From contig JAJRQA010000094.1 in the NCBI GenBank assembly GCA_024280475.1, forward strand, positions 1 through 55,513: a DNA stretch of 55,513 nt. The letters run 5' to 3'. The DNA is from Alphaproteobacteria bacterium (lineage in GTDB: Bacteria; Pseudomonadota; Alphaproteobacteria; Rhizobiales; JAKIUO01). The notes beneath the pieces were generated by a model. It searched no databases. It was not told where the DNA came from and saw only the letters and a list, made by a program, of their open reading frames with translations. Positions 1 to 55,513 of the stretch are shown here, one piece after another; the stretch's first letter is position 1, and each line of letters starts with the position of its first letter. The position numbers and the translations under genes were made by a program.

Positions 1-75
1 GCTTTCTCCCACCCGCAGCTGGCGCTGGCTAGGGCCAACGCCATCGCGTCTATGGTTCTTTTTGCGCTCGGACAT
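1..75 (-). CDS. rbfA: Ribosome-binding factor A, N-terminal fragment
   Basis: The first 25 codons of RbfA run off the left edge of the window. RbfA is a small KH-fold protein that binds the 30S subunit during late 16S rRNA maturation and cold adaptation. The visible residues are basic and end in a QRQLRVGE stretch, typical of the start of alphaproteobacterial RbfA. It lies 44 bases downstream of infB on the same strand, the usual infB-rbfA order. An AGGGAG-like ribosome site precedes the ATG at 75. The identification rests on this short stretch plus position. Confidence 0.85.
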   Translation of the reverse strand, partial: MSERKKNHRRDGVGPSQRQLRVGES

Positions 76-119
76 AAGAAAACTCCCTTGCACCGGACCT
101 TTAATCAGGTCGCCAGCAG

Positions 120-2726
120 CTAGAGGCTCCGATCAATCATTTCGACGGTGAAGGCCTCGATGACGTCCCCAGGGCGCATGTCCTGATAGTTTTCAAAGGC
201 CATACCACATTCCTGGCCGCCTGCAACTTCCTTGACTTCATCCTTGAAGCGCTTGAGCGTTGACAGCTCGCCTTCGTGGATCACCACATTATCGCGAATG
301 AGGCGCACACCGGCACCGCGTTCCATCTTGCCATCTGTGACGCGACAACCAGCGATTTTACCGACCTTGGTGATATTGAAGATCTCCAGGATTTCCGCAT
401 TACCGATAAAGGTCTCGCGTCTTTCTGGTTTCAAGAGGCCGGACATGGCGGCTTTGACGTCATCAACGAGGTCATAGATCACGGAGTAATAGCGGATCTC
501 GATGCCTTCGGCGGTCGCCAATTCTTTGGCCTGGTTGTTGGCGCGGACATTAAAGCCGACAATAATAGCGTTGGAGGCCGAAGCCAGAGTAATGTCGCTC
601 TCATTGATGCCGCCAACTGCTGAATGAACAATATTGGCGGTCACTTCATCTGTGCCAAGTTTATCAAGAGCACCTTGAATGGCTTCGATAGAGCCTTGCA
701 CATCACCTTTGACAATGATTTTGAATTCCGATTTTTCAGCGTCGTTCAACTGCTCCATCATCTGTTCAAGAGATGTGCGGGCACCAGAGCCAGCACCGAT
801 CATATCGCGGCGTTTGCGTTCGCGATATTCGGTAATTTCACGGGCTCGCTGTTCATTTTCCACGACAGCAAACTGATCGCCGGCATTGGGAGCACTATTG
901 AGGCCGAGCACTTCCACAGGCAGGGATGGGCCAGCTTCAGCGATATGATCGCCTTGATCATTAACAAGGGCGCGAGCGCGGCCCCAGCTTGGACCAGCGA
1001 CAACGATATTGCCAACTTTTAACGTTCCGCGTTGTACCAGCAAGGTGGCAACAGAACCGCGGCCTCGTTCCAGTTGGGCTTCAATAACAAACCCTTCGGC
1101 TTTGCGCTCTGGATTGGCCTTGAGCTCAAGGATTTCTGCCTGGTTCAAGATGGCTTCTAGCAGGCCATCCAGATTGGTTTGTTTGATCGCCGAAACCTCG
1201 ACTTCGAGCACGTCCCCGCCCATGGTTTCAACAACGATCTCGTGTTGCAGCAAGTCGGTGCGGACCCGGTTGGCATCAGCTTCGGGCAGATCGATTTTGT
1301 TGATCGCCACAATGATCGGCACTTCGGCAGCCTTGGCGTGGTTGATCGCTTCAATGGTCTGGGGCATGACGCCATCATTGGCGGCCACCACGAGAACGAC
1401 GATATCGGTTACTTTGGCACCGCGGGCACGCATTTCCGTAAAGGCAGCATGACCTGGAGTATCGATAAAGGTAATTTTGCCTTTATCTCCTTTGTCGACC
1501 TGATAGGCACCAATATGCTGGGTAATGCCGCCTGCTTCACCTGAGACCACATTGGCCTCGCGAATAGCGTCAAGCAGGGATGTTTTACCGTGGTCCACAT
1601 GGCCCATGATGGTTACAACAGGGGCGCGATGCAGCAGATCTTCGAGATCGTCTTCAATGCCAATAAACCCTTCTTCAACATCAGATTCTGAAACCCTTTT
1701 GACCGTATGGCCGAATTCTTCGGCGATCAGTTCAGCGGTATCTGTGTCAATGACATCATTGGCCGCTTGCATCTGTCCTTGTTTCATCAAGAATTTGATG
1801 ACATCCACTGAGCGTTCTGTCATGCGGTTGGCAAGCTCTTGAATGGTGATGGTATCTGGCAGGATCACCTCGCGAGAGATTTTCTCTGCTGGTCCACTTG
1901 ACTGGGCAGCGCGTCGTTGTTTTTGCTGACGGCGCTTCAAGGAGGCAAGCGATCTTTGGCGCCCGCCTTCATCAAGGGCGTTCTGGATGGTCAGTTTGCG
2001 TGAGCGTCCACGATTATCACCTTTAGTTCTGCTTGGCGAAGGTGTTTCGAGTTTTGGACGGCGATCTCGCAGATTGTCTTTGCCTTGAGGCGCGGTTTTT
2101 GCCTTGGTATATTCACCGCGTTTTTCAGCTTGGGCTTCCGCGCTGGCCTGGTCCACTTTTGGTGCTTTTCGGCCAGTTGGTTTTTTAGCGACTACGCTTG
2201 GCTTGGCAGCAGGCTTAGCCTGATCAACTGTCAGCTTGACTGCTTCAATTGTGGCTTGTTTTTCGCGCTCGATCACGTCCAGCTTTTCTTGTTCGGCGCG
2301 CGCAGCATCATCTTCGATTTTTTGTGCTGCTTCCACAACATCGCGTTCTCGCGCCATTTGCAGCGCGCGCGTTCTGGCATCAACTTCGGCATTGGAGAGC
2401 AGCTTGTCAGAAGTGCCGCCTCCCGATGTTTTTTTCGGTCGGGCATTGCTTGCGCCAGCCCTGCTGGTTTTAGCAACAACTGGTTTGGGAGGAGCAACTT
2501 TTTGCGGCGTGCTAACGGGAGCAGCCACAGCCTCTGTTGCTGCGGGAGCTTGCTCGCCAGGGCGTGTAATGATCCGTTTTCTTTTCTTTTTGACGACGAC
2601 CGTTTTCTTGCGTCCTTGCGAAAAGCTCTGCTGCACATGACCCGCATCGACCGTCTTTTGCAATTTCAGGGTCATGGTGCGAGAGCTTTGTATGGTCTTG
2701 CCGTCACTATCTTTATTGTCGCTCAT
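120..2726 (-). CDS. infB: Translation initiation factor IF-2
   Basis: An 868-residue GTPase that brings fMet-tRNA to the 30S subunit and promotes subunit joining. The first ~290 residues are low-complexity and rich in Lys, Ala, Arg and Glu, as in the variable IF-2 N-terminus. An IF2-N domain follows, then the GTPase domain with the P-loop GHVDHGKT at about residue 375, the DTPGH switch II motif and NKID. The C-terminal half carries the usual beta-barrel and fMet-tRNA-binding domains. It is the fourth gene of a rimP-nusA-ylxR-infB-rbfA run; its length is normal for alphaproteobacteria. ylxR ends 90 bases upstream. Confidence 0.98.
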
Positions 2727-2816
2727 CCAGTATTAGGCCCGCAGGCCCTCCTTATCAAACATCAAATCAATTCATGACCCGCTCCTGATTGTTGCGTCGA
2801 GCCTCATATTTCAGTT

Positions 2817-3512
2817 TCATAACAGGCTGTTATCTCGATCGATCCCATCCTGTTGGCGCGTATTGAAAGCGCCGCATTTTTTGTGCGCAAACGTAAAGCG
2901 CTTCGCCATCTCACCTCGTTTGAGACCTATGTGTATCACATTAGATCGCCCGAGTGCCAAACTCAATTCATCACCGGTAAACAAAGCACTTAGTATGCCC
3001 GTGATGTTTTTACGATCAGTAGGATCGCCCGTTTCGGGGGTGCCCCTTGATACCGGACCATCTTCATCTTCTCGATCTTGACTGGACGGGCCAAAATACC
3101 TGTCCAGCTTGTCAGATCCGTTGCGCGAGGCCTCCATTGCATGCAAAAGCCACTTTACGTCGCCTTTGGCAAGTGCTCTTTTGATTTTTTCATATCCCGT
3201 TATCACATGACCTGCCTTGTTGGCCAGTGAAAGGGTATGTAGAGCGTCAATTCTTGTCAGCTTTTCTATCATATCAACAAGATTGTCGTTGACGAGTGCT
3301 TTTTCGCGAAATCCACGCGCAAAGCTGTTTTTCTTTATCGCCTCTATAAGGATCGAGCGATCCGCTTTTAGCCAAAGTCCTCGCCCGGGAAGCTTACAAC
3401 GCAGATCCGGTGTGACGTTTTTTTCCGGCGACAAAGCAAAACGCAAAAGCTCCTCAACCGGCAGCTTCTCTCTGGTCAGCGCGCACTGGCGAAGGGGCGA
3501 TGGTTTGTCCAT
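2817..3512 (-). CDS. YlxR-family nucleic-acid-binding protein with L7Ae-like C-terminal domain
   Basis: A 231-residue protein lying between nusA and infB. The N-terminal ~90 residues form a YlxR (DUF448) domain with the family signature R-x-C-x-x-x-R, an LPVEELLRF stretch and a PGRGLWL turn. From about residue 105 a second segment (DALHTLSLANKAGHVITGYEKI) resembles an L7Ae-type RNA-binding fold. That two-domain layout is usual for alphaproteobacterial members, whereas the Gram-positive form is the single YlxR domain. The exact function is unsettled; RNA binding or regulation near NusA is the family view. The last ~60 residues are polar and probably disordered. Confidence 0.88.
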   Translation of the reverse strand: MDKPSPLRQCALTREKLPVEELLRFALSPEKNVTPDLRCKLPGRGLWLKADRSILIEAIKKNSFARGFREKALVNDNLVDMIEKLTRIDALHTLSLANKAGHVITGYEKIKRALAKGDVKWLLHAMEASRNGSDKLDRYFGPSSQDREDEDGPVSRGTPETGDPTDRKNITGILSALFTGDELSLALGRSNVIHIGLKRGEMAKRFTFAHKKCGAFNTRQQDGIDRDNSLL

Positions 3513-3576
3513 TTTGCCTCTGCTGGTCCGTATTTTGGCCTTTGTGCCTATAGTAAGCGCTCCTTGCTAAAAAAAA

Positions 3577-5247
3577 TCAGGTCTTAAAGACGCTGGCTTC
3601 GGTTGGTTCAGCTGGCTTGATGACCGCAGGAACGGTCTCTTCGCTGGCTTCTTCTTCTTCAACAGGCGGGTTGATAATCGCGTCAAAGTCTTCTTGCGTG
3701 ATGATGTCAGCTTTTAGTCTGGCCGTCATGACCATCAGCTCCGCGCCATTTCGATCGATCTTGAAGCCATTGAAAAAACCTTCAAAGTGTTTTCTCTCGC
3801 CGTCAACTTTTTCGTACCAGCCAGTAAGGTCATCTGTGGCGCAATATGCGAAGTCTTTCATGTTGAATACTTCGTTTTCACCAAGCACAATCATCATGGG
3901 CAAGGTCATGCCATCCAGGTCGCGCAATTCCACATTGACCCCCAGCTTCTTGCAGCGTTCCAGCTGATCGACTTCTTGTTGTTGTAAAAAGTCTTTGGCG
4001 CGGCCCTGGATTTCAGCGGCAGTATCTTCGTCAAATCCCTCGATAGCCATGACTTCGGTCGCATCCACATAGGCGACTTCTTCCACCGAGGTAAAACCTT
4101 CTGTGACGAGCAGCTGGGCGATGACCTCATCGACATTGAGGGTCTCCATGAAGCTGTTGGAGCGTTGTTCAAATTCAGCCTGACGGCGCTCTGATTCTTC
4201 TTTCTCGGTGAGGATGTCGATATCCCAGCCGGTCAGCTGCGAGGCCAGACGAACATTTTGGCCGCGACGGCCAATGGCCAGGGACAATTGCTCATCAGGT
4301 ACCACAACTTCGATGCGTGAGACTTCTTCATCAAGCACCACCTTGGCGACCTCTGCAGGGGCCAGGGCATTGACGATAAAGGCGGCGGCATCAGGGGACC
4401 ATTGAATGATATCGATTTTTTCGCCATGCAGCTCATTGACAACCGCTTGCACACGCGATCCGCGCAGGCCCACACAGGCACCAACTGGATCAACAGAGCT
4501 GTCATTGGAGATAACGGCAATCTTGGCGCGAGACCCGGCATCCCTTGCCACTGAGCGGATTTCGACAATGCCGTCATAGATTTCAGGCACTTCTTGCGCG
4601 AACAGTTTGGCCATGAATTCTGGTTTGGTGCGCGATAGAAAAATCTGCGGGCCACGGGCTTCTTGACGCACATCATGGATATAGGCGCGGATGCGGTCGC
4701 GGATCTGGAACATTTCGCGCGGGATACTCTCATTGCGGCGCATAATCGCTTCGGCGCGACCAAGGTCGACAACCACATTGCCATATTCAGCGCGTTTGAC
4801 AACGCCAGAGATCACCTCGCCAATACGGTCCTTATAATCGTGATATTGGCGCTCGCGCTCTGCTTCGCGTACTTTTTGCACGATCACCTGTTTGGCGTTT
4901 TGGGCGGACACGCGGCCATAATCAAACGGCGGTAGCAGATCAATGATCTCGCCACCGATCTCGATATCTTTTTCAAGTTCTTGAGCCTGTTTAAGGGTCA
5001 TTTCTGTATGTTCGTTTTCAACTTCTTCCACCACGGTCATGACGCGGGTGAGTTCTGTTTCCCCGGTTTTGATGTCGATCTTGGCGCGGATATCGTTTTC
5101 GCTGCCATAGCGCGACTTGGCGGCTTTTTGCACGGCTTCTTCCATCGCCTCGATGACGATCATGCGGTCGATGTCCTTTTCACGGGCCACCGCATCGGCA
5201 ATCTGCAGCAATTCAAGTTTATTCGCACTTACACCGGGTTGCGCCAT
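3577..5247 (-). CDS. nusA: Transcription termination/antitermination factor NusA
   Basis: A 556-residue protein that binds RNA polymerase and nascent RNA, affecting pausing, termination and antitermination. In order: an N-terminal polymerase-binding domain (about 1-130), an S1 domain ([19 protein letters not shown]), KH1 and KH2 domains ([14 protein letters not shown] and [19 protein letters not shown]), then a C-terminal helical repeat region ([13 protein letters not shown]). An acidic tail of roughly 100 residues has a central DUF-like part and ends rich in Glu. It follows rimP by 145 bases. The start at 5247 gives the normal N-terminus, with a GGAGAG ribosome site just upstream. Confidence 0.98.
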
Positions 5248-5392
5248 TGTGGCTCTCCATTTTTATGCCCCGTCGCCGAACGGCTATTTGAGGGCGTTAC
5301 TTAAAGCCCCCACCAATATGGCGTGTTTCGAAGGGCTGTTATGAAACTTTTCTTGCGGGTTTGACCAAAAACCGTCGGGTCATGCCTTCAAG

Positions 5393-5980
5393 CTATTCGT
5401 CTTTCAAATCCGTATCGGCACTTTGCGCCGCTTTTCCGGCCATTGCTGCCTTGATCAATTCATCGGTCAACACCAGTTTGGCGTCTTCAATCAGTTGCGG
5501 GGCAAATCCCAGTATCTGATCGGTTTTTTGCTCGCCAACCGGGGCGCGCAACAAAACTTCATTTTCTTCATAGCCTTCAATGATGCCGCGAAAGCGCTTC
5601 TGGCCGTCAATCGGCTGGTTGACTTTAATCTTGGCTTCATAGCCGATCCATTTCTCAAAATCGCTGGGGCGGACCAGCGGACGATCAATGCCGGGCGAAG
5701 AGACTTCCAGGAAATATCGGTCGCTGATCAAATCGTGGGCATCCAGCAATGGGGATAGATCACGGCTGATCTTGGTCAATTGATTGACATCAATATGTCC
5801 ATCAGGGCGCTCTGCCATCACCTGCAGCGTACCGCCATCGCGATTGGAAACCAGCACGCGCACCAGCCGATAGCCAAGGGCTTCAATCACCGGCTCGGCG
5901 AGGGCGGCAATATTACCCGCCACACCCGTTTCGACGACAAAACGGCGTTCTTTTTCGAGATCGGCTTGCTGGCTCGTCAA
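5393..5980 (-). CDS. rimP: Ribosome maturation factor RimP
   Basis: A 195-residue protein needed for 30S assembly. Recognisable features are the N-terminal alpha/beta domain (VIEALGYRLVRV), the central SRDLSPLLDAHDLI segment and the highly conserved YFLEVSSPGIDRPL motif, followed by the SH3-like C-terminal domain (FRGIIEGYEENEVLL). It is the first gene of the rimP-nusA-ylxR-infB-rbfA transcription unit. The acidic C-terminal extension (TDLKDE) is short and not conserved. An AGGAAGAG-type ribosome site lies just before the ATG. Confidence 0.96.
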   Translation of the reverse strand: MTSQQADLEKERRFVVETGVAGNIAALAEPVIEALGYRLVRVLVSNRDGGTLQVMAERPDGHIDVNQLTKISRDLSPLLDAHDLISDRYFLEVSSPGIDRPLVRPSDFEKWIGYEAKIKVNQPIDGQKRFRGIIEGYEENEVLLRAPVGEQKTDQILGFAPQLIEDAKLVLTDELIKAAMAGKAAQSADTDLKDE

Positions 5981-6317
5981 AAGGCTCTTCCTTCAGGTTT
6001 TGTTCACCCTGAAAACGAAAAAAGAGCGGACCTCCCGAGCGCTAGCCCCTGAAGTCCACCCCATCAAAGACATCCGTCTTATTCAGGAATAATCGTGTAT
6101 GTACTCTATATAGGAAAGGGTCGGGGGGATGCAAGGAAGAAGTTTGATTGCCGGGGATTATGGTGAGTGAAGTCCAAAGGGGGGCACCGGCAAGCATGAA
6201 AAATACAGTTCGTTGCACGGTTTGGACGTCACTAGCCTGCCGTGCTTTATCGCTAGAATCTGATGCGACGTATTTAAGCATGGCAGGATTTTTTCTTTCG
6301 TGGTGTTTTATTGTAGA
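5981..6317. other. Intergenic leader region upstream of rimP
   Basis: This 337-base gap holds no convincing gene. A 79-codon open frame on the minus strand has no family resemblance and no good ribosome site, so I do not call it. A minus-strand promoter-like pair near 6107-6134 would give a leader of about 120 bases before rimP. I see no known riboswitch in it. Confidence 0.5.
6107..6134 (-). promoter_or_regulatory. Putative promoter of the rimP-nusA-infB operon
   Basis: On the minus strand a -35-like TTGCAT (6134-6129) is separated by 16 bases from a -10-like TATATA (6112-6107). It points at rimP. Called from sequence resemblance to sigma-70 boxes only. Confidence 0.4.
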
Positions 6318-6494
6318 TTAATCGTCACTTGTATCCCAAGAGCCGCTGTCGCTGTCGCTAGGGGTATCGATTTCGACAGAGCCTTCATCGATACCAATAT
6401 AGATACCTCCCACATCGAGATTCAGCTGCCAGGCGTTGGCACCTGAAATGGACAGAACCGTTATGGCGGCAACTGTTGCAATCATTTTTTTCAT
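6318..6494 (-). CDS. Small secreted acidic protein, 58 residues
   Basis: A short gene with a strong AGGAG ribosome site 6 bases before its ATG. The product starts MKKMIATVAAITVLS and has a classical Sec signal peptide with an ANA cleavage site at about residue 22. The mature peptide is only ~36 residues, with no cysteine or lysine. It has two parts: a hydrophobic, Gly/Ile-rich stretch (LDVGGIYIGIDEG) and an acidic Ser/Asp tail (TPSDSDSGSWDTSDD). I recognise no family. It stands alone between rimP and trmB on the same strand with its own candidate promoter. Signal peptide plus strong ribosome site argue that it is real; function unknown. Confidence 0.72.
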   Translation of the reverse strand: MKKMIATVAAITVLSISGANAWQLNLDVGGIYIGIDEGSVEIDTPSDSDSGSWDTSDD

Positions 6495-6546
6495 ATTTCA
6501 CTCCTGATCAATTTGATATTCTGGTTCGATTATGCGGCACACACAG

Positions 6547-6576
6547 TTAGTAGTGGCGGCTTGTAAAAAGGTTCAA
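6547..6576 (-). promoter_or_regulatory. Putative promoter of the 58-residue secreted protein
   Basis: On the minus strand TTGAAC (6576-6571), an 18-base spacer and TACTAA (6552-6547) form a sigma-70-like pair about 50 bases upstream of the microprotein start. Resemblance only. Confidence 0.33.
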
Positions 6577-6634
6577 ATATAAATGAGGGTCGTGTTTTTT
6601 TAGCGCGATTAGCGCTGACGGGCGCGGACTGGTA

Positions 6635-7333
6635 TTACACTTTGACAAACCGCAAATGCGCTGGCGGACGTCCTTCGCGCAGGGCTTTTTGCCCATAGCG
6701 GGTGGCTGGCCAGTCCTCAGGGCGGGTGCGCCAGTCGTTGGCACATTGAGCAGTCCAGACAAAATCTGTGCGCATCGCCATATGTTTCAGTGTCCAGGCG
6801 ACATAATGGGGAATATCGCTGGCAAAGCGCAGCTCGCATCCCGGTTTTAACACCTTGGCCAGCAGGTCGAGGTTACGTTGATTGATAAAGCGGCGCTTGT
6901 GATGGCGCTTTTTGGGCCAGGGATCAGGGTGCAAAATGAACAGGCGGTCGATGCTTTGGGGCGCGAGGGCTTCCAATATCTCAACGGCATCATCGTCATG
7001 TATGCGCACATTGCTCAAGCTTTGTTCCTCAATCGCCACCAGTAATTTGGCAGTGCCATTGATGAATGGCTCGCAGCCAATAAAACCGGTGTCAGGGTTT
7101 TGTGCGGCCTGCCAGGCCAGATGCTCACCGCCGCCAAAGCCGATCTCCAGCCAGACGTTCGAAGGCTTGGACGCAAATAAATCGCAAGGAACAAGAGTAT
7201 TTTCTTGTTCGGGTATGGACACGCGGAGTTTGGGCAACAGCTCATCGCACAATTTTTGCTTGCGAGGGCTGAGCTTGCCACCCTTGGTGCGGCCATGCAC
7301 ATGACGTCTGCGGGGTGAGTTTTCGTTGGTCAT
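6635..7333 (-). CDS. trmB: tRNA (guanine-N7-)-methyltransferase TrmB
   Basis: Methylates G46 in the variable loop of tRNA using S-adenosylmethionine. The start is set at 7333 (MTNENSPRRRHVHGRTKGG), giving 232 residues; the open frame upstream adds 24 residues without family resemblance. Visible motifs are the basic N-terminal arm, the SAM-binding EIGFGGGEHL at about 63-72, the LFILHPDPWPKKRHHKRRF catalytic/tRNA-binding segment at about 131-149 and a C-terminal TRPEDWPATRYG stretch typical of the family. It follows metK on the same strand, a conserved alphaproteobacterial neighbour, and so sits next to the enzyme that makes its methyl donor. Confidence 0.96.
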   Translation of the reverse strand: MTNENSPRRRHVHGRTKGGKLSPRKQKLCDELLPKLRVSIPEQENTLVPCDLFASKPSNVWLEIGFGGGEHLAWQAAQNPDTGFIGCEPFINGTAKLLVAIEEQSLSNVRIHDDDAVEILEALAPQSIDRLFILHPDPWPKKRHHKRRFINQRNLDLLAKVLKPGCELRFASDIPHYVAWTLKHMAMRTDFVWTAQCANDWRTRPEDWPATRYGQKALREGRPPAHLRFVKV

Positions 7334-7380
7334 AATATCAAGGACAAATTTATCCAGTACGAATGTCCTCGCGGACAGCA

Positions 7381-7398
7381 CTGGGGAGTAGTCCCCAG
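7381..7398 (-). other. Hairpin between metK and trmB
   Basis: A perfect 7-bp stem with a four-base loop (CTGGGGA-loop-TCCCCAG) lies in the 132-base gap between metK and trmB. There is no T-run after it on either strand, so it is not a standard terminator. It may be an RNA processing or stability element. Confidence 0.35.
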
Positions 7399-7465
7399 AC
7401 CCCATTTACACAGTGGGGATGAAAGGGGTTCGCCCTTTTCTGCCCGCCGCACAGGCGACTAATTC

Positions 7466-8635
7466 CTAGCTCATGGCGCTTTTGATAGCTTCGACGAGAT
7501 CGAGTTTTTCCCACGAGAAGCCGCCATCATTATCGGGCTTGCGTCCAAAATGGCCGTATGAGGCGGTGCGCTCATAGATCGGGCGGCGTAGATCCAGCTG
7601 TTTGCGGATGCCGCTGGGGGTCAGGTCCATGACTTCCATTAAAATGCCTGCAAGCTTCTCTTCGCTGATTTTACCGGTGCCGTCAGTGTCGACATAAAGC
7701 GACAAGGGCTTGGCGACGCCGATGGCATAAGAAAGTTGCAGGGTGCAGCGATCGGCAAGACCGGCTCCCACCACATTTTTGGCCAGGTAGCGAGCGGCAT
7801 AAGCGGCGGAGCGATCGACCTTGGAGGGGTCTTTGCCCGAAAAGGCACCGCCACCATGAGGGGCTGCGCCACCATAGGTATCGACGATGATTTTGCGGCC
7901 GGTCAGACCCGCGTCGCCATCAGGTCCACCAATGACGAATTTGCCGGTTGGATTGATATAGAACTCTTCGTCCGGGCACATCCAGCCATCTGGTAGAATA
8001 TCTCGTACGATACCAGCAACCACTTCTTCGACCTGATCACGGGTTGCATCTTCGGTGTGCTGAGTGGAGACAACAATGGATGTGGTACCAACCGGCTTGC
8101 CATCTTCGTAGCGTAGTGTGACCTGACTTTTTGCGTCGGGGCCCAGAATATCCGTTTCACCAGAATGGCGAGCTTTGGCCATATCGTGCAGGATCTGATG
8201 CGCATAGGCGATGGGTGCCGGCATCAGGTCTTGCGTTTCATCACAGGCATATCCAAACATGATGCCCTGATCTCCTGCCCCTTCGTCTTTTTCCTCGCCG
8301 CGCTCAACGCCTTGGCGGATATCGCTGGATTGCTCATGCAGATAAATCTGCACTTCGGCGTTTTTCCAATGAAATCCATCTTGCTCATAGCCGATTTCGC
8401 GCACACAGCGCCGCGCCGCTTCTTCGATGGCGGCATTATCAACAGAGGCCGGGCCAAAGGTTTCACCAGCCAGAATGATCCGGTTTGTGGTGGTCATCGT
8501 TTCACACGCGACTTTGGAAGAGGGTTCAGCTGCCAGAAACAGATCGACAACAGAATCTGATATGCGGTCGCATATTTTATCGGGATGACCTTCTGAAACG
8601 CTTTCACTGGTGAACAGATAGTTTTGTTGGGACAC
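7466..8635 (-). CDS. metK: S-adenosylmethionine synthetase
   Basis: Makes S-adenosylmethionine from methionine and ATP. I place the start at a GTG codon at 8635, preceded by AGGAGA, which gives the expected N-terminus ([19 protein letters not shown]) and 389 residues; the longer frame to 8737 adds 34 unrelated residues. Family motifs include GHPDK near the N-terminus, [12 protein letters not shown], and the phosphate-binding [16 protein letters not shown]. The neighbours xre upstream and trmB downstream are conserved in alphaproteobacteria. I looked upstream for SAM-II or SAM/SAH riboswitch pseudoknots and saw none. Confidence 0.98.
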
Positions 8636-8831
8636 CTGAAATCTCCTGGAATTGCACGGATGAGAATGAATGGTTGAATTGACGCCGTTTGTTGCAGCAC
8701 AAAGGGTGGGGGTCAAGCGCGAAATGGGATTGGGCATAAACTAATATTGCAATCGCACAGTAAGAGGATGAACTTGCGCTCACACTCGTGTCATCCGCAT
8801 CAATGCGAGCTGGCGTGCTTGATGTGTGAAT

Positions 8832-9278
8832 TTATGATTTTGCCTTGCCTGTGTCGCGAGAGGCCATATCTTCGCTCGACAAGGTGCGTACGAGATCAAC
8901 AATGCGCTTGCGCACCTTGGGGTCATGAATGCTGACAAAAGCGCGGATCAATTCAAGACCATCTCTTGTGCTGATGAACTCATAGACGAAATTTTCCATC
9001 TTGGGTTCACTCATGCCGCCCATGCCAGCTGCCTGACCGGCGCTCATTGGAGCATCATCAAAAAAGAACTGCACGGGCACTTCGAGAATTTGCGAAATAT
9101 GATGCAGGCGCGAGGCGCCAATACGGTTGGTGCCTTTTTCATATTTCTGGATTTGCTGAAAAGTCAGCCCCATCTGATCGCCAAGTTTTTCCTGGCTCAT
9201 GGACAAAAGCATACGCCGCAGTCGCACGCGGCTGCCAACATGTATATCGATTGGATTTGGTTTCTTTGCTACAGTCAC
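8832..9278 (-). CDS. XRE-family transcriptional regulator
   Basis: A 148-residue DNA-binding protein. The helix-turn-helix covers about residues 14-70 (VRLRRMLLSMSQEKLGDQMGLTFQQIQKYEKGTNRI is spread across it). A glycine/methionine-rich linker (SAGQAAGMGGMSEP) is followed by a C-terminal helical domain (LIRAFVSIHDPKVRKRIVDLVRTL). Members of this family sit between lnt and metK in many alphaproteobacteria. The targets here are unknown; methionine or SAM-linked control is only a guess from position. There is a GAGGAC ribosome site before the start. Confidence 0.9.
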   Translation of the reverse strand: MTVAKKPNPIDIHVGSRVRLRRMLLSMSQEKLGDQMGLTFQQIQKYEKGTNRIGASRLHHISQILEVPVQFFFDDAPMSAGQAAGMGGMSEPKMENFVYEFISTRDGLELIRAFVSIHDPKVRKRIVDLVRTLSSEDMASRDTGKAKS

Positions 9279-9609
9279 GTTTGTCCTCGAAGCGGGTTAT
9301 TGGGTTAGTTATTGTAAGTTTGATTGCCAGGCAGTTTGCACGGCAGTCCAGAGTTAACGCCCTAACAATGATCGATGAGGTGAAGCGGTGCTGCCCGCTT
9401 GCAACCTTCCTTTTTCACAATCAACAGTGTGTAACCAGCAAATGCAACTTATTTGCGAGTTCTTTTACGGCTCTTTTGGTGTATTGATAGCCATGATTAA
9501 TGGCAAAAGGACCAATGTTAGCCGCCTCTCACAGTGAACTGACACTCATAATGGGCCAGAAGTATTTCAACTGTATAGTGTAAAATATAAAAATACACTC
9601 TGTGGATAT
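9279..9609. other. Intergenic region between lnt and the XRE regulator
   Basis: A 331-base gap with no credible gene. On the minus strand a TACAAT box at 9316-9311 could be the -10 element of the regulator gene, but the matching -35 region is poor. The part near 9540-9600 is AT-rich. I see no repeat, RNA gene or strong terminator. Confidence 0.4.
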
Positions 9610-11241
9610 CTAGGGTCTGGTTCTCTCTGCGAGGAGAATCGTGCCAATTGCCCCCCCTATAACAAGCCAGAATAACCATTTTCCGTAACGCGCATAGATG
9701 GTTTTACCAATGGCCATCGGCAGAGCAGCATCAAGTATCCCCTTGCTGGCAAGGGGTAGTGATTGCACGATCCGCCCATAGGGGTCGATCACCCCGGATA
9801 TGCCGGTATTGGCCACCCGCACCATTGGCAGACCTTGCTCAATGGCCCGGATGCGGGACTGGACGAAATGCTGATACGGGCCGGTTGAGACGCCATACCA
9901 TGCGTCATTGGTGAGATTGAGCAGCCATTTGGGGCGCGTGCCAGGTTCGATAATCTCCTGGGGGAACACGACCTCATAGCAAATCAGGGGCGCGAACGGC
10001 GGCGCATTTTCCAGATGCACCAAACGCGGTTTCTGGCCCGTTTCAAAGCGTCCACGCACCTGCACGATCTGGCGCAGGCCGATCGCCTCGAGCACCGATT
10101 GAAAAGGCAGATATTCGCCAAACGGCACGAGGTGTTTTTTATCAAAAGTTTTGATAATGCGAGCTTTGCCATCGACGACGTACAGGCTGTTAAAAACTGC
10201 TCGCCGGGGTGTTTTAACTGTCTGTTTTGGCGCTTTATAGCGCATGGCCCCGGTGATCAGCGTGACTTGGTCCGGGAGTAGCTTGTCAATGCCTTTAAGG
10301 GCCTCGGCGGAGCGTGCCATAAAAAACGGCAAAGCAGATTCTGGCCAGATCAGATGGGTGATTGACTTTAACCCTTGAGGCGTTTGTTTGGTTTTTTGTG
10401 CCGATAGCTCAAGCATGGAGCGATAGATCGGACCAGCATTTCCAGGGCGCCATTTATCGACCTGTTTGATATTGGGTTGCACGAGGCGCAAAACCACATT
10501 GGGCACCTCTTTGTCGATTGCATTGTACAGCCGCACATGGCCCCAGATGGAGGCGACCAGCAAGCTGCTAACGATGATCAAGGGGGCTTTGTAGTGTGCC
10601 AAACCTGTGCGTTCAGACTGGTTTTTAACCCGTTCGCTCTGATTTTTAAAGAGGGCGATTGCGGGCGAAGCAAAGACCAATACGCAAAAAAATGACAAGG
10701 CATAGGGGCCGAGCAAAGACGAAAGCTGTGATAGTCCAGCTTCCCCTGCAAAGACATGACCAAGGGCATTCCAGGGAAAGCCCGTAAAAATATGGCCGCG
10801 TAAATATTCCGTAATGGCCAGCGCCATGGAGAGGCTCAAAATGCGCGATATGCCGGGCTTCCAAAATAGTGCGGCCAAGCCAATCGCAAGGCTGTACAAT
10901 AGCGCCAGTCCCGCCGGCATCAAGGTCATGGCGATCGGCATGAGAAAAAGAAACACGCCTGCTTCCACGAGGAATGCTTTGCCGATCCAGTATAGACCGA
11001 ACAAAAAATAGCCAAAGCCAAAGGCCCAGCCAATTGCGGCGGCTTTTTTGAAAATCTGTTGGCGATTTTCGGCGTGATGCTCAACGGCCCCATCGATCAA
11101 CCAGATGAGGACGGGCAGGGTGAGAAAGAGCACCGGCCACAGATGAAAGGGGGCCTGCGACAAGACGCTTAAGGAGCCAGCTGCAAAGGCTGTTGCCATT
11201 TGCCGCCAGCCGCTCAAGTCATGCATGCGCCCGATAATCAT
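9610..11241 (-). CDS. lnt: Apolipoprotein N-acyltransferase
   Basis: A 543-residue inner-membrane enzyme that adds the third acyl chain to lipoproteins, taking it from phospholipid. Six or so N-terminal membrane segments (about 15-240) precede a periplasmic nitrilase-like domain. The catalytic triad can be read as Glu301 (LIWPESALPF), Lys at 368-369 (DKKHLVPFGEYLP) and Cys421 (ICYEVVFP). A last membrane helix lies near the C-terminus. A small internal repeat, QSER-VKN-QSER, occupies about 201-211 in a loop. It is translated from an ATG 17 bases beyond the corC stop; a 17-bp tandem duplication covers the corC stop and the lnt ribosome site. Confidence 0.97.
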   Translation of the reverse strand: MIIGRMHDLSGWRQMATAFAAGSLSVLSQAPFHLWPVLFLTLPVLIWLIDGAVEHHAENRQQIFKKAAAIGWAFGFGYFLFGLYWIGKAFLVEAGVFLFLMPIAMTLMPAGLALLYSLAIGLAALFWKPGISRILSLSMALAITEYLRGHIFTGFPWNALGHVFAGEAGLSQLSSLLGPYALSFFCVLVFASPAIALFKNQSERVKNQSERTGLAHYKAPLIIVSSLLVASIWGHVRLYNAIDKEVPNVVLRLVQPNIKQVDKWRPGNAGPIYRSMLELSAQKTKQTPQGLKSITHLIWPESALPFFMARSAEALKGIDKLLPDQVTLITGAMRYKAPKQTVKTPRRAVFNSLYVVDGKARIIKTFDKKHLVPFGEYLPFQSVLEAIGLRQIVQVRGRFETGQKPRLVHLENAPPFAPLICYEVVFPQEIIEPGTRPKWLLNLTNDAWYGVSTGPYQHFVQSRIRAIEQGLPMVRVANTGISGVIDPYGRIVQSLPLASKGILDAALPMAIGKTIYARYGKWLFWLVIGGAIGTILLAERTRP

Positions 11242-11242
11242 T

Positions 11243-11274
11243 TATTCCCCGGCATCATCTATTCCCCGGCATCA
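11243..11274. repeat. 17-bp-offset tandem duplication at the corC/lnt junction
   Basis: The 15-base unit TATTCCCCGGCATCA occurs at 11243-11257 and again at 11260-11274. One copy encodes the last codons and stop of corC; the other forms the lnt ribosome-binding region (GGGGAAT before ATG). It appears to be a local slippage duplication. Confidence 0.8.
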
Positions 11275-12353
11275 AGGGCTTTGGGAGTTTGCTGGTCGCG
11301 ATGATCGTCGCTTTGGCGCTTTGCATCATTGTCGGGGATATGGATGCGCAGGCTTTTGATGCGCCGTGGATCGGCATTGAGAACTTCAAACTCTATACCG
11401 CTTGGATGAGCGACGATTTCACCGCGCACAGGAACCCGTTTGGCAAGCGCAAAAACAAGGCCACCCAGTGTATCGAATTCGTCGTCTTCCTTGCTGGAAA
11501 TAAGGTCATAACCAAGATGCAGTTCGAGTTCGGTGATTGGCGTACGTGCTTTGGCGAGCAAGCCTTTTTTGGGATGAGCGATGAGGGAGGCTCCCTCATC
11601 GACATCATGCTCGTCTTCAATTTCGCCCACCACTTCTTCAACCAGATCTTCAATCGATACAAGGCCGTCGCTGCCGCCATATTCATCCACGACCAGAGCT
11701 AGATGCGTGCGCGTAGATTGCATGCGCAGCAACAGATCAAGCACGGGCATGCCCGGGGGCACATAGAGCATGGAGCGGCGGATTTTGATGGAGGCAATGG
11801 TTTGCTCCAGATCGATATCGGCCAGATTGATGATGGGTTTTTGGGTCTCCACCAGGCGCAGGCCCGTTTGCCTTTGTGCGCTGCGCTGTTTGGGTTTTGT
11901 GTCGTCGTTATTCTCACCTTGTTGACGATTGGCAATCCACAGCATCAAATCCTTGATATGCACCATGCCGCGCGGATCATCGAGGGTTTCGCGATAGAGC
12001 GGAATGCGTGAATGGGAAGAGGTCTCGAACAGGGCGAACAGCTCGCCCAGCGTTGCCAGCTCGTCAATGGCGATAATATCTGCCCGCGGCAACATCACAT
12101 CGTCGACGCGCAAGGTGTCGAAGCGCAAAATATTGCGCAGCATGGAGCGTTCTTGACGGGAGAAATCACGCGATGTGGCCAGGGTATCTGTATGCAGTAG
12201 ATTTAAAATCTGTTGCCTTGGAGAGGGAACGGGCGCGAGGCCAAATGTTCGTTTCAAGCGTGTGAAAAAGCTTGGACTGTCCTCGTCGATCAGGTCGGCA
12301 GCACAAGGGTCGGTGTCGGTTAATTCAGTGGTCACCGCATTTTGGTCGTTCAT
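11259..12353 (-). CDS. corC: CorC/TlyC-type CBS-domain protein
   Basis: A 364-residue cytoplasmic protein with two CBS domains (about 75-230, including [13 protein letters not shown] and [23 protein letters not shown]) and a C-terminal CorC/HlyC domain ([30 protein letters not shown] in parts). There are no membrane segments, so it is the soluble CorC/TlyC form, not the membrane-bound CorB type. Members are linked to magnesium/cobalt efflux, though the old name is hemolysin. It lies between ybeY and lnt, which is standard synteny. The stretch at about 135-160 is a polar insert between the CBS repeats. Confidence 0.94.
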
Positions 12354-12398
12354 TTTGTTTTCGAGCCTTGGTTTTCAAAGTTTGATGATAGCATTGTT

Positions 12399-12899
12399 TT
12401 AAACATCGCGATAGGGGGAAGGGATATGTAAAGAGGCCAGAATTTGACACTCCAGTTCCTCCATCAAGCTGGCCTCGCTTAATTCCTCATGATCATAGCC
12501 AAACAGATGCAAAATACCATGCACGACAAGATGGGCAATATGATGACCTATCAATTTTTCCTCGTCTTTGGCTTCACGGGTGATGGTTTCGAGCGCAAGG
12601 ATGATATCCCCCAGCGGTTCGGGGCCCTGAAGGAGTTCGGGGAACTCATTGTCGAACGGAAAGGACAGCACATTGGTGGCTTTGTCTTTGCCCCTGAACT
12701 GATGGTTGAGCTGCGCGACCTGCTGGTCGTTTGACAGATTGATCGCCACCTCAAAGGGACCTAGCGCGCCGCATAGCTTGCTGGCAGTTGCACAGGCGGC
12801 ATTGGCCGCTTGCGCGATCAGCGGCTCGAGTTCTTTAAGCTCATGCCAAGGCTCATGGCTGATAATCAGATCGAGTGTGAGATCCGTTGATTGAGGCAC
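12399..12899 (-). CDS. ybeY: Endoribonuclease YbeY
   Basis: A 166-residue metal-dependent RNase acting in 16S rRNA 3' end maturation and ribosome quality control. The zinc-binding signature H-G-x-L-H-L-x-G-Y-D-H is intact (His127, His131, His137). The upstream KATNVLSFPFD segment is also family-typical. The start is 2 bases from the phoH stop, and the phoH-ybeY-corC order is widespread in bacteria, suggesting co-translation. Confidence 0.97.
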   Translation of the reverse strand: MPQSTDLTLDLIISHEPWHELKELEPLIAQAANAACATASKLCGALGPFEVAINLSNDQQVAQLNHQFRGKDKATNVLSFPFDNEFPELLQGPEPLGDIILALETITREAKDEEKLIGHHIAHLVVHGILHLFGYDHEELSEASLMEELECQILASLHIPSPYRDV

Positions 12900-12901
12900 G
12901 T

Positions 12902-13987
12902 CTATTGCGCGTCCCTGGCGGCTTTTTTACGCTGCGTATTGCGCTTTTTATCTTTATTGTCATAGGCGTTGACGATGCGCGTGACGAGATCGTGACGCAC
13001 CACATCCTTGCCGGTGAAACGGATATGGCCAATGCCCTCAATGTCTTGCAGCAGTGAGCTGGCATCGATCAATCCAGAGCGTGTGCCGGCAGGCAGATCG
13101 ATCTGCGAGGGGTCTCCCGTGACGATCATGCGTGAGCCCTCGCCAAGTCGGGTCAGAAACATTTTCATCTGCATGGGCGTGCAGTTTTGCGCTTCATCAA
13201 GGATGATCAGCGCATGGGAAAGCGTGCGGCCACGCATAAAGGCCAGCGGGGCGATCTCGATGGTGCCGCTCTCAAGTCCAAGCTCTACCTTTTCGGCTGG
13301 CAGCATATCATAGAGGGCGTCATAAAGGGGGCGCAGATAAGGGTCGATTTTCTCGCGCATGTCGCCGGGCAAGAACCCCAGACGCTCCCCGGCTTCCACA
13401 GCCGGGCGTGACAGGATCAAGCGATCAATGAGGCCAAGTTCAAGGGCCGCTGAAGCGTAAGCTACGGCCAGATAGGTCTTGCCGGTGCCAGCTGGGCCAA
13501 CCGAGAAAGTCAGTTCATTTTTATCAATGGTGCGCAAATATTCGCTTTGCAATTTTGTCCGGCCAGTGATCAGACGCTTTTTGGTTTTGATCTGCGCTGC
13601 ACCGTCAGGGCCGCTTTTAACAATAGCGCGCTTCGATGGTTTTTTGCTTGGTTTGCGCGGGGCTTTTTTGCGGGCATTGGCGCGGGGCGTCACTGGCATC
13701 ATGGGATCAAGATGGCGGATAGTGCCATCAACATCAGCAGGAGTGATCTGTTCGCCATGACGCAAGCGGTGATAGAGGCCCTCCAGAACGGATTTAGCAG
13801 TTTTGATGGCGTGGTTTGATCCAGACAAGGTGATCAGATTGCCATTGGTGTGGGTTTCAATGCCCAACCGGTCTTCGATCAGCGCCAGATTCTCATCAAA
13901 CTCCCCCAGCAATTCACGTATGAGGTTATTGTCCTCGAATTCAAGAACAAGCTGTTTGACGTCCCCTTTTTTTGTTGTTTGCGGCAA
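12902..13987 (-). CDS. phoH: PhoH-family ATPase
   Basis: A 361-residue cytoplasmic nucleotide-binding protein. The N-terminal part (about 15-75) is a KH-like domain (VLEFEDNNLIRELLGEF), followed by a basic linker (KKAPRKPSKKPSKR) and the P-loop ATPase domain, with Walker A GPAGTGKT at 164-171 and Walker B-like ALIILDEAQN. It pairs with YbeY in RNA metabolism across bacteria; the precise activity is not settled. Its first 47 bases overlap the end of miaB, so the two are probably translationally coupled. Confidence 0.95.
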   Translation of the reverse strand: MPQTTKKGDVKQLVLEFEDNNLIRELLGEFDENLALIEDRLGIETHTNGNLITLSGSNHAIKTAKSVLEGLYHRLRHGEQITPADVDGTIRHLDPMMPVTPRANARKKAPRKPSKKPSKRAIVKSGPDGAAQIKTKKRLITGRTKLQSEYLRTIDKNELTFSVGPAGTGKTYLAVAYASAALELGLIDRLILSRPAVEAGERLGFLPGDMREKIDPYLRPLYDALYDMLPAEKVELGLESGTIEIAPLAFMRGRTLSHALIILDEAQNCTPMQMKMFLTRLGEGSRMIVTGDPSQIDLPAGTRSGLIDASSLLQDIEGIGHIRFTGKDVVRHDLVTRIVNAYDNKDKKRNTQRKKAARDAQ

Positions 13988-15398
13988 TCATATCTCCTTG
14001 GTACGCTCGAACACTGAATTTTTTTCCGGATGATAAATTATACGAGCTCTTTATTTTGGGCCTTTGCAGTTGGCCAGCAAGGCTATTTCGCGTCGTGTCG
14101 ACAATTTCGAGATCGACAATGCGTCCCATCATCTCGTCGGGCGCAATCACATGCACCAGTTGCAGATAGGGAGAGCGCCCCACTAGCTGGCCTGGTTCGC
14201 GGCCGCGCTTTTCCAGCAAAATAGGTAGTTTTTTGCCAATCTGGGCGCGATTAAACTCAAATTGCTGTTCTTTCAGCAAGGTTTGCAATCGTTGCAGACG
14301 CTCGCTTGCCACGTGTTTTTCGACCTGATCTTCCATGAGCGCAGCTGTGGTGCCGGGGCGGGGGCTATAGGTAAAGGAATAGGCTTGAGCATATTTGATG
14401 TCGCGCACCAATTGCATGGTGTCTTCGAAGTCCTGGTCCGTTTCGCCGGGAAAGCCAACGATGATATCGGTGGACAGAGCTATATCAGGGCGAGCTTCAC
14501 GCACGCGTTCAAGGATCTCGCGATATTTATCGATTTTATGGTCGCGGTTCATGGCTTTGAGGATTTTATCGGAGCCAGACTGGAAAGGCAGATGCAGATA
14601 AGGCATGAGCTTTTCGATCTCTTTGTGTGCCTCGATCAGATCATCACTCATATCGTTGGGGTGACTGGTAGTATATCGGATGCGCTCCAGCCCTTCCACT
14701 TTGGCAACTTTTTTGATGAGGCGCGCAAGGCTGACCGGTTTGCCTTTTTTATTGGCCCCATGATAGGCATTGACGTTTTGCCCCAGCAGGGTGATCTCTT
14801 TGGTGCCTTGGCGTGCCAGCTCAATGGTCTCGCGAACGATCTCTTTGACGGGCCGCGAATATTCTCCACCTCGTGTGTAGGGCACCACACAAAAGGTGCA
14901 AAATTTATCGCAACCTTCTTGTACGGTGATAAAAGCGGTCAGTTTTTTGATGGTGCGAGCGGGAAGGTGCTCGAATTTGAGATCGGTTGGAAAGTCGGTG
15001 TCAACGATCCGTTGTTTGTGCTGCTCGGCTGAAAAAATATAATCAGGCAGGCGATGATAGCTCTGGGGACCGATGACGATATTGACGACGGGGGCGCGGG
15101 CCAGGATTTCGCGGCCCTCTGCCTGCGCCACGCAACCGGCCACAACAACCGTTGTTTCTTCGCCATTTTGCAGGCGCTTATTGCGGATCAGCTTGATACG
15201 TCCAAGGTCCGAATAGACTTTTTCGGCGGCCTTTTCGCGGATATGGCAGGTGTTGAGCACCACCACATCAGCCTTGGCCATGTCATCGGTGCTCTCAAAG
15301 CCGATTTCGCCCATGACTTCAAACAGGCGGTCGCTGTCATACTGGTTCATTTGACAGCCATAGGTTTTGACAAATAATTTTTTCACTGCGCGGGGCAT
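13941..15398 (-). CDS. miaB: tRNA-2-methylthio-N6-dimethylallyladenosine synthase
   Basis: A 485-residue radical-SAM methylthiotransferase modifying A37 of tRNAs that read UNN codons. The N-terminal UPF0004 domain has its three cluster cysteines at C15, C51 and C89. The radical-SAM motif CxxxCxxC is C163, C167 and C170 (EGCDKFCTFCVVPYTRGG). The TRAM domain follows near 390-450. The C-terminal ~35 residues are a non-conserved basic tail, and their codons overlap the phoH start by 47 bases. It is the first gene of the miaB-phoH-ybeY-corC-lnt run. The ATG at 15398 gives the expected N-terminus (KKLFVKTYGCQMN). Confidence 0.97.
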   Translation of the reverse strand: MPRAVKKLFVKTYGCQMNQYDSDRLFEVMGEIGFESTDDMAKADVVVLNTCHIREKAAEKVYSDLGRIKLIRNKRLQNGEETTVVVAGCVAQAEGREILARAPVVNIVIGPQSYHRLPDYIFSAEQHKQRIVDTDFPTDLKFEHLPARTIKKLTAFITVQEGCDKFCTFCVVPYTRGGEYSRPVKEIVRETIELARQGTKEITLLGQNVNAYHGANKKGKPVSLARLIKKVAKVEGLERIRYTTSHPNDMSDDLIEAHKEIEKLMPYLHLPFQSGSDKILKAMNRDHKIDKYREILERVREARPDIALSTDIIVGFPGETDQDFEDTMQLVRDIKYAQAYSFTYSPRPGTTAALMEDQVEKHVASERLQRLQTLLKEQQFEFNRAQIGKKLPILLEKRGREPGQLVGRSPYLQLVHVIAPDEMMGRIVDLEIVDTTRNSLAGQLQRPKIKSSYNLSSGKKFSVRAYQGDMIAANNKKRGRQTACS

Positions 15399-15571
15399 TC
15401 AATCGGCCTTTTCTGGCTCAATGTGATCATTCTTGTGGCCTTGTATTCCCATTCTTGATCAACGTCCATCCAATTCCTTCATTCTATGAGAAACGCTAGA
15501 GGCGGGCCTTTTAACGCTGTTCTCTTCCGTAAAGGGATTATCGCATGCAAATAAGCAACAATTTTGGCAGA

Positions 15572-15600
15572 TTGTCAGGACGCCCATAAAAACCTATAAC
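15572..15600 (+). promoter_or_regulatory. Putative promoter of the rsx (rnf) operon
   Basis: TTGTCA (15572-15577), a 17-base spacer and TATAAC (15595-15600) form a good sigma-70-like promoter 26 bases upstream of the rsxA ATG. A GAGGGAA ribosome site lies between. Upstream lies the divergent miaB. Confidence 0.55.
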
Positions 15601-15626
15601 CAATGTCATAATTATAGTGAGGGAAC

Positions 15627-16205
15627 ATGGAGCAGTATCTGCTCATATTGCTGTCAACCGTACTGGTAAACAATGTGGTGCTCGTGAAATTTCTCGGGCT
15701 ATGCCCCTTCATGGGTGTTTCAAACCGCTTTGCCGGGGCTATTGGCATGGGGTTGGCGACGACTTTTGTGCTGACCTTGTCGGCTGCTTTGAGCTGGCTT
15801 CTGGAGACCTACTTTTTGCGACCATTGGGGCTCGATTTTTTGCGCCTTGTGACGTTTATTCTGGTGATTGCCGCCATCGTGCAATTTACAGAAATCGCCA
15901 TCCGGCGCATTTCGCCGATTCTCTATCAGGTTCTGGGTGTCTATCTGCCATTGATCACCACCAATTGCGCGGTGCTGGGAGTGGCTTTATTGAATATTGA
16001 TGAGGGCCACGGCTTTGTCCAAAGCTTGCTGTTTGGATTTGGATCGGCGATTGGCTTTACATTGGTGATGGTGATGTTTGCGGGGATTAGAGAGCGGCTG
16101 GAATTGAACGATGTACCGCTACCCTTCAAGGGAGCGCCAATTGGATTTATCACCGCTGGCATGTTGTCTATGGCCTTTATGGGTTTTTCGGGACTGGTCA
16201 AATAG
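15627..16205 (+). CDS. rsxA: Rnf/Rsx electron transport complex subunit A
   Basis: A 192-residue membrane subunit of the Rnf complex, the ion-translocating ferredoxin:NAD+ oxidoreductase. Six membrane helices are visible. The N-terminus ([23 protein letters not shown]) carries the conserved cysteine-containing LGLCPF motif, and a second [10 protein letters not shown] motif follows. These two half-membrane motifs place the A/E-subunit iron-sulfur ligands. It opens a seven-gene operon with tight spacing. The length is standard. Confidence 0.97.
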
Positions 16206-16258
16206 GGCGAGCCAATCAAGGGCTACGGGCCAATCAGGGTTCCGAGAAAGGGTTGAAA

Positions 16259-16831
16259 ATGCTGATCGCTGCTGCGGCTCTTGCCGTTCTTGGCCTGTTT
16301 CTTGGCGTTGTTCTGTCGATGGCGGCGCGCTTTTTATCCGTAGAATCAGACCCGCTGGCCGACGAGCTGGAGCAGATGCTGCCAAATCTGCAATGCGGGC
16401 AATGTGGTTTTGTTGGATGCCGTCCTGCTGCTGAAGCCTTGTCCGCAGGGGAAATCGAGGTCACTTTATGCCCTCCAGGAGGCGTAGCGCTGGCCGCTAA
16501 ACTGGCTGAAAAACTGCATGTCGAGATTGATCTTAGCAAAATGGATCACGAGCCGCTTGTGGCCTTTGTGCATGAGGAGCGCTGTATCGGCTGCACGAAA
16601 TGTATTTTGGTCTGCCCGACCGATTGCATCATTGGCGCTCCCAAAAAACTGCATACGGTGATTGCCTCCGCCTGTGTTGGCGGGGCGGCGTGTATTGAGG
16701 TCTGCCCGACCGACTGCATTGAGATGGTGCCGGTGACGATCAAAGAGGCCAACGTGCAGTCCTGGAAATGGCCAAAGCCCGGCTCGCCGCAATCCACCTC
16801 CTCGCAGCGTGCAACGGGGAGTGCGGATTGA
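16259..16831 (+). CDS. rsxB: Rnf/Rsx complex subunit B, ferredoxin-like, with an altered second cluster
   Basis: A 190-residue iron-sulfur subunit with an N-terminal membrane anchor (about 1-25). A four-Cys cluster site has C46, C49, C54 and C71. A ferredoxin-like pair of cluster motifs follows. The first motif is complete (C109, C112, C115, C119). In the second, C139-V-G-G142-A-A-C145-I-E-V-C149, the expected second Cys is glycine, so one ligand of the 4Fe-4S site is missing. Both motifs carry an extra Cys four residues after the last (C123, C153). The ATG at 16259 is chosen over a TTG at 16253 because the AAAGGG ribosome site sits 6 bases before it. Confidence 0.93.
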   Translation: MLIAAAALAVLGLFLGVVLSMAARFLSVESDPLADELEQMLPNLQCGQCGFVGCRPAAEALSAGEIEVTLCPPGGVALAAKLAEKLHVEIDLSKMDHEPLVAFVHEERCIGCTKCILVCPTDCIIGAPKKLHTVIASACVGGAACIEVCPTDCIEMVPVTIKEANVQSWKWPKPGSPQSTSSQRATGSAD

Positions 16832-18348
16832 TGAAACTTTTCGAGATCAGGGGCGGCGTCCACCCCAAGGACCATAAGGAACTAAGTGCCAACAAGGCCA
16901 TTCAAACCGTGCCCATGCCTTTGGAGCTGTCCTTGCCCATGCATCAGCATATCGGCATTGCCGCAAAGCCCATGGTGCAGGTCGGGGAACTTGTGGCCAA
17001 GGGGCAGTTGATCGGAATGTGCGCCACGAAATGTCTGGAGGGCGCGGCCAGCAATCATGGCATCACGGCGCCGGTTCATGCGCCAACATCCGGGCTCATT
17101 ACCAATATTGCCATGCGACGATCCCCGCATCCCTCTGGCCTGCCTGAGATGATGGTGACATTGCAACCAGATGGCGCCGATAGCTGGGGATCGCTACCGA
17201 GCGCGCTTGATCCTCTAAACAGCTCGGTGAGCGAACTCGTCGAGCGGATCCATCAAAGCGGTATTGTTGGCATGGGCGGGGCGATGTTTCCAACGGCTGC
17301 CAAGCTTGAGGCTCGCAAGTATAGTGACTTGCATAGCCTGATTATCAATGGCGCGGAATGTGAACCCTATCTCACTGCCGATGATCGGCTGATGCGCGAA
17401 GAGGCGCAAAAAATTGTCGACGGTATTTTCATCTTGCAGCACATTTTGAACGTGCCTAATGTCATTATCGCTATCGAAGATCGCCGCGTACAGGCGGCGG
17501 ATGCTATGCGCACCGCCATTGTCTCGCAAAAAGGCATGAGCGTTGTTTTGGTGCCAACCCGCTATCCCATGGGATCGGAAAAACATCTTATTAAAGCGCT
17601 AACCGGTGAGGAAGTGCCGTCTGGATCTTTGCCCGGCGCTCTTGGTCTGATCGTCAATAATGTGGGCACTGCTTACGCCGTGCATGAAGCGGTGCGACTT
17701 GGCCAGCCGCTGGTTTCGCGCATCGTCACAGTGTCTGGTGGCGCTATAAAAAATCCTGGCAATTATCATGTTTTGCTCGGCACGAAAGTATCACATCTGG
17801 TGGAGACTTGCGGCGGATTTTCGCAACCGCTTGAGCAGATGATGATCGGTGGGCCAATGATGGGGCTGCCTTTTAGCGATCTTGAGGTGCCAATCACCAA
17901 GGGCACCAATGGCATTTTGGCGCTGACAAAATCGGAAGTGAAGCCCGGTACCCATCGCCCTTGCATTCGCTGCGGCGCTTGTATTCCGGCCTGCCCCAGC
18001 GGACTGGAGCCGCAAGATCTGTTTGTGCTGGTGCGCAATGAAAAGATCGAGCCAGCGCTTGATGCAGGTTTGGCTGATTGTATTTTGTGCGGTGCCTGTT
18101 CTTATGTCTGCCCCTCCCATATTCCGCTCGTGCAATTTTTCAACTATGGCAAGGGGCAGGCGCTTGAGATGAGAAATGAAGTCGTACGCGCCGAGCGTTT
18201 GAAACGCCTGTCGGACGAACGTTCAGTGCGGGTGGAGGAAAAAGCGCGCCAGAAAAAGGCCAAACAAGAAGCGCGCAAAAAAGCCATTGCTGCTCGTAAA
18301 AAAGCGCAAGAGCAAGAAGGCGCGCAAGCGGGCGAGGTCAAGGCATGA
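16831..18348 (+). CDS. rsxC: Rnf/Rsx complex subunit C, NADH/FMN-binding
   Basis: A 505-residue peripheral subunit that binds NADH and FMN and carries two 4Fe-4S clusters. The start at 16831 (MKLFEIRGGVHPKDHK) overlaps the rsxB stop as ATGA. A Nqo1-like nucleotide/FMN fold spans the middle (GGAMFPTAAKLEA and INGAECEPYLTADDRLM in turn). Two complete cluster motifs, CIRCGACIPACP and CILCGACSYVCP, lie at about 365-425. The C-terminal ~55 residues are a Lys/Ala/Glu coiled-coil-like tail, far shorter than the repeat tails of some gammaproteobacterial RsxC proteins. Confidence 0.97.
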   Translation: MKLFEIRGGVHPKDHKELSANKAIQTVPMPLELSLPMHQHIGIAAKPMVQVGELVAKGQLIGMCATKCLEGAASNHGITAPVHAPTSGLITNIAMRRSPHPSGLPEMMVTLQPDGADSWGSLPSALDPLNSSVSELVERIHQSGIVGMGGAMFPTAAKLEARKYSDLHSLIINGAECEPYLTADDRLMREEAQKIVDGIFILQHILNVPNVIIAIEDRRVQAADAMRTAIVSQKGMSVVLVPTRYPMGSEKHLIKALTGEEVPSGSLPGALGLIVNNVGTAYAVHEAVRLGQPLVSRIVTVSGGAIKNPGNYHVLLGTKVSHLVETCGGFSQPLEQMMIGGPMMGLPFSDLEVPITKGTNGILALTKSEVKPGTHRPCIRCGACIPACPSGLEPQDLFVLVRNEKIEPALDAGLADCILCGACSYVCPSHIPLVQFFNYGKGQALEMRNEVVRAERLKRLSDERSVRVEEKARQKKAKQEARKKAIAARKKAQEQEGAQAGEVKA

Positions 18349-19433
18349 GCCGGGCAAAAATCATCAGTGCGCCCTTTACACACGCCATCACGAGTGTGCC
18401 GCGCACCATGCTGCTGGTGATGCTGGCGCTGGCTCCAGCCACCATATTCAGCCTTTATCAATTTGGCTGGCCCGCCATCATTTTGTTTTTCATCATTATT
18501 GGTTCAAGCCTGTTGTTTGAGGCATTGTCGCTGCTGATCGCCAGAAAACCGGTGACGCCGTTCTTGCTGGATGGATCGGCGGTGCTGACCGGCTGGCTGG
18601 TGGCGATGGCCTTGCCTCCCTGGGCCCCGTGGTGGATTGGCGTGCTTGGCGGTTTTATCGCCATTGTATTTGGCAAGCATATTTATGGGGGGCTTGGGCA
18701 AAATATTTTCAATCCGGCCATGGTGGCGCGCATTGCGTTGCTGATTTCATTTCCCCTTGAGATGACCTTTTTTATGCAGCCGCAGCCTTTGTTTGCGCAG
18801 CAAAGTCCCAATTGCGCGCAGGCCCTTGATATTATTTTCATGGGCGGCATCAATATAGATGCTTTGACCAGCGCCTCGACCTTGACGCAGATCAAAGTGT
18901 TGCAGTTTGATGGGCAATCAATCGAGGGGGCAACTGGCTTGGTGAGCGACTTGCCAACCGCCATGCTGGGGGTGTTGCCCGGCAGCATGGGGGAGATGTC
19001 AGCGCTTTTGCTGATTGTTGGTGGTGTATTCCTGCTGGCCCTGCGCATTATCAGCTGGCACACGCCGGTGGCGATGTTTGCCAGTATGGCGCTGATTGCC
19101 GGGATTGCCCATTTTTTCAATCCTGCCTATCACCCCGGCTTGCTGACCCATGTGTTTTCGGGTGGGTTTGTGCTTGGCGCTTTTTTCATCGCAACCGACT
19201 ATGTCACCCAGCCAGTGTCCAATACCGGACGGCTGATTTTCGGCGCAGGTGTGGGCGCACTGACCTTTTTCATTCGTGCCTATTCGATTTTTCCTGAAGG
19301 GGTCGGTTTTGCGATATTGTTGATGAACGCCATGACGCCGCTCATCGATCACTATGTCAAACCGCGCATTTTTGGCCGCACCAAAAGCGGCGAGCCGCTT
19401 GCCAGCAAGCAGCGCGAAAGGGGGCGGCAATGA
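18345..19433 (+). CDS. rsxD: Rnf/Rsx complex subunit D
   Basis: A 362-residue polytopic membrane subunit, NqrB/RnfD family, carrying a covalently bound FMN. About nine membrane helices are visible. The segment IEGATGLVSDLPTAM near residue 190 fits the flavinylation site (Thr in GAT), and AFFIATDYVTQPVS is a family-typical motif. It overlaps rsxC by 4 bases (ATGA). The basic C-terminus (RTKSGEPLASKQRERGRQ) is cytoplasmic. Confidence 0.96.
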   Translation: MSRAKIISAPFTHAITSVPRTMLLVMLALAPATIFSLYQFGWPAIILFFIIIGSSLLFEALSLLIARKPVTPFLLDGSAVLTGWLVAMALPPWAPWWIGVLGGFIAIVFGKHIYGGLGQNIFNPAMVARIALLISFPLEMTFFMQPQPLFAQQSPNCAQALDIIFMGGINIDALTSASTLTQIKVLQFDGQSIEGATGLVSDLPTAMLGVLPGSMGEMSALLLIVGGVFLLALRIISWHTPVAMFASMALIAGIAHFFNPAYHPGLLTHVFSGGFVLGAFFIATDYVTQPVSNTGRLIFGAGVGALTFFIRAYSIFPEGVGFAILLMNAMTPLIDHYVKPRIFGRTKSGEPLASKQRERGRQ

Positions 19434-20077
19434 ACTGGGGGAAAAGTAAAAACCCAGTTGTGCATGCCGGGTTGTTAGGGGGCATTGCGCTGGTTGCGGG
19501 CGTTTTTTTGATCTTTGGCAATATGGCAACAAAGCAATCGATCAAGGATCGCCAGCACGAAGATCTGGTGCGCTCGCTAGAGATCGTCATCCCCGATCAG
19601 CTGCATGATAATGATTTGAGCGCCAAGGTCATGCACGTGGAAGATGCGGCAGGTCAATTGCATGAAGTTTATCGAGCACGCAAGGCGAGCAAGGTAACAG
19701 CGATTGCTTTTGCGCGGACCATCCATGGTTATATGTCTATTCATTTGATCATGGGGATAGATGCGAGCGGTGAAGTGCTGGGCGTGCGGGTTTTGTCCCA
19801 TGAAGAAACGCCGGGGCTTGGAGACAAGATCGAGGTCGTGAAAAGTGACTGGATCACCCGTTTTGATGGCCTCTCGCTGCAAAATACGCCGCGCGCCCAC
19901 TGGGGGGTAAAAAAGGATGGCGGTATGTTCGACCAGTTTTCAGGTGCCACGATCACACCGCGCGCCGTTGTCAAAGCGGTACGTGAGGGATTGGAGTTTT
20001 TTAAATTCAAGAGGGCCGAACTTTTGTCGAGCGATAATCGAGCAATCGATAAAGATGTGGGAGGGGCGGGCTCATGA
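19430..20077 (+). CDS. rsxG: Rnf/Rsx complex subunit G
   Basis: A 215-residue periplasmic FMN-carrying subunit anchored by one N-terminal helix (about 12-32). The FMN-binding domain has the SGATIT motif at about 167-172, where the last Thr is the covalent FMN attachment site in homologues. LSHEETPGLGDKI is another family signature. It overlaps rsxD by 4 bases and rsxE by 4 bases, so the operon is translationally linked. Confidence 0.96.
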   Translation: MNWGKSKNPVVHAGLLGGIALVAGVFLIFGNMATKQSIKDRQHEDLVRSLEIVIPDQLHDNDLSAKVMHVEDAAGQLHEVYRARKASKVTAIAFARTIHGYMSIHLIMGIDASGEVLGVRVLSHEETPGLGDKIEVVKSDWITRFDGLSLQNTPRAHWGVKKDGGMFDQFSGATITPRAVVKAVREGLEFFKFKRAELLSSDNRAIDKDVGGAGS

Positions 20078-20784
20078 GCACGGATGCACCAGACTATCGC
20101 ACGATCATTGCGGATGGCCTGTGGAACCGCAATGTTGTGCTGGCGCAATTGCTGGCGCTTTGCCCCTTGATGGCCGTGACAGCCACCGCCACCAACGGTC
20201 TTGGCATGGGCATGGCGACGACCTTTGTGCTGGTGGCGTCGGGTTTTTCGGTTTCCTTGTGGCGTGGTTTTATCACCCCCGAAATCCGTATCCCGGTATT
20301 CGTGCTGATCATCGCTTCGCAGGTCACGCTGGTTGAAATGGGTATGAACGCGTGGCTGCATGAGCTTTACAAGGTGTTAGGCCTGTTTATTCCGCTGATT
20401 GTTACTAATTGCGCCATTTTAGGGCGCGCTGAGGCCTTTGCATCCCGTAATGATGTCATCCCCTCGATGGTGGATGGGTTTTTCATGGGGCTTGGGTTTA
20501 CGGCCGTTCTGGTGGTCATTGGGGGTATCCGCGAAGTATTGGGATCCGGCACCCTGTTTTTCAACGCCTCATTATTGCTGGGGGAGCAGTTTTCATTTTT
20601 GGAAACGGTGGTTTTTGGCGAAGATTATAAAGGCTTCTTGCTACTCATTTTGCCACCCGGCGGATTTATCGTGCTGGGTTTTTTAATCGCGCTCAAAAAT
20701 GTCATTGATGCGGCCCGCGTAAAACGTGCAACTGAGCGGGCATTGGATCATGGGGCGCAGTCAACGCCGGAGCGGGCTGCTTAG
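20074..20784 (+). CDS. rsxE: Rnf/Rsx complex subunit E
   Basis: A 236-residue membrane subunit, paralogous to RsxA. It carries the matching pair of cysteine motifs: LALCPLMAVT near residue 30 and LIVTNCAILGRAEAFA near residue 105. Six helices are visible. The C-terminus (about 215-236) is polar and cytoplasmic. It starts within the rsxG stop and its own stop overlaps the GTG of rnfH by one base. Confidence 0.97.
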   Translation: MSTDAPDYRTIIADGLWNRNVVLAQLLALCPLMAVTATATNGLGMGMATTFVLVASGFSVSLWRGFITPEIRIPVFVLIIASQVTLVEMGMNAWLHELYKVLGLFIPLIVTNCAILGRAEAFASRNDVIPSMVDGFFMGLGFTAVLVVIGGIREVLGSGTLFFNASLLLGEQFSFLETVVFGEDYKGFLLLILPPGGFIVLGFLIALKNVIDAARVKRATERALDHGAQSTPERAA

Positions 20785-21065
20785 TGGCAAAGAGAATAGA
20801 AATTTCGGTAGCTTGTGCCCATCCCGGTGATGGCTTTTGGCAGACCATGTCGGTGGAGGAGGGCACAACCGCCCTTCAGGCGATCCAAAATTCGGGAGTG
20901 CTGGAGCATTTCAAGGAGCTTGAAATAGATCAGCTCAGCATCGGCATTTATGCGGTACCGGCCAAGCTCGATACCATATTGGCGCGAGGGGACCGCGTGG
21001 AAATTTATCGCGAGCTTTTGGTTGATCCAAAAACCGTACCCAGAAAGGCCAAAAAGAAAAAATGA
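20784..21065 (+). CDS. rnfH: RnfH-family protein
   Basis: A 93-residue beta-grasp (ubiquitin-like) protein of the RnfH/UPF0125 family. The start is a GTG overlapping the rsxE stop by one base. Family features are the N-terminal ISVACAHPGDGFWQTMSVEEG, a middle GIYAVPAKLDTILARGDRVEIYR and a basic C-terminus (PRKAKKKK). RnfH is found at the end of rnf operons in some proteobacteria; its exact role in the complex is unresolved. Its presence in the operon supports a true Rnf rather than a repurposed Nqr system. Confidence 0.93.
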   Translation: MAKRIEISVACAHPGDGFWQTMSVEEGTTALQAIQNSGVLEHFKELEIDQLSIGIYAVPAKLDTILARGDRVEIYRELLVDPKTVPRKAKKKK

Positions 21066-21130
21066 GTTTGCTCACTTTGATTGACTCATTCCTCAGGCTT
21101 TTCTATTAAGAGCGCATGCCAGTTGATCCC

Positions 21131-21231
21131 TGCGGGAGAGATCATTGTGTTTGACTTAAAAGACGCTATGGCGCCGAAGGAGCAACCGCCCCAAAAAAAC
21201 GACGGGAAACTCTCAGGCAAACGGACCGCAG
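21131..21231 (+). promoter_or_regulatory. Glycine riboswitch, first aptamer
   Basis: The glycine-aptamer hallmarks appear in order: GCGGGAGAG at 21132, the core GGCGCCGAAGGAGCAA near 21170, then AAACTCTCAGGCAAACGGACCGC at about 21207-21230, split across the P2/P1 return strands. P1 pairs GCGG with CCGC. It lies upstream of gcvT, the usual place for sensing glycine and switching on the cleavage system. The second aptamer follows after a short linker. Confidence 0.93.
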
Positions 21232-21239
21232 GAAGATGG

Positions 21240-21470
21240 CACTCTGGAAAGCAGGTGCAGGGGTAACCCCGCACCTCACCGAAGGGGTAAGTTGGTTTGC
21301 TGGCGAGCAGTCGCTGGATGCGTGTAAAATGCGGAAAAACCGGATCGTAGATCTGGCAAGGGCAAGTGCCCGCCGCGTGTTGCGCGCCCTCGCGGAGGCC
21401 CGCCGATAGGCGGAATGTCCGTGAGCGATATAAACCAATCAAATCTCTCAGGTTCCGTGACAGAGGGGGT
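21240..21470 (+). promoter_or_regulatory. Glycine riboswitch, second aptamer with a very long P3 arm
   Basis: CACTCTGGAAAG opens this aptamer, followed by a strong hairpin (GGTGCAGGGGTAACCCCGCACC in parts) and the core CACCGAAGGGG near 21278. The return strand AAATCTCTCAGGT and the closing GACAGAGGGGG lie at 21441-21469. P3 can be drawn from GTTGGTTT (21291-21298) with AAACCAAT (21432-21439). That leaves 133 bases inside the arm, with further GC-rich hairpins such as CCGCC-GATA-GGCGG. Tandem arrangement with the first aptamer is standard; the arm length looks unusual. Confidence 0.85.
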
Positions 21471-21539
21471 GTGTGTCTTTGCCATAGTCTGGCACAGATC
21501 ACGCTCGCATTGAGGTCTCGGAACGAGGGAGAATGGTAT

Positions 21540-22706
21540 ATGTCGGATCAACAGGGGGATACTCCCCTAAAGCGCACGCCGCTATACGATTTTCACAATA
21601 AACTTAATGCCAAAATGGTGCCGTTTGCAGGCTATGAAATGCCGGTGCAATATCCGCTTGGGGTACTCAAAGAGCATCTGCATGTGCGTGAAAAAGCTGG
21701 GTTGTTCGACGTCTCTCATATGGGACAGGCCTTTTTGATCCCCGCCGATGGCGAGTTTAAAACCGCGGCACACGCACTTGAAACGTTGGCACCCGGTAAT
21801 TTTGCCATTTTAAAGCCCGGACGTCAGCGCTATTCGCAGCTGCTTAACGATGATGGCGGTGTGCTGGATGATCTGATGGTCACTCGGCTTGGCATGGAGG
21901 GGCATGAGCACTGGGTCTATGTGGTGGTCAATGCCGCTTGCAAGACCCGTGATTTTGCCCTCATCGAAAAAAGCATGCCGGGCAATGTGGAAATGAAAAT
22001 TCTCGATGATATGGCGCTTATTGCCTTGCAGGGTCCAAAGGCCGTGGATGTGCTGGCAGGGTTCGCGCCACAAGTCGCTGAGATGGCGTTTATGAGTTCT
22101 CTTGATCTGCCGGTGAGTGTCGATGGCAATGAGATGTGGATGCATGTTTCGCGCTCTGGATATACGGGCGAAGATGGCTTCGAACTGGCGATTAAATCAA
22201 AAGATGTCGAAACATTCTGGCGTGCGCTTGAAGCTCACCGCGATGTGGAAGCCATCGGCCTTGGCGCACGCGATAGCCTGCGCCTTGAAGCGGGGCTTTG
22301 TCTTTATGGTCACGATATTGACGAGACCACCACGCCCATTGAAGCCAATCTCACCTGGTCCATCGGCAAGCGTCGCCGTGAAAATGGTGGTTTTCCCGGT
22401 GCTGACAAAATTCTTGCACAGCTCAAAGATGGTCCAGCCAGAAAACTGGTGGGCATCAGGCCAGATGGCCGAGCCCCCGCCCGCGAGGGCACAAAGGTTT
22501 TTAGCGTCCAAGGCGAGGAAATCGGCATTGTGACCAGTGGTGGCTATGGGCCATCGGTGGGTGGGCCGGTGGCTATGGGCTATGTGAGGGCCGAACATAG
22601 TGCGGCGGGCACAGCTCTTGAACTTGAAGTGCGGGGCAAACGTCTGCCAGCCCTCGTTCAGCCCTTGCCGTTTGTCGCACATAATTTTTATCGCAAAAAG
22701 AAATAG
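21540..22706 (+). CDS. gcvT: Glycine cleavage system T-protein, aminomethyltransferase
   Basis: A 388-residue enzyme that takes the aminomethyl group from lipoyl GcvH and makes methylene-tetrahydrofolate plus ammonia. The start at 21540 (MSDQQGDTPLKRTPLYDFH) follows a GAGGGAG site; the longer open frame would run back into the riboswitch. Family motifs: LFDVSHMGQ near 55, SRSGYTGEDGFEL near 200 and GLGARDSLRLEAGLCLYGHD near 240. It is the first gene of the riboswitch-controlled gcvT-H-PA-PB operon. Confidence 0.97.
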   Translation: MSDQQGDTPLKRTPLYDFHNKLNAKMVPFAGYEMPVQYPLGVLKEHLHVREKAGLFDVSHMGQAFLIPADGEFKTAAHALETLAPGNFAILKPGRQRYSQLLNDDGGVLDDLMVTRLGMEGHEHWVYVVVNAACKTRDFALIEKSMPGNVEMKILDDMALIALQGPKAVDVLAGFAPQVAEMAFMSSLDLPVSVDGNEMWMHVSRSGYTGEDGFELAIKSKDVETFWRALEAHRDVEAIGLGARDSLRLEAGLCLYGHDIDETTTPIEANLTWSIGKRRRENGGFPGADKILAQLKDGPARKLVGIRPDGRAPAREGTKVFSVQGEEIGIVTSGGYGPSVGGPVAMGYVRAEHSAAGTALELEVRGKRLPALVQPLPFVAHNFYRKKK

Positions 22707-22734
22707 ATCTAACGAACAGATGAGGAGGCATTTG

Positions 22735-23112
22735 ATGTCGAAAACCTATTACACAAAAGAACACGAATGGATCATGGTCGAAGACGGGGTGGGCACCATC
22801 GGCATTACGGATCATGCTCAGGAACAGCTCGGCGATATTGTGTTTGTTGAACTGCCGGATCCTGGCCTTGAAGTCGAGCAGGGCGATGAAGCCTGCGTGG
22901 TGGAAAGCGTCAAGGCAGCCAGTGAAGTTTATGCCCCTATCAGTGGCGAAGTGGTTGAGGCCAATGAGGCGCTTGGCGACAACGCTGCTTTGGTCAATGA
23001 AAGCGCCGAAGCCGACGCCTGGTTCATCAAGATCAAATTGTCCAACACTGACGAGCTGGAAGAATTGATGGACAAAGCGGCTTATGCCGAATTTGTTGAA
23101 AGTGAGAGCTAA
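22735..23112 (+). CDS. gcvH: Glycine cleavage system H-protein
   Basis: A 125-residue lipoyl carrier that shuttles the aminomethyl group between P- and T-proteins. The lipoylated lysine is Lys60 in [14 protein letters not shown]. The start at 22735 ([12 protein letters not shown]) has GAGGAGG directly upstream. Its stop overlaps the gcvPA ATG. Length and sequence are typical. Confidence 0.98.
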
Positions 23113-24458
23113 TGCGTTACCTGCCTTTGTCGCGCGATGATCGGCGCGAAATGCTGGCGAAAGTCGGTGTTGATCATGTCGATGCCTTGTTCGCAGATGT
23201 GCCAAAAGACAAGCTGTTGGACAAACTGCCTGATCTGCCATTGGCGGCCAGTGAAATCGAGGTAGAACGCCAATTGTCGCAAATGGCGGCGCGCAACCTG
23301 TCTGCCGGTCAGGCCAAAGGCTTTTTTGTCGGGGCGGGGGCTTATCGTCACCATGTGCCCGCTACCGTTGATCATCTTATTCAGCGCTCTGAGTTTTTGA
23401 CCGCCTATACGCCTTATCAGCCAGAAATTTCGCAAGGCACCTTGCAGGTCCTGTTCGAGTTCCAGACACAGATTTGCATGCTCACAGATATGGATGTCGC
23501 CAACGCTTCCATGTATGACGGCTCCACGGCGACAGCTGAAGCCGTGTTAATGGCACGCCGCGTGACCCGGTGCAAAAAGGCAATCCTGTCGGGCGGTTTG
23601 CATCCGCAATATCGCGCAGTTGTCGAGAATATGGAGCGTTTTTCGGGGGGTGATCTGGTTCAGATGGCTCCAGCGATTGCTAAATCCGAAGATTTGATTG
23701 ATCAGATCGACGACGAAACGGCCTGCGTGGTTGTACAATATCCAGATTTTTTTGGTCAGATCAGCGATTATAGCGCACTGGCTGAGGCGGCCCATGCCAA
23801 AAAGGCTTTGCTGATTATTGTAGTTACCGAAATTGTATCGCTGGGCGCGATCAAATCGCCGGGGTCCATGGGCGCAGATATTGTTGTAGCCGAGGGGCAG
23901 TCTTTGGGCTGCGGGCTTGATTTTGGTGGTCCTTATGTGGGTTTGTTTGCAACACGCCAAAAATATATCCGCCAGATGCCGGGTCGCCTTTGCGGAAAAA
24001 CCGTCGATGTCGACGGGCAGCAAGGTTTTGTGTTGACCCTGTCGACCAGAGAGCAACATATCAGACGCGAAAAAGCGACGAGTAACATCTGCACCAATTC
24101 GGGGCTGATGGCGTTGGCTTTTTCTATTCACTTGACCTTGCTTGGCGAAAAAGGTTTGCGTCAGCTGGCCATGATCAATCATGCCAATGCCGTGCAATTG
24201 GCCAATGAGCTTGGCAAGATAGAGGGTGTCGAAGTGCTCAATGACGCCTTCTTTAACGAATTCACCATCCGCGTTCCTGGCAGCGCCCATGATCTTGTTG
24301 AGGCGCTGGCTGCCAAACAAATTTTGGCCGGTGTGCCGGTGTCGCGATTACATCCTGATGGCACGCTTGATGACTTGTTGCTCATCGCAGTTACCGAGAT
24401 GAACAGTGCAGATCAGCTCATGACCCTTGCAGCGATGATCGAGGGAGAAATCAAATGA
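23112..24458 (+). CDS. gcvPA: Glycine dehydrogenase (decarboxylating) subunit 1
   Basis: The N-terminal half of the P-protein as a separate 448-residue chain. It starts [20 protein letters not shown] and has the family motifs [34 protein letters not shown] and [15 protein letters not shown]. It does not carry the PLP lysine; it pairs with GcvPB to form the active glycine decarboxylase. Many alphaproteobacteria have one fused GcvP, others the split form seen here. It overlaps gcvH by one base and gcvPB by four. Confidence 0.96.
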
Positions 24459-26026
24459 GCATGAACAAGCAAGGGCGCAAGACGGATATCAAACAACCCA
24501 CCAGCGATCGAGATGATGCCAAGACCCATTCGGGTAATCGGGCCCTGCAAATTGAAGAACCTATTTTGTTTGATCTGGGCGATACGCAGACTACGGGGGT
24601 TGATTTTGCGGAGCTGGCACCGTTCGAGCATCGCCTTAACGGTATGGAGCGCCTCGATGACTTCGGGCTGGCTGGTCTGTCAGAGCCTGAAACCATGCGC
24701 CATTATGTACGCCTGTCGCAAAAGAATTACAGCATTGATACCGGCATTTATCCGCTTGGTTCTTGCACCATGAAACATAATCCGCGCCTCAATGAAAAAA
24801 TTGCCCGCCTGCCGGGTTTCATGGATATTCATCCGTTGCAACCGCAATCAACTGTACCTGGTGCCATCGACCTGATGAGCGAACTGGCGCATTGGCTGAT
24901 GGAGCTGACCGGTATGAAAGCGATTGCGCTTTCTCCCAAGGCTGGCGCGCATGGCGAGCTGTGCGGCATGATGGCGATTAAAGCAGCTCATGAAGCCAAG
25001 GGATCGACCAAAAATGTCGTACTTGTGCCCGACAGTGCCCATGGCACCAATCCCGCAACGGCGGCACTGATCGGCTATAAAATTCGCTCGGTACCAGCGC
25101 AAGAAGATGGCACGGTTACGGTCGCCTCGGTCAAAGAGGCGCTTGATGATGATGTCGCCGCCATCATGCTCACCAACCCAAATACTGGCGGCGTGTTCGA
25201 GCGCGAGATCGTCGAGATCGCCAAGCTGATCCATGAAGCTGGCGCTTATTTTTATTGCGACGGTGCCAATTTTACGGCGATTGCTGGCAAGGTGAAGCCG
25301 GGAGACCTTGGCGTCGATGCCATGCATTTCAATTTGCATAAAACCTTCTCGACGCCGCACGGCGGTGGGGGGCCAGGTTCCGGGCCAGTGGTGCTGTCAA
25401 AGCGCCTTGCGCCCTTTGCACCATTGCCTTTCCTCGCAAAAGAGGGGGAGAGTATCCGTTTGGTGGAAAATGCCAGCGATCATGCCGGTGAGGCCAGCCC
25501 GTTTGGGCGCATGACCGCTTTTCACGGACAGTTTGGCATGTATACGCGGGCCCTTACCTATATGATGAGCCATGGTTCTGATGGCTTGAAGCAAGCCTCT
25601 GAAGATGCGGTCTTGAATGCCAACTATCTGCGCGCCTCGCTGTCTGATTATATGTCACTGGCATTTGGTGAAGATCATATCTGCATGCATGAAGTGCTGT
25701 TCGATGATGCGTTTTTGAAAGATACCGACGTCACTACGCTGGATTTTGCCAAGGCGATGATTGACGAGGGATTTCATCCAATGACGGTCTATTTCCCATT
25801 GATTGTACATGGGGCGATGCTGGTTGAGCCAACGGAAAGCGAAAGTAAAGCCTCATTGGATCAGTTTATTGAGGTGATGATTGCGCTAGCCAAACGGGCT
25901 AAACAGGGCGACGCAGAGCCATTTTTAAACGCCCCTCGCTTTACGCCAAGGCGCCGACTGGACGAGACCGGGGCCGCTCGCAAACCGATATTGCGCTGGT
26001 CACCAGATGATGAAACGCTTACGTAG
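24455..26026 (+). CDS. gcvPB: Glycine dehydrogenase (decarboxylating) subunit 2
   Basis: The PLP-bearing half of split glycine decarboxylase, 523 residues. The Schiff-base lysine is Lys296 in [20 protein letters not shown]. Other motifs: [13 protein letters not shown] near 103 and [13 protein letters not shown] near 193. It starts inside the gcvPA stop (ATGA). The first ~35 residues are a polar extension beyond the usual N-terminus. It ends the gcv operon; no clear terminator was seen in the next 140 bases. Confidence 0.96.
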
Positions 26027-26169
26027 CAATAGATCAACTTGAAACAGTTGCTTGAACCTTGCTCAACAAAGCCGTAAGCTAAATCAAGCACGCGCCTTTA
26101 AAAAAGATGAGGAGGCGTAGCCTATGTATGGGGGAGTACGATTAATATTTAGAGAGAGGGTTATAATAA

Positions 26170-26751
26170 ATGTTTTACAAATTGATGGGGCTAGCCACTG
26201 CCGCAGGAATGGCTTTGAGCCTTGGCATATTACCCGCAAATGCCCAAAAAACCGAAAAAATGGCCAAGCCTTTGGAGCGTCAGTGTAAAGCCAAGGCAGT
26301 TTCGCGTACTGGTGGTCGCTCCAGATTCAAGATCACGGCTCGTAAAAAAGCCCGCGATGCCTGGCGCCAGAAAATTCGCCAAAGAGAAGGCAAGCAATGG
26401 GCTTCATGGCTGTTTTCCAAAGATGCAAAGTATAACTGCTTTAAGGAGAAGGGGCGCAATCGTTGCACCGTGATCGCCACGCCGTGCAAACTAACCGCCG
26501 TATTAAGTGGGCCGGGCAAGGTTTGCTCTTTCTACAAGATCGCTGGAACGGGTAAACCCGCCAAGCTCAAAGAATGGGCAAAGCATAAAGCCCGTAAGGT
26601 CTGGGCGGCGAGAGTCCGTGACTTCTATGGCACCAAAATGGATACTTGGTTGTTGTCCAACAGCAAGGACACCAAATGCACGGATCATGCAGATGGTACG
26701 CATACCTGCACCGTGACTTCGCAACCTTGCCGGTTCCGTGTCTTGAACTAG
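26170..26751 (+). CDS. Secreted cationic protein with two tandem four-cysteine modules
   Basis: A 193-residue Lys/Arg-rich protein with a Sec signal peptide (cleavage after ANA at about 25). The mature part is two copies of an 80-residue module. Cysteines fall at 39, 90, 99, 106 and at 119, 170, 180, 187, so the first gap is 51 in both. Each copy holds a helix with a Trp-rich face (ARDAWRQKIRQREG and ARKVWAARVRDFYG), then W, and ends C-T-V-x-x-x-P-C. Short secreted proteins with this A-W-C-CT-PC pattern occur in alphaproteobacteria as hypothetical proteins, as I recall. Function unknown. A strong terminator follows, so it is a single-gene unit. Confidence 0.85.
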   Translation: MFYKLMGLATAAGMALSLGILPANAQKTEKMAKPLERQCKAKAVSRTGGRSRFKITARKKARDAWRQKIRQREGKQWASWLFSKDAKYNCFKEKGRNRCTVIATPCKLTAVLSGPGKVCSFYKIAGTGKPAKLKEWAKHKARKVWAARVRDFYGTKMDTWLLSNSKDTKCTDHADGTHTCTVTSQPCRFRVLN

Positions 26752-26776
26752 GTCTCGCGAAAATAACAATAAAAGG

Positions 26777-26810
26777 CCGGGCTTTGAGTATCTCAAAGCC
26801 CGGTTTTTTT
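26777..26810 (+). terminator. Rho-independent terminator after the four-cysteine protein
   Basis: A 12-bp perfect stem (CCGGGCTTTGAG / CTCAAAGCCCGG) with a TAT loop, followed by seven T. It ends the transcript of the secreted cationic protein 26 bases after its stop. Confidence 0.93.
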
Positions 26811-26985
26811 GTGCGGATAGCAATACAAAAGGCAGTCAAAACACTGGATTTCAGTGTTTCAACCGCCGATCTACGCAATACTCTTTAAGTGAATGGGTCA
26901 TAACGCGACCACTGATAAAAACTACTCAACTCAACGAAACAGATTGTTTAACGCAATACAAAATCAACAACTCATACGCTTTTGT

Positions 26986-27201
26986 TTAATTGGGATGCCT
27001 TGTGGGAGTGCACATGGCCAGTGCGATGATCATCTCGGCCTTGTCCCAATCGGCGGGATCCGTATCAAGTTTAAAAAGACCATACGCGCGCACGGCGTCG
27101 GTTGGGGTCCCACCACGACGGTCTATTGCCGTGCAGTAATTGTGGGCGCGACCAACAGCTTCCGTCCATTGTGCGGGGTTGACCTGGTTCTCAATATTCA
27201 T
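26986..27201 (-). CDS. Small hypothetical protein, 71 residues
   Basis: Begins MNIENQVNPAQWTEAVG, with a GGAAGG ribosome site 9-10 bases upstream; a longer frame to 27252 adds 17 residues with no ribosome site. No signal peptide or membrane segment. The product is neutral to acidic, with one Cys near residue 23 and another near the end, and three Trp/Tyr-containing helices (VGRAHNYCTAIDRRGG, DAVRAYGLFKLD). I do not recognise a family. It sits alone between the four-cysteine protein and the DsbB-like gene. Confidence 0.5.
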   Translation of the reverse strand: MNIENQVNPAQWTEAVGRAHNYCTAIDRRGGTPTDAVRAYGLFKLDTDPADWDKAEMIIALAMCTPTRHPN

Positions 27202-27373
27202 AGCGGTTTTTCCTTCCAGATGCTGTTTTGTTATCGAAAGTGTCGATAACATCTCGTTGCCTGAGACGAGTTAGTCAGCCAGGAATGGTGAAAATGGGCG
27301 CGAATTGTGATTTGATTGTGGTTGTCCACGGGCTGCCAGATAGGCGCCCCGCTTATCAACAGGCACTGATTAA

Positions 27374-27928
27374 TCAGCGCGGACAGCTGTTTTTCATACG
27401 CAATGCCACCATGAGCCATGTGCCAAGGGTAATCGCTCCAGCCAGCAGCGATAAGAGGAAATTATAGCCGGAAAAAGAGAGGCCGAACAGTCGGAACTCG
27501 GCAATGTCGCAGCGGATTACCTTGGTCTTGTTAAGGGCGTCCAGCAGACCGCCAGCGCCGCCGCCTAGCTTGCCGAGCTGATCACCAGTGCAAGATGTGG
27601 GGCCAGCCCACCATTTCCATTCAACACCCGCATGGAAACCGGCAAGATAGGCATTGTACAAAAAGCCAATACCAATAATGCCCATGAGTAAAAGAGCCAG
27701 ATAACCTCCGTCAAATTTTGATTTGGAGCCAAAAAAGACAAAAACCGAGGCGATCAGGGTGAAATACCAAGCATAGCGCTCAATGAGGCAGAGCGGGCAG
27801 GGTTTATAGCCGCCAATGTGCTCAAAGCCCAGAGCTGACAGGGTGACTGCCCCAGATAGTAAAAACAAGAAGGCAGCGCTGATCGCCAAGGGATTTTCAT
27901 CGAATTTAGCTTGCAGTTTGGCGAGCAT
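27374..27928 (-). CDS. DsbB-family disulfide bond formation protein
   Basis: A 184-residue inner-membrane protein with four helices. The first periplasmic loop has the CxxC pair in KPCPLCLIERYAWYF, as in DsbB and DsbI. A second pair of Cys in the next periplasmic loop (TSCTGDQ and VIRCDIAEFR) would pass electrons from a periplasmic thiol oxidase to quinone. The second loop is Gly/Lys rich (LGKLGGGAGGLL). It lies 115 bases downstream of the YqaA-like gene on the same strand. No DsbA is visible in the window. The nearby cysteine-rich secreted protein could be a client, which is only a guess. Confidence 0.88.
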   Translation of the reverse strand: MLAKLQAKFDENPLAISAAFLFLLSGAVTLSALGFEHIGGYKPCPLCLIERYAWYFTLIASVFVFFGSKSKFDGGYLALLLMGIIGIGFLYNAYLAGFHAGVEWKWWAGPTSCTGDQLGKLGGGAGGLLDALNKTKVIRCDIAEFRLFGLSFSGYNFLLSLLAGAITLGTWLMVALRMKNSCPR

Positions 27929-28043
27929 GGCGGCTGGTTTCCTAAATTGTTAAAAGCACTGTTTAAGACATTGTGGGCCCTGATACGTCATTCAAGCACA
28001 AAAATAAATGCTTTGGTGACTACAAATTTAGGTGATCAGCAGC

Positions 28044-28625
28044 TCAAGCCAACAGTTTGATCAATATAAAGCCACCAAACAGCAGAACAAAAAAGATGAT
28101 GGTCACGAAGCCAAAATAGCGTTCGATAAAGGAGCGAATTTGTGGGCCGAACCAGTAGAGCATGGCGCTGACCGCGAAAAAGCGGATCGAACGCGCGACA
28201 ATGCTGGCGACCAGAAAAACCGGGAAGGCAAGTCCCGTGACGCCGCTGGCAATCGTTATGACCTTGTAGGGAAAAGGCGTGATCCCCGCCATCAGGACAA
28301 TCCATGCGCCCCATTCATTATATTGCGCTGCAAAGGAGCTGAATTTTTCGCCATAGCCATAAAAACTGAGCACCGGCTGGCCGATCATATCAAACAAAAA
28401 ATAGCCAATCGCATAACCAAGCATGCCGCCGAGCACTGAAGATATCGTGGCGTATGATGCGTAAATAAAGGCTTTGGCACGCCTGGCCAGAACCATGGGA
28501 ATGAGCATCATGTCGGGGGGCAGGGGGAAGAACGAGCTCTCGGCAAATGATACTGCCGATAAAGCCCAAACCGCTTTGGGGTGCTCAGCCATTTTCATCA
28601 TCCAGTCATAAAGGCGTCGAAACAT
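28044..28625 (-). CDS. YqaA-family membrane protein (SNARE-associated/DedA-like)
   Basis: A 193-residue membrane protein with five or so helices. The start at 28625 (MFRRLYDWMMKMAEHPKAVW) follows AGGGAAAAAC, a better ribosome site than the longer frame at 28661. The motif PFPYKVITIASGVTGL matches the YqaA/DedA superfamily, as does SFAESSFFPLPPD near residue 30. DedA-superfamily proteins act in lipid or membrane homeostasis; the substrate for this one is unknown. It precedes the DsbB-like gene. Confidence 0.86.
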   Translation of the reverse strand: MFRRLYDWMMKMAEHPKAVWALSAVSFAESSFFPLPPDMMLIPMVLARRAKAFIYASYATISSVLGGMLGYAIGYFLFDMIGQPVLSFYGYGEKFSSFAAQYNEWGAWIVLMAGITPFPYKVITIASGVTGLAFPVFLVASIVARSIRFFAVSAMLYWFGPQIRSFIERYFGFVTIIFFVLLFGGFILIKLLA

Positions 28626-28752
28626 GTTTTTCCCTAAATCCGGCTGCACCGATCTGTTCATTTCTATTAGTTGTCCCTACTAGCGCAAAGCCGCTAATCT
28701 GTGAAGGGATTTTCCCATTGCGCGGAAAAGTGCTTGATCGTTCATTCTGTCC

Positions 28753-28781
28753 TTGCTCATCAAGGCTGCGCACGATATGAC
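28753..28781 (+). promoter_or_regulatory. Putative tRNA-Leu promoter
   Basis: TTGCTC (28753-28758), a 17-base spacer and TATGAC (28776-28781), about 58 bases upstream of the tRNA. Resemblance only. Confidence 0.32.
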
Positions 28782-28839
28782 ACTTTGGAGTAATGGCGAA
28801 GTGGTCCGGGCAAGTCCCGAAAATCTACGCTCGCCCATT

Positions 28840-28926
28840 GCCCCTGTGGCGGAACTGGTAGACGCGACAGATTCAAAATCTGTTGTTCGTAAGGACGTGC
28901 CCGTTCGAGTCGGGCCAGGGGCACCA
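28840..28926 (+). tRNA. tRNA-Leu (anticodon CAA)
   Basis: An 87-base class II tRNA including an encoded CCA. The acceptor GCCCCTG pairs with CAGGGGC. The anticodon stem ACAGA/TCTGT holds the loop TTCAAAA, so the anticodon CAA (28874-28876) reads UUG. The long variable arm (TGTTCGTAAGGACG) and the T-arm with GTTCGAG are typical of leucine tRNAs. No integrase or repeat indicates use as an attachment site. Confidence 0.97.
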
Positions 28927-28934
28927 ATAAATTC

Positions 28935-28965
28935 AGGAGGTTAGTCAAAAAATGACAAACCTCCT
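28935..28965 (+). terminator. Hairpin after tRNA-Leu
   Basis: AGGAGGTT (28935-28942) pairs with AACCTCCT (28958-28965), with an inner GTCA/TGAC step and an A-rich loop. It lies 8 bases after the tRNA 3' end. No T-run follows, so it may be a weak terminator or a processing signal. Confidence 0.5.
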
Positions 28966-29223
28966 ATCTATATGGAATTGCTCCAGCAATCACATAGCAA
29001 CCAATGTTTATGTTGTATCAGCGCATCACACGGATGAATGATTTATGCGATCAAGGGGGATTTGATGGTGTAACCACAGCCATGCTGTGATATGTTCTGG
29101 GCGTTACTGGAAGCGAGCTCCAAATCGGGCAATTGTGTCCTGAAATTTTTCGCTGGGGTTTGTATTTTCGATTGCCGGTGGCGCTGTTGGAATTTGCAAG
29201 TCGGATTGTCCATTTTGAATTAT

Positions 29224-30189
29224 ATGATCAGTTTTTTGAGTATGGTTGCCGTTTTGGTGACTTTTATATTTGGCCCGGCAAATGCTGGCCCGACGCTGCT
29301 GATGGATGCGCAAAGCGGCAAGATCTTTTATGCGGAAGATCAGGATTTGCCCTGGCATCCCGCTTCCACAACGAAATTGATGACGGCCTATCTGGTTTTT
29401 GAGGCCATCAAGAACGGCAAATTAAAGCTTACAGATGCGGTCCTGCAATCAGAGCGCTCCATATTGGAGCCGCCAAGCAAGATTGGCTATCCCGTTGGCA
29501 TTGGTATGTCTGTGGAGCTTGCTCTGCAATCCCTGATCATCAAATCGGCCAATGATGTGGCGGTTATGCTGGCAGAAAAAATTGGCGGTACGGTTGAGGG
29601 CTTTTCGGCTCGCATGAACCGCAAGGCCAAATTACTTGGCATGAACAACACCAATTTCGTCAATCCAAACGGCTTGCATGATATCAAACATGTATCCACG
29701 GCGCGCGACCTGGCGCTCCTGACCCAGGCTCTATGGAAAGATTTCCCAGAACATCGCGCCCGTTTTTCTCGTGCATCAATGAAAATCGGTCGCCGCAAGC
29801 TGCGTTCTTATAATTCGCTACTGCGGACCTATGAGGGCACCGATGGCATGAAAACGGGCTTTGTGTGTGCGTCCGGGTTTAATATTGTCGCCAGTGCTAG
29901 CAGAAATGGACGTCGTTTGATCGCAGTTGTTCTGGGAGCAAAAAATCCGGGGCAGCGCGCGACGCGTACGAAAGCTTTGTTGACGTATGGTTTTGAGCAT
30001 TTCGAGTGGAAGATGCTACTGGGTGGCAAAAAGAAAGAGCTTTTTCTCGCTGGTTTTCCAATGGGCGATAATCATACCGCGGAACCTGCCAATATGCGGC
30101 CAATCGCCTGCCGCCCGCGCCGCCGTGTCGTACGGACCAAAGCCCGGAAACGCAAAAAAAAAAAGCACCGGCGCAAGCGCGGTGGGTAG
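29224..30189 (+). CDS. D-alanyl-D-alanine carboxypeptidase, peptidase S11 family
   Basis: A 321-residue penicillin-binding protein that trims the terminal D-Ala of peptidoglycan stem peptides. The start at 29224 gives a signal peptide (MISFLSMVAVLVTFIF, cleaved near ANA at 19-21). The catalytic motifs are S48-T-T-K51, S108-A-N110 and K210-T-G212. The protein is short for the family and ends in a ~25-residue tail almost all Arg and Lys. An 11-A run at 30154-30164 lies within the tail codons. The usual beta-rich C-terminal PBP5 domain appears reduced. The tail could bind membrane or wall polymer. Confidence 0.92.
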   Translation: MISFLSMVAVLVTFIFGPANAGPTLLMDAQSGKIFYAEDQDLPWHPASTTKLMTAYLVFEAIKNGKLKLTDAVLQSERSILEPPSKIGYPVGIGMSVELALQSLIIKSANDVAVMLAEKIGGTVEGFSARMNRKAKLLGMNNTNFVNPNGLHDIKHVSTARDLALLTQALWKDFPEHRARFSRASMKIGRRKLRSYNSLLRTYEGTDGMKTGFVCASGFNIVASASRNGRRLIAVVLGAKNPGQRATRTKALLTYGFEHFEWKMLLGGKKKELFLAGFPMGDNHTAEPANMRPIACRPRRRVVRTKARKRKKKKHRRKRGG

Positions 30190-30227
30190 ACAAAGCTTTT
30201 CTTGATGAGGGCTAAAGGCGAACCAGG

Positions 30228-32162
30228 ATGGATGATATGAAGAAGACAAACAGGCCTCCTCAATCACATCAAAACAGCCCGCGCGAAAAGCGGCGACACA
30301 CTGATCTTCTCAATTCATCCGCCCCTGCCAGGGGAGCGGTGGAAATCAATGAGATTATTGAACGCGTTTTATCGCGCCGCACCTTTGTTCGTGGTAGCGC
30401 GGCCTTTGGTATGGCAGCGCTGGTCAGCGGTGGCTTGCCTGTCCTTAGTGCCCACTCTGCTGCGCGCAACCTTTTGTCATTTAAGGCAGTGACCGCCAAT
30501 CGCCGCGACAGCGTCACTGTTCCCCCCGGTTATAGCTGGGACGTGGTCCTGTCATGGGGCGATGAGCTGTGGTCAGCTAGCCAGCCATTTGATGAGCATA
30601 CCGGTGGCACCGGCAGCAGTCAGGAAATGGCTGTTGGTGACAATAATGACGGCATGTATCTGTTCAGTCATGAAGGCCGCTCGATATTGGCGCTCAATAA
30701 TGAATATGCCAACCGCCCCACGCTGTTTGGCAATCGTGATGATGATCGACCGCAAACACCCGATGATGTGCGCAAGGGCATGGCGGCACACGGCGTGACG
30801 ATTTGCGAGATCTCTCAAACCAAAGACAAATGGTCCATCGTCAAAGATAGCGCGTTCAACCGGCGCATCACGCCAACCACCCCCATGCATATCACCGGCC
30901 CCGCCGCCGGGCATGATTTGATGAAAACCCTGGCTGATCCAACGGGCACGCAAACCCTTGGCACCTGGGCCAATTGTGCCAATGGCCATACGCCGTGGGG
31001 CACCTATCTGACCTGTGAAGAAAATTTCGACGGGTATTTTACGCAAGAAGATGATGATGAAGACATCTCCGACGAGTTGGAGCGCTATGGCTTTGGCAGC
31101 AAGGACTGGGGCTATAACTGGGCGTCCAGTGATGAGCGCTTTGATCTTCACAAAAACCCCAATGAACCCAATCGCGTTGGCTATGTGGTGGAGATCGACC
31201 CCTTTGATCCAAAATCAACGCCCAAAAAACGCACTGCCCTTGGTCGCTTCAAGCATGAAAATGCCGAGCTGGTGATCAATAAAGATGGACGCGTTGTTGT
31301 CTATATGGGAGACGATGAGCGCGGCGAATTTTTGTATCGGTTCATTAGCGACCGTAAATATGTTGAGGGCGGTGACAATCGCGATTTGCTTGATAGCGGC
31401 CAGCTGTATGCGGCTAAATTCCACGATGATTTGCGCGGCGAATGGCTGGCGCTGACACCAGAGACCACCGACATGGAAACGCAAGCTGAAATCTGTATTC
31501 ATACAAGGCAAGCAGCGTCAGAAGTTGGCGCCACCACAATGGACCGCCCAGAATCGATTGCCGCACATCCCGCGACATCTGAGGTTTATTGCTCGCTGAC
31601 CAACAACAAACACCGTGGCAAGAAAACCAATCGAGGCGATGATGAAATGCCGGTGGGTGGCCCCAATCCGCGCCGTAAAAACAAATATGGTCAGATCGTT
31701 CGCTGGCGATCCGATGAGGGAGATCATACCAAAACGGGTTTTGACTGGCAGTTGTTTGTACTGGCTGGCAATCCAACCGTTCATGACGATGCGCGCAAGG
31801 GCTCGCCCAATATTAATGCGGATAATATGTTCAACTCACCTGATGGCCTGAAATTTGACCAAAGGGGTATCTTGTGGATACAGACCGATGGCAAAACCTC
31901 CAATAAGGGGCATTATGCGGGCATGGGCAATAATCAGATGCTGGCCGCCGATCCGGTCAGCGGTGAGATCCGGCGTTTTCTTGTCGGCCCCAAAAAATGC
32001 GAAATCACGGGCCTCACCTGGAGCTTTGATCGGCGCACCATGTTCGTTGGTATCCAGCATCCAGGGGAGCGCGGCAAGAGCCATTTCCCCAATGGCGGTA
32101 CTCGCGTGCCGCGCTCGTCAATCATCGCTATCAAACGTGATGATGGCGGTCTGATCGGTTGA
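30228..32162 (+). CDS. PhoX-family (DUF839) Tat-exported phosphatase-like protein
   Basis: A 644-residue protein of the PhoX family, monomeric calcium/iron-dependent alkaline phosphatases. A twin-arginine signal, SRRTFVRGSAAFG (Arg50-Arg51), marks export in folded form. Domain motifs include GDNNDGMYLF, ALNNEYANRP, CANGHTPWGTYLTCEENFDGYF, and AAHPATSEVYCSLTNN, all typical of DUF839. The N-terminal ~45 residues before the Tat motif are a long basic leader. No phosphate-starvation box was seen upstream; the gene follows the carboxypeptidase by 38 bases. Phosphate release is inferred from family. Confidence 0.9.
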   Translation: MDDMKKTNRPPQSHQNSPREKRRHTDLLNSSAPARGAVEINEIIERVLSRRTFVRGSAAFGMAALVSGGLPVLSAHSAARNLLSFKAVTANRRDSVTVPPGYSWDVVLSWGDELWSASQPFDEHTGGTGSSQEMAVGDNNDGMYLFSHEGRSILALNNEYANRPTLFGNRDDDRPQTPDDVRKGMAAHGVTICEISQTKDKWSIVKDSAFNRRITPTTPMHITGPAAGHDLMKTLADPTGTQTLGTWANCANGHTPWGTYLTCEENFDGYFTQEDDDEDISDELERYGFGSKDWGYNWASSDERFDLHKNPNEPNRVGYVVEIDPFDPKSTPKKRTALGRFKHENAELVINKDGRVVVYMGDDERGEFLYRFISDRKYVEGGDNRDLLDSGQLYAAKFHDDLRGEWLALTPETTDMETQAEICIHTRQAASEVGATTMDRPESIAAHPATSEVYCSLTNNKHRGKKTNRGDDEMPVGGPNPRRKNKYGQIVRWRSDEGDHTKTGFDWQLFVLAGNPTVHDDARKGSPNINADNMFNSPDGLKFDQRGILWIQTDGKTSNKGHYAGMGNNQMLAADPVSGEIRRFLVGPKKCEITGLTWSFDRRTMFVGIQHPGERGKSHFPNGGTRVPRSSIIAIKRDDGGLIG

Positions 32163-32276
32163 TGTTGTGTATCTGAGCCAGCAAAGACTAACGGCGTAGT
32201 TTAAAACCGCGATAGCTCACTGAATTTTATCTTCGTCACCCCCGGACATGACGAAAAATTTGCAATGGCGCACCGT

Positions 32277-32963
32277 TCAGCCGCTCGCATGATCACTGAC
32301 AAGTTGGGCGGCGGAGAGGCTGGAGAGCCAGTCGCCAAAGCGGTCACCCTGCACCGATACATGGCCTTGCAGCAAGCTGGCGGTCAGTTCGTCCTTGCCC
32401 TCGATGATGGCTTTAGTGATAGCGCTGTGTTCAGCATAAGATTCGGCCATGCGCCCAGTGGATCGAAGTTGCAAGCGGCGATAGGCCTGCAAGCGGCGCT
32501 GCAGTCGTTTGACTTCGCCAGCAAGAAACTTGTTATGGGATCCTTCATAGATGACACCGTGGAAGCGGACATTTTCCGTGTAATAAAGGTCTCTATCATT
32601 GCTGCGTACCGCTTCACCGCAGATTTCATGCTGCTTTTGCAGGTGAACACGCTCGATCTCGGTCATGCGCCGCGCGGCAAGGCGTCCGCAGATACTTTCC
32701 ATTTCCGCCATCATTTCAAACATTTCAAGTAAACGCGGAAGGCTTAGCGAGGCGACAATTGCACCGCGCCTTGGTCGCAGGTCCACAAGTCCTGAAGCCG
32801 ACAGCATTTGCAAGGCTTCGCGTATGGGCGTACGCGAGACACCAAAGCGCTCCGCCAGCGCCACCTCTTCCAGACGCGTGCCAGGAGCAAGCAGGCTTGA
32901 CGCAATCTCTTCTTCAAGCACTTGTCTTAATTGGTCGGCATGTCTTGGTGGCTTGGTGTCCAT
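32277..32963 (-). CDS. GntR/FadR-subfamily regulator, probable malonate regulator
   Basis: A 228-residue regulator with an N-terminal winged helix (EEVALAERFGVSRTPIREALQML at about 32-54) and a C-terminal FCD ligand domain with helical metal-binding residues (YYTENVRFHGVIYEGSHNKFL near 130). The start at 32963 is chosen because GAGAGG lies before it; the longer frame adds 7 residues. It is divergent from the malonate TRAP operon. In rhizobia a GntR protein, MatR, controls malonate genes. Two TTGTA palindromes in the shared 250-base gap are its likely sites. Confidence 0.9.
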   Translation of the reverse strand: MDTKPPRHADQLRQVLEEEIASSLLAPGTRLEEVALAERFGVSRTPIREALQMLSASGLVDLRPRRGAIVASLSLPRLLEMFEMMAEMESICGRLAARRMTEIERVHLQKQHEICGEAVRSNDRDLYYTENVRFHGVIYEGSHNKFLAGEVKRLQRRLQAYRRLQLRSTGRMAESYAEHSAITKAIIEGKDELTASLLQGHVSVQGDRFGDWLSSLSAAQLVSDHASG

Positions 32964-33076
32964 AATCATCCTCTCGCAGCTCACATATTAGCCTTAGCAT
33001 CGTGAGTGCAGTTGCGACAGGAAAACGTCCGGTATTTGGCGCGGCTTGCTCGATCCGGTCACTGGCTGCCTTGATA

Positions 33077-33108
33077 TTGTAGACAAAAATACTTGACTTG
33101 TATACAAT
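33077..33108 (+). promoter_or_regulatory. Promoter of the TRAP/malonate operon with twin GntR operators
   Basis: The -35-like TAGACA (33080-33085), a 17-base spacer and the -10 box TACAAT (33103-33108) form a strong sigma-70 promoter. The palindromes TTGTAGACAA (33077-33086, one mismatched pair) and TTGTATACAA (33098-33107, perfect) lie on these boxes, centres 21 bp apart. The start codon is ~105 bases downstream. Confidence 0.8.
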
Positions 33109-33213
33109 CTAAGGGGACTTTGTATGTGTGAAACCACAAAAGCGAACCCGCCTCGTTCAAAATGAGAAAAAATGGCGGGTAAAGTTCAAGCTTGATTTTC
33201 CCGGGAGGAAAAA

Positions 33214-34203
33214 ATGAATAAACTTCTTTTGAAAACTGTGTTGGGTGCCACGGCTATGATTTTTGCCGCCACGTCTGCAAATGCCATTGAATTGCGCGCC
33301 TCACACCAATGGAACACCAAAGATGTGCGCCACAAAATGGTACAGATCATTGCCGATGAGCTGGCCAAGGCCAATGTTGGCGCAACGGTCAAGGTCTATC
33401 CCACCAAATCTCTTTACAAGCCAAAAGAGCAATGGGCACCGCTCACCACGGGTGAGCTTGATATCTCGGCGTTCCCGCTGGCTTATGCCGCAAAACGCCA
33501 TCCAGAATTTGATTCAACCTTGATGCCAGGACTTGTTAAAAATCATGCCCATGCCACGCGCATGAATGACAGCCCCTTTATGGACGACATCAAGGCGGTG
33601 ATTGATAAAGCCGGTGTGATGGTGATATCGGATGCCTGGTTGGCTGGCGGTTTTGCCTCCAAGAAAAAATGCGTTCTGGCTCCAGCTGATGTGAAGGGAC
33701 AAGTGTTCCGCGCCGCTGGTAAAGCCTTCAACAGAATGCTGCAAGGAGCTGGTGCCTCTATCCAGTCCATGCCGTCATCAGCGATCTATACCGCCTTGCA
33801 ACAAGGCGTGCTGGATGGTGCCAATACTTCTTCTGGTTCCTTTGTTTCTTACCGCATTTATGAGCAGGTGACATGTCTGACGGCTCCAGGTGCCCACGCC
33901 CTGTGGTTCATGTATGAGCCCATTTTGATGTCAAAAGCTTCGTTCGCCAAGCTCAATGATGCCCAGAAAAAAGCTGTGATGGCCGCTGGACAGGTCGCCG
34001 AAGACTGGTTCGCTAAAAAGGCTGCAGGTCTTGATACGACAATGGTTGAAGCTTACAAAAAAGCTGGCGTCAAAGTTGTTGAAATGAGCGCCGAGGATGC
34101 CGCCGCGTGGCGGGCGATTGCTCAAAAGACCAGCTATGCCGCTTTTACCAAAAAGGTCAAAAATGGTCAGGCGCTGATCAATAAGGCGCTGGCGGTCAAA
34201 TAG
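33214..34203 (+). CDS. TRAP transporter solute-binding protein, DctP family (probable malonate)
   Basis: A 329-residue periplasmic binding protein with a signal peptide (MNKLLLKTVLGATAMIFAATSANA, cleavage near 24). DctP features include ELRASHQWNTKDVRH, LTTGELDISAFPLAYA and the DGANTSSGSF segment near 205, with an Arg-bearing FRAAGKAFN stretch that binds the carboxylate in homologues. It is first in the TRAP-decarboxylase-ligase operon. A TRAP transporter for malonate (MatPQM) is known in Sinorhizobium, and the gene order here supports malonate as substrate. GGGAGG precedes the start. Confidence 0.93.
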   Translation: MNKLLLKTVLGATAMIFAATSANAIELRASHQWNTKDVRHKMVQIIADELAKANVGATVKVYPTKSLYKPKEQWAPLTTGELDISAFPLAYAAKRHPEFDSTLMPGLVKNHAHATRMNDSPFMDDIKAVIDKAGVMVISDAWLAGGFASKKKCVLAPADVKGQVFRAAGKAFNRMLQGAGASIQSMPSSAIYTALQQGVLDGANTSSGSFVSYRIYEQVTCLTAPGAHALWFMYEPILMSKASFAKLNDAQKKAVMAAGQVAEDWFAKKAAGLDTTMVEAYKKAGVKVVEMSAEDAAAWRAIAQKTSYAAFTKKVKNGQALINKALAVK

Positions 34204-34218
34204 ATCCCCCCGCTTGAG

Positions 34219-34259
34219 CCGGGAGCCTCATGAGCCATCATGGCTTGAGAGACTCCCGG
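34219..34259 (+). other. Intercistronic hairpin between the TRAP binding-protein gene and the small membrane subunit gene
   Basis: CCGGGAG (34219-34225) pairs with CTCCCGG (34253-34259); inside, CTCA pairs with TGAG and AGCC with GGCT. It lies 15 bases after the binding-protein stop. No T-run follows. It probably protects the upstream message or reduces downstream expression so that the binding protein is made in excess. Confidence 0.6.
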
Positions 34260-34328
34260 TGAATGGCATATGCAAGATGCCATAACAATCCATCGGGCGA
34301 AATCCCTAACAAAGCGAAGGACGAAACT

Positions 34329-34826
34329 ATGGTGGCGTTTATTGAGCGCTTGTCCAGCATCGCTGGAGTGATTGCCGCTATGCTTATCGGCATCGCCATT
34401 GTCATTGTTTGCCAGATGGTATTCATCCGCTATGTGCTGGTGGGATCGACGGCTTGGCAAACGGAAGTGGTGACCTTTTCACTGGTCGGTGCGACCATGT
34501 TAGGTAGCGCCTATGTCTTGAAACTGCGAGGCCATGTCTCGGTTGGTTTGGCGATGGTCTACTCTCCCCCCAATGTCCGGCGTATCATGCAAATCATCGG
34601 AGATTTTCTGGTGTTTTTGTTTGCGGCCCTGATGTTTTGGAAAGGGCTTGAGGTGACGTTGCAGGCCTTCCACGGCGACTGGACCACAGAATCGATCTAC
34701 GAATTCCCCATGTGGATCCCTTATTCTGCCATGCCCATCGGTTTTGGTCTGCTGGCCTTGCAAGCCATTGCCTGCATGATCAGCGCCTCGCGCCATGAGG
34801 GCATACCTCATCAAAGGGAACATTGA
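34329..34826 (+). CDS. TRAP transporter small membrane subunit, DctQ family
   Basis: A 165-residue membrane protein with four helices, the small permease of the TRAP system. The start at 34329 (MVAFIERLSSIAGVIAA) has AAGGA upstream; the longer frame is untypical. Family motifs: VFIRYVLVGSTAWQTEVVTFSLV and the IPYSAMPIGFGLLALQ stretch near the C-terminus. One base separates it from the large subunit gene. Confidence 0.92.
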   Translation: MVAFIERLSSIAGVIAAMLIGIAIVIVCQMVFIRYVLVGSTAWQTEVVTFSLVGATMLGSAYVLKLRGHVSVGLAMVYSPPNVRRIMQIIGDFLVFLFAALMFWKGLEVTLQAFHGDWTTESIYEFPMWIPYSAMPIGFGLLALQAIACMISASRHEGIPHQREH

Positions 34827-34827
34827 T

Positions 34828-36141
34828 ATGGGACCTGGCGTTATTGGCCTGTTGATTGGCCTCACTGTATTTATTCTTTTGGCCCTTAGTGTTCCCGTCG
34901 GGTTCACATTGATCATAACAGCAATCGGTTTTCTCGTGGCGTTCAAGGGGCCAATAGCGATCTCTACGCTGGCCGAAAATTATTTCGCGGGGCTTGCTGA
35001 GTTTACGCTTTTGTCGATCCCCATGTTTATTGTCATGGGAGCGGCGGTGGCTGCCTCTCCAGCCGGCAAGGATTTGTACGAGGCGCTGGATCGCTGGCTC
35101 AATCGTTTGCCCGGCGGTTTGATTATCTCTAATATTGGGGCCTGCTCGATCTTTGCCGCGCTCTCTGGATCTTCTCCCGCCACCTGTGCCGCTATTGGTA
35201 AAATGGGCATCCCTGAAATGCGCAAGCGGGGCTATCCTGACGGACTGGCAACCGGGGCTATCGCAGCTGGCGGCACGCTTGGCATTTTGATCCCGCCCTC
35301 GATTACGATGATTGTCTATGGCATCGCCACCGAAACGTCTATCGGGCGTTTGTTTCTGGCAGGTTTGTTGCCGGGCTTGATGCTGACCCTTTTATTCATG
35401 GGCTGGTCGCTCTATATAGCGTGGAAGTCAGGCTATAATTTTTCCAAAAAACGGCACGTCACCTGGAAAGCGCGCTTTGAGATTTTACCTCGGGTGCTGC
35501 CATTTCTATCAATTATCGTCGGCGTTTTGTGGGTGTTATATGGCGGGGTCGCAACTCCATCGGAAGCGGCTGGTGTTGGCGCCGCTTTTTGCATTTTATT
35601 GGCGGTGATTATTTACCGCATGTGGAACCCGCGCGACCTATGGGCCATTTTATCCTCGTCCATGAAAGAAAGCGTGATGATCTTGACGATCATTGGTTGC
35701 GCGGCGATTTTTTCTCAGATGCTCTCGTCTTTTTATATCACCCAAGCCGCCGCCGAAGCGATTGCTGCGGCTGGTCTCAATAAATGGGTACTGATCCTTA
35801 CCATCAATTTCTTTTTGCTGGTGGCTGGTTTCTTCTTGCCACCTGTCGCGGTCATTTTGATGACCGCGCCCATCTTGTTGCCCATCGTCATTCACGCTGG
35901 GTTTGATCCCTATTGGTTCGCGGTTATATTCACCATCAATATGGAGATCGGCCTCATCACGCCGCCGGTCGGGCTCAATCTGTATGTGATCAATTCGATT
36001 GCTCCAGATATTCCGCTCGCCACCATTCTCAAGGGGGCGTTGCCGTTCATGATCTGCATGGTCATTGGCATTCTTTTGCTGTGCGTGTTCCCCGGTATCG
36101 CCACCTGGTTGCCCAACTACATGATGGGGCCTGTGGTATGA
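34828..36141 (+). CDS. TRAP transporter large membrane subunit, DctM family
   Basis: A 437-residue ion-transporter family protein with about 12 helices. The start at 34828 (MGPGVIGLLIGLTV) follows AAAGGGAA. Typical DctM motifs are SIPMFIVMGAAVAASP, SGSSPATCAAIGKMGIPEM, AAGGTLGILIPPSITMIVYG and IGLITPPVGLNLYV. It would drive uptake of a dicarboxylate, most likely malonate, using sodium or a proton gradient. Its stop overlaps the malonyl-CoA decarboxylase start as ATGA. Confidence 0.95.
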   Translation: MGPGVIGLLIGLTVFILLALSVPVGFTLIITAIGFLVAFKGPIAISTLAENYFAGLAEFTLLSIPMFIVMGAAVAASPAGKDLYEALDRWLNRLPGGLIISNIGACSIFAALSGSSPATCAAIGKMGIPEMRKRGYPDGLATGAIAAGGTLGILIPPSITMIVYGIATETSIGRLFLAGLLPGLMLTLLFMGWSLYIAWKSGYNFSKKRHVTWKARFEILPRVLPFLSIIVGVLWVLYGGVATPSEAAGVGAAFCILLAVIIYRMWNPRDLWAILSSSMKESVMILTIIGCAAIFSQMLSSFYITQAAAEAIAAAGLNKWVLILTINFFLLVAGFFLPPVAVILMTAPILLPIVIHAGFDPYWFAVIFTINMEIGLITPPVGLNLYVINSIAPDIPLATILKGALPFMICMVIGILLLCVFPGIATWLPNYMMGPVV

Positions 36142-37508
36142 CCAGTTTTTTCAGTGATCTACTTGTGGCCATCAGCGAGCGCGGGCGCAGCCTCATTGAT
36201 TTGCAACAAGCATCTCCTGAACCAAAAGATCTGCAAGCGACTGCCAAGGCCTTGTTGTCGCAAAAAGGCGAAGCCTCCGGGATTGCGCTGGCCAGTGATT
36301 TTTTCTCCGTTTATGACGGCTTGAACGAGAGCGAGCTTGATGCTTTTTTTAATATGCTAGCTGAGCAATTCGGGCCTGACCTTGAGGGGGTCAATAAAAT
36401 CATCTCGGGTCTTCGTGAGACGCTGAGCGTTGACGAGGTGTTGCAGCTTCATCAAAAATCCGAGCCGCAAAGACAAGAGCTTTTTCGTCGCCTCAATCAG
36501 GCACCACAGGGAACATTGCGGCTGGTGCGTTTGCGCGAAGACTTGTTGGCACGGCTCGAAAAAAACCCTCGACTTGCTGAGGTCGATGCCGATTTACATC
36601 ATCTGTTCCATTCCTGGTTCAATCGTGGCTTTCTGGTTTTGAAGCGGATTTCCTGGTCAACGCCTGCCTCCATTCTTGAAAAAATCATTAAATATGAGGC
36701 GGTGCACGAAATCGCCAGTTGGGAGGATTTGCGCCAGCGCATCGAGCCAGCTGACCGGCGTTGCTATGCGTTTTTTCATCCAGCTCTGGTTGAAGAGCCA
36801 TTGATCTTTGTGGAAGTTGCGCTTGGAGAAGAGATCCCGGACGCGATCGAACCAGTGATCGCCCAAAAGCGTCAAAGCGTCAAAACTGCCGATGCCAGAT
36901 TGGCGACCTTTTATTCTATCAGCAATTGTCAAAAGGGACTGTCCGGCATTTCATTCGGTAATTTTTTGATCAAACAGGTGGCGCAAGAATTACTCAGTGA
37001 GCTCCCTCAACTAGACGCATTTGCGACGCTCTCCCCGATGCCGGGCTTCGTGAAATGGCTCCGGCATCTGATTGATCATCAAGAAGAAAAAAAACGGGAG
37101 GATGTTCCTGTTGTGAACGAGGAAGAGCTGCGTGCCATCAAACACCTGCTGGCGAGCGGCTGGCCGGCACCCGCTGATAAACAACAAGCATTGGAGAAAA
37201 TACTTGTGCCGCTTTCAGCCTGGTATTTTCTCAATGCAAAGGACCGCGATCAAAAGCCATATGACCCGGTGGCACGTTTTCATCTGGGCAACGGGGCGCG
37301 ATTGGAGCGCATTAACTGGCTGGCTGATCGCTCTGCAAAAAGTTTTAGCCAATCAGCCGGGATCATGGTCAATTACCTTTATGATCTCGACAAGATCGAA
37401 CATAATCATGAAGCTTTTGCCAATCAAGGCGAGGTGATTGCTGCCAGTTCGATTGCGCGCATTGCAAAACTGTCTTCTTCATTTCAAACCGTGGAGAAAG
37501 TGTCATGA
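36138..37508 (+). CDS. Malonyl-CoA decarboxylase
   Basis: A 456-residue enzyme converting malonyl-CoA to acetyl-CoA and CO2. The start at 36138 overlaps the TRAP large-subunit stop; a much longer frame upstream is a shadow of the TRAP gene. Family landmarks: RRCYAFFHPALVEEPLIFVEVAL near 200-225, SNCQKGLSGISFGNFLIKQV near 265 (the catalytic Ser is in LSG) and FHLGNGARLERINWLAD near 385 (the catalytic His is in FHL). The N-terminal ~130 residues are the helical domain. It overlaps the ligase gene by 4 bases. In rhizobia the equivalent is MatA. Confidence 0.95.
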   Translation: MTSFFSDLLVAISERGRSLIDLQQASPEPKDLQATAKALLSQKGEASGIALASDFFSVYDGLNESELDAFFNMLAEQFGPDLEGVNKIISGLRETLSVDEVLQLHQKSEPQRQELFRRLNQAPQGTLRLVRLREDLLARLEKNPRLAEVDADLHHLFHSWFNRGFLVLKRISWSTPASILEKIIKYEAVHEIASWEDLRQRIEPADRRCYAFFHPALVEEPLIFVEVALGEEIPDAIEPVIAQKRQSVKTADARLATFYSISNCQKGLSGISFGNFLIKQVAQELLSELPQLDAFATLSPMPGFVKWLRHLIDHQEEKKREDVPVVNEEELRAIKHLLASGWPAPADKQQALEKILVPLSAWYFLNAKDRDQKPYDPVARFHLGNGARLERINWLADRSAKSFSQSAGIMVNYLYDLDKIEHNHEAFANQGEVIAASSIARIAKLSSSFQTVEKVS

Positions 37509-39034
37509 CGACCTCACAAGATCACAATCTGTTCGGTATATTTCGCAGCCGTATCGAGAATCTTGACGCCCCGTTTTTGCAATTGCCTGATGATCGGGTG
37601 ATCAGCTATGGGGATATGGTGAAGCGCTCCGCGCAATTTGCCAACGCTCTTGTGTCGCTTGGAGTAAAGCCGGGAGACAGGGTTGCTGCGCAAGTCGAGA
37701 AAAGTGCGGATGCCTTGTTCTTATATCTTGGGTGTTTGCGGGCAGGGGGCGTGTTTCTACCGCTGAATATGGGCTACAAGGACAAGGAGTTGGCCTATTT
37801 TATCACTGATGCCGAACCTGCTCTGGTGGCGTGCACGTCGGCGCGCAAAAATGCCCTCGAGGAGATTGTCAGCGCCTGCGGGTCTGGTCGTGTTGAAACA
37901 TTTGATCAAGGCGGTGGGGGCTCTTTGATTGAGATCGCAGATGGTTCGGATACAGTTTTCAAAGATCTGCATCGCGAAGCAGATGATCTGGCTGCCATCC
38001 TTTATACATCGGGAACGACCGGGCGATCAAAAGGCGCCATGCTGACCCATAAAAACCTCTCGTCCAACGCGCAAGCGCTTGTTGACGTCTGGCAGTTCAC
38101 GAACACTGATGTGTTATTGCACGCACTTCCCATATTTCATACGCATGGTCTGTTTGTTGCGACCAATACCGTTTTAAGCTCGGGCGGTTCGATGATTTTT
38201 CAAAATAAATTTGACGTTGAGCGCGTGCTTGCTGCCTTGCCGCGTGCGACTTGCATGATGGGCGTGCCAACCTTTTATTCCCGCTTGCTGGCTTCAAAGG
38301 AATTAACCCGCGATCTGGTTTCTCATATCCGCGTTTTTATCTCAGGGTCAGCCCCCCTGTCGCCAGAAACTCATAAAAAATTCGAACAACAGACCGGCCA
38401 CGCTATTCTGGAGCGCTATGGAATGACCGAGACCAGCATGAACACCTCGAACCCGTTTGATGGCGAGCGCCGCGCCAGCACGGTTGGTTTTGCGCTGCCA
38501 GACATCGAAATCCGTATCGTCGATATTGAAAGCGGGGGTGAGCTTGACACCAATGAGGTGGGTGTCATTGAAATTCGTGGCCCCAATGTCTTTAAGGGCT
38601 ATTGGCGCATGCCCGAAAAAACCAAAGAAGAATTTCGGGATGATGGCTTTTTCATTTCTGGGGATTTGGGTTTCATTGATGAACGCGGTTACATTTCGAT
38701 TGTCGGTCGCAACAAGGATCTGATCATTTCAGGCGGTTTTAATATTTACCCCGCTGAAGTGGAAAATGCCCTTGATGCCATCAACGGCATTAGCGAGAGC
38801 GCTGTTATTGGCGTGCCTCACCCTGATTTTGGAGAAGGGGTGACGGCGGTTGTGGTGCCTGAAGGTGAGTGCCCGCTTGGCACGGAAGACATTCGCGCCA
38901 CACTTGAACGTGATCTGGCCAACTACAAATTGCCCAAGCGGGTATTTTTCGTCGATGCCTTGCCTCGCAACAAAATGGGGAAAATTCAGAAAAATCAGCT
39001 GCGTGAACAATTTCACGCAGCCTATCAGGCTTAG
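37505..39034 (+). CDS. matB: Malonyl-CoA synthetase (malonate-CoA ligase)
   Basis: A 509-residue adenylate-forming enzyme making malonyl-CoA from malonate, CoA and ATP. Motifs: the P-loop YTSGTTGRSKGAMLTHKN near 165-182, the YGMTET stretch near 305, GRNKDLIISGGFNIYPAEVE near 405 and the C-terminal catalytic Lys in NKMGKIQKNQ near 495. The close fit of the N-terminal region to MatB and the linked decarboxylase make malonate the likely substrate over other acyl acids. It overlaps the decarboxylase stop as ATGA. Confidence 0.93.
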   Translation: MTTSQDHNLFGIFRSRIENLDAPFLQLPDDRVISYGDMVKRSAQFANALVSLGVKPGDRVAAQVEKSADALFLYLGCLRAGGVFLPLNMGYKDKELAYFITDAEPALVACTSARKNALEEIVSACGSGRVETFDQGGGGSLIEIADGSDTVFKDLHREADDLAAILYTSGTTGRSKGAMLTHKNLSSNAQALVDVWQFTNTDVLLHALPIFHTHGLFVATNTVLSSGGSMIFQNKFDVERVLAALPRATCMMGVPTFYSRLLASKELTRDLVSHIRVFISGSAPLSPETHKKFEQQTGHAILERYGMTETSMNTSNPFDGERRASTVGFALPDIEIRIVDIESGGELDTNEVGVIEIRGPNVFKGYWRMPEKTKEEFRDDGFFISGDLGFIDERGYISIVGRNKDLIISGGFNIYPAEVENALDAINGISESAVIGVPHPDFGEGVTAVVVPEGECPLGTEDIRATLERDLANYKLPKRVFFVDALPRNKMGKIQKNQLREQFHAAYQA

Positions 39035-39074
39035 CCGTGCTATTCATTCAGATCATCAGGATCGAGATCAAATA

Positions 39075-40022
39075 ATGAGCACGGTATTATCACTGACATT
39101 ACCATTTTTTGGCTTGATATTTCTCGGATTTATGGCCGCGAAATTCTTTCGTAAAGAGCAACCGGCAGGTGATTGGCTTACCATATTTGTGGTTTATTTT
39201 ACCGTCCCGGCGCTGTTGTTTTCACTGCTCTCCAAAGCACCCATCGAAGAGCTGGGAAACATGAGCTTCATCGTCGCGACGACGGGCTCGACATTGTTGG
39301 TTTTTATTCTGGCATTTTTATTGGCGACGTCGCGCCACAAGAAAGGCATTGCGGCAACCTCGCTGCAAGCGGCTGCCGGTTCTTACAGTAATTGTGGCTA
39401 TCTTGGCGTCCCGCTTGCTGTTGCAGCTTTTGGCTCCAGCGCCGCAATCCCTGCCACTCTTATTGTTTGTTTTGACAGCCTTTTGATCTTTCTGCTGGTT
39501 CCGGTTTTTATTGCACTTGGGCGATCTGACCGGCCAGGGTTTGGTACCGTTTTGAGCGACATTGTCAACCGTATCGTTTTCAATCCGCTGATCCTTGGCT
39601 GCGTTGCTGGCATATTTGCAGCCTATTTCGAATTTATGCCTCCAGGCCCGATCAATCGCGTCATAGAATATTTGAGCACAGCGGCTGCGCCTTGCGCCCT
39701 TTTTGCGCTTGGGGTCACCGTTGGCTCGCGCTCGGTCGAGCGTTCTTCTGCTGGGGTGAGTACCAATATATTTTTCAAGTTAATCGTTCATCCGCTGGTG
39801 TTGCTGGGCGTGCTTTTGCTGGTGGGCATCACGGGGGTCTGGCTGAAAACAGCTGTTCTCATAGCCTCACTACCAACAGCGCTTGGCGTTTATGTCATCG
39901 CCAATCAGGCACAAGTGGAAACGCAAAACGTCTCAAGTACCATTTTATACAGTACGGTCATTTCGCTGATCACCATCACATCAATTCTGTATATTTTCGA
40001 ACTCGGCTTCCTGCCTGAATAG
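39075..40022 (+). CDS. AEC-family transporter
   Basis: A 315-residue membrane protein of the auxin efflux carrier family (10 helices), a family that includes the malonate carrier MdcF. Motifs: FFGLIFLGFMAAKFF near the N-terminus and AAAGSYSNCGYLGVPLAVAAFG near 108, a typical AEC repeat turn. It ends the malonate operon, 40 bases after matB. It may be a second malonate carrier, perhaps low-affinity or outward, beside the TRAP system. The ribosome site is weak; the ATG at 39075 is set by the hydrophobic N-terminus. Confidence 0.87.
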   Translation: MSTVLSLTLPFFGLIFLGFMAAKFFRKEQPAGDWLTIFVVYFTVPALLFSLLSKAPIEELGNMSFIVATTGSTLLVFILAFLLATSRHKKGIAATSLQAAAGSYSNCGYLGVPLAVAAFGSSAAIPATLIVCFDSLLIFLLVPVFIALGRSDRPGFGTVLSDIVNRIVFNPLILGCVAGIFAAYFEFMPPGPINRVIEYLSTAAAPCALFALGVTVGSRSVERSSAGVSTNIFFKLIVHPLVLLGVLLLVGITGVWLKTAVLIASLPTALGVYVIANQAQVETQNVSSTILYSTVISLITITSILYIFELGFLPE

Positions 40023-40106
40023 TGCTTTATCAATGCAAAGATTGAGTGCGCCGTCATTTGTTTTGGGGGAGGGGGCAGCCAACATGTGCACAAGAACTGT
40101 CTATTT

Positions 40107-40122
40107 TGTGATGGCCATCACA
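40107..40122 (+). promoter_or_regulatory. CRP-like palindrome upstream of the first RTX gene
   Basis: TGTGATGGCCATCACA is a perfect 16-bp palindrome matching TGTGA-N6-TCACA. It lies ~103 bases before the start codon. About 30 bases downstream of its centre is a poor -10-like CTAGCG, near the spot a class II activator site predicts. Similar sites precede the second RTX gene and the exporter gene. Confidence 0.75.
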
Positions 40123-40216
40123 CCTCCTCTTTGCAAATCCTCCTAGCGTCATCAAATCAGCACCGGGCACGCCGGGTTCGCAACAAATGACAAATACAAA
40201 ATGAGGAAACAAGACA

Positions 40217-41695
40217 ATGAAAATATTCCCAACCCCTATTCATACCTCCCTGCGCTATTGGACACATTACGGATCAAATAGTAATAACAACATGACCGGT
40301 AGCGATTTCCAAGACGTCTTTTACACTTATAATGGGCGCGATAGGGTTTATGCCGGTGGTGGAAATGACATTATTTTTGGCGGCTCTGGTCGCGATATTT
40401 TCTATGGCGATGATGGCAATGATACGCTCTATGGCTATGGAGGTGTCGATTTCCTGCATGGCGGACGCGGCGAAGACCATATTTATGGTGGAGATAGCCG
40501 GGACTGGCTTTGGGGCGATGAGGGTAACGACTGGCTCTATGGAGAAGAGGGCCGGGATACACTTTACGGTGGCGATGGTATCGACCATTTATATGGCGGC
40601 GCGGGCAATGACACTTTGACCGGTGGCCGAGGTGCCGATGTGCTTGATGGCGGGGATGGTATTGATACCGCCAACTATTCAACCTCTATCGCTAATGTTC
40701 GCGTTGACCTGGCAGCTGGAACCGGCAGGGGACAAGATGCACATGGCGACACCCTTATCAATATCGAGAATGTTACGGGTTCAAATAGCAGGGATGTTCT
40801 GAAGGGAGATGGCCAGGATAATGTTCTCTCGGGGCTTGGATCCAGAGATAATATATATGGCGGCGACGGTGATGATACGATCCTTGGCGGCGCTGGCGAT
40901 GATGAACTGTTTGGTGAGCGAGGCGCAGACTTCATTGATGGCGGCGCAGGCGACGAAGATATCGCTAAATATATTAAATCATCTGCCGGTGTCGAAGTTA
41001 ACCTGACCACAGGTGAAGGCCGTGGTGGAGATGCGCAAGGCGACAGGCTGGTGAATGTGGAACAGCTGATGGGTTCACAATTCGATGACACCTTCATCGG
41101 TGATAGCGCTGACAACTTCCTAACTGGTCTTGGCGGAGATGATGTTCTCAGAGGCGGATCTGGCGATGACTTACTGCGGGGCGGTGTTGGCAACGATATA
41201 ATGGATGGTGGCGCGGGAAATGATACCGCCTCCTTAAGATTTTCAGGTTCATTCGGTATGCGGATCGACCTGGAAGAAGGAGAAACCAGATCGATTGACA
41301 CCGGAGATATGGTGGATGAACTCATCAGTATTGAAAATATTGAAGGCACCGGCTGGGCAGATCGTATCTACGGCGATGATGGTGATAATCAGCTCAACGG
41401 CATGGGTGGAGACGATAGAATAGAAGGCGGTGACGGCAACGATACTTTGATCGGTGGCAGCGGCACGGACCGCTTCATCTTTGACGATTATTGGGGCAAT
41501 GATGTTATTAAAGATTTTGATCTTAACGGCGAGAAGCTGAATTTTGATAATGTTCGGCGACTTGGCGACGATGATATGACCATGGTGCAACAAGGTAATG
41601 ACACCATCATCACATTTGATGAGGACAATGCCGGAACGATCGTTCTGGAAAATGTTGAAATGTCTTTGCTGACAGACGATCATTTTTCCTTCTAG
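40217..41695 (+). CDS. RTX calcium-binding repeat protein 1 (type I secretion substrate)
   Basis: A 492-residue protein almost wholly of RTX-type GGxGxDxUx repeats. There is no Sec signal and no cysteine. Four repeat blocks (about 30-150, 190-245, 285-335 and 375-420) are split by ~40-residue spacers with a shared pattern: V-x-V-D-L-x-x-G, then GD-x-L-x-N-I-E-N (near 162-185, 259-285 and 348-375). The end (TDDHFSF) is acidic then hydrophobic, as in PrtD-type export signals. No protease, lipase or other enzyme motif is visible. The second RTX gene 3' is a paralogue with a matching leader. Likely exported by the adjacent ABC/HlyD pair; role unknown. Confidence 0.9.
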   Translation: MKIFPTPIHTSLRYWTHYGSNSNNNMTGSDFQDVFYTYNGRDRVYAGGGNDIIFGGSGRDIFYGDDGNDTLYGYGGVDFLHGGRGEDHIYGGDSRDWLWGDEGNDWLYGEEGRDTLYGGDGIDHLYGGAGNDTLTGGRGADVLDGGDGIDTANYSTSIANVRVDLAAGTGRGQDAHGDTLINIENVTGSNSRDVLKGDGQDNVLSGLGSRDNIYGGDGDDTILGGAGDDELFGERGADFIDGGAGDEDIAKYIKSSAGVEVNLTTGEGRGGDAQGDRLVNVEQLMGSQFDDTFIGDSADNFLTGLGGDDVLRGGSGDDLLRGGVGNDIMDGGAGNDTASLRFSGSFGMRIDLEEGETRSIDTGDMVDELISIENIEGTGWADRIYGDDGDNQLNGMGGDDRIEGGDGNDTLIGGSGTDRFIFDDYWGNDVIKDFDLNGEKLNFDNVRRLGDDDMTMVQQGNDTIITFDEDNAGTIVLENVEMSLLTDDHFSF

Positions 41696-41727
41696 CGGTT
41701 GCATGAGCAAAGGCAGGTCAAGACAAA

Positions 41728-41759
41728 CCGGGCGCTTCCCCAAGCGCCCGGTTTTTTTT
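41728..41759 (+). terminator. Terminator after RTX gene 1
   Basis: A 10-bp stem CCGGGCGCTT/AAGCGCCCGG with a CCCC loop and eight T. It differs by one wobble-position base from the terminator after the second RTX gene. Confidence 0.95.
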
Positions 41760-41786
41760 GTGTGCGGAAAGACCAAACATCGTTCA

Positions 41787-41802
41787 TGTGATGACCGTCA
41801 CA
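41787..41802 (+). promoter_or_regulatory. CRP-like site upstream of the second RTX gene
   Basis: TGTGATGACCGTCACA matches TGTGA-N6-TCACA. The centre is ~107 bases before the start codon and ~30 bases before a -10-like CATAGT near 41822-41827. Same layout as the first RTX gene. Confidence 0.75.
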
Positions 41803-41901
41803 TCATGAGATCGGGAAAACTCATAGTTTTATTTCACCAGCTTCGTTCGGAAGCAAAATCCAAAACAGCATTTTTCAACACAAAATGAAGGAATTAAGAC
41901 A

Positions 41902-43191
41902 ATGAAAATAGTATTGCCGGTTACCTGGAGACGTTATGGCACAGATGGCAATGACACGCTGTACGGAACCAATTATGCCGAAACCTATTACACCTATAAT
42001 GGAGAGGATACAGTCCATGCCGCAGGTGGCAATGACATCATCTATGGCGGCTACCATGTAGATAGGTTCTACGGTGAAGACGGTAATGATGCCCTCTATG
42101 GCTATGGCGGTGATGATTGGCTTTTTGGCGGCAATGGCAATGATTTGCTGGTCGGTGGCAAGGGCAGCGACTGGCTGTCTGGCGGCGATGATGACGACCG
42201 CTTGTTTGGCGAGCAGGGAAATGATGATCTGTACGGCGGTTTCGGCAATGACAGCTTGTATGGAGGGGCAGGTGACGACATTTTAGTCGGTGGTGAGGGT
42301 GCCGATCTGCTTGATGGGGGTGATGGGGTCGATATTGTGAAATACGACCGAGCCACCGAACATATCAGCATTGACCTCGCAGACGATACTGCATATGCCG
42401 CCGCTTATGGCGACACCCTTGTCAATATCGAAAACGTTTCGGGCACGAGATATAACGACAACATCTTTGGAGACGAAAAGGACAATGCTTTCTATGGCCA
42501 ATTTGGCGATGATTTTCTTGCCGGTGCGGGTGGAGATGACAAGCTTTATGGAGGATTGGGCGATGATGTACTGAGCGGAGACGCGGGTGATGACAAGCTT
42601 TACGGCGGCAATGGCGACGACCAGCTCGATGGTGGAGAGGGTAATGATATTCTTCTTGGTGGCGATGGGATAGATACCGTTTCTTACATTTACAGAGCGA
42701 GCGGCTTTGAAATAGACCTTGAGGGAAACTATGCCCATTCACTTGATGGCAGCAAGGAGGGGGATAAACTCAACAGCATTGAAAATGTTCAAGGCTCCAG
42801 AAATGATGACTTGATCAACGGCTCCTTAGAAAACAACACCCTTAGTGGCAATGGTGGCGATGATATCATCAATGGCCGTGGCGGGGACGATCTTTTGCAT
42901 GGCGGAGGCGGGCGAGATGTCTTCATATTTGACCATGATGTAGATCGTGTTAGCGAGAATGATATCATCAGCGACTTCAGGAGCGGCGTTGACCGCATAG
43001 ACCTTAGCAACACCGGCATCGAAAGCTGGAAAGATCTGTTCGATGGCTCTGATCCAGAAGGTGCAGGTTATGATGGAGACTATATCGAGTCTGGTACATA
43101 TCGCGTCATTATTCATACGAATGAAGAAGACACCATCACTTTGAAAGGGACATGGTTGAGCGATCTCGATGAAAGTGACTTCATCTTCTAG
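41902..43191 (+). CDS. RTX calcium-binding repeat protein 2 (type I secretion substrate)
   Basis: A 429-residue paralogue of the upstream RTX protein. The N-terminal ~50 residues match the first protein closely (YTYNG, then AGGNDIIYGG). Three repeat blocks (about 15-145, 180-260 and 300-340) are split by two spacers with the same V/I-x-IDL and GD-x-L-x-x-IENV pattern. No signal peptide, no cysteine, no enzyme motif. It ends ESDFIF, an acidic residue then hydrophobic residues, the classic C-terminal signal for PrtD-type exporters. The leader before the ATG (AAGACAATGAAAATA) is shared with the first gene, so gene and leader were duplicated together. Confidence 0.9.
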   Translation: MKIVLPVTWRRYGTDGNDTLYGTNYAETYYTYNGEDTVHAAGGNDIIYGGYHVDRFYGEDGNDALYGYGGDDWLFGGNGNDLLVGGKGSDWLSGGDDDDRLFGEQGNDDLYGGFGNDSLYGGAGDDILVGGEGADLLDGGDGVDIVKYDRATEHISIDLADDTAYAAAYGDTLVNIENVSGTRYNDNIFGDEKDNAFYGQFGDDFLAGAGGDDKLYGGLGDDVLSGDAGDDKLYGGNGDDQLDGGEGNDILLGGDGIDTVSYIYRASGFEIDLEGNYAHSLDGSKEGDKLNSIENVQGSRNDDLINGSLENNTLSGNGGDDIINGRGGDDLLHGGGGRDVFIFDHDVDRVSENDIISDFRSGVDRIDLSNTGIESWKDLFDGSDPEGAGYDGDYIESGTYRVIIHTNEEDTITLKGTWLSDLDESDFIF

Positions 43192-43219
43192 GCATTGAGT
43201 ACACTCACTGAAACTGAAA

Positions 43220-43249
43220 CCGGGCGCTTCCCCAAGCGTCCGGTTTTTT
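43220..43249 (+). terminator. Terminator after RTX gene 2
   Basis: CCGGGCGCTT pairs with AAGCGTCCGG around a CCCC loop, followed by six T. Almost identical to the terminator after the first RTX gene. Confidence 0.94.
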
Positions 43250-43273
43250 CTGCCCACATCAAATAATCCAAAT

Positions 43274-43289
43274 CGTGACGCTCATCACA
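43274..43289 (+). promoter_or_regulatory. CRP-like site upstream of the type I exporter gene
   Basis: CGTGACGCTCATCACA fits TGTGA-N6-TCACA with one mismatch at the first base. The centre is ~77 bases before the start codon and ~32 bases before a -10-like CATTCT (43311-43316). Third member of the set. Confidence 0.62.
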
Positions 43290-43357
43290 ACAAAATGGTG
43301 ACCGATCCCTCATTCTGATCTCAGGAAATAAAATCAGTCTTTAAGGGAGATACGGAT

Positions 43358-45097
43358 ATGTCAGTCACAATTACAAAATCAGAAACTTCAGCATCAGTGG
43401 TCAAAGATGGTCTTAGGGCCAGCAGCGGGGCGATTGTCTCGGTCGGCGTTCTGTCGCTCGTTCTCAATATACTGATGCTTACTGGCCCCATGTTCATGCT
43501 GCAGGTTTATGATCGTGTGCTGACCAGCCATTCGGTTCCGACCCTTATTGCCCTTGGTGCGATCGCCATTGTGCTCTATGCTTTTTTTGGCCTGTTCAGC
43601 ATGTTCCGCTCCTGGATGACGGCGCGCATTGGCTCTAGCCTGGATCATCGCCTTGCGGCATCAGCCTTTGATGCCAGCGTTCAGATACCGCTGAAAACCC
43701 GCGGTAAAATGCAAAAGATTGAGCCCGTTCGTGATCTCGAGCAGATCCGCAGTTTTATTTCAGGTCCCGGCCTTACCGCCTTGTTTGACCTTCCTTTCCT
43801 GCCATTTTATCTGATCATTGTTTATCTTCTACATCCCATGCTCGGCCTGCTTGGTACAGTGGGTGCCGCCATCCTCGTGACCTCTACCTTGTTGCACGAA
43901 TGGCTTGTCAAAGGACCAACGGCCGACCTCAACGCCAAGCGCCAGAATGATCGTGGTCTTATTGCAGCGGCTCGCGACAATGCCGAAGTGCTCTCTGCAA
44001 TGGGGATGCTTCCCTCCTTGCGCCAACGCTGGTTGGGTCACCACAATAAAACCCTTGCTGCCAATCAAAAACTCTCCAGCCGTTCTGCTGCCTTTAGCTC
44101 TTTCACCAAGATGGCGCGGTTCATGTTGCAGTCTGGAGCCCTGGCTCTTGGTGCCTATCTGGCCATAAAGGGTGAGCTATCTCCAGGTGCCATGATCGCT
44201 TCTTCGATCATTCTCTCTCGTGCTCTGGCTCCTGTGGAACAGGTCATCGGTCAATGGCGTAATTTTGTTTCGGCCCGCCTTGCCATGAAGCAGCTGGAGA
44301 AAATCATTCCAGGGCTCGAGCAGGTGGAGACGGAAACCAAACTGCCAGCGCCCACGCAAAAGCTGGAAGTGATCGGCCTCACAGTCATGGCGCCGGGCAC
44401 AAGTGACGCGGCGCTCAAAGGTATCGCTCTGTCTTTGCAGGCCGGGGACGCGGTCGGTGTCATCGGGTCAAGCGGCGCTGGCAAGACGACCTTGGCCCGT
44501 GCTCTACTGGGCATCTGGCCATCAGCGCGCGGCGAAATCCGTCTGGATGGCGCTTTAACTGATCAGTTCACGAAGGAAGTAATAGGTAATTCAATTGGTT
44601 ACCTTCCACAAGATGTGGAGCTGTTTGATGGTACTATTGCTGAAAATATTGCCCGGTTTCATTCGCAAGCAACGTCTGACGAGATTGTTGAAGCTGCCAA
44701 GCTGGCTGGCTGTCATGACATGATCCTGGGATTTGCCAAGGGCTATGACACGGTCATTGGAGAAGCGGGCCGAAGCCTGTCAGGTGGTCAGCGCCAGTGC
44801 ATTGGTCTTGCCCGCGCCGTTTTCGGAAAGCCGTTCCTTATTGTTCTGGACGAGCCAAATTCCAATCTCGATCAAACCGGTGAAATGGCTCTCAACAAAG
44901 CGATCCTGGCGCTTCGCAAAGCTGGCAGTATCGTCATGATTATTGCTCATCGTCATTCAGCCCTTGCCTCTGTCAATAAGGTTCTGGCCCTCAAAGATGG
45001 ACACCAGGCAGCATTTGGCCCGCGTAACGATGTTATGGAGCAACTTTTCGCCAATCAAACGACCAACAAAGGAGAATTGAAAGTCGTCAAAAAGTGA
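43358..45097 (+). CDS. Type I secretion ABC transporter/permease, PrtD type
   Basis: A 579-residue half-transporter: six membrane helices (about 30-310), then an ATPase domain with Walker A GSSGAGKT near 369-377, the signature LSGGQRQ near 473 and Walker B FLIVLDEPNSNLD near 496. There is no C39 peptidase or C39-like domain, so it is of the PrtD rather than the HlyB kind, matching substrates with short C-terminal signals. It would export the two adjacent RTX proteins together with the HlyD-type adaptor 79 bases downstream. Confidence 0.95.
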   Translation: MSVTITKSETSASVVKDGLRASSGAIVSVGVLSLVLNILMLTGPMFMLQVYDRVLTSHSVPTLIALGAIAIVLYAFFGLFSMFRSWMTARIGSSLDHRLAASAFDASVQIPLKTRGKMQKIEPVRDLEQIRSFISGPGLTALFDLPFLPFYLIIVYLLHPMLGLLGTVGAAILVTSTLLHEWLVKGPTADLNAKRQNDRGLIAAARDNAEVLSAMGMLPSLRQRWLGHHNKTLAANQKLSSRSAAFSSFTKMARFMLQSGALALGAYLAIKGELSPGAMIASSIILSRALAPVEQVIGQWRNFVSARLAMKQLEKIIPGLEQVETETKLPAPTQKLEVIGLTVMAPGTSDAALKGIALSLQAGDAVGVIGSSGAGKTTLARALLGIWPSARGEIRLDGALTDQFTKEVIGNSIGYLPQDVELFDGTIAENIARFHSQATSDEIVEAAKLAGCHDMILGFAKGYDTVIGEAGRSLSGGQRQCIGLARAVFGKPFLIVLDEPNSNLDQTGEMALNKAILALRKAGSIVMIIAHRHSALASVNKVLALKDGHQAAFGPRNDVMEQLFANQTTNKGELKVVKK

Positions 45098-45176
45098 TGT
45101 TCGGCACAGTTTTGGAGATCGTACCAGCCTACTGTTTTTGAATAGTCGCAGACACAACACATCAGGGGACAAGAAC

Positions 45177-46511
45177 ATGAACAATACAACATCACCATCA
45201 AACAGCGTCGATACAAACAGACATGACCGGGGCACCAAGCGCTTGATTGCTGGAACCACCCTCGCCATTATCAGCCTGGTTGCCGGGTTGGGTGGATGGG
45301 CGGCTATTGCCAAAGTCCGATCTGCCGTCATTGCCAGCGGCAAGGTGGTTGTTGAAGGCTCTGCCAAGAAGATCCAGCACGCTGAGGGCGGTATAATTGG
45401 TGAACTGCTTGTTAAAGAGGGAGATATTGTTGTGGCCGGTCAGGTCGTTTTGCGACTGGATGCGACAAAAACCAAAGCAGAACTCAACATCGTACGTGAG
45501 CGTTTGTTTGATCTGCAAGTGCGCCAGGCCCGGCTACGGGCTGAGCGGGACGACAAAGCCAAAATTTCTTTTCCTCGTTTTATGAGAAACATCTCGCGCA
45601 ACAGACCCAGCCTGTCAGCGCAACTATCGGCGCAACAAAGACTGCTTACCAGTAACCGTATGCGCAGCAAAAGTCAGTTGGGACAAGTTCGCGCCCGTAT
45701 CGCGCAATTGCGCAACGAAGTGAAGGGGCTCTATATTCAGAAAAAGGCCAAGGCCAGTGAGCTTTCCTTTATCAGCAACGATATCAAGCGTTATAAATCG
45801 CTGGAACGTAAACGGCTGATTTCGATTACCAAGATCAATGATAAAAGACGCATGTATGCTCGCATTACCGGCGAGCGCGGAAAAATCAGCGCAGATATCG
45901 CCAGGGTTAAAGGACAGATTTCGGAAATGCAGATCAAGTCCGATGAAATAAAGAATGGTACGATTGGCCAGATCCTGAATGAACTTAACCAGCTTGGTGC
46001 ACAAATCGCTGAACTAGCGCAACGAAAGATCACTGCACTTGACCAGCTAGCGCGCATTGACATAAGAGCGCCAAGTAATGGCCTCGTACATGAGCTGGCG
46101 GTTCATACGATTGGCGGCATTATTGCTCCGGGCGATGTTTTGATGAAAGTAGTTCCCGACAATGGTAATCTGATCATTGAAGCACGTGTTATGACGACAG
46201 ATATTGATGAAGTTCATATCGGCAAGCTTGCACGGATTAGATTTAGCGCATTTAGCCAGCGCACTACACCAGAGTTGAGCGGCCGTGTCATGACAGTCTC
46301 CCCCGATCAATCCATCGATAAGCAAACTGGTACTGCCTATTACACCGCCCGTATCGCGCTGAAACAGGGTGAGCGCGTGAAGCTGGCGGGCAAAACACTG
46401 ATACCTGGCATGCCATCAGATGTGATGCTGGTCGGTGAAAACCGCACCGTTCTCAATTATCTGATCAAGCCTTTGGCCGATCAGTTGACCAGAGCCTTTC
46501 GCGAAGGATAA
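45177..46511 (+). CDS. HlyD-family membrane fusion protein, type I secretion
   Basis: A 444-residue periplasmic adaptor with one N-terminal membrane helix (about 20-42). The biotinyl-lipoyl-like domain (KIQHAEGGIIGELLVKEGDIV) is followed by a long coiled-coil region (about 100-285) and a beta-barrel domain (LVHELAVHTIGGIIAPGDVLMKV). The start at 45177 (MNNTTSPSNSV) has AGGGGAC upstream. It links the ABC exporter to an outer-membrane channel. That TolC partner is not in the window, so a shared channel elsewhere is presumed. Confidence 0.94.
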   Translation: MNNTTSPSNSVDTNRHDRGTKRLIAGTTLAIISLVAGLGGWAAIAKVRSAVIASGKVVVEGSAKKIQHAEGGIIGELLVKEGDIVVAGQVVLRLDATKTKAELNIVRERLFDLQVRQARLRAERDDKAKISFPRFMRNISRNRPSLSAQLSAQQRLLTSNRMRSKSQLGQVRARIAQLRNEVKGLYIQKKAKASELSFISNDIKRYKSLERKRLISITKINDKRRMYARITGERGKISADIARVKGQISEMQIKSDEIKNGTIGQILNELNQLGAQIAELAQRKITALDQLARIDIRAPSNGLVHELAVHTIGGIIAPGDVLMKVVPDNGNLIIEARVMTTDIDEVHIGKLARIRFSAFSQRTTPELSGRVMTVSPDQSIDKQTGTAYYTARIALKQGERVKLAGKTLIPGMPSDVMLVGENRTVLNYLIKPLADQLTRAFREG

Positions 46512-46554
46512 AGGCAAGGGTTAGAGGTAACCCCATATGATGAAGTTGAGTTAT

Positions 46555-46593
46555 AAACGGACATCAAAGCTCATATGTTTTGATGTCCGTTTT
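46555..46593 (+). terminator. Terminator after the HlyD-type gene
   Basis: ACGGACATCAAA (46557-46568) pairs with TTTGATGTCCGT (46579-46590); A residues before and T residues after let it act in both directions. It ends the exporter operon. Confidence 0.85.
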
Positions 46594-46759
46594 CTTGCCT
46601 TTCCCTAAAACATTGTGGCAACCAGTCTGGATATATGATTGAATAAATGGCCTCATTGGCCTAGCAGGGTGTTAACATCGTTATTTTCACCTCCTTGGTT
46701 TGCAATGAGCGGCGGAACAAACATGACAACAAGAATAAGCTAATTTTAGGAGCTTCTCT

Positions 46760-47224
46760 ATGACACAACGGCGCTGGACAATTTATCTTTCTGGTGAAAT
46801 TCACAGTGATTGGCGCGAGCGCATCAAAAACGGGGTAAGCGAAAAGGAATTGCCGGTTGATATTTTAACGCCGATAACCACACACGAAGATTCGGACGAT
46901 TGCGGAGTTGCCATATTTGGCCCCGAGCTTGATAAATTCTGGCATGATCGCAAAGGGGCGCAGCTTAATGCGGTGCGTACAAAAACACTTATAGAAGCGG
47001 CAGATATTGTTATTGTGCGTTTCGGCGAAAAATACAAACAGTGGAATGCCGCATTCGATGCCGGCTATGCCACAGCCCTTGGCAAGCCAATCATCACACT
47101 GCATGGCGTGGAAATTGATCATGCACTAAAGGAAGTTGATGCAGCTGCATATGGCGTTGCGCGAGAAGCTGAGCAGGTCGTGCAGGCTCTTGCATATATT
47201 ATTGGTGGTGAAATGCCAGCATAG
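46760..47224 (+). CDS. YtoQ-family protein
   Basis: A 154-residue cytoplasmic protein matching the YtoQ family. It starts WTIYLSGEIHSDWRERI and continues with GVAIFGPELDKFWHDRKGAQLNAVRT and FGEKYKQWNAAFDAGYATALGKP. The fold resembles nucleoside 2-deoxyribosyltransferase-like proteins (SGEIH and DAGYA motifs), but the activity is not established. It is a lone gene on the plus strand between the RTX island and the convergent xsc, with a TTTAGGAG ribosome site. Confidence 0.9.
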   Translation: MTQRRWTIYLSGEIHSDWRERIKNGVSEKELPVDILTPITTHEDSDDCGVAIFGPELDKFWHDRKGAQLNAVRTKTLIEAADIVIVRFGEKYKQWNAAFDAGYATALGKPIITLHGVEIDHALKEVDAAAYGVAREAEQVVQALAYIIGGEMPA

Positions 47225-47266
47225 TTCTATCGGACGGATATTAACTTCAACCGATGTGATAATGGA

Positions 47267-47295
47267 CCCCCCACGATCGTAAAAATAGTGGGGGG
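47267..47295. other. Hairpin between convergent ytoQ and xsc
   Basis: CCCCCCAC (47267-47274) pairs with GTGGGGGG (47288-47295). A second stem, GCCCC (47303-47307) with GGGGC (47315-47319), follows. There is no clean T-run, so it may be a weak two-way end signal. Confidence 0.45.
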
Positions 47296-47329
47296 CATAG
47301 CCGCCCCGTTTTAAGGGGCACGTCCGTTT

Positions 47330-49096
47330 TTATTGCGTTTGCATGTCATCCGGGTTGATGCCCGCCACTTGCACCGGGGTTTTCATGGCGTCGCGGCGGA
47401 ACGGTTCGCCAAGCTCTTGATTGAGGATGACCTCGATAAAAGTGGTGACCCCGTCTTTTTGCGCCGCGACCGCAGCTGCCAGCTCGCTTGTGAGCGTTTC
47501 CATTGAGGCGACTTGCACGCCTTTAGCGCCGCACGCCTCGCCGATTTTGGCGTAGCTGACGCCCCGGTCCAGCTCGGTGCCAACGAAATTGTCATTGTAC
47601 CAAAGGGTGGTGTTGCGCTTTTCCGCGCCCCATTGATAATTGCGGAATATCACCATGGTGATAGGCGGCCAGTCATCGCGGCCACAAGCGCTCATTTCGT
47701 TCATGGAAATACCGAACGCGCCGTCACCTGCAAAGCCGATGGCGGGCATATCAGGACAGCCGACCTTGGCGCCAAGAATGGCGGGGAAACCATATCCACA
47801 TGGCCCAAACAGGCCGGGCGACATATATTTGCGGCCCTGTTCAAAGCTTGGATAAGCGTTGCCGATGGCGCAATTATTGCCAATATCGGTGGAGATGATG
47901 GCGTCTTGCGGGAGCGCCGCCTGAATGGCCCGCCAGGCTTGGCGCGGCGACATCAGTTCAAATTCACGCGCCCGTGCCCGCTCATTCCATGTGGTGCCGG
48001 GATCATCATCTTCGTGGTCCATGCCAGACAGGGCCTGCAACCAGGATGATTTGGTTTGATGGATCAAGGCTTCGCGATCCGCGCGCCCGTCATCGCCAGC
48101 AGTGGACGAGAGTTGCGCCAGCAATTGCTCGGCCACATCTTTGGCGTCACCCTCAATGCCAACGCTGACTTTTTTGGTCAGACCAATGCGGTCGGCATTA
48201 ATATCGACTTGAATGATTTTAGCGTCCAGCGGCCAATAGTCGATGCCGTAACCCGGCAAGGTCGAGAACGGATTGAGACGATTGCCAAGCGCCAAGACCA
48301 CATCCGCCTTGCTGATCAGCTCCATCGCGGCTTTCGAGCCATTATAGCCCAGCGGGCCAACGGCCAGCTTATGAGAGCCGGGGAACGCGTCATTGTGCTG
48401 ATAGTTGCAGCACACCGGGGCGCTTAAACGCTCGGCCAAATGTCTGGAGGCTTCAATGGCATCGCCAAGCACCACGCCAGCGCCATTCAAAATGACCGGG
48501 AATTTGGCCTCCGACAAGATTTTTGCCGCTTGTGCAATGGCTTTGCGGCCACCAGAAGGGCGCTCAAACCGCACGATCTGTGGCAGCTCAATATCGATGA
48601 CCTGCGTCCAGAAATCGCGCGGGATATTAATCTGGGCGGGCGCCGAGCCGCGCCACGCCTTGGAGATCACCCGGTTGAGCACTTCGGCCATGCGAGAGGC
48701 ATCGCGCACCTCTTCCTGGTAACAAACCATATCCTTGAACAGGTTCATCTGCTCGACTTCTTGAAAACCGCCTTGCCCCATGGTTTTGTTGGCAGCCTGC
48801 GGGCTGACAAGCAGCATGGGCGTATGGTTCCAATAGGCCGTTTTCATGGCCGTGACAAAGCCCGTGACGCCGGGACCATTTTGCGCAATCGCCATGCCCA
48901 TTTTGCCCGTCGCACGGGTATAGCCATCGCACATCAAGCCCGCATTGGTTTCATGGGCGCAATCCCAAAAGGTGATACCGGCCTTTGGAAACAGATCAGA
49001 AACCGGCATCATCGCCGAGCCGATAATACCAAACGCCTGGTTGATCCCGTGCATCTGCAGAACCTTGATGAAGGCTTCTTCCGTCGTCATTTTCAT
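47330..49096 (-). CDS. xsc: Sulfoacetaldehyde acetyltransferase
   Basis: A 588-residue thiamine diphosphate enzyme that splits sulfoacetaldehyde with phosphate to give acetyl phosphate and sulfite. The N-terminus reads GIIGSAMMPVSDLFPKAG, then CAHETNAGLMCDGYTRATG with the ThDP-activating Glu49. QAANKTMGQGGFQEVEQM is a strong Xsc hallmark that separates it from acetolactate synthases. GDGAFGISMNEMSA is the metal/ThDP site. It is last in the operon, 86 bases after the SauT-like gene. No phosphotransacetylase follows; it is presumed elsewhere. Confidence 0.95.
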   Translation of the reverse strand: MKMTTEEAFIKVLQMHGINQAFGIIGSAMMPVSDLFPKAGITFWDCAHETNAGLMCDGYTRATGKMGMAIAQNGPGVTGFVTAMKTAYWNHTPMLLVSPQAANKTMGQGGFQEVEQMNLFKDMVCYQEEVRDASRMAEVLNRVISKAWRGSAPAQINIPRDFWTQVIDIELPQIVRFERPSGGRKAIAQAAKILSEAKFPVILNGAGVVLGDAIEASRHLAERLSAPVCCNYQHNDAFPGSHKLAVGPLGYNGSKAAMELISKADVVLALGNRLNPFSTLPGYGIDYWPLDAKIIQVDINADRIGLTKKVSVGIEGDAKDVAEQLLAQLSSTAGDDGRADREALIHQTKSSWLQALSGMDHEDDDPGTTWNERARAREFELMSPRQAWRAIQAALPQDAIISTDIGNNCAIGNAYPSFEQGRKYMSPGLFGPCGYGFPAILGAKVGCPDMPAIGFAGDGAFGISMNEMSACGRDDWPPITMVIFRNYQWGAEKRNTTLWYNDNFVGTELDRGVSYAKIGEACGAKGVQVASMETLTSELAAAVAAQKDGVTTFIEVILNQELGEPFRRDAMKTPVQVAGINPDDMQTQ

Positions 49097-49182
49097 GTTT
49101 GTAAATCCTTTTGACAGTTCAGGTTTTGTTTTGATAGGGAGAGTTTATATATGGCTGGTCGACACCCATTACCGCGCTTGCG

Positions 49183-50742
49183 TTATTTCGTCTGACGCTC
49201 GTTGATCAGATCAAAAATTTTGATGCGCTGTATTTTTCCTGAAGGCCCTTTGGGCAGTTCATCCAGGAAATAGATCTTGTCAGGGGTCTTGAATTTGCCG
49301 ATGCGCTGCGCGCAAAATTGCAATAATTCAGCTTGTGTAAGCTGCGAGTTGTCTCGAATGGAGACGGCCGCTTCAACGGTTTGTCCATAGTCTGCTGAGG
49401 GTCTTGCAAACGCAGCGGCTTCAACAATATCAGGATGGGCGTAAAGCGCTTCATCTACTTCTCGTGGGGCGATATTTTCACCACCCTTGATGATCAATTC
49501 TTTCGAGCGGCCAGTGATAAACACGTAACCATCAACGTCCATACGTCCAAGATCACCTGTCTTAAGCCAACCACCATCACCAAATGCTTGTCTGGTAACC
49601 TCTGCATCGTTCAAATAGCGCTCCATAACATTTGGCCCACGTACGAGGACTTCGCCCTCGCTCCCACGGGCAAGCTCACAGCAGTTCTTGTCGGCAATGA
49701 TCACCTCATTGCCAATCGCAATACCGGGCGATCCAACCTTGCGAATACCTGGTGGCAGCGGGTTGGAAAGTATCTGCGCAGCGGTTTCTGTTAGTCCCAT
49801 TGTTTCGATGATCGGTATCTTGAAACGGCGCTCAAACGAACTTTGCACATCCGGCGAAAGGGGAGCTGAGGCGGATCGACCAAACCGGACTTTTTGCAAT
49901 CCCGTTTCTGTGCCGCTTTTATCATCGTGTAAAAGATAGGAAATCTGCGTAGGGACGACACTGAACCAGGTGCACTCATTGTCGCGAACCTGATCCCAAA
50001 AAGCGGAGGCAGAAAACTGGCTTGGTATAACAAGGGAGCCACCCGATACCAGCGAACCAATCAAAGTCACACACAGGCCGTTAATATGATAAAGCGGCAA
50101 AACGCAAAGGGCGCGATCGTCGGGAGAAAGTGCATGTGCGCTGGCCGCGTTCAAGCCACCTGCAACAAGATTTTGATGAGTTAAAACAACGCCTTTTGGA
50201 TGGCCTGTGGTTCCTGAAGTATACATCAAAAGCCCATCATTATCAGGAAGTAACGGCACGGATTGAACCGTTGAATTTAACTCATTCCCATCATGCAGCA
50301 GGTCGGTAATATCGAGCCGCTTCGTCTGGCTTGTCGCCTCTTCTTGCGCCTGATCCAGCAGCTCACTATGCCGCGCCTGTGAAATAATCAAACGGGTTTG
50401 TGAATGATCCAAAACGTGGCTGATTGTTTTCGCACCTGCGATCAGGTTGATGGCTGTAGCTCTAAAACCGCCATATAAAATGCCAAGGATGGTGATCGCA
50501 CAATCGCGACCGTTTGACAGCGCATAGGCAATGCTTTGGCCTTGATCAATATTGAGCCTGTTCAAATGATTGGCAACTGATCGTACGCAGCTGCGCAACT
50601 CGCTATAGGTCACAGACTGTCCGGTATGGGGGTCGAGCAGGAACACATGGTCACCGCAGCGCTCTGCTTGTGTCTCAATCAGCTCTCGAATAGTCATATT
50701 GGCGGTGATGGCGGGTTCAATGCGATGATGGGCTACACTCAT
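49183..50742 (-). CDS. sauT: Acyl-CoA synthetase, probable sulfoacetate-CoA ligase
   Basis: A 519-residue adenylate-forming enzyme. Motifs: P-loop MYTSGTTGHPKGVVLTHQN near 172-190, METMGLTETAAQ near 320, GRSKELIIKGGENIAPREVDE near 415, and the catalytic Lys in KGPSGKIQRI near 508. The start at 50742 overlaps the SauS-like stop as ATGA. Sequence alone gives only the superfamily; assignment as SauT rests on its place between an acylating aldehyde dehydrogenase and xsc, as in the sulfoacetate pathway of Cupriavidus necator. Another short sulfonated or carboxylic acid is possible. Confidence 0.78.
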   Translation of the reverse strand: MSVAHHRIEPAITANMTIRELIETQAERCGDHVFLLDPHTGQSVTYSELRSCVRSVANHLNRLNIDQGQSIAYALSNGRDCAITILGILYGGFRATAINLIAGAKTISHVLDHSQTRLIISQARHSELLDQAQEEATSQTKRLDITDLLHDGNELNSTVQSVPLLPDNDGLLMYTSGTTGHPKGVVLTHQNLVAGGLNAASAHALSPDDRALCVLPLYHINGLCVTLIGSLVSGGSLVIPSQFSASAFWDQVRDNECTWFSVVPTQISYLLHDDKSGTETGLQKVRFGRSASAPLSPDVQSSFERRFKIPIIETMGLTETAAQILSNPLPPGIRKVGSPGIAIGNEVIIADKNCCELARGSEGEVLVRGPNVMERYLNDAEVTRQAFGDGGWLKTGDLGRMDVDGYVFITGRSKELIIKGGENIAPREVDEALYAHPDIVEAAAFARPSADYGQTVEAAVSIRDNSQLTQAELLQFCAQRIGKFKTPDKIYFLDELPKGPSGKIQRIKIFDLINERQTK

Positions 50743-52130
50743 TTGCCTGCATCCCGCCAATAATCGTTAAAAATATCGCCAAGAGATGGCATGTTCTTCG
50801 CGATCGTGCGAACTATTCTTGTGGTGTTCATGAAGTGGGTATAATTGATATTATTGTCGATGGAATTGCCGCCCCAACTGCCACATCCCATAGACAGGGA
50901 AAACGGCATGCCATTTTCAAACGAGCCGCCTGTTGCGGCGCTATGAGCCTGATTGACAATGACGCGGCAGGTCGGCAACTCCATGCCAAGCTCCAGCGCC
51001 CTTGCATCGTCATTTGTGTGCAGGCCAACAGAATGTCCCGCGCCCTGATGCTTCATGAGATCTTTTGCCAGCATCTTGGCATGGGCGAAATCTTTGGCCC
51101 GATAAAGAGCTAGAACCAGTGAGAGTTTTTCACCTGATTCAGGATAGTCTTTGCCAATTCCGCTGGCGGGTAGCACCAGAAATCGACATGCCTTTGGATC
51201 AGCAACCTCGACTTGTGCGACCTCCAGAATGTCTTTCATATCCCTTGCGATGATCGCCCGATTGAGATGGCCATCCTGAAACAATGCGGTTTTAAGTTTG
51301 TCACTGTTTTGCTCATCAAGCACACGCCCGCCAACTTTTTCCAATTGCGCCATGAACTCATCATAGATCGCGTCTACGACAATGAGCGCGTTTTCAGATG
51401 AACAAGATGTTGAATTATCGAATGTTTTTGAAATAGCTATTTTGTCGGCTGCTTGTTCGAGGTCAGCAGTTTCATCGATGATCACCGATACATTTCCTGC
51501 ACCAACGCCAAGGGCAGGGGTGCCGGACGAATAAGCCCGCTGGACATTATTTTGACTTCCGGTGACCACCAGCTTATCCACCTGCTCCATTAATCGCTGG
51601 GTTTTTTCTTTGCTGGAGGGAGCTGGTACCATCTGTACGAGATCGCGGTCCAGATCGATCTTGTCGAACTCGGCATGAATATAGGCGATCAACCGCTCGC
51701 AAACCGATGTGCCCTTTGGTGAGGGGGATAATATAATGGCATTGCCGCATTTGAGTGCATTGACAATATTATTGAGCGGTGTCGCAACCGGGTTTGTCGA
51801 GGGCACGACGGCTCCGATAACGCCGATTGGACGCGCGATTTCGGTGAGGCCTTTTTCGGAAATTTCTCGCAGGATGCCGTGGGTTGTCTGGCCCTTTATG
51901 TCTCGCAACAGGCCCAGTGTTTTACGATGGTTTTTAGTAATTTTGTCGGCAATATTGCCAAGGCCGGTGGTCTCAACCGCCATTCGCGCCAGTTCCTTGT
52001 TGCGCCCTGGCTCCATTAGTGCCCAGGCGGCAGCAAGCGCTGCGCGGTCATATCTTGCCTGATCTGCGCCAAGCTCAAAAGCAGCTTGTGCTTGCCTTGC
52101 AGCGGCAACAAGGTCATCTATCGTGCGCAT
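50739..52130 (-). CDS. sauS: Acylating aldehyde dehydrogenase, probable sulfoacetaldehyde dehydrogenase
   Basis: A 463-residue CoA-acylating aldehyde dehydrogenase of the EutE/AdhE-N type. The catalytic Cys is C243 in TFDNSTSCSSENALIV; the NAD(P) domain holds VVPSTNPVATPLNNIVNALKCGN near 108-130. The start at 52130 follows AGAGGTG; a longer frame adds 14 residues. In the sulfoacetate route SauS reduces sulfoacetyl-CoA to sulfoacetaldehyde for Xsc. It is followed at once by the ligase. A 115-base gap with a hairpin separates it from the binding-protein gene upstream. Confidence 0.85.
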   Translation of the reverse strand: MRTIDDLVAAARQAQAAFELGADQARYDRAALAAAWALMEPGRNKELARMAVETTGLGNIADKITKNHRKTLGLLRDIKGQTTHGILREISEKGLTEIARPIGVIGAVVPSTNPVATPLNNIVNALKCGNAIILSPSPKGTSVCERLIAYIHAEFDKIDLDRDLVQMVPAPSSKEKTQRLMEQVDKLVVTGSQNNVQRAYSSGTPALGVGAGNVSVIIDETADLEQAADKIAISKTFDNSTSCSSENALIVVDAIYDEFMAQLEKVGGRVLDEQNSDKLKTALFQDGHLNRAIIARDMKDILEVAQVEVADPKACRFLVLPASGIGKDYPESGEKLSLVLALYRAKDFAHAKMLAKDLMKHQGAGHSVGLHTNDDARALELGMELPTCRVIVNQAHSAATGGSFENGMPFSLSMGCGSWGGNSIDNNINYTHFMNTTRIVRTIAKNMPSLGDIFNDYWRDAGK

Positions 52131-52203
52131 TATTTGCACCTCTTGGACGGGGGAATGGTTCGATATGTTCACGCCGCTTCTTTCTCATCAATACAAGATA
52201 ATT

Positions 52204-52235
52204 GATGGGAACAGAACCAAGAAACTGTTCCCATC
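52204..52235 (-). other. Intercistronic hairpin between the binding-protein gene and sauS
   Basis: A perfect 11-bp stem (GATGGGAACAG / CTGTTCCCATC) with a 10-base loop, 10 bases after the binding-protein stop. No strong T-run follows on the minus strand. It probably uncouples binding-protein and enzyme expression. Confidence 0.65.
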
Positions 52236-52245
52236 ATCTCACGGG

Positions 52246-53211
52246 CTAGAGACCTTTCAATAGTTCCGTAAGAGTTGCTTTGCGTTTTGCCCACATGGCC
52301 TGAACTTCTTTGCGGTTCATTATTTTCATGGGGGAGCCACCGGCTTTCATCCGCTTGGCAACGCGCTTATGAGCGAACATGACAGGTACCTGCGCGCTCA
52401 ATTTGTCGATGATGGCTTTTGGCGTGCCCTTGGGGACCATCAGACCGCGGAAATTAACCGAAGCATTATCAACATCAAGTCCAGCCTCTTTCAAGGTCGG
52501 GACATCTGGCAGAAACTTCTTGTTGCGCTGCAAATCAGCGACGCCAAGAATTTTGACGCTACCAGCTTTTTGAGCGCGAAAGGCATCAGACAGATTATTG
52601 ACACCAGCCAGAACATCACCAGCTATCACGGCTTTCATCGCAGCAGCACCGCCACCTTTGGTGGGGATATAAACCATTTTTACACCCGCTGCCTTTTCGA
52701 TTTGCAGCGCCGCGATATGGTGACCGACAAACAGACCAGCACCAGACATAGTCAGTTTGCCAGGATTGGCCTTGGCCCATGCGACAAGTTCTTGCATGGT
52801 GTTGAACTTGCTGTCCTTGCCGACAACCACAACGGCTGGATCGGCGCCCCAATTGGCAATTGGTTCAAAGCTGTCAGCTGTATATTTGACGCCGCCTTTG
52901 ATCGATTGAGCGATAAAATGGGGGACATTATAAGCCGACATGGTGTAACCGTCTTTTTCGGCTTCGGAGGCAAACCAGTTCCAACCGACACGGCCGCCAG
53001 CTCCTGGCTTGTTAATGATATAGATCGGTTGTCCCAGCATGTCTTTATTGCCGGCAACCATGGTGACAATGCGGGCCTGGAAATCGGTCGCGCCACCAGC
53101 GCCATAAGAGACGGCCACTCCAATAGCTCGTTCTGGATAGTCTCCAGCCGAAACCATGGAGGCGGTCATCAGCGCCACAGACATCGTTAGTATCGCAAGT
53201 ATTTTTTTCAT
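52246..53211 (-). CDS. Tripartite tricarboxylate transporter binding protein, TctC type
   Basis: A 321-residue periplasmic binding protein of the Bug/TctC family. The start at 53211 (MKKILAILTMSVALM) gives a signal peptide cleaved near SAG at 22; the longer frame to 53241 is unlikely. Family motifs: GAGGATDFQARIV, INKPGAGGRVGWNWFA, and MSGAGLFVGHHIAAL. It would bring substrate to the TctA/TctB pair. Next to sauS, sauT and xsc, sulfoacetate is the likely substrate. A hairpin follows. Confidence 0.92.
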   Translation of the reverse strand: MKKILAILTMSVALMTASMVSAGDYPERAIGVAVSYGAGGATDFQARIVTMVAGNKDMLGQPIYIINKPGAGGRVGWNWFASEAEKDGYTMSAYNVPHFIAQSIKGGVKYTADSFEPIANWGADPAVVVVGKDSKFNTMQELVAWAKANPGKLTMSGAGLFVGHHIAALQIEKAAGVKMVYIPTKGGGAAAMKAVIAGDVLAGVNNLSDAFRAQKAGSVKILGVADLQRNKKFLPDVPTLKEAGLDVDNASVNFRGLMVPKGTPKAIIDKLSAQVPVMFAHKRVAKRMKAGGSPMKIMNRKEVQAMWAKRKATLTELLKGL

Positions 53212-53258
53212 TTTCTTTTCCCTTTTCTGCTTTTTTTCCAAAATTTTGGGCGGTAGTC

Positions 53259-53729
53259 CTAGATGAATAGACCTCGTGGCAACTGTACTTTTAAAACCAG
53301 AGCGAACAGCCCGTACATGATGGCCATAAACCCGATTGTCACGAGTGCGCGTATCAACCAGCTGCGCAAGCTGGTGTGAGCCTCTGGATCGTAAATGGCG
53401 AACAATGTAAAAAAGGTCAGCGTCGAGGCGACATAGAACCCTAGATATTTTGCCAGCCAGAAGATATAAATGGCCATGATGATCAGACCGGGCGCGAGGC
53501 GCTTGGCACTGGCCGGATCAAGGCCACCACCGGTTTTGGCAATACCCATGGCAGCGCGTAAAAAATTCCACACGGATAGAATAAGAAAGGCAATGGAGAT
53601 GTAGCGTGGGAACAAAAAGGCTGATGCTGGTTCACGCGTATAGCTCAGCCAGGCAACCATAACAGCAACGACCAGCACCATGGCAGCGGCAGAGATCTGT
53701 TGTATGTTGCGGGTGTTTTGATTGCTCAT
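53259..53729 (-). CDS. Tripartite tricarboxylate transporter small membrane subunit, TctB type
   Basis: A 156-residue membrane protein with four helices, typical of TctB: SAAAMVLVVAVMVAWLSYTREPAS at the N-terminus and FYVASTLTFFTLFAIYDPEA in the middle. It overlaps the TctA stop as ATGA and lies 47 bases before the binding-protein gene. Low sequence conservation is normal for TctB; the call rests on topology and neighbours. Confidence 0.88.
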   Translation of the reverse strand: MSNQNTRNIQQISAAAMVLVVAVMVAWLSYTREPASAFLFPRYISIAFLILSVWNFLRAAMGIAKTGGGLDPASAKRLAPGLIIMAIYIFWLAKYLGFYVASTLTFFTLFAIYDPEAHTSLRSWLIRALVTIGFMAIMYGLFALVLKVQLPRGLFI

Positions 53730-55243
53730 ACGCTGCCTCCTTGCTCTGATCTGGCAAGCGCCGCATTGGCTTTTTTCGTCGACCAGAAAGCGAACAGGAT
53801 GGACAAGATGACGAGTGAAATAAGGACCAGATTGAGCGTGCCCGTGAGGAAGTAAATGGCTGGCCCGTCTTGAGCGCCGGCGATGAGATTGCCCTGCAAA
53901 AAGTTTGATTCAGCGATCGGTCCAAGGATCAGCCCCAGTACCAGAGGCGCGGCTGAAAAGCCAAACTTTTCAAGAAAGAACATGCCGATCCCCAGCGCGA
54001 TCATCACATGCACATCGCCCATGGACTGCTGCACCGAATAGGCCCCAAAGACCGCCAGAATGAAAACTCCAGCCGCTAGAATTGAGCGCGGGACCTGGGC
54101 AATTTTTGCTGCCAGGTTGGCAATATAGATACCAAAGATCACCATCAGGAACTGGCCGATTAACATCGAGTCGATAAATGTCCAGGCAACAGCTGCATGA
54201 TTTTGAAACAGATCGGGACCTGGAAAGATCCCATGTATCAATAGCCCGCCGAGCAAAACAGCGGCGGTTGGACTACCTGGAATGGATAGGGTGAGCAAGG
54301 GAATGAGGGACGGTCCGACCATGGCATTATTTGCACTTTCCGCAGCAATCACTCCCTCTGGATGGCCGGTGCCAAACTTATGGCTGTTGGATGAGAATTT
54401 CTTGGTTTGGTCATAAGCAACCAGACCAGCGATCTGTCCGCCAACGCCCGGTATAATGCCAATAATTGAACCGGTGATCGTGCCTATGCTCAAAGCGCGC
54501 ATATTCGAGATCATCTCGCGAAATGATGCGGTAAGAGACTGATGGCGCACGGTAATGACATCGATATCGGCTAGCGCGCGACCTTTGGAAAACATTTCCA
54601 GAACTTGGGGAATTGCGAAAAGACCGATGAGGGCTGCGATAATGTTGATCCCACCAGTCAGCGCATCAGCGAATATAAATCTTTGCACACCTTGAATATC
54701 ATCATAACCAATCATCGACAGCCACAGGCCGATGCACCCAGATAGCAAGCCCTTGACGAATGATTTTGAATCAAGCGTGCCAATCACTGTGACACCTAGG
54801 ATAGCGATCCAGAACAGATGAGATGGCCCAAATGCCAGCGCCCATTTGGCCAGCACTGGCGTCAGAAATATCAGCAGCAAAACACCTATAACACCGCCAA
54901 CTGCCGACGACATGAACGATAAATGAAGCGCTTTGGCCCCTTCGCCCCGCTTGGCCATTTCATGGCCATCAAGAGCCGTGGCGATATTGGCGGGGGCACC
55001 TGGAATATTGAGCAAAATGGCGCTGACCGCTCCGCCAGCAATTGTTGAGGTGTAAGCCGCGCCCAGCAAAATAAGTCCCTGATGGGGAGCCAGATGAAAG
55101 GTAAAGGGGATCAAAAGGGCGACAGCCATTGTTGGAGAAAGCCCCGGCGTTGCGCCAAGGATCAGACCGCCAATCGTCCCGCCGAGCAGCAGCATGAACG
55201 AGACCGGCTCAAAAACATTTCCAAAATAACTCAGAAATTCCAT
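53726..55243 (-). CDS. Tripartite tricarboxylate transporter large membrane subunit, TctA type
   Basis: A 505-residue polytopic permease with about 12 helices. Typical TctA motifs: GTIGGLILGATPGLSPTMAVALLIPFTF, ILLNIPGAPANIATALDGHEMAKRG, GIIPGVGGQIAGLVAYDQTK and HPEGVIAAESANNAMVGPSLIPLLTLSIPGS. The start at 55243 (MEFLSYFGNVFEPVSF) is the family N-terminus; the ribosome site AAAGGAG lies unusually far (13 bases) upstream. It is first in the operon, divergent from a LacI-family gene. Confidence 0.95.
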   Translation of the reverse strand: MEFLSYFGNVFEPVSFMLLLGGTIGGLILGATPGLSPTMAVALLIPFTFHLAPHQGLILLGAAYTSTIAGGAVSAILLNIPGAPANIATALDGHEMAKRGEGAKALHLSFMSSAVGGVIGVLLLIFLTPVLAKWALAFGPSHLFWIAILGVTVIGTLDSKSFVKGLLSGCIGLWLSMIGYDDIQGVQRFIFADALTGGINIIAALIGLFAIPQVLEMFSKGRALADIDVITVRHQSLTASFREMISNMRALSIGTITGSIIGIIPGVGGQIAGLVAYDQTKKFSSNSHKFGTGHPEGVIAAESANNAMVGPSLIPLLTLSIPGSPTAAVLLGGLLIHGIFPGPDLFQNHAAVAWTFIDSMLIGQFLMVIFGIYIANLAAKIAQVPRSILAAGVFILAVFGAYSVQQSMGDVHVMIALGIGMFFLEKFGFSAAPLVLGLILGPIAESNFLQGNLIAGAQDGPAIYFLTGTLNLVLISLVILSILFAFWSTKKANAALARSEQGGSV

Positions 55244-55336
55244 GATCTGCTCAATGCTCCTTTCTGCATTCACTGGCCGCGTTAATCTCAATCGATCTAA
55301 GCCTGTTGTCCTTACGATAATTTATGAAAATATAAT

Positions 55337-55350
55337 TGCAAACGTTTTCA
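55337..55350. promoter_or_regulatory. LacI-type operator between the sulfonate operon and its regulator
   Basis: TGCAAACGTTTTCA is a 14-bp near-palindrome with a central CG and AAACGTTT core, six of seven base pairs symmetric. It fits the LacI-family operator pattern. It lies 21 bases before the regulator ATG and ~94 bases before the TctA start, able to control both. Confidence 0.7.
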
Positions 55351-55370
55351 TTATGCGCCAGTATTGAGGC

Positions 55371-55513
55371 ATGAAAAAACGAGTAAGATCACGCAAAGGG
55401 GCGCACGGGATCGTCGATGTGGCGCTCCGTGCCGGGGTTTCTCCGGCGACCGTTTCTCGTTTTTATAATCATCCAGATGTCGTTAGCACGCCGACCCGCA
55501 TTCAAATTGAAAA
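55371..55513 (+). CDS. LacI-family transcriptional regulator, N-terminal fragment
   Basis: The first 47 codons, cut by the window end. The typical LacI helix-turn-helix reads IVDVALRAGVSPATVSRFYNHPDVVS. The basic N-terminus (MKKRVRSRKGAHG) is a little longer than in LacI itself. Divergent position and the shared operator suggest that it controls the transporter-sauS-sauT-xsc operon, with a sulfonate ligand in the part not seen. Confidence 0.92.
   Translation, partial: MKKRVRSRKGAHGIVDVALRAGVSPATVSRFYNHPDVVSTPTRIQIE

Follow-up and report, generated by a model that had tools for sequence, protein, structure and literature searches.

The stretch of DNA analysed here, referred to below as the window, comprises 55,513 nucleotides of contig JAJRQA010000094.1 from an alphaproteobacterium of the Rhizobiales (assembly GCA_024280475.1). 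It contains a gene for a GntR-type regulator that is divergent from a predicted operon encoding a TRAP transporter, a malonyl-CoA decarboxylase (MCD) and the malonyl-CoA synthetase MatB (Table 1). The regulator carries both the GntR domain (PF00392, 64.4 bits with a cut-off of 27) and the FCD domain (PF07729, 86.1 bits with a cut-off of 24.3), and an internal ATG, at either 32963 or 32969, is a more probable translation start than the GTG at 32984. The assignment of the operon to malonate is based on the decarboxylase and on the match of the synthetase to the MatB model NF005702, and the transport of malonate is predicted. The operon possibly ends with a permease of the auxin-efflux-carrier family, to which the malonate carrier MdcF of Klebsiella also belongs; it may therefore hold two malonate carriers, the TRAP system and this permease.

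Table 1. Genes, predicted operators and candidate promoter elements of the locus (window coordinates)
Feature	Position	Strand	Remarks
gntR (MatR/GtrA-like regulator)	32277-32984	-	GntR and FCD domains
DctP, TRAP transporter substrate-binding protein	33214-34203	+	
DctQ, TRAP small permease	34263-34826	+	
DctM, TRAP large permease	34795-36141	+	
Malonyl-CoA decarboxylase, MatA type	36138-37508	+	Pfam MCD and MCD_N
Malonyl-CoA synthetase MatB	37505-39034	+	NF005702, 802.4 bits (cut-off 558)
Auxin-efflux-carrier-family permease	39072-40022	+	Possibly last gene of the operon
Predicted operator A, TTGTAGACAA	33077-33086	+	9/10 to TTGTATACAA; palindrome with one broken pair
Predicted operator B, TTGTATACAA	33098-33107	n/a	Perfect palindrome
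Candidate -35 of dctP operon, TAGACA	33080-33085	+	Inside operator A; promoter scan
Candidate -10 of dctP operon, TACAAT	33103-33108	+	Overlaps operator B; last T outside the palindrome
Candidate -35 of gntR, TATACA	33099-33104	-	Inside operator B; promoter scan
Candidate -10 of gntR, TACAAT	33076-33081	-	Overlaps operator A; outer base is A33076 on the + strand
Rival -35, TTGACT	33093-33098	+	Between the operators; 34/58 loci have TTGAC at this position ahead of the downstream site

The operator pair in its own genome

Both putative operators lie in the gap between gntR and dctP, and their centres, at 33081.5 (site A) and 33102.5 (site B), are 21 bp or two DNA turns apart, so that sequence and gene calls agree with the original prediction of twin sites at this spacing between the divergent gntR gene and the TRAP/malonate operon. 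As a single element the motif is unexceptional. When up to one mismatch was allowed, TTGTANACAA gave 8 strand-hits in the window against 7.87 expected, which places single near-matches at chance level, and the exact sequence occurs at 13 places (15 strand-hits) in the assembly of 3,785,426 bases, compared with 32 strand-hits for the reversed control. On its own, then, the motif shows no enrichment in this genome. Sites A and B are, however, the only neighbours among these 13 exact places, and a search of the 3.79-Mb assembly with the paired pattern TTGTNNACAA-N11-TTGTNNACAA returned the pair A and B as the one place without mismatches, none with one mismatch and three with two. Relaxing the search to three or fewer mismatches yielded 30 places versus 25 for the reversed control, which is background.

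One of the three pairs with two mismatches, located at C62:11687-11717 of the same assembly, consists of TTGTAGACAG and CTGTAGACAA spaced 21 bp apart. Further exact places in the assembly include TTGTAGACAA on contigs C97, C44 and C245, together with places that read TTGTAAACAA. The only other exact TTGTATACAA in the assembly, on C117, is taken as a chance occurrence because it falls inside an open frame of 348 aa. A third candidate site in the window, TTGTATGTGT (33120-33129, + strand), is 22 bp from site B and was set aside as too weak, matching at 6/10 by hand count; one of the comparison loci, L005, has TTGTACACTT (7/10) at the corresponding offset.

The regulator and its nearest known relatives

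To place the regulator, we built a tree from 113 regulator sequences. Its 98/91-supported split leaves the window protein on one side together with the regulators of Rhizobium leguminosarum bv. trifolii TA1 (L148) and Sinorhizobium meliloti (L112). That side holds 69 of the 113 rows, namely 49 of the 54 that are mat-linked, 16 labelled dctp_only and 4 unlinked. Linkage to mat genes is spread over more than one clade, with 10 changes of which no fewer than 6 are forced, and five of the 54 mat-linked rows are on the other side of the split. The label dctp_only, given to 17 of the 113 rows, denotes a DctP protein that is less than 45% identical and the lack of MCD and MatB in the stretch examined, and the transporters of some of these regulators may carry another substrate. 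Five betaproteobacterial MatR-like regulators (L036, L041, L032, L033 and L035) have TRAP genes as neighbours, with a DctP that is only 35-38% identical, and neither MCD nor MatB was matched in the stretch examined; the same operator type may here be used for a different substrate. The window's own assembly, rated 94% complete, yielded only two FCD proteins, the second at contig C160:17957-18328. All relatives returned by a search of solved structures belonged to the GntR family, the best with E 1.8e-20, and MatR was not among their names. The GntR and FCD domains, the divergent malonate genes, the side of the tree and the TTGTA/TACA-type operator together place the predicted regulator in the MatR/GtrA group.

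The locus resembles the MatR-matABC system of Rhizobium leguminosarum bv. trifolii, in which an FCD-type GntR regulator is likewise divergent from the genes for malonyl-CoA decarboxylase and synthase. The TA1 regulator is 46.9% identical to that of the window, and the TA1 gntR-MCD gap contains TCTTGTATACACGA with TCGTGTACGA (7/10) exactly 21 bp downstream. In work from 2000 attributed to Lee et al., the MatR site is said to read TCTTGTA/TACACGA, and we take the TCTTGTATACACGA of the TA1 gap to be this published site; on that footing, the original prediction that the TTGTA/TACA-type core is close to the MatR site holds good. In contrast to the window, TA1 has no TRAP genes between regulator and MCD, the gene after its synthase is annotated as a hypothetical protein, and only its central site is strong.

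The gene order gntR / dctP dctQ dctM MCD matB is common to the window and pSymA of S. meliloti, where TTGTATACAA also lies between gntR and dctP, in a gap of 128 bp, and the two regulators are 52.2% identical over residues 18-224. Unlike the window, the S. meliloti locus has one strong site, whose weak companions at a distance of about 21-22 bp reach 6/10 by hand count, and carries no auxin-efflux-family permease after matB, the next gene being greA on the other strand. In S. medicae (L113), the companion at +21 reaches at least 7/10. Regulation of a malonate TRAP transporter by GtrA in S. meliloti is reported in the title of Chen et al., 2010, as cited in PMC5237526, and we infer that the pSymA locus is the GtrA locus of that study.

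Conservation and 21-bp phasing of the operators

A first set comprised 113 loci, L111 being left out because it duplicates L112, and 61 of them (window included) have a gntR homologue with DctP or MCD divergent from it at no more than 400 bp. The best site in the gap matched TTGTATACAA at 9/10 or better in 52 of these loci, and at 10/10 in 31, which bears out the expectation of GntR-type sites beside the divergent regulator gene, while nine loci lacked any 9/10 or 10/10 site. A second set of 31 loci was composed of 30 from a phylum-wide draw plus the R. leguminosarum locus; 12 of these had no 9/10 or 10/10 site, several of them with DctP or MCD beside gntR. The loci without a strong site in the two sets (9/61 and 12/31) therefore suggest that other lineages use other sites. 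Seven loci with DctP or MCD beside gntR and no 9/10 site (L131-L135, L141 and L142) include several with tatatac or gttatatataac palindromes, which are perhaps a different operator type.

Both members of the pair are retained, 21 bp apart, in L002-L005, comprising three loci from the same genus and one from another family. The counterpart of site A is the identical TTGTAGACAA in L002, TTCTAGACAA in L003, CTGTAGACAG in L004 and TTGTCGACAA in L005. Within the window clade, L004 matches at 7 and 9, and the others (L001-L003, L005) match at 8/10 or better at both sites. Site A has been lost and site B kept in L007, from the same wider clade, and L006 has two 8/10 sites that are 131 bp apart. Taken with the wider comparison, this makes it very probable that the predicted sites A and B are real, conserved operators.

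The spacing of secondary sites was analysed in loci whose best site reached at least 9/10, which dropped nine of the 61, and removal of near-copies reduced the remaining 52 loci to 45. Taking the main site as anchor, we scored how closely the sequence at each offset between -45 and +55 resembles the same motif. The mean match was 4.93/10 at both -21 and +21, the next offset scoring 3.53, and dinucleotide shuffles of the flanks gave 2.60 and 2.63 at these two positions (sd 0.2, z about 11); over 1000 such shuffles, no offset scored above 3.60. When the window clade was left out, the 40 other loci still gave 5.30 at +21 and 4.72 at -21. In the same count, secondary sites of at least 7/10 numbered 14 at +21 and 12 at -21, and two or fewer at any other offset. 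Filtering of the second set (31 loci less 12 with a best site below 9, 4 repeats and 2 near-copies) left 13 loci, two of which (L125 and L127) gave no DctP, MCD or MatB match in the short stretch examined. In these 13 further loci, -21 (5.23) and +21 (5.08) were again the two best offsets, followed by +12 (4.23). The recurrence of the same peaks in both sets is consistent with the co-operation that the original prediction had read into the two-turn phasing.

Across both sets, a second site scoring 7/10 or better is present at -21 or +21 in 27 of the 58 loci, and at both in six. Sites of at least 8/10 at these positions occur in only 8/58 loci, three of them from the window clade, so the second site is weak outside this clade. 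The distance between sites is constant at ±21 across gaps of varied length: second sites of at least 7/10 are found at exactly 21 bp despite GntR-to-gene distances that range from about 77 bp (L014) to 289 bp (L021). The main site is often followed by TTGAC and then by a weak site, as exemplified by TTGGATGCAA in L015. Where a good +21 site is present, the preceding TTGAC starts at offset 15 in some loci (L014, L028, L049 and L148 are examples) and at offset 16 in others (such as L010, L015 and L017); since this offset varies whereas the operator spacing stays at 21, the promoter would seem not to be the sole constraint, the arrangement of the protein being another. The window clade has its TTGAC ahead of the strong site B, and the place of the relatives' strong site is occupied by site A, so that, when the loci are aligned by TTGAC, the strong position appears to be shifted by one 21-bp step.

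We conclude from these comparisons that the twin sites represent a strong, lineage-specific form of a predicted 21-bp-phased operator array that is also present at the TA1 mat locus. A bolder proposal, to which we give distinctly less than even weight, is that dimers of MatR-type proteins line up in rows on operators placed every 21 bp (up to three, in the order weak-strong-weak, in some Alpha- and Betaproteobacteria), and that the strongest site has slipped by one such step between lineages, whereby a central anchor would have become a pair that forms a two-way promoter. Our literature search, whose reach did not extend to the original MatR work of 2000 or the GtrA work of 2010, found no paper describing a 21-bp-phased array of MatR-type sites. 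A comparable arrangement is provided by FadR-subfamily divergons with common double sites, in which a near-constant distance has been read as co-operative control of both operons (Suvorova et al., 2015; PMC4494728); in the main text of that study, malonate is met only in a reference. As in those divergons, two sites lie at near-constant distance between regulator gene and target operon, and the constant distance would assign the window locus to the common-double-site class, even if most loci have only a weak second site.

Candidate promoter elements and proposed control of the divergent operons

A promoter scan of the region found two candidates, compared with a mean of 0.1 in shuffled sequences. 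TAGACA-17-TACAAT on the + strand matches the consensus at 10/12 positions and TATACA-17-TACAAT on the - strand at 9/12, each being built from parts of both operators. The original prediction had placed the two sites exactly on the -35 and -10 boxes of the TRAP/malonate operon. A fair consensus promoter is indeed found there, although the starts of its hexamers lie 3 and 5 bp into the sites and its -10 box extends one base past site B; the finding that the same palindromes also form a candidate gntR promoter is an addition to that prediction. In L001-L005 the candidate -35 element is TAGACA or TCGACA (5/6 to TTGACA), followed after 17 bp by TACAAT or TACAGT (4-5/6). The sixth bases of the two -10 boxes, T33108 and A33076, lie just outside the palindromes and are invariant in six aligned related loci, which is modest evidence for operator-borne promoters in the window clade, because the six loci are related and L007 lacks site A. 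A back-to-back pair of candidate promoters for the mat operon and gntR, formed by the operators themselves, is therefore plausible.

The placement of the promoter is the point at which the strongest alternative departs. Here the regulator and its sites are the same, but the operon promoter would use TTGACT as its -35, with a poor -10 box, and the regulator would act mainly as a malonate-dependent activator from site A, immediately upstream of that -35, with site B exerting a damping effect. We regard this as unlikely, although the element is widespread: in 34/58 non-redundant loci, TTGAC begins 14-16 bp on from the first base of the main site, with -10 boxes that reach only 2-4/6, and it precedes site B in L001, L003, L005 and L007. 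An activating role would also be in keeping with MatR, which a paper on another malonate operon, citing the original work, credits with a dual role in the transcription of matR and matABC, naming malonate as the positive effector (PMC5845375). L004, however, has TTATC where other loci have TTGAC, and in the window clade the hexamer 17 bp downstream of TTGAC is only 2-3/6 to TATAAT, as against the 5/6 and 4-5/6 of the operator-borne elements, whose outer base T33108 is the same in all six related loci.

According to a second alternative, which we rate as slightly less probable again, the two sites are read independently, one per operon and without co-operation, and their spacing merely reflects the promoter pair. 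Each site does lie on one candidate -10 box in the window clade, and 71 of 100 FadR-subfamily divergons with double sites were assigned to separate control by Suvorova et al. (2015; PMC4494728). The same source describes the spacing of such separate pairs as growing with intergenic length, whereas here it stays at 21 bp over the whole range of gene distances given above. That sites A and B are a chance pair of AT-rich palindromes, as the expected count of one-mismatch sites in the window and the unenriched exact motif might suggest, deserves practically no credence and is already refuted as far as sequence allows, given that they form the only exact pair in the assembly and that their position, sequence and 21-bp phasing are kept in relatives, including those of the second set.

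We consider it likely that sites A and B are operators of the divergent FCD-type GntR protein, a relative of MatR and GtrA, and that they serve co-operative, malonate-responsive control of both operons through a two-way promoter. As we infer them, the binding of this protein, its co-operativity, the location of the promoters, the identity of the ligand and the direction of control would fit together as follows. The two palindromes would be bound by the divergently encoded regulator, with two dimers on the same face of the DNA, two turns apart, probably aiding each other. If the operators contain the boxes of back-to-back promoters, one bound complex would cover the promoters of both the mat operon and gntR, such that the mat operon would be silent or weakly expressed until malonate, or a ligand derived from it, switches it on, and gntR would control itself. 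A response of the locus to malonate is likely by analogy with its relatives. Repression with induction is more likely here than activation, in line with part of the original prediction; given the dual role ascribed to MatR in PMC5845375, control need not be purely repressive, and there is room for activation as the less likely sign.

This kind of switch is already known and the kind of system is unchanged by these results; what they contribute is 21-bp phasing as a general trait and a candidate two-way promoter built from the operators. The locus gains a well-supported predicted operator for the predicted malonate uptake genes of this lineage, and steep responses to malonate could be explained by the exact 21-bp phasing that secondary MatR-type sites show in several families. 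This phasing could also guide the design of malonate biosensors, one of which, built on MatR, has a 540-fold range according to a review (PMC11683335).

Two minor features of the surrounding sequence were noted. The dctP leader (33115-33216) contains a hairpin, a possible stem ACCCGCC...GGCGGGT at 33146-33180 whose folding is somewhat better than that of shuffled sequences, with a z of -2.44 and 7 of 200 shuffles as good, for which we make no claim because its stem, judged by eye, loses pairs in L003 and L004. Beyond the permease gene, two adjacent open frames at 40217-43191 contain many GGxGxD-like repeats, by eye of the calcium-binding RTX type.
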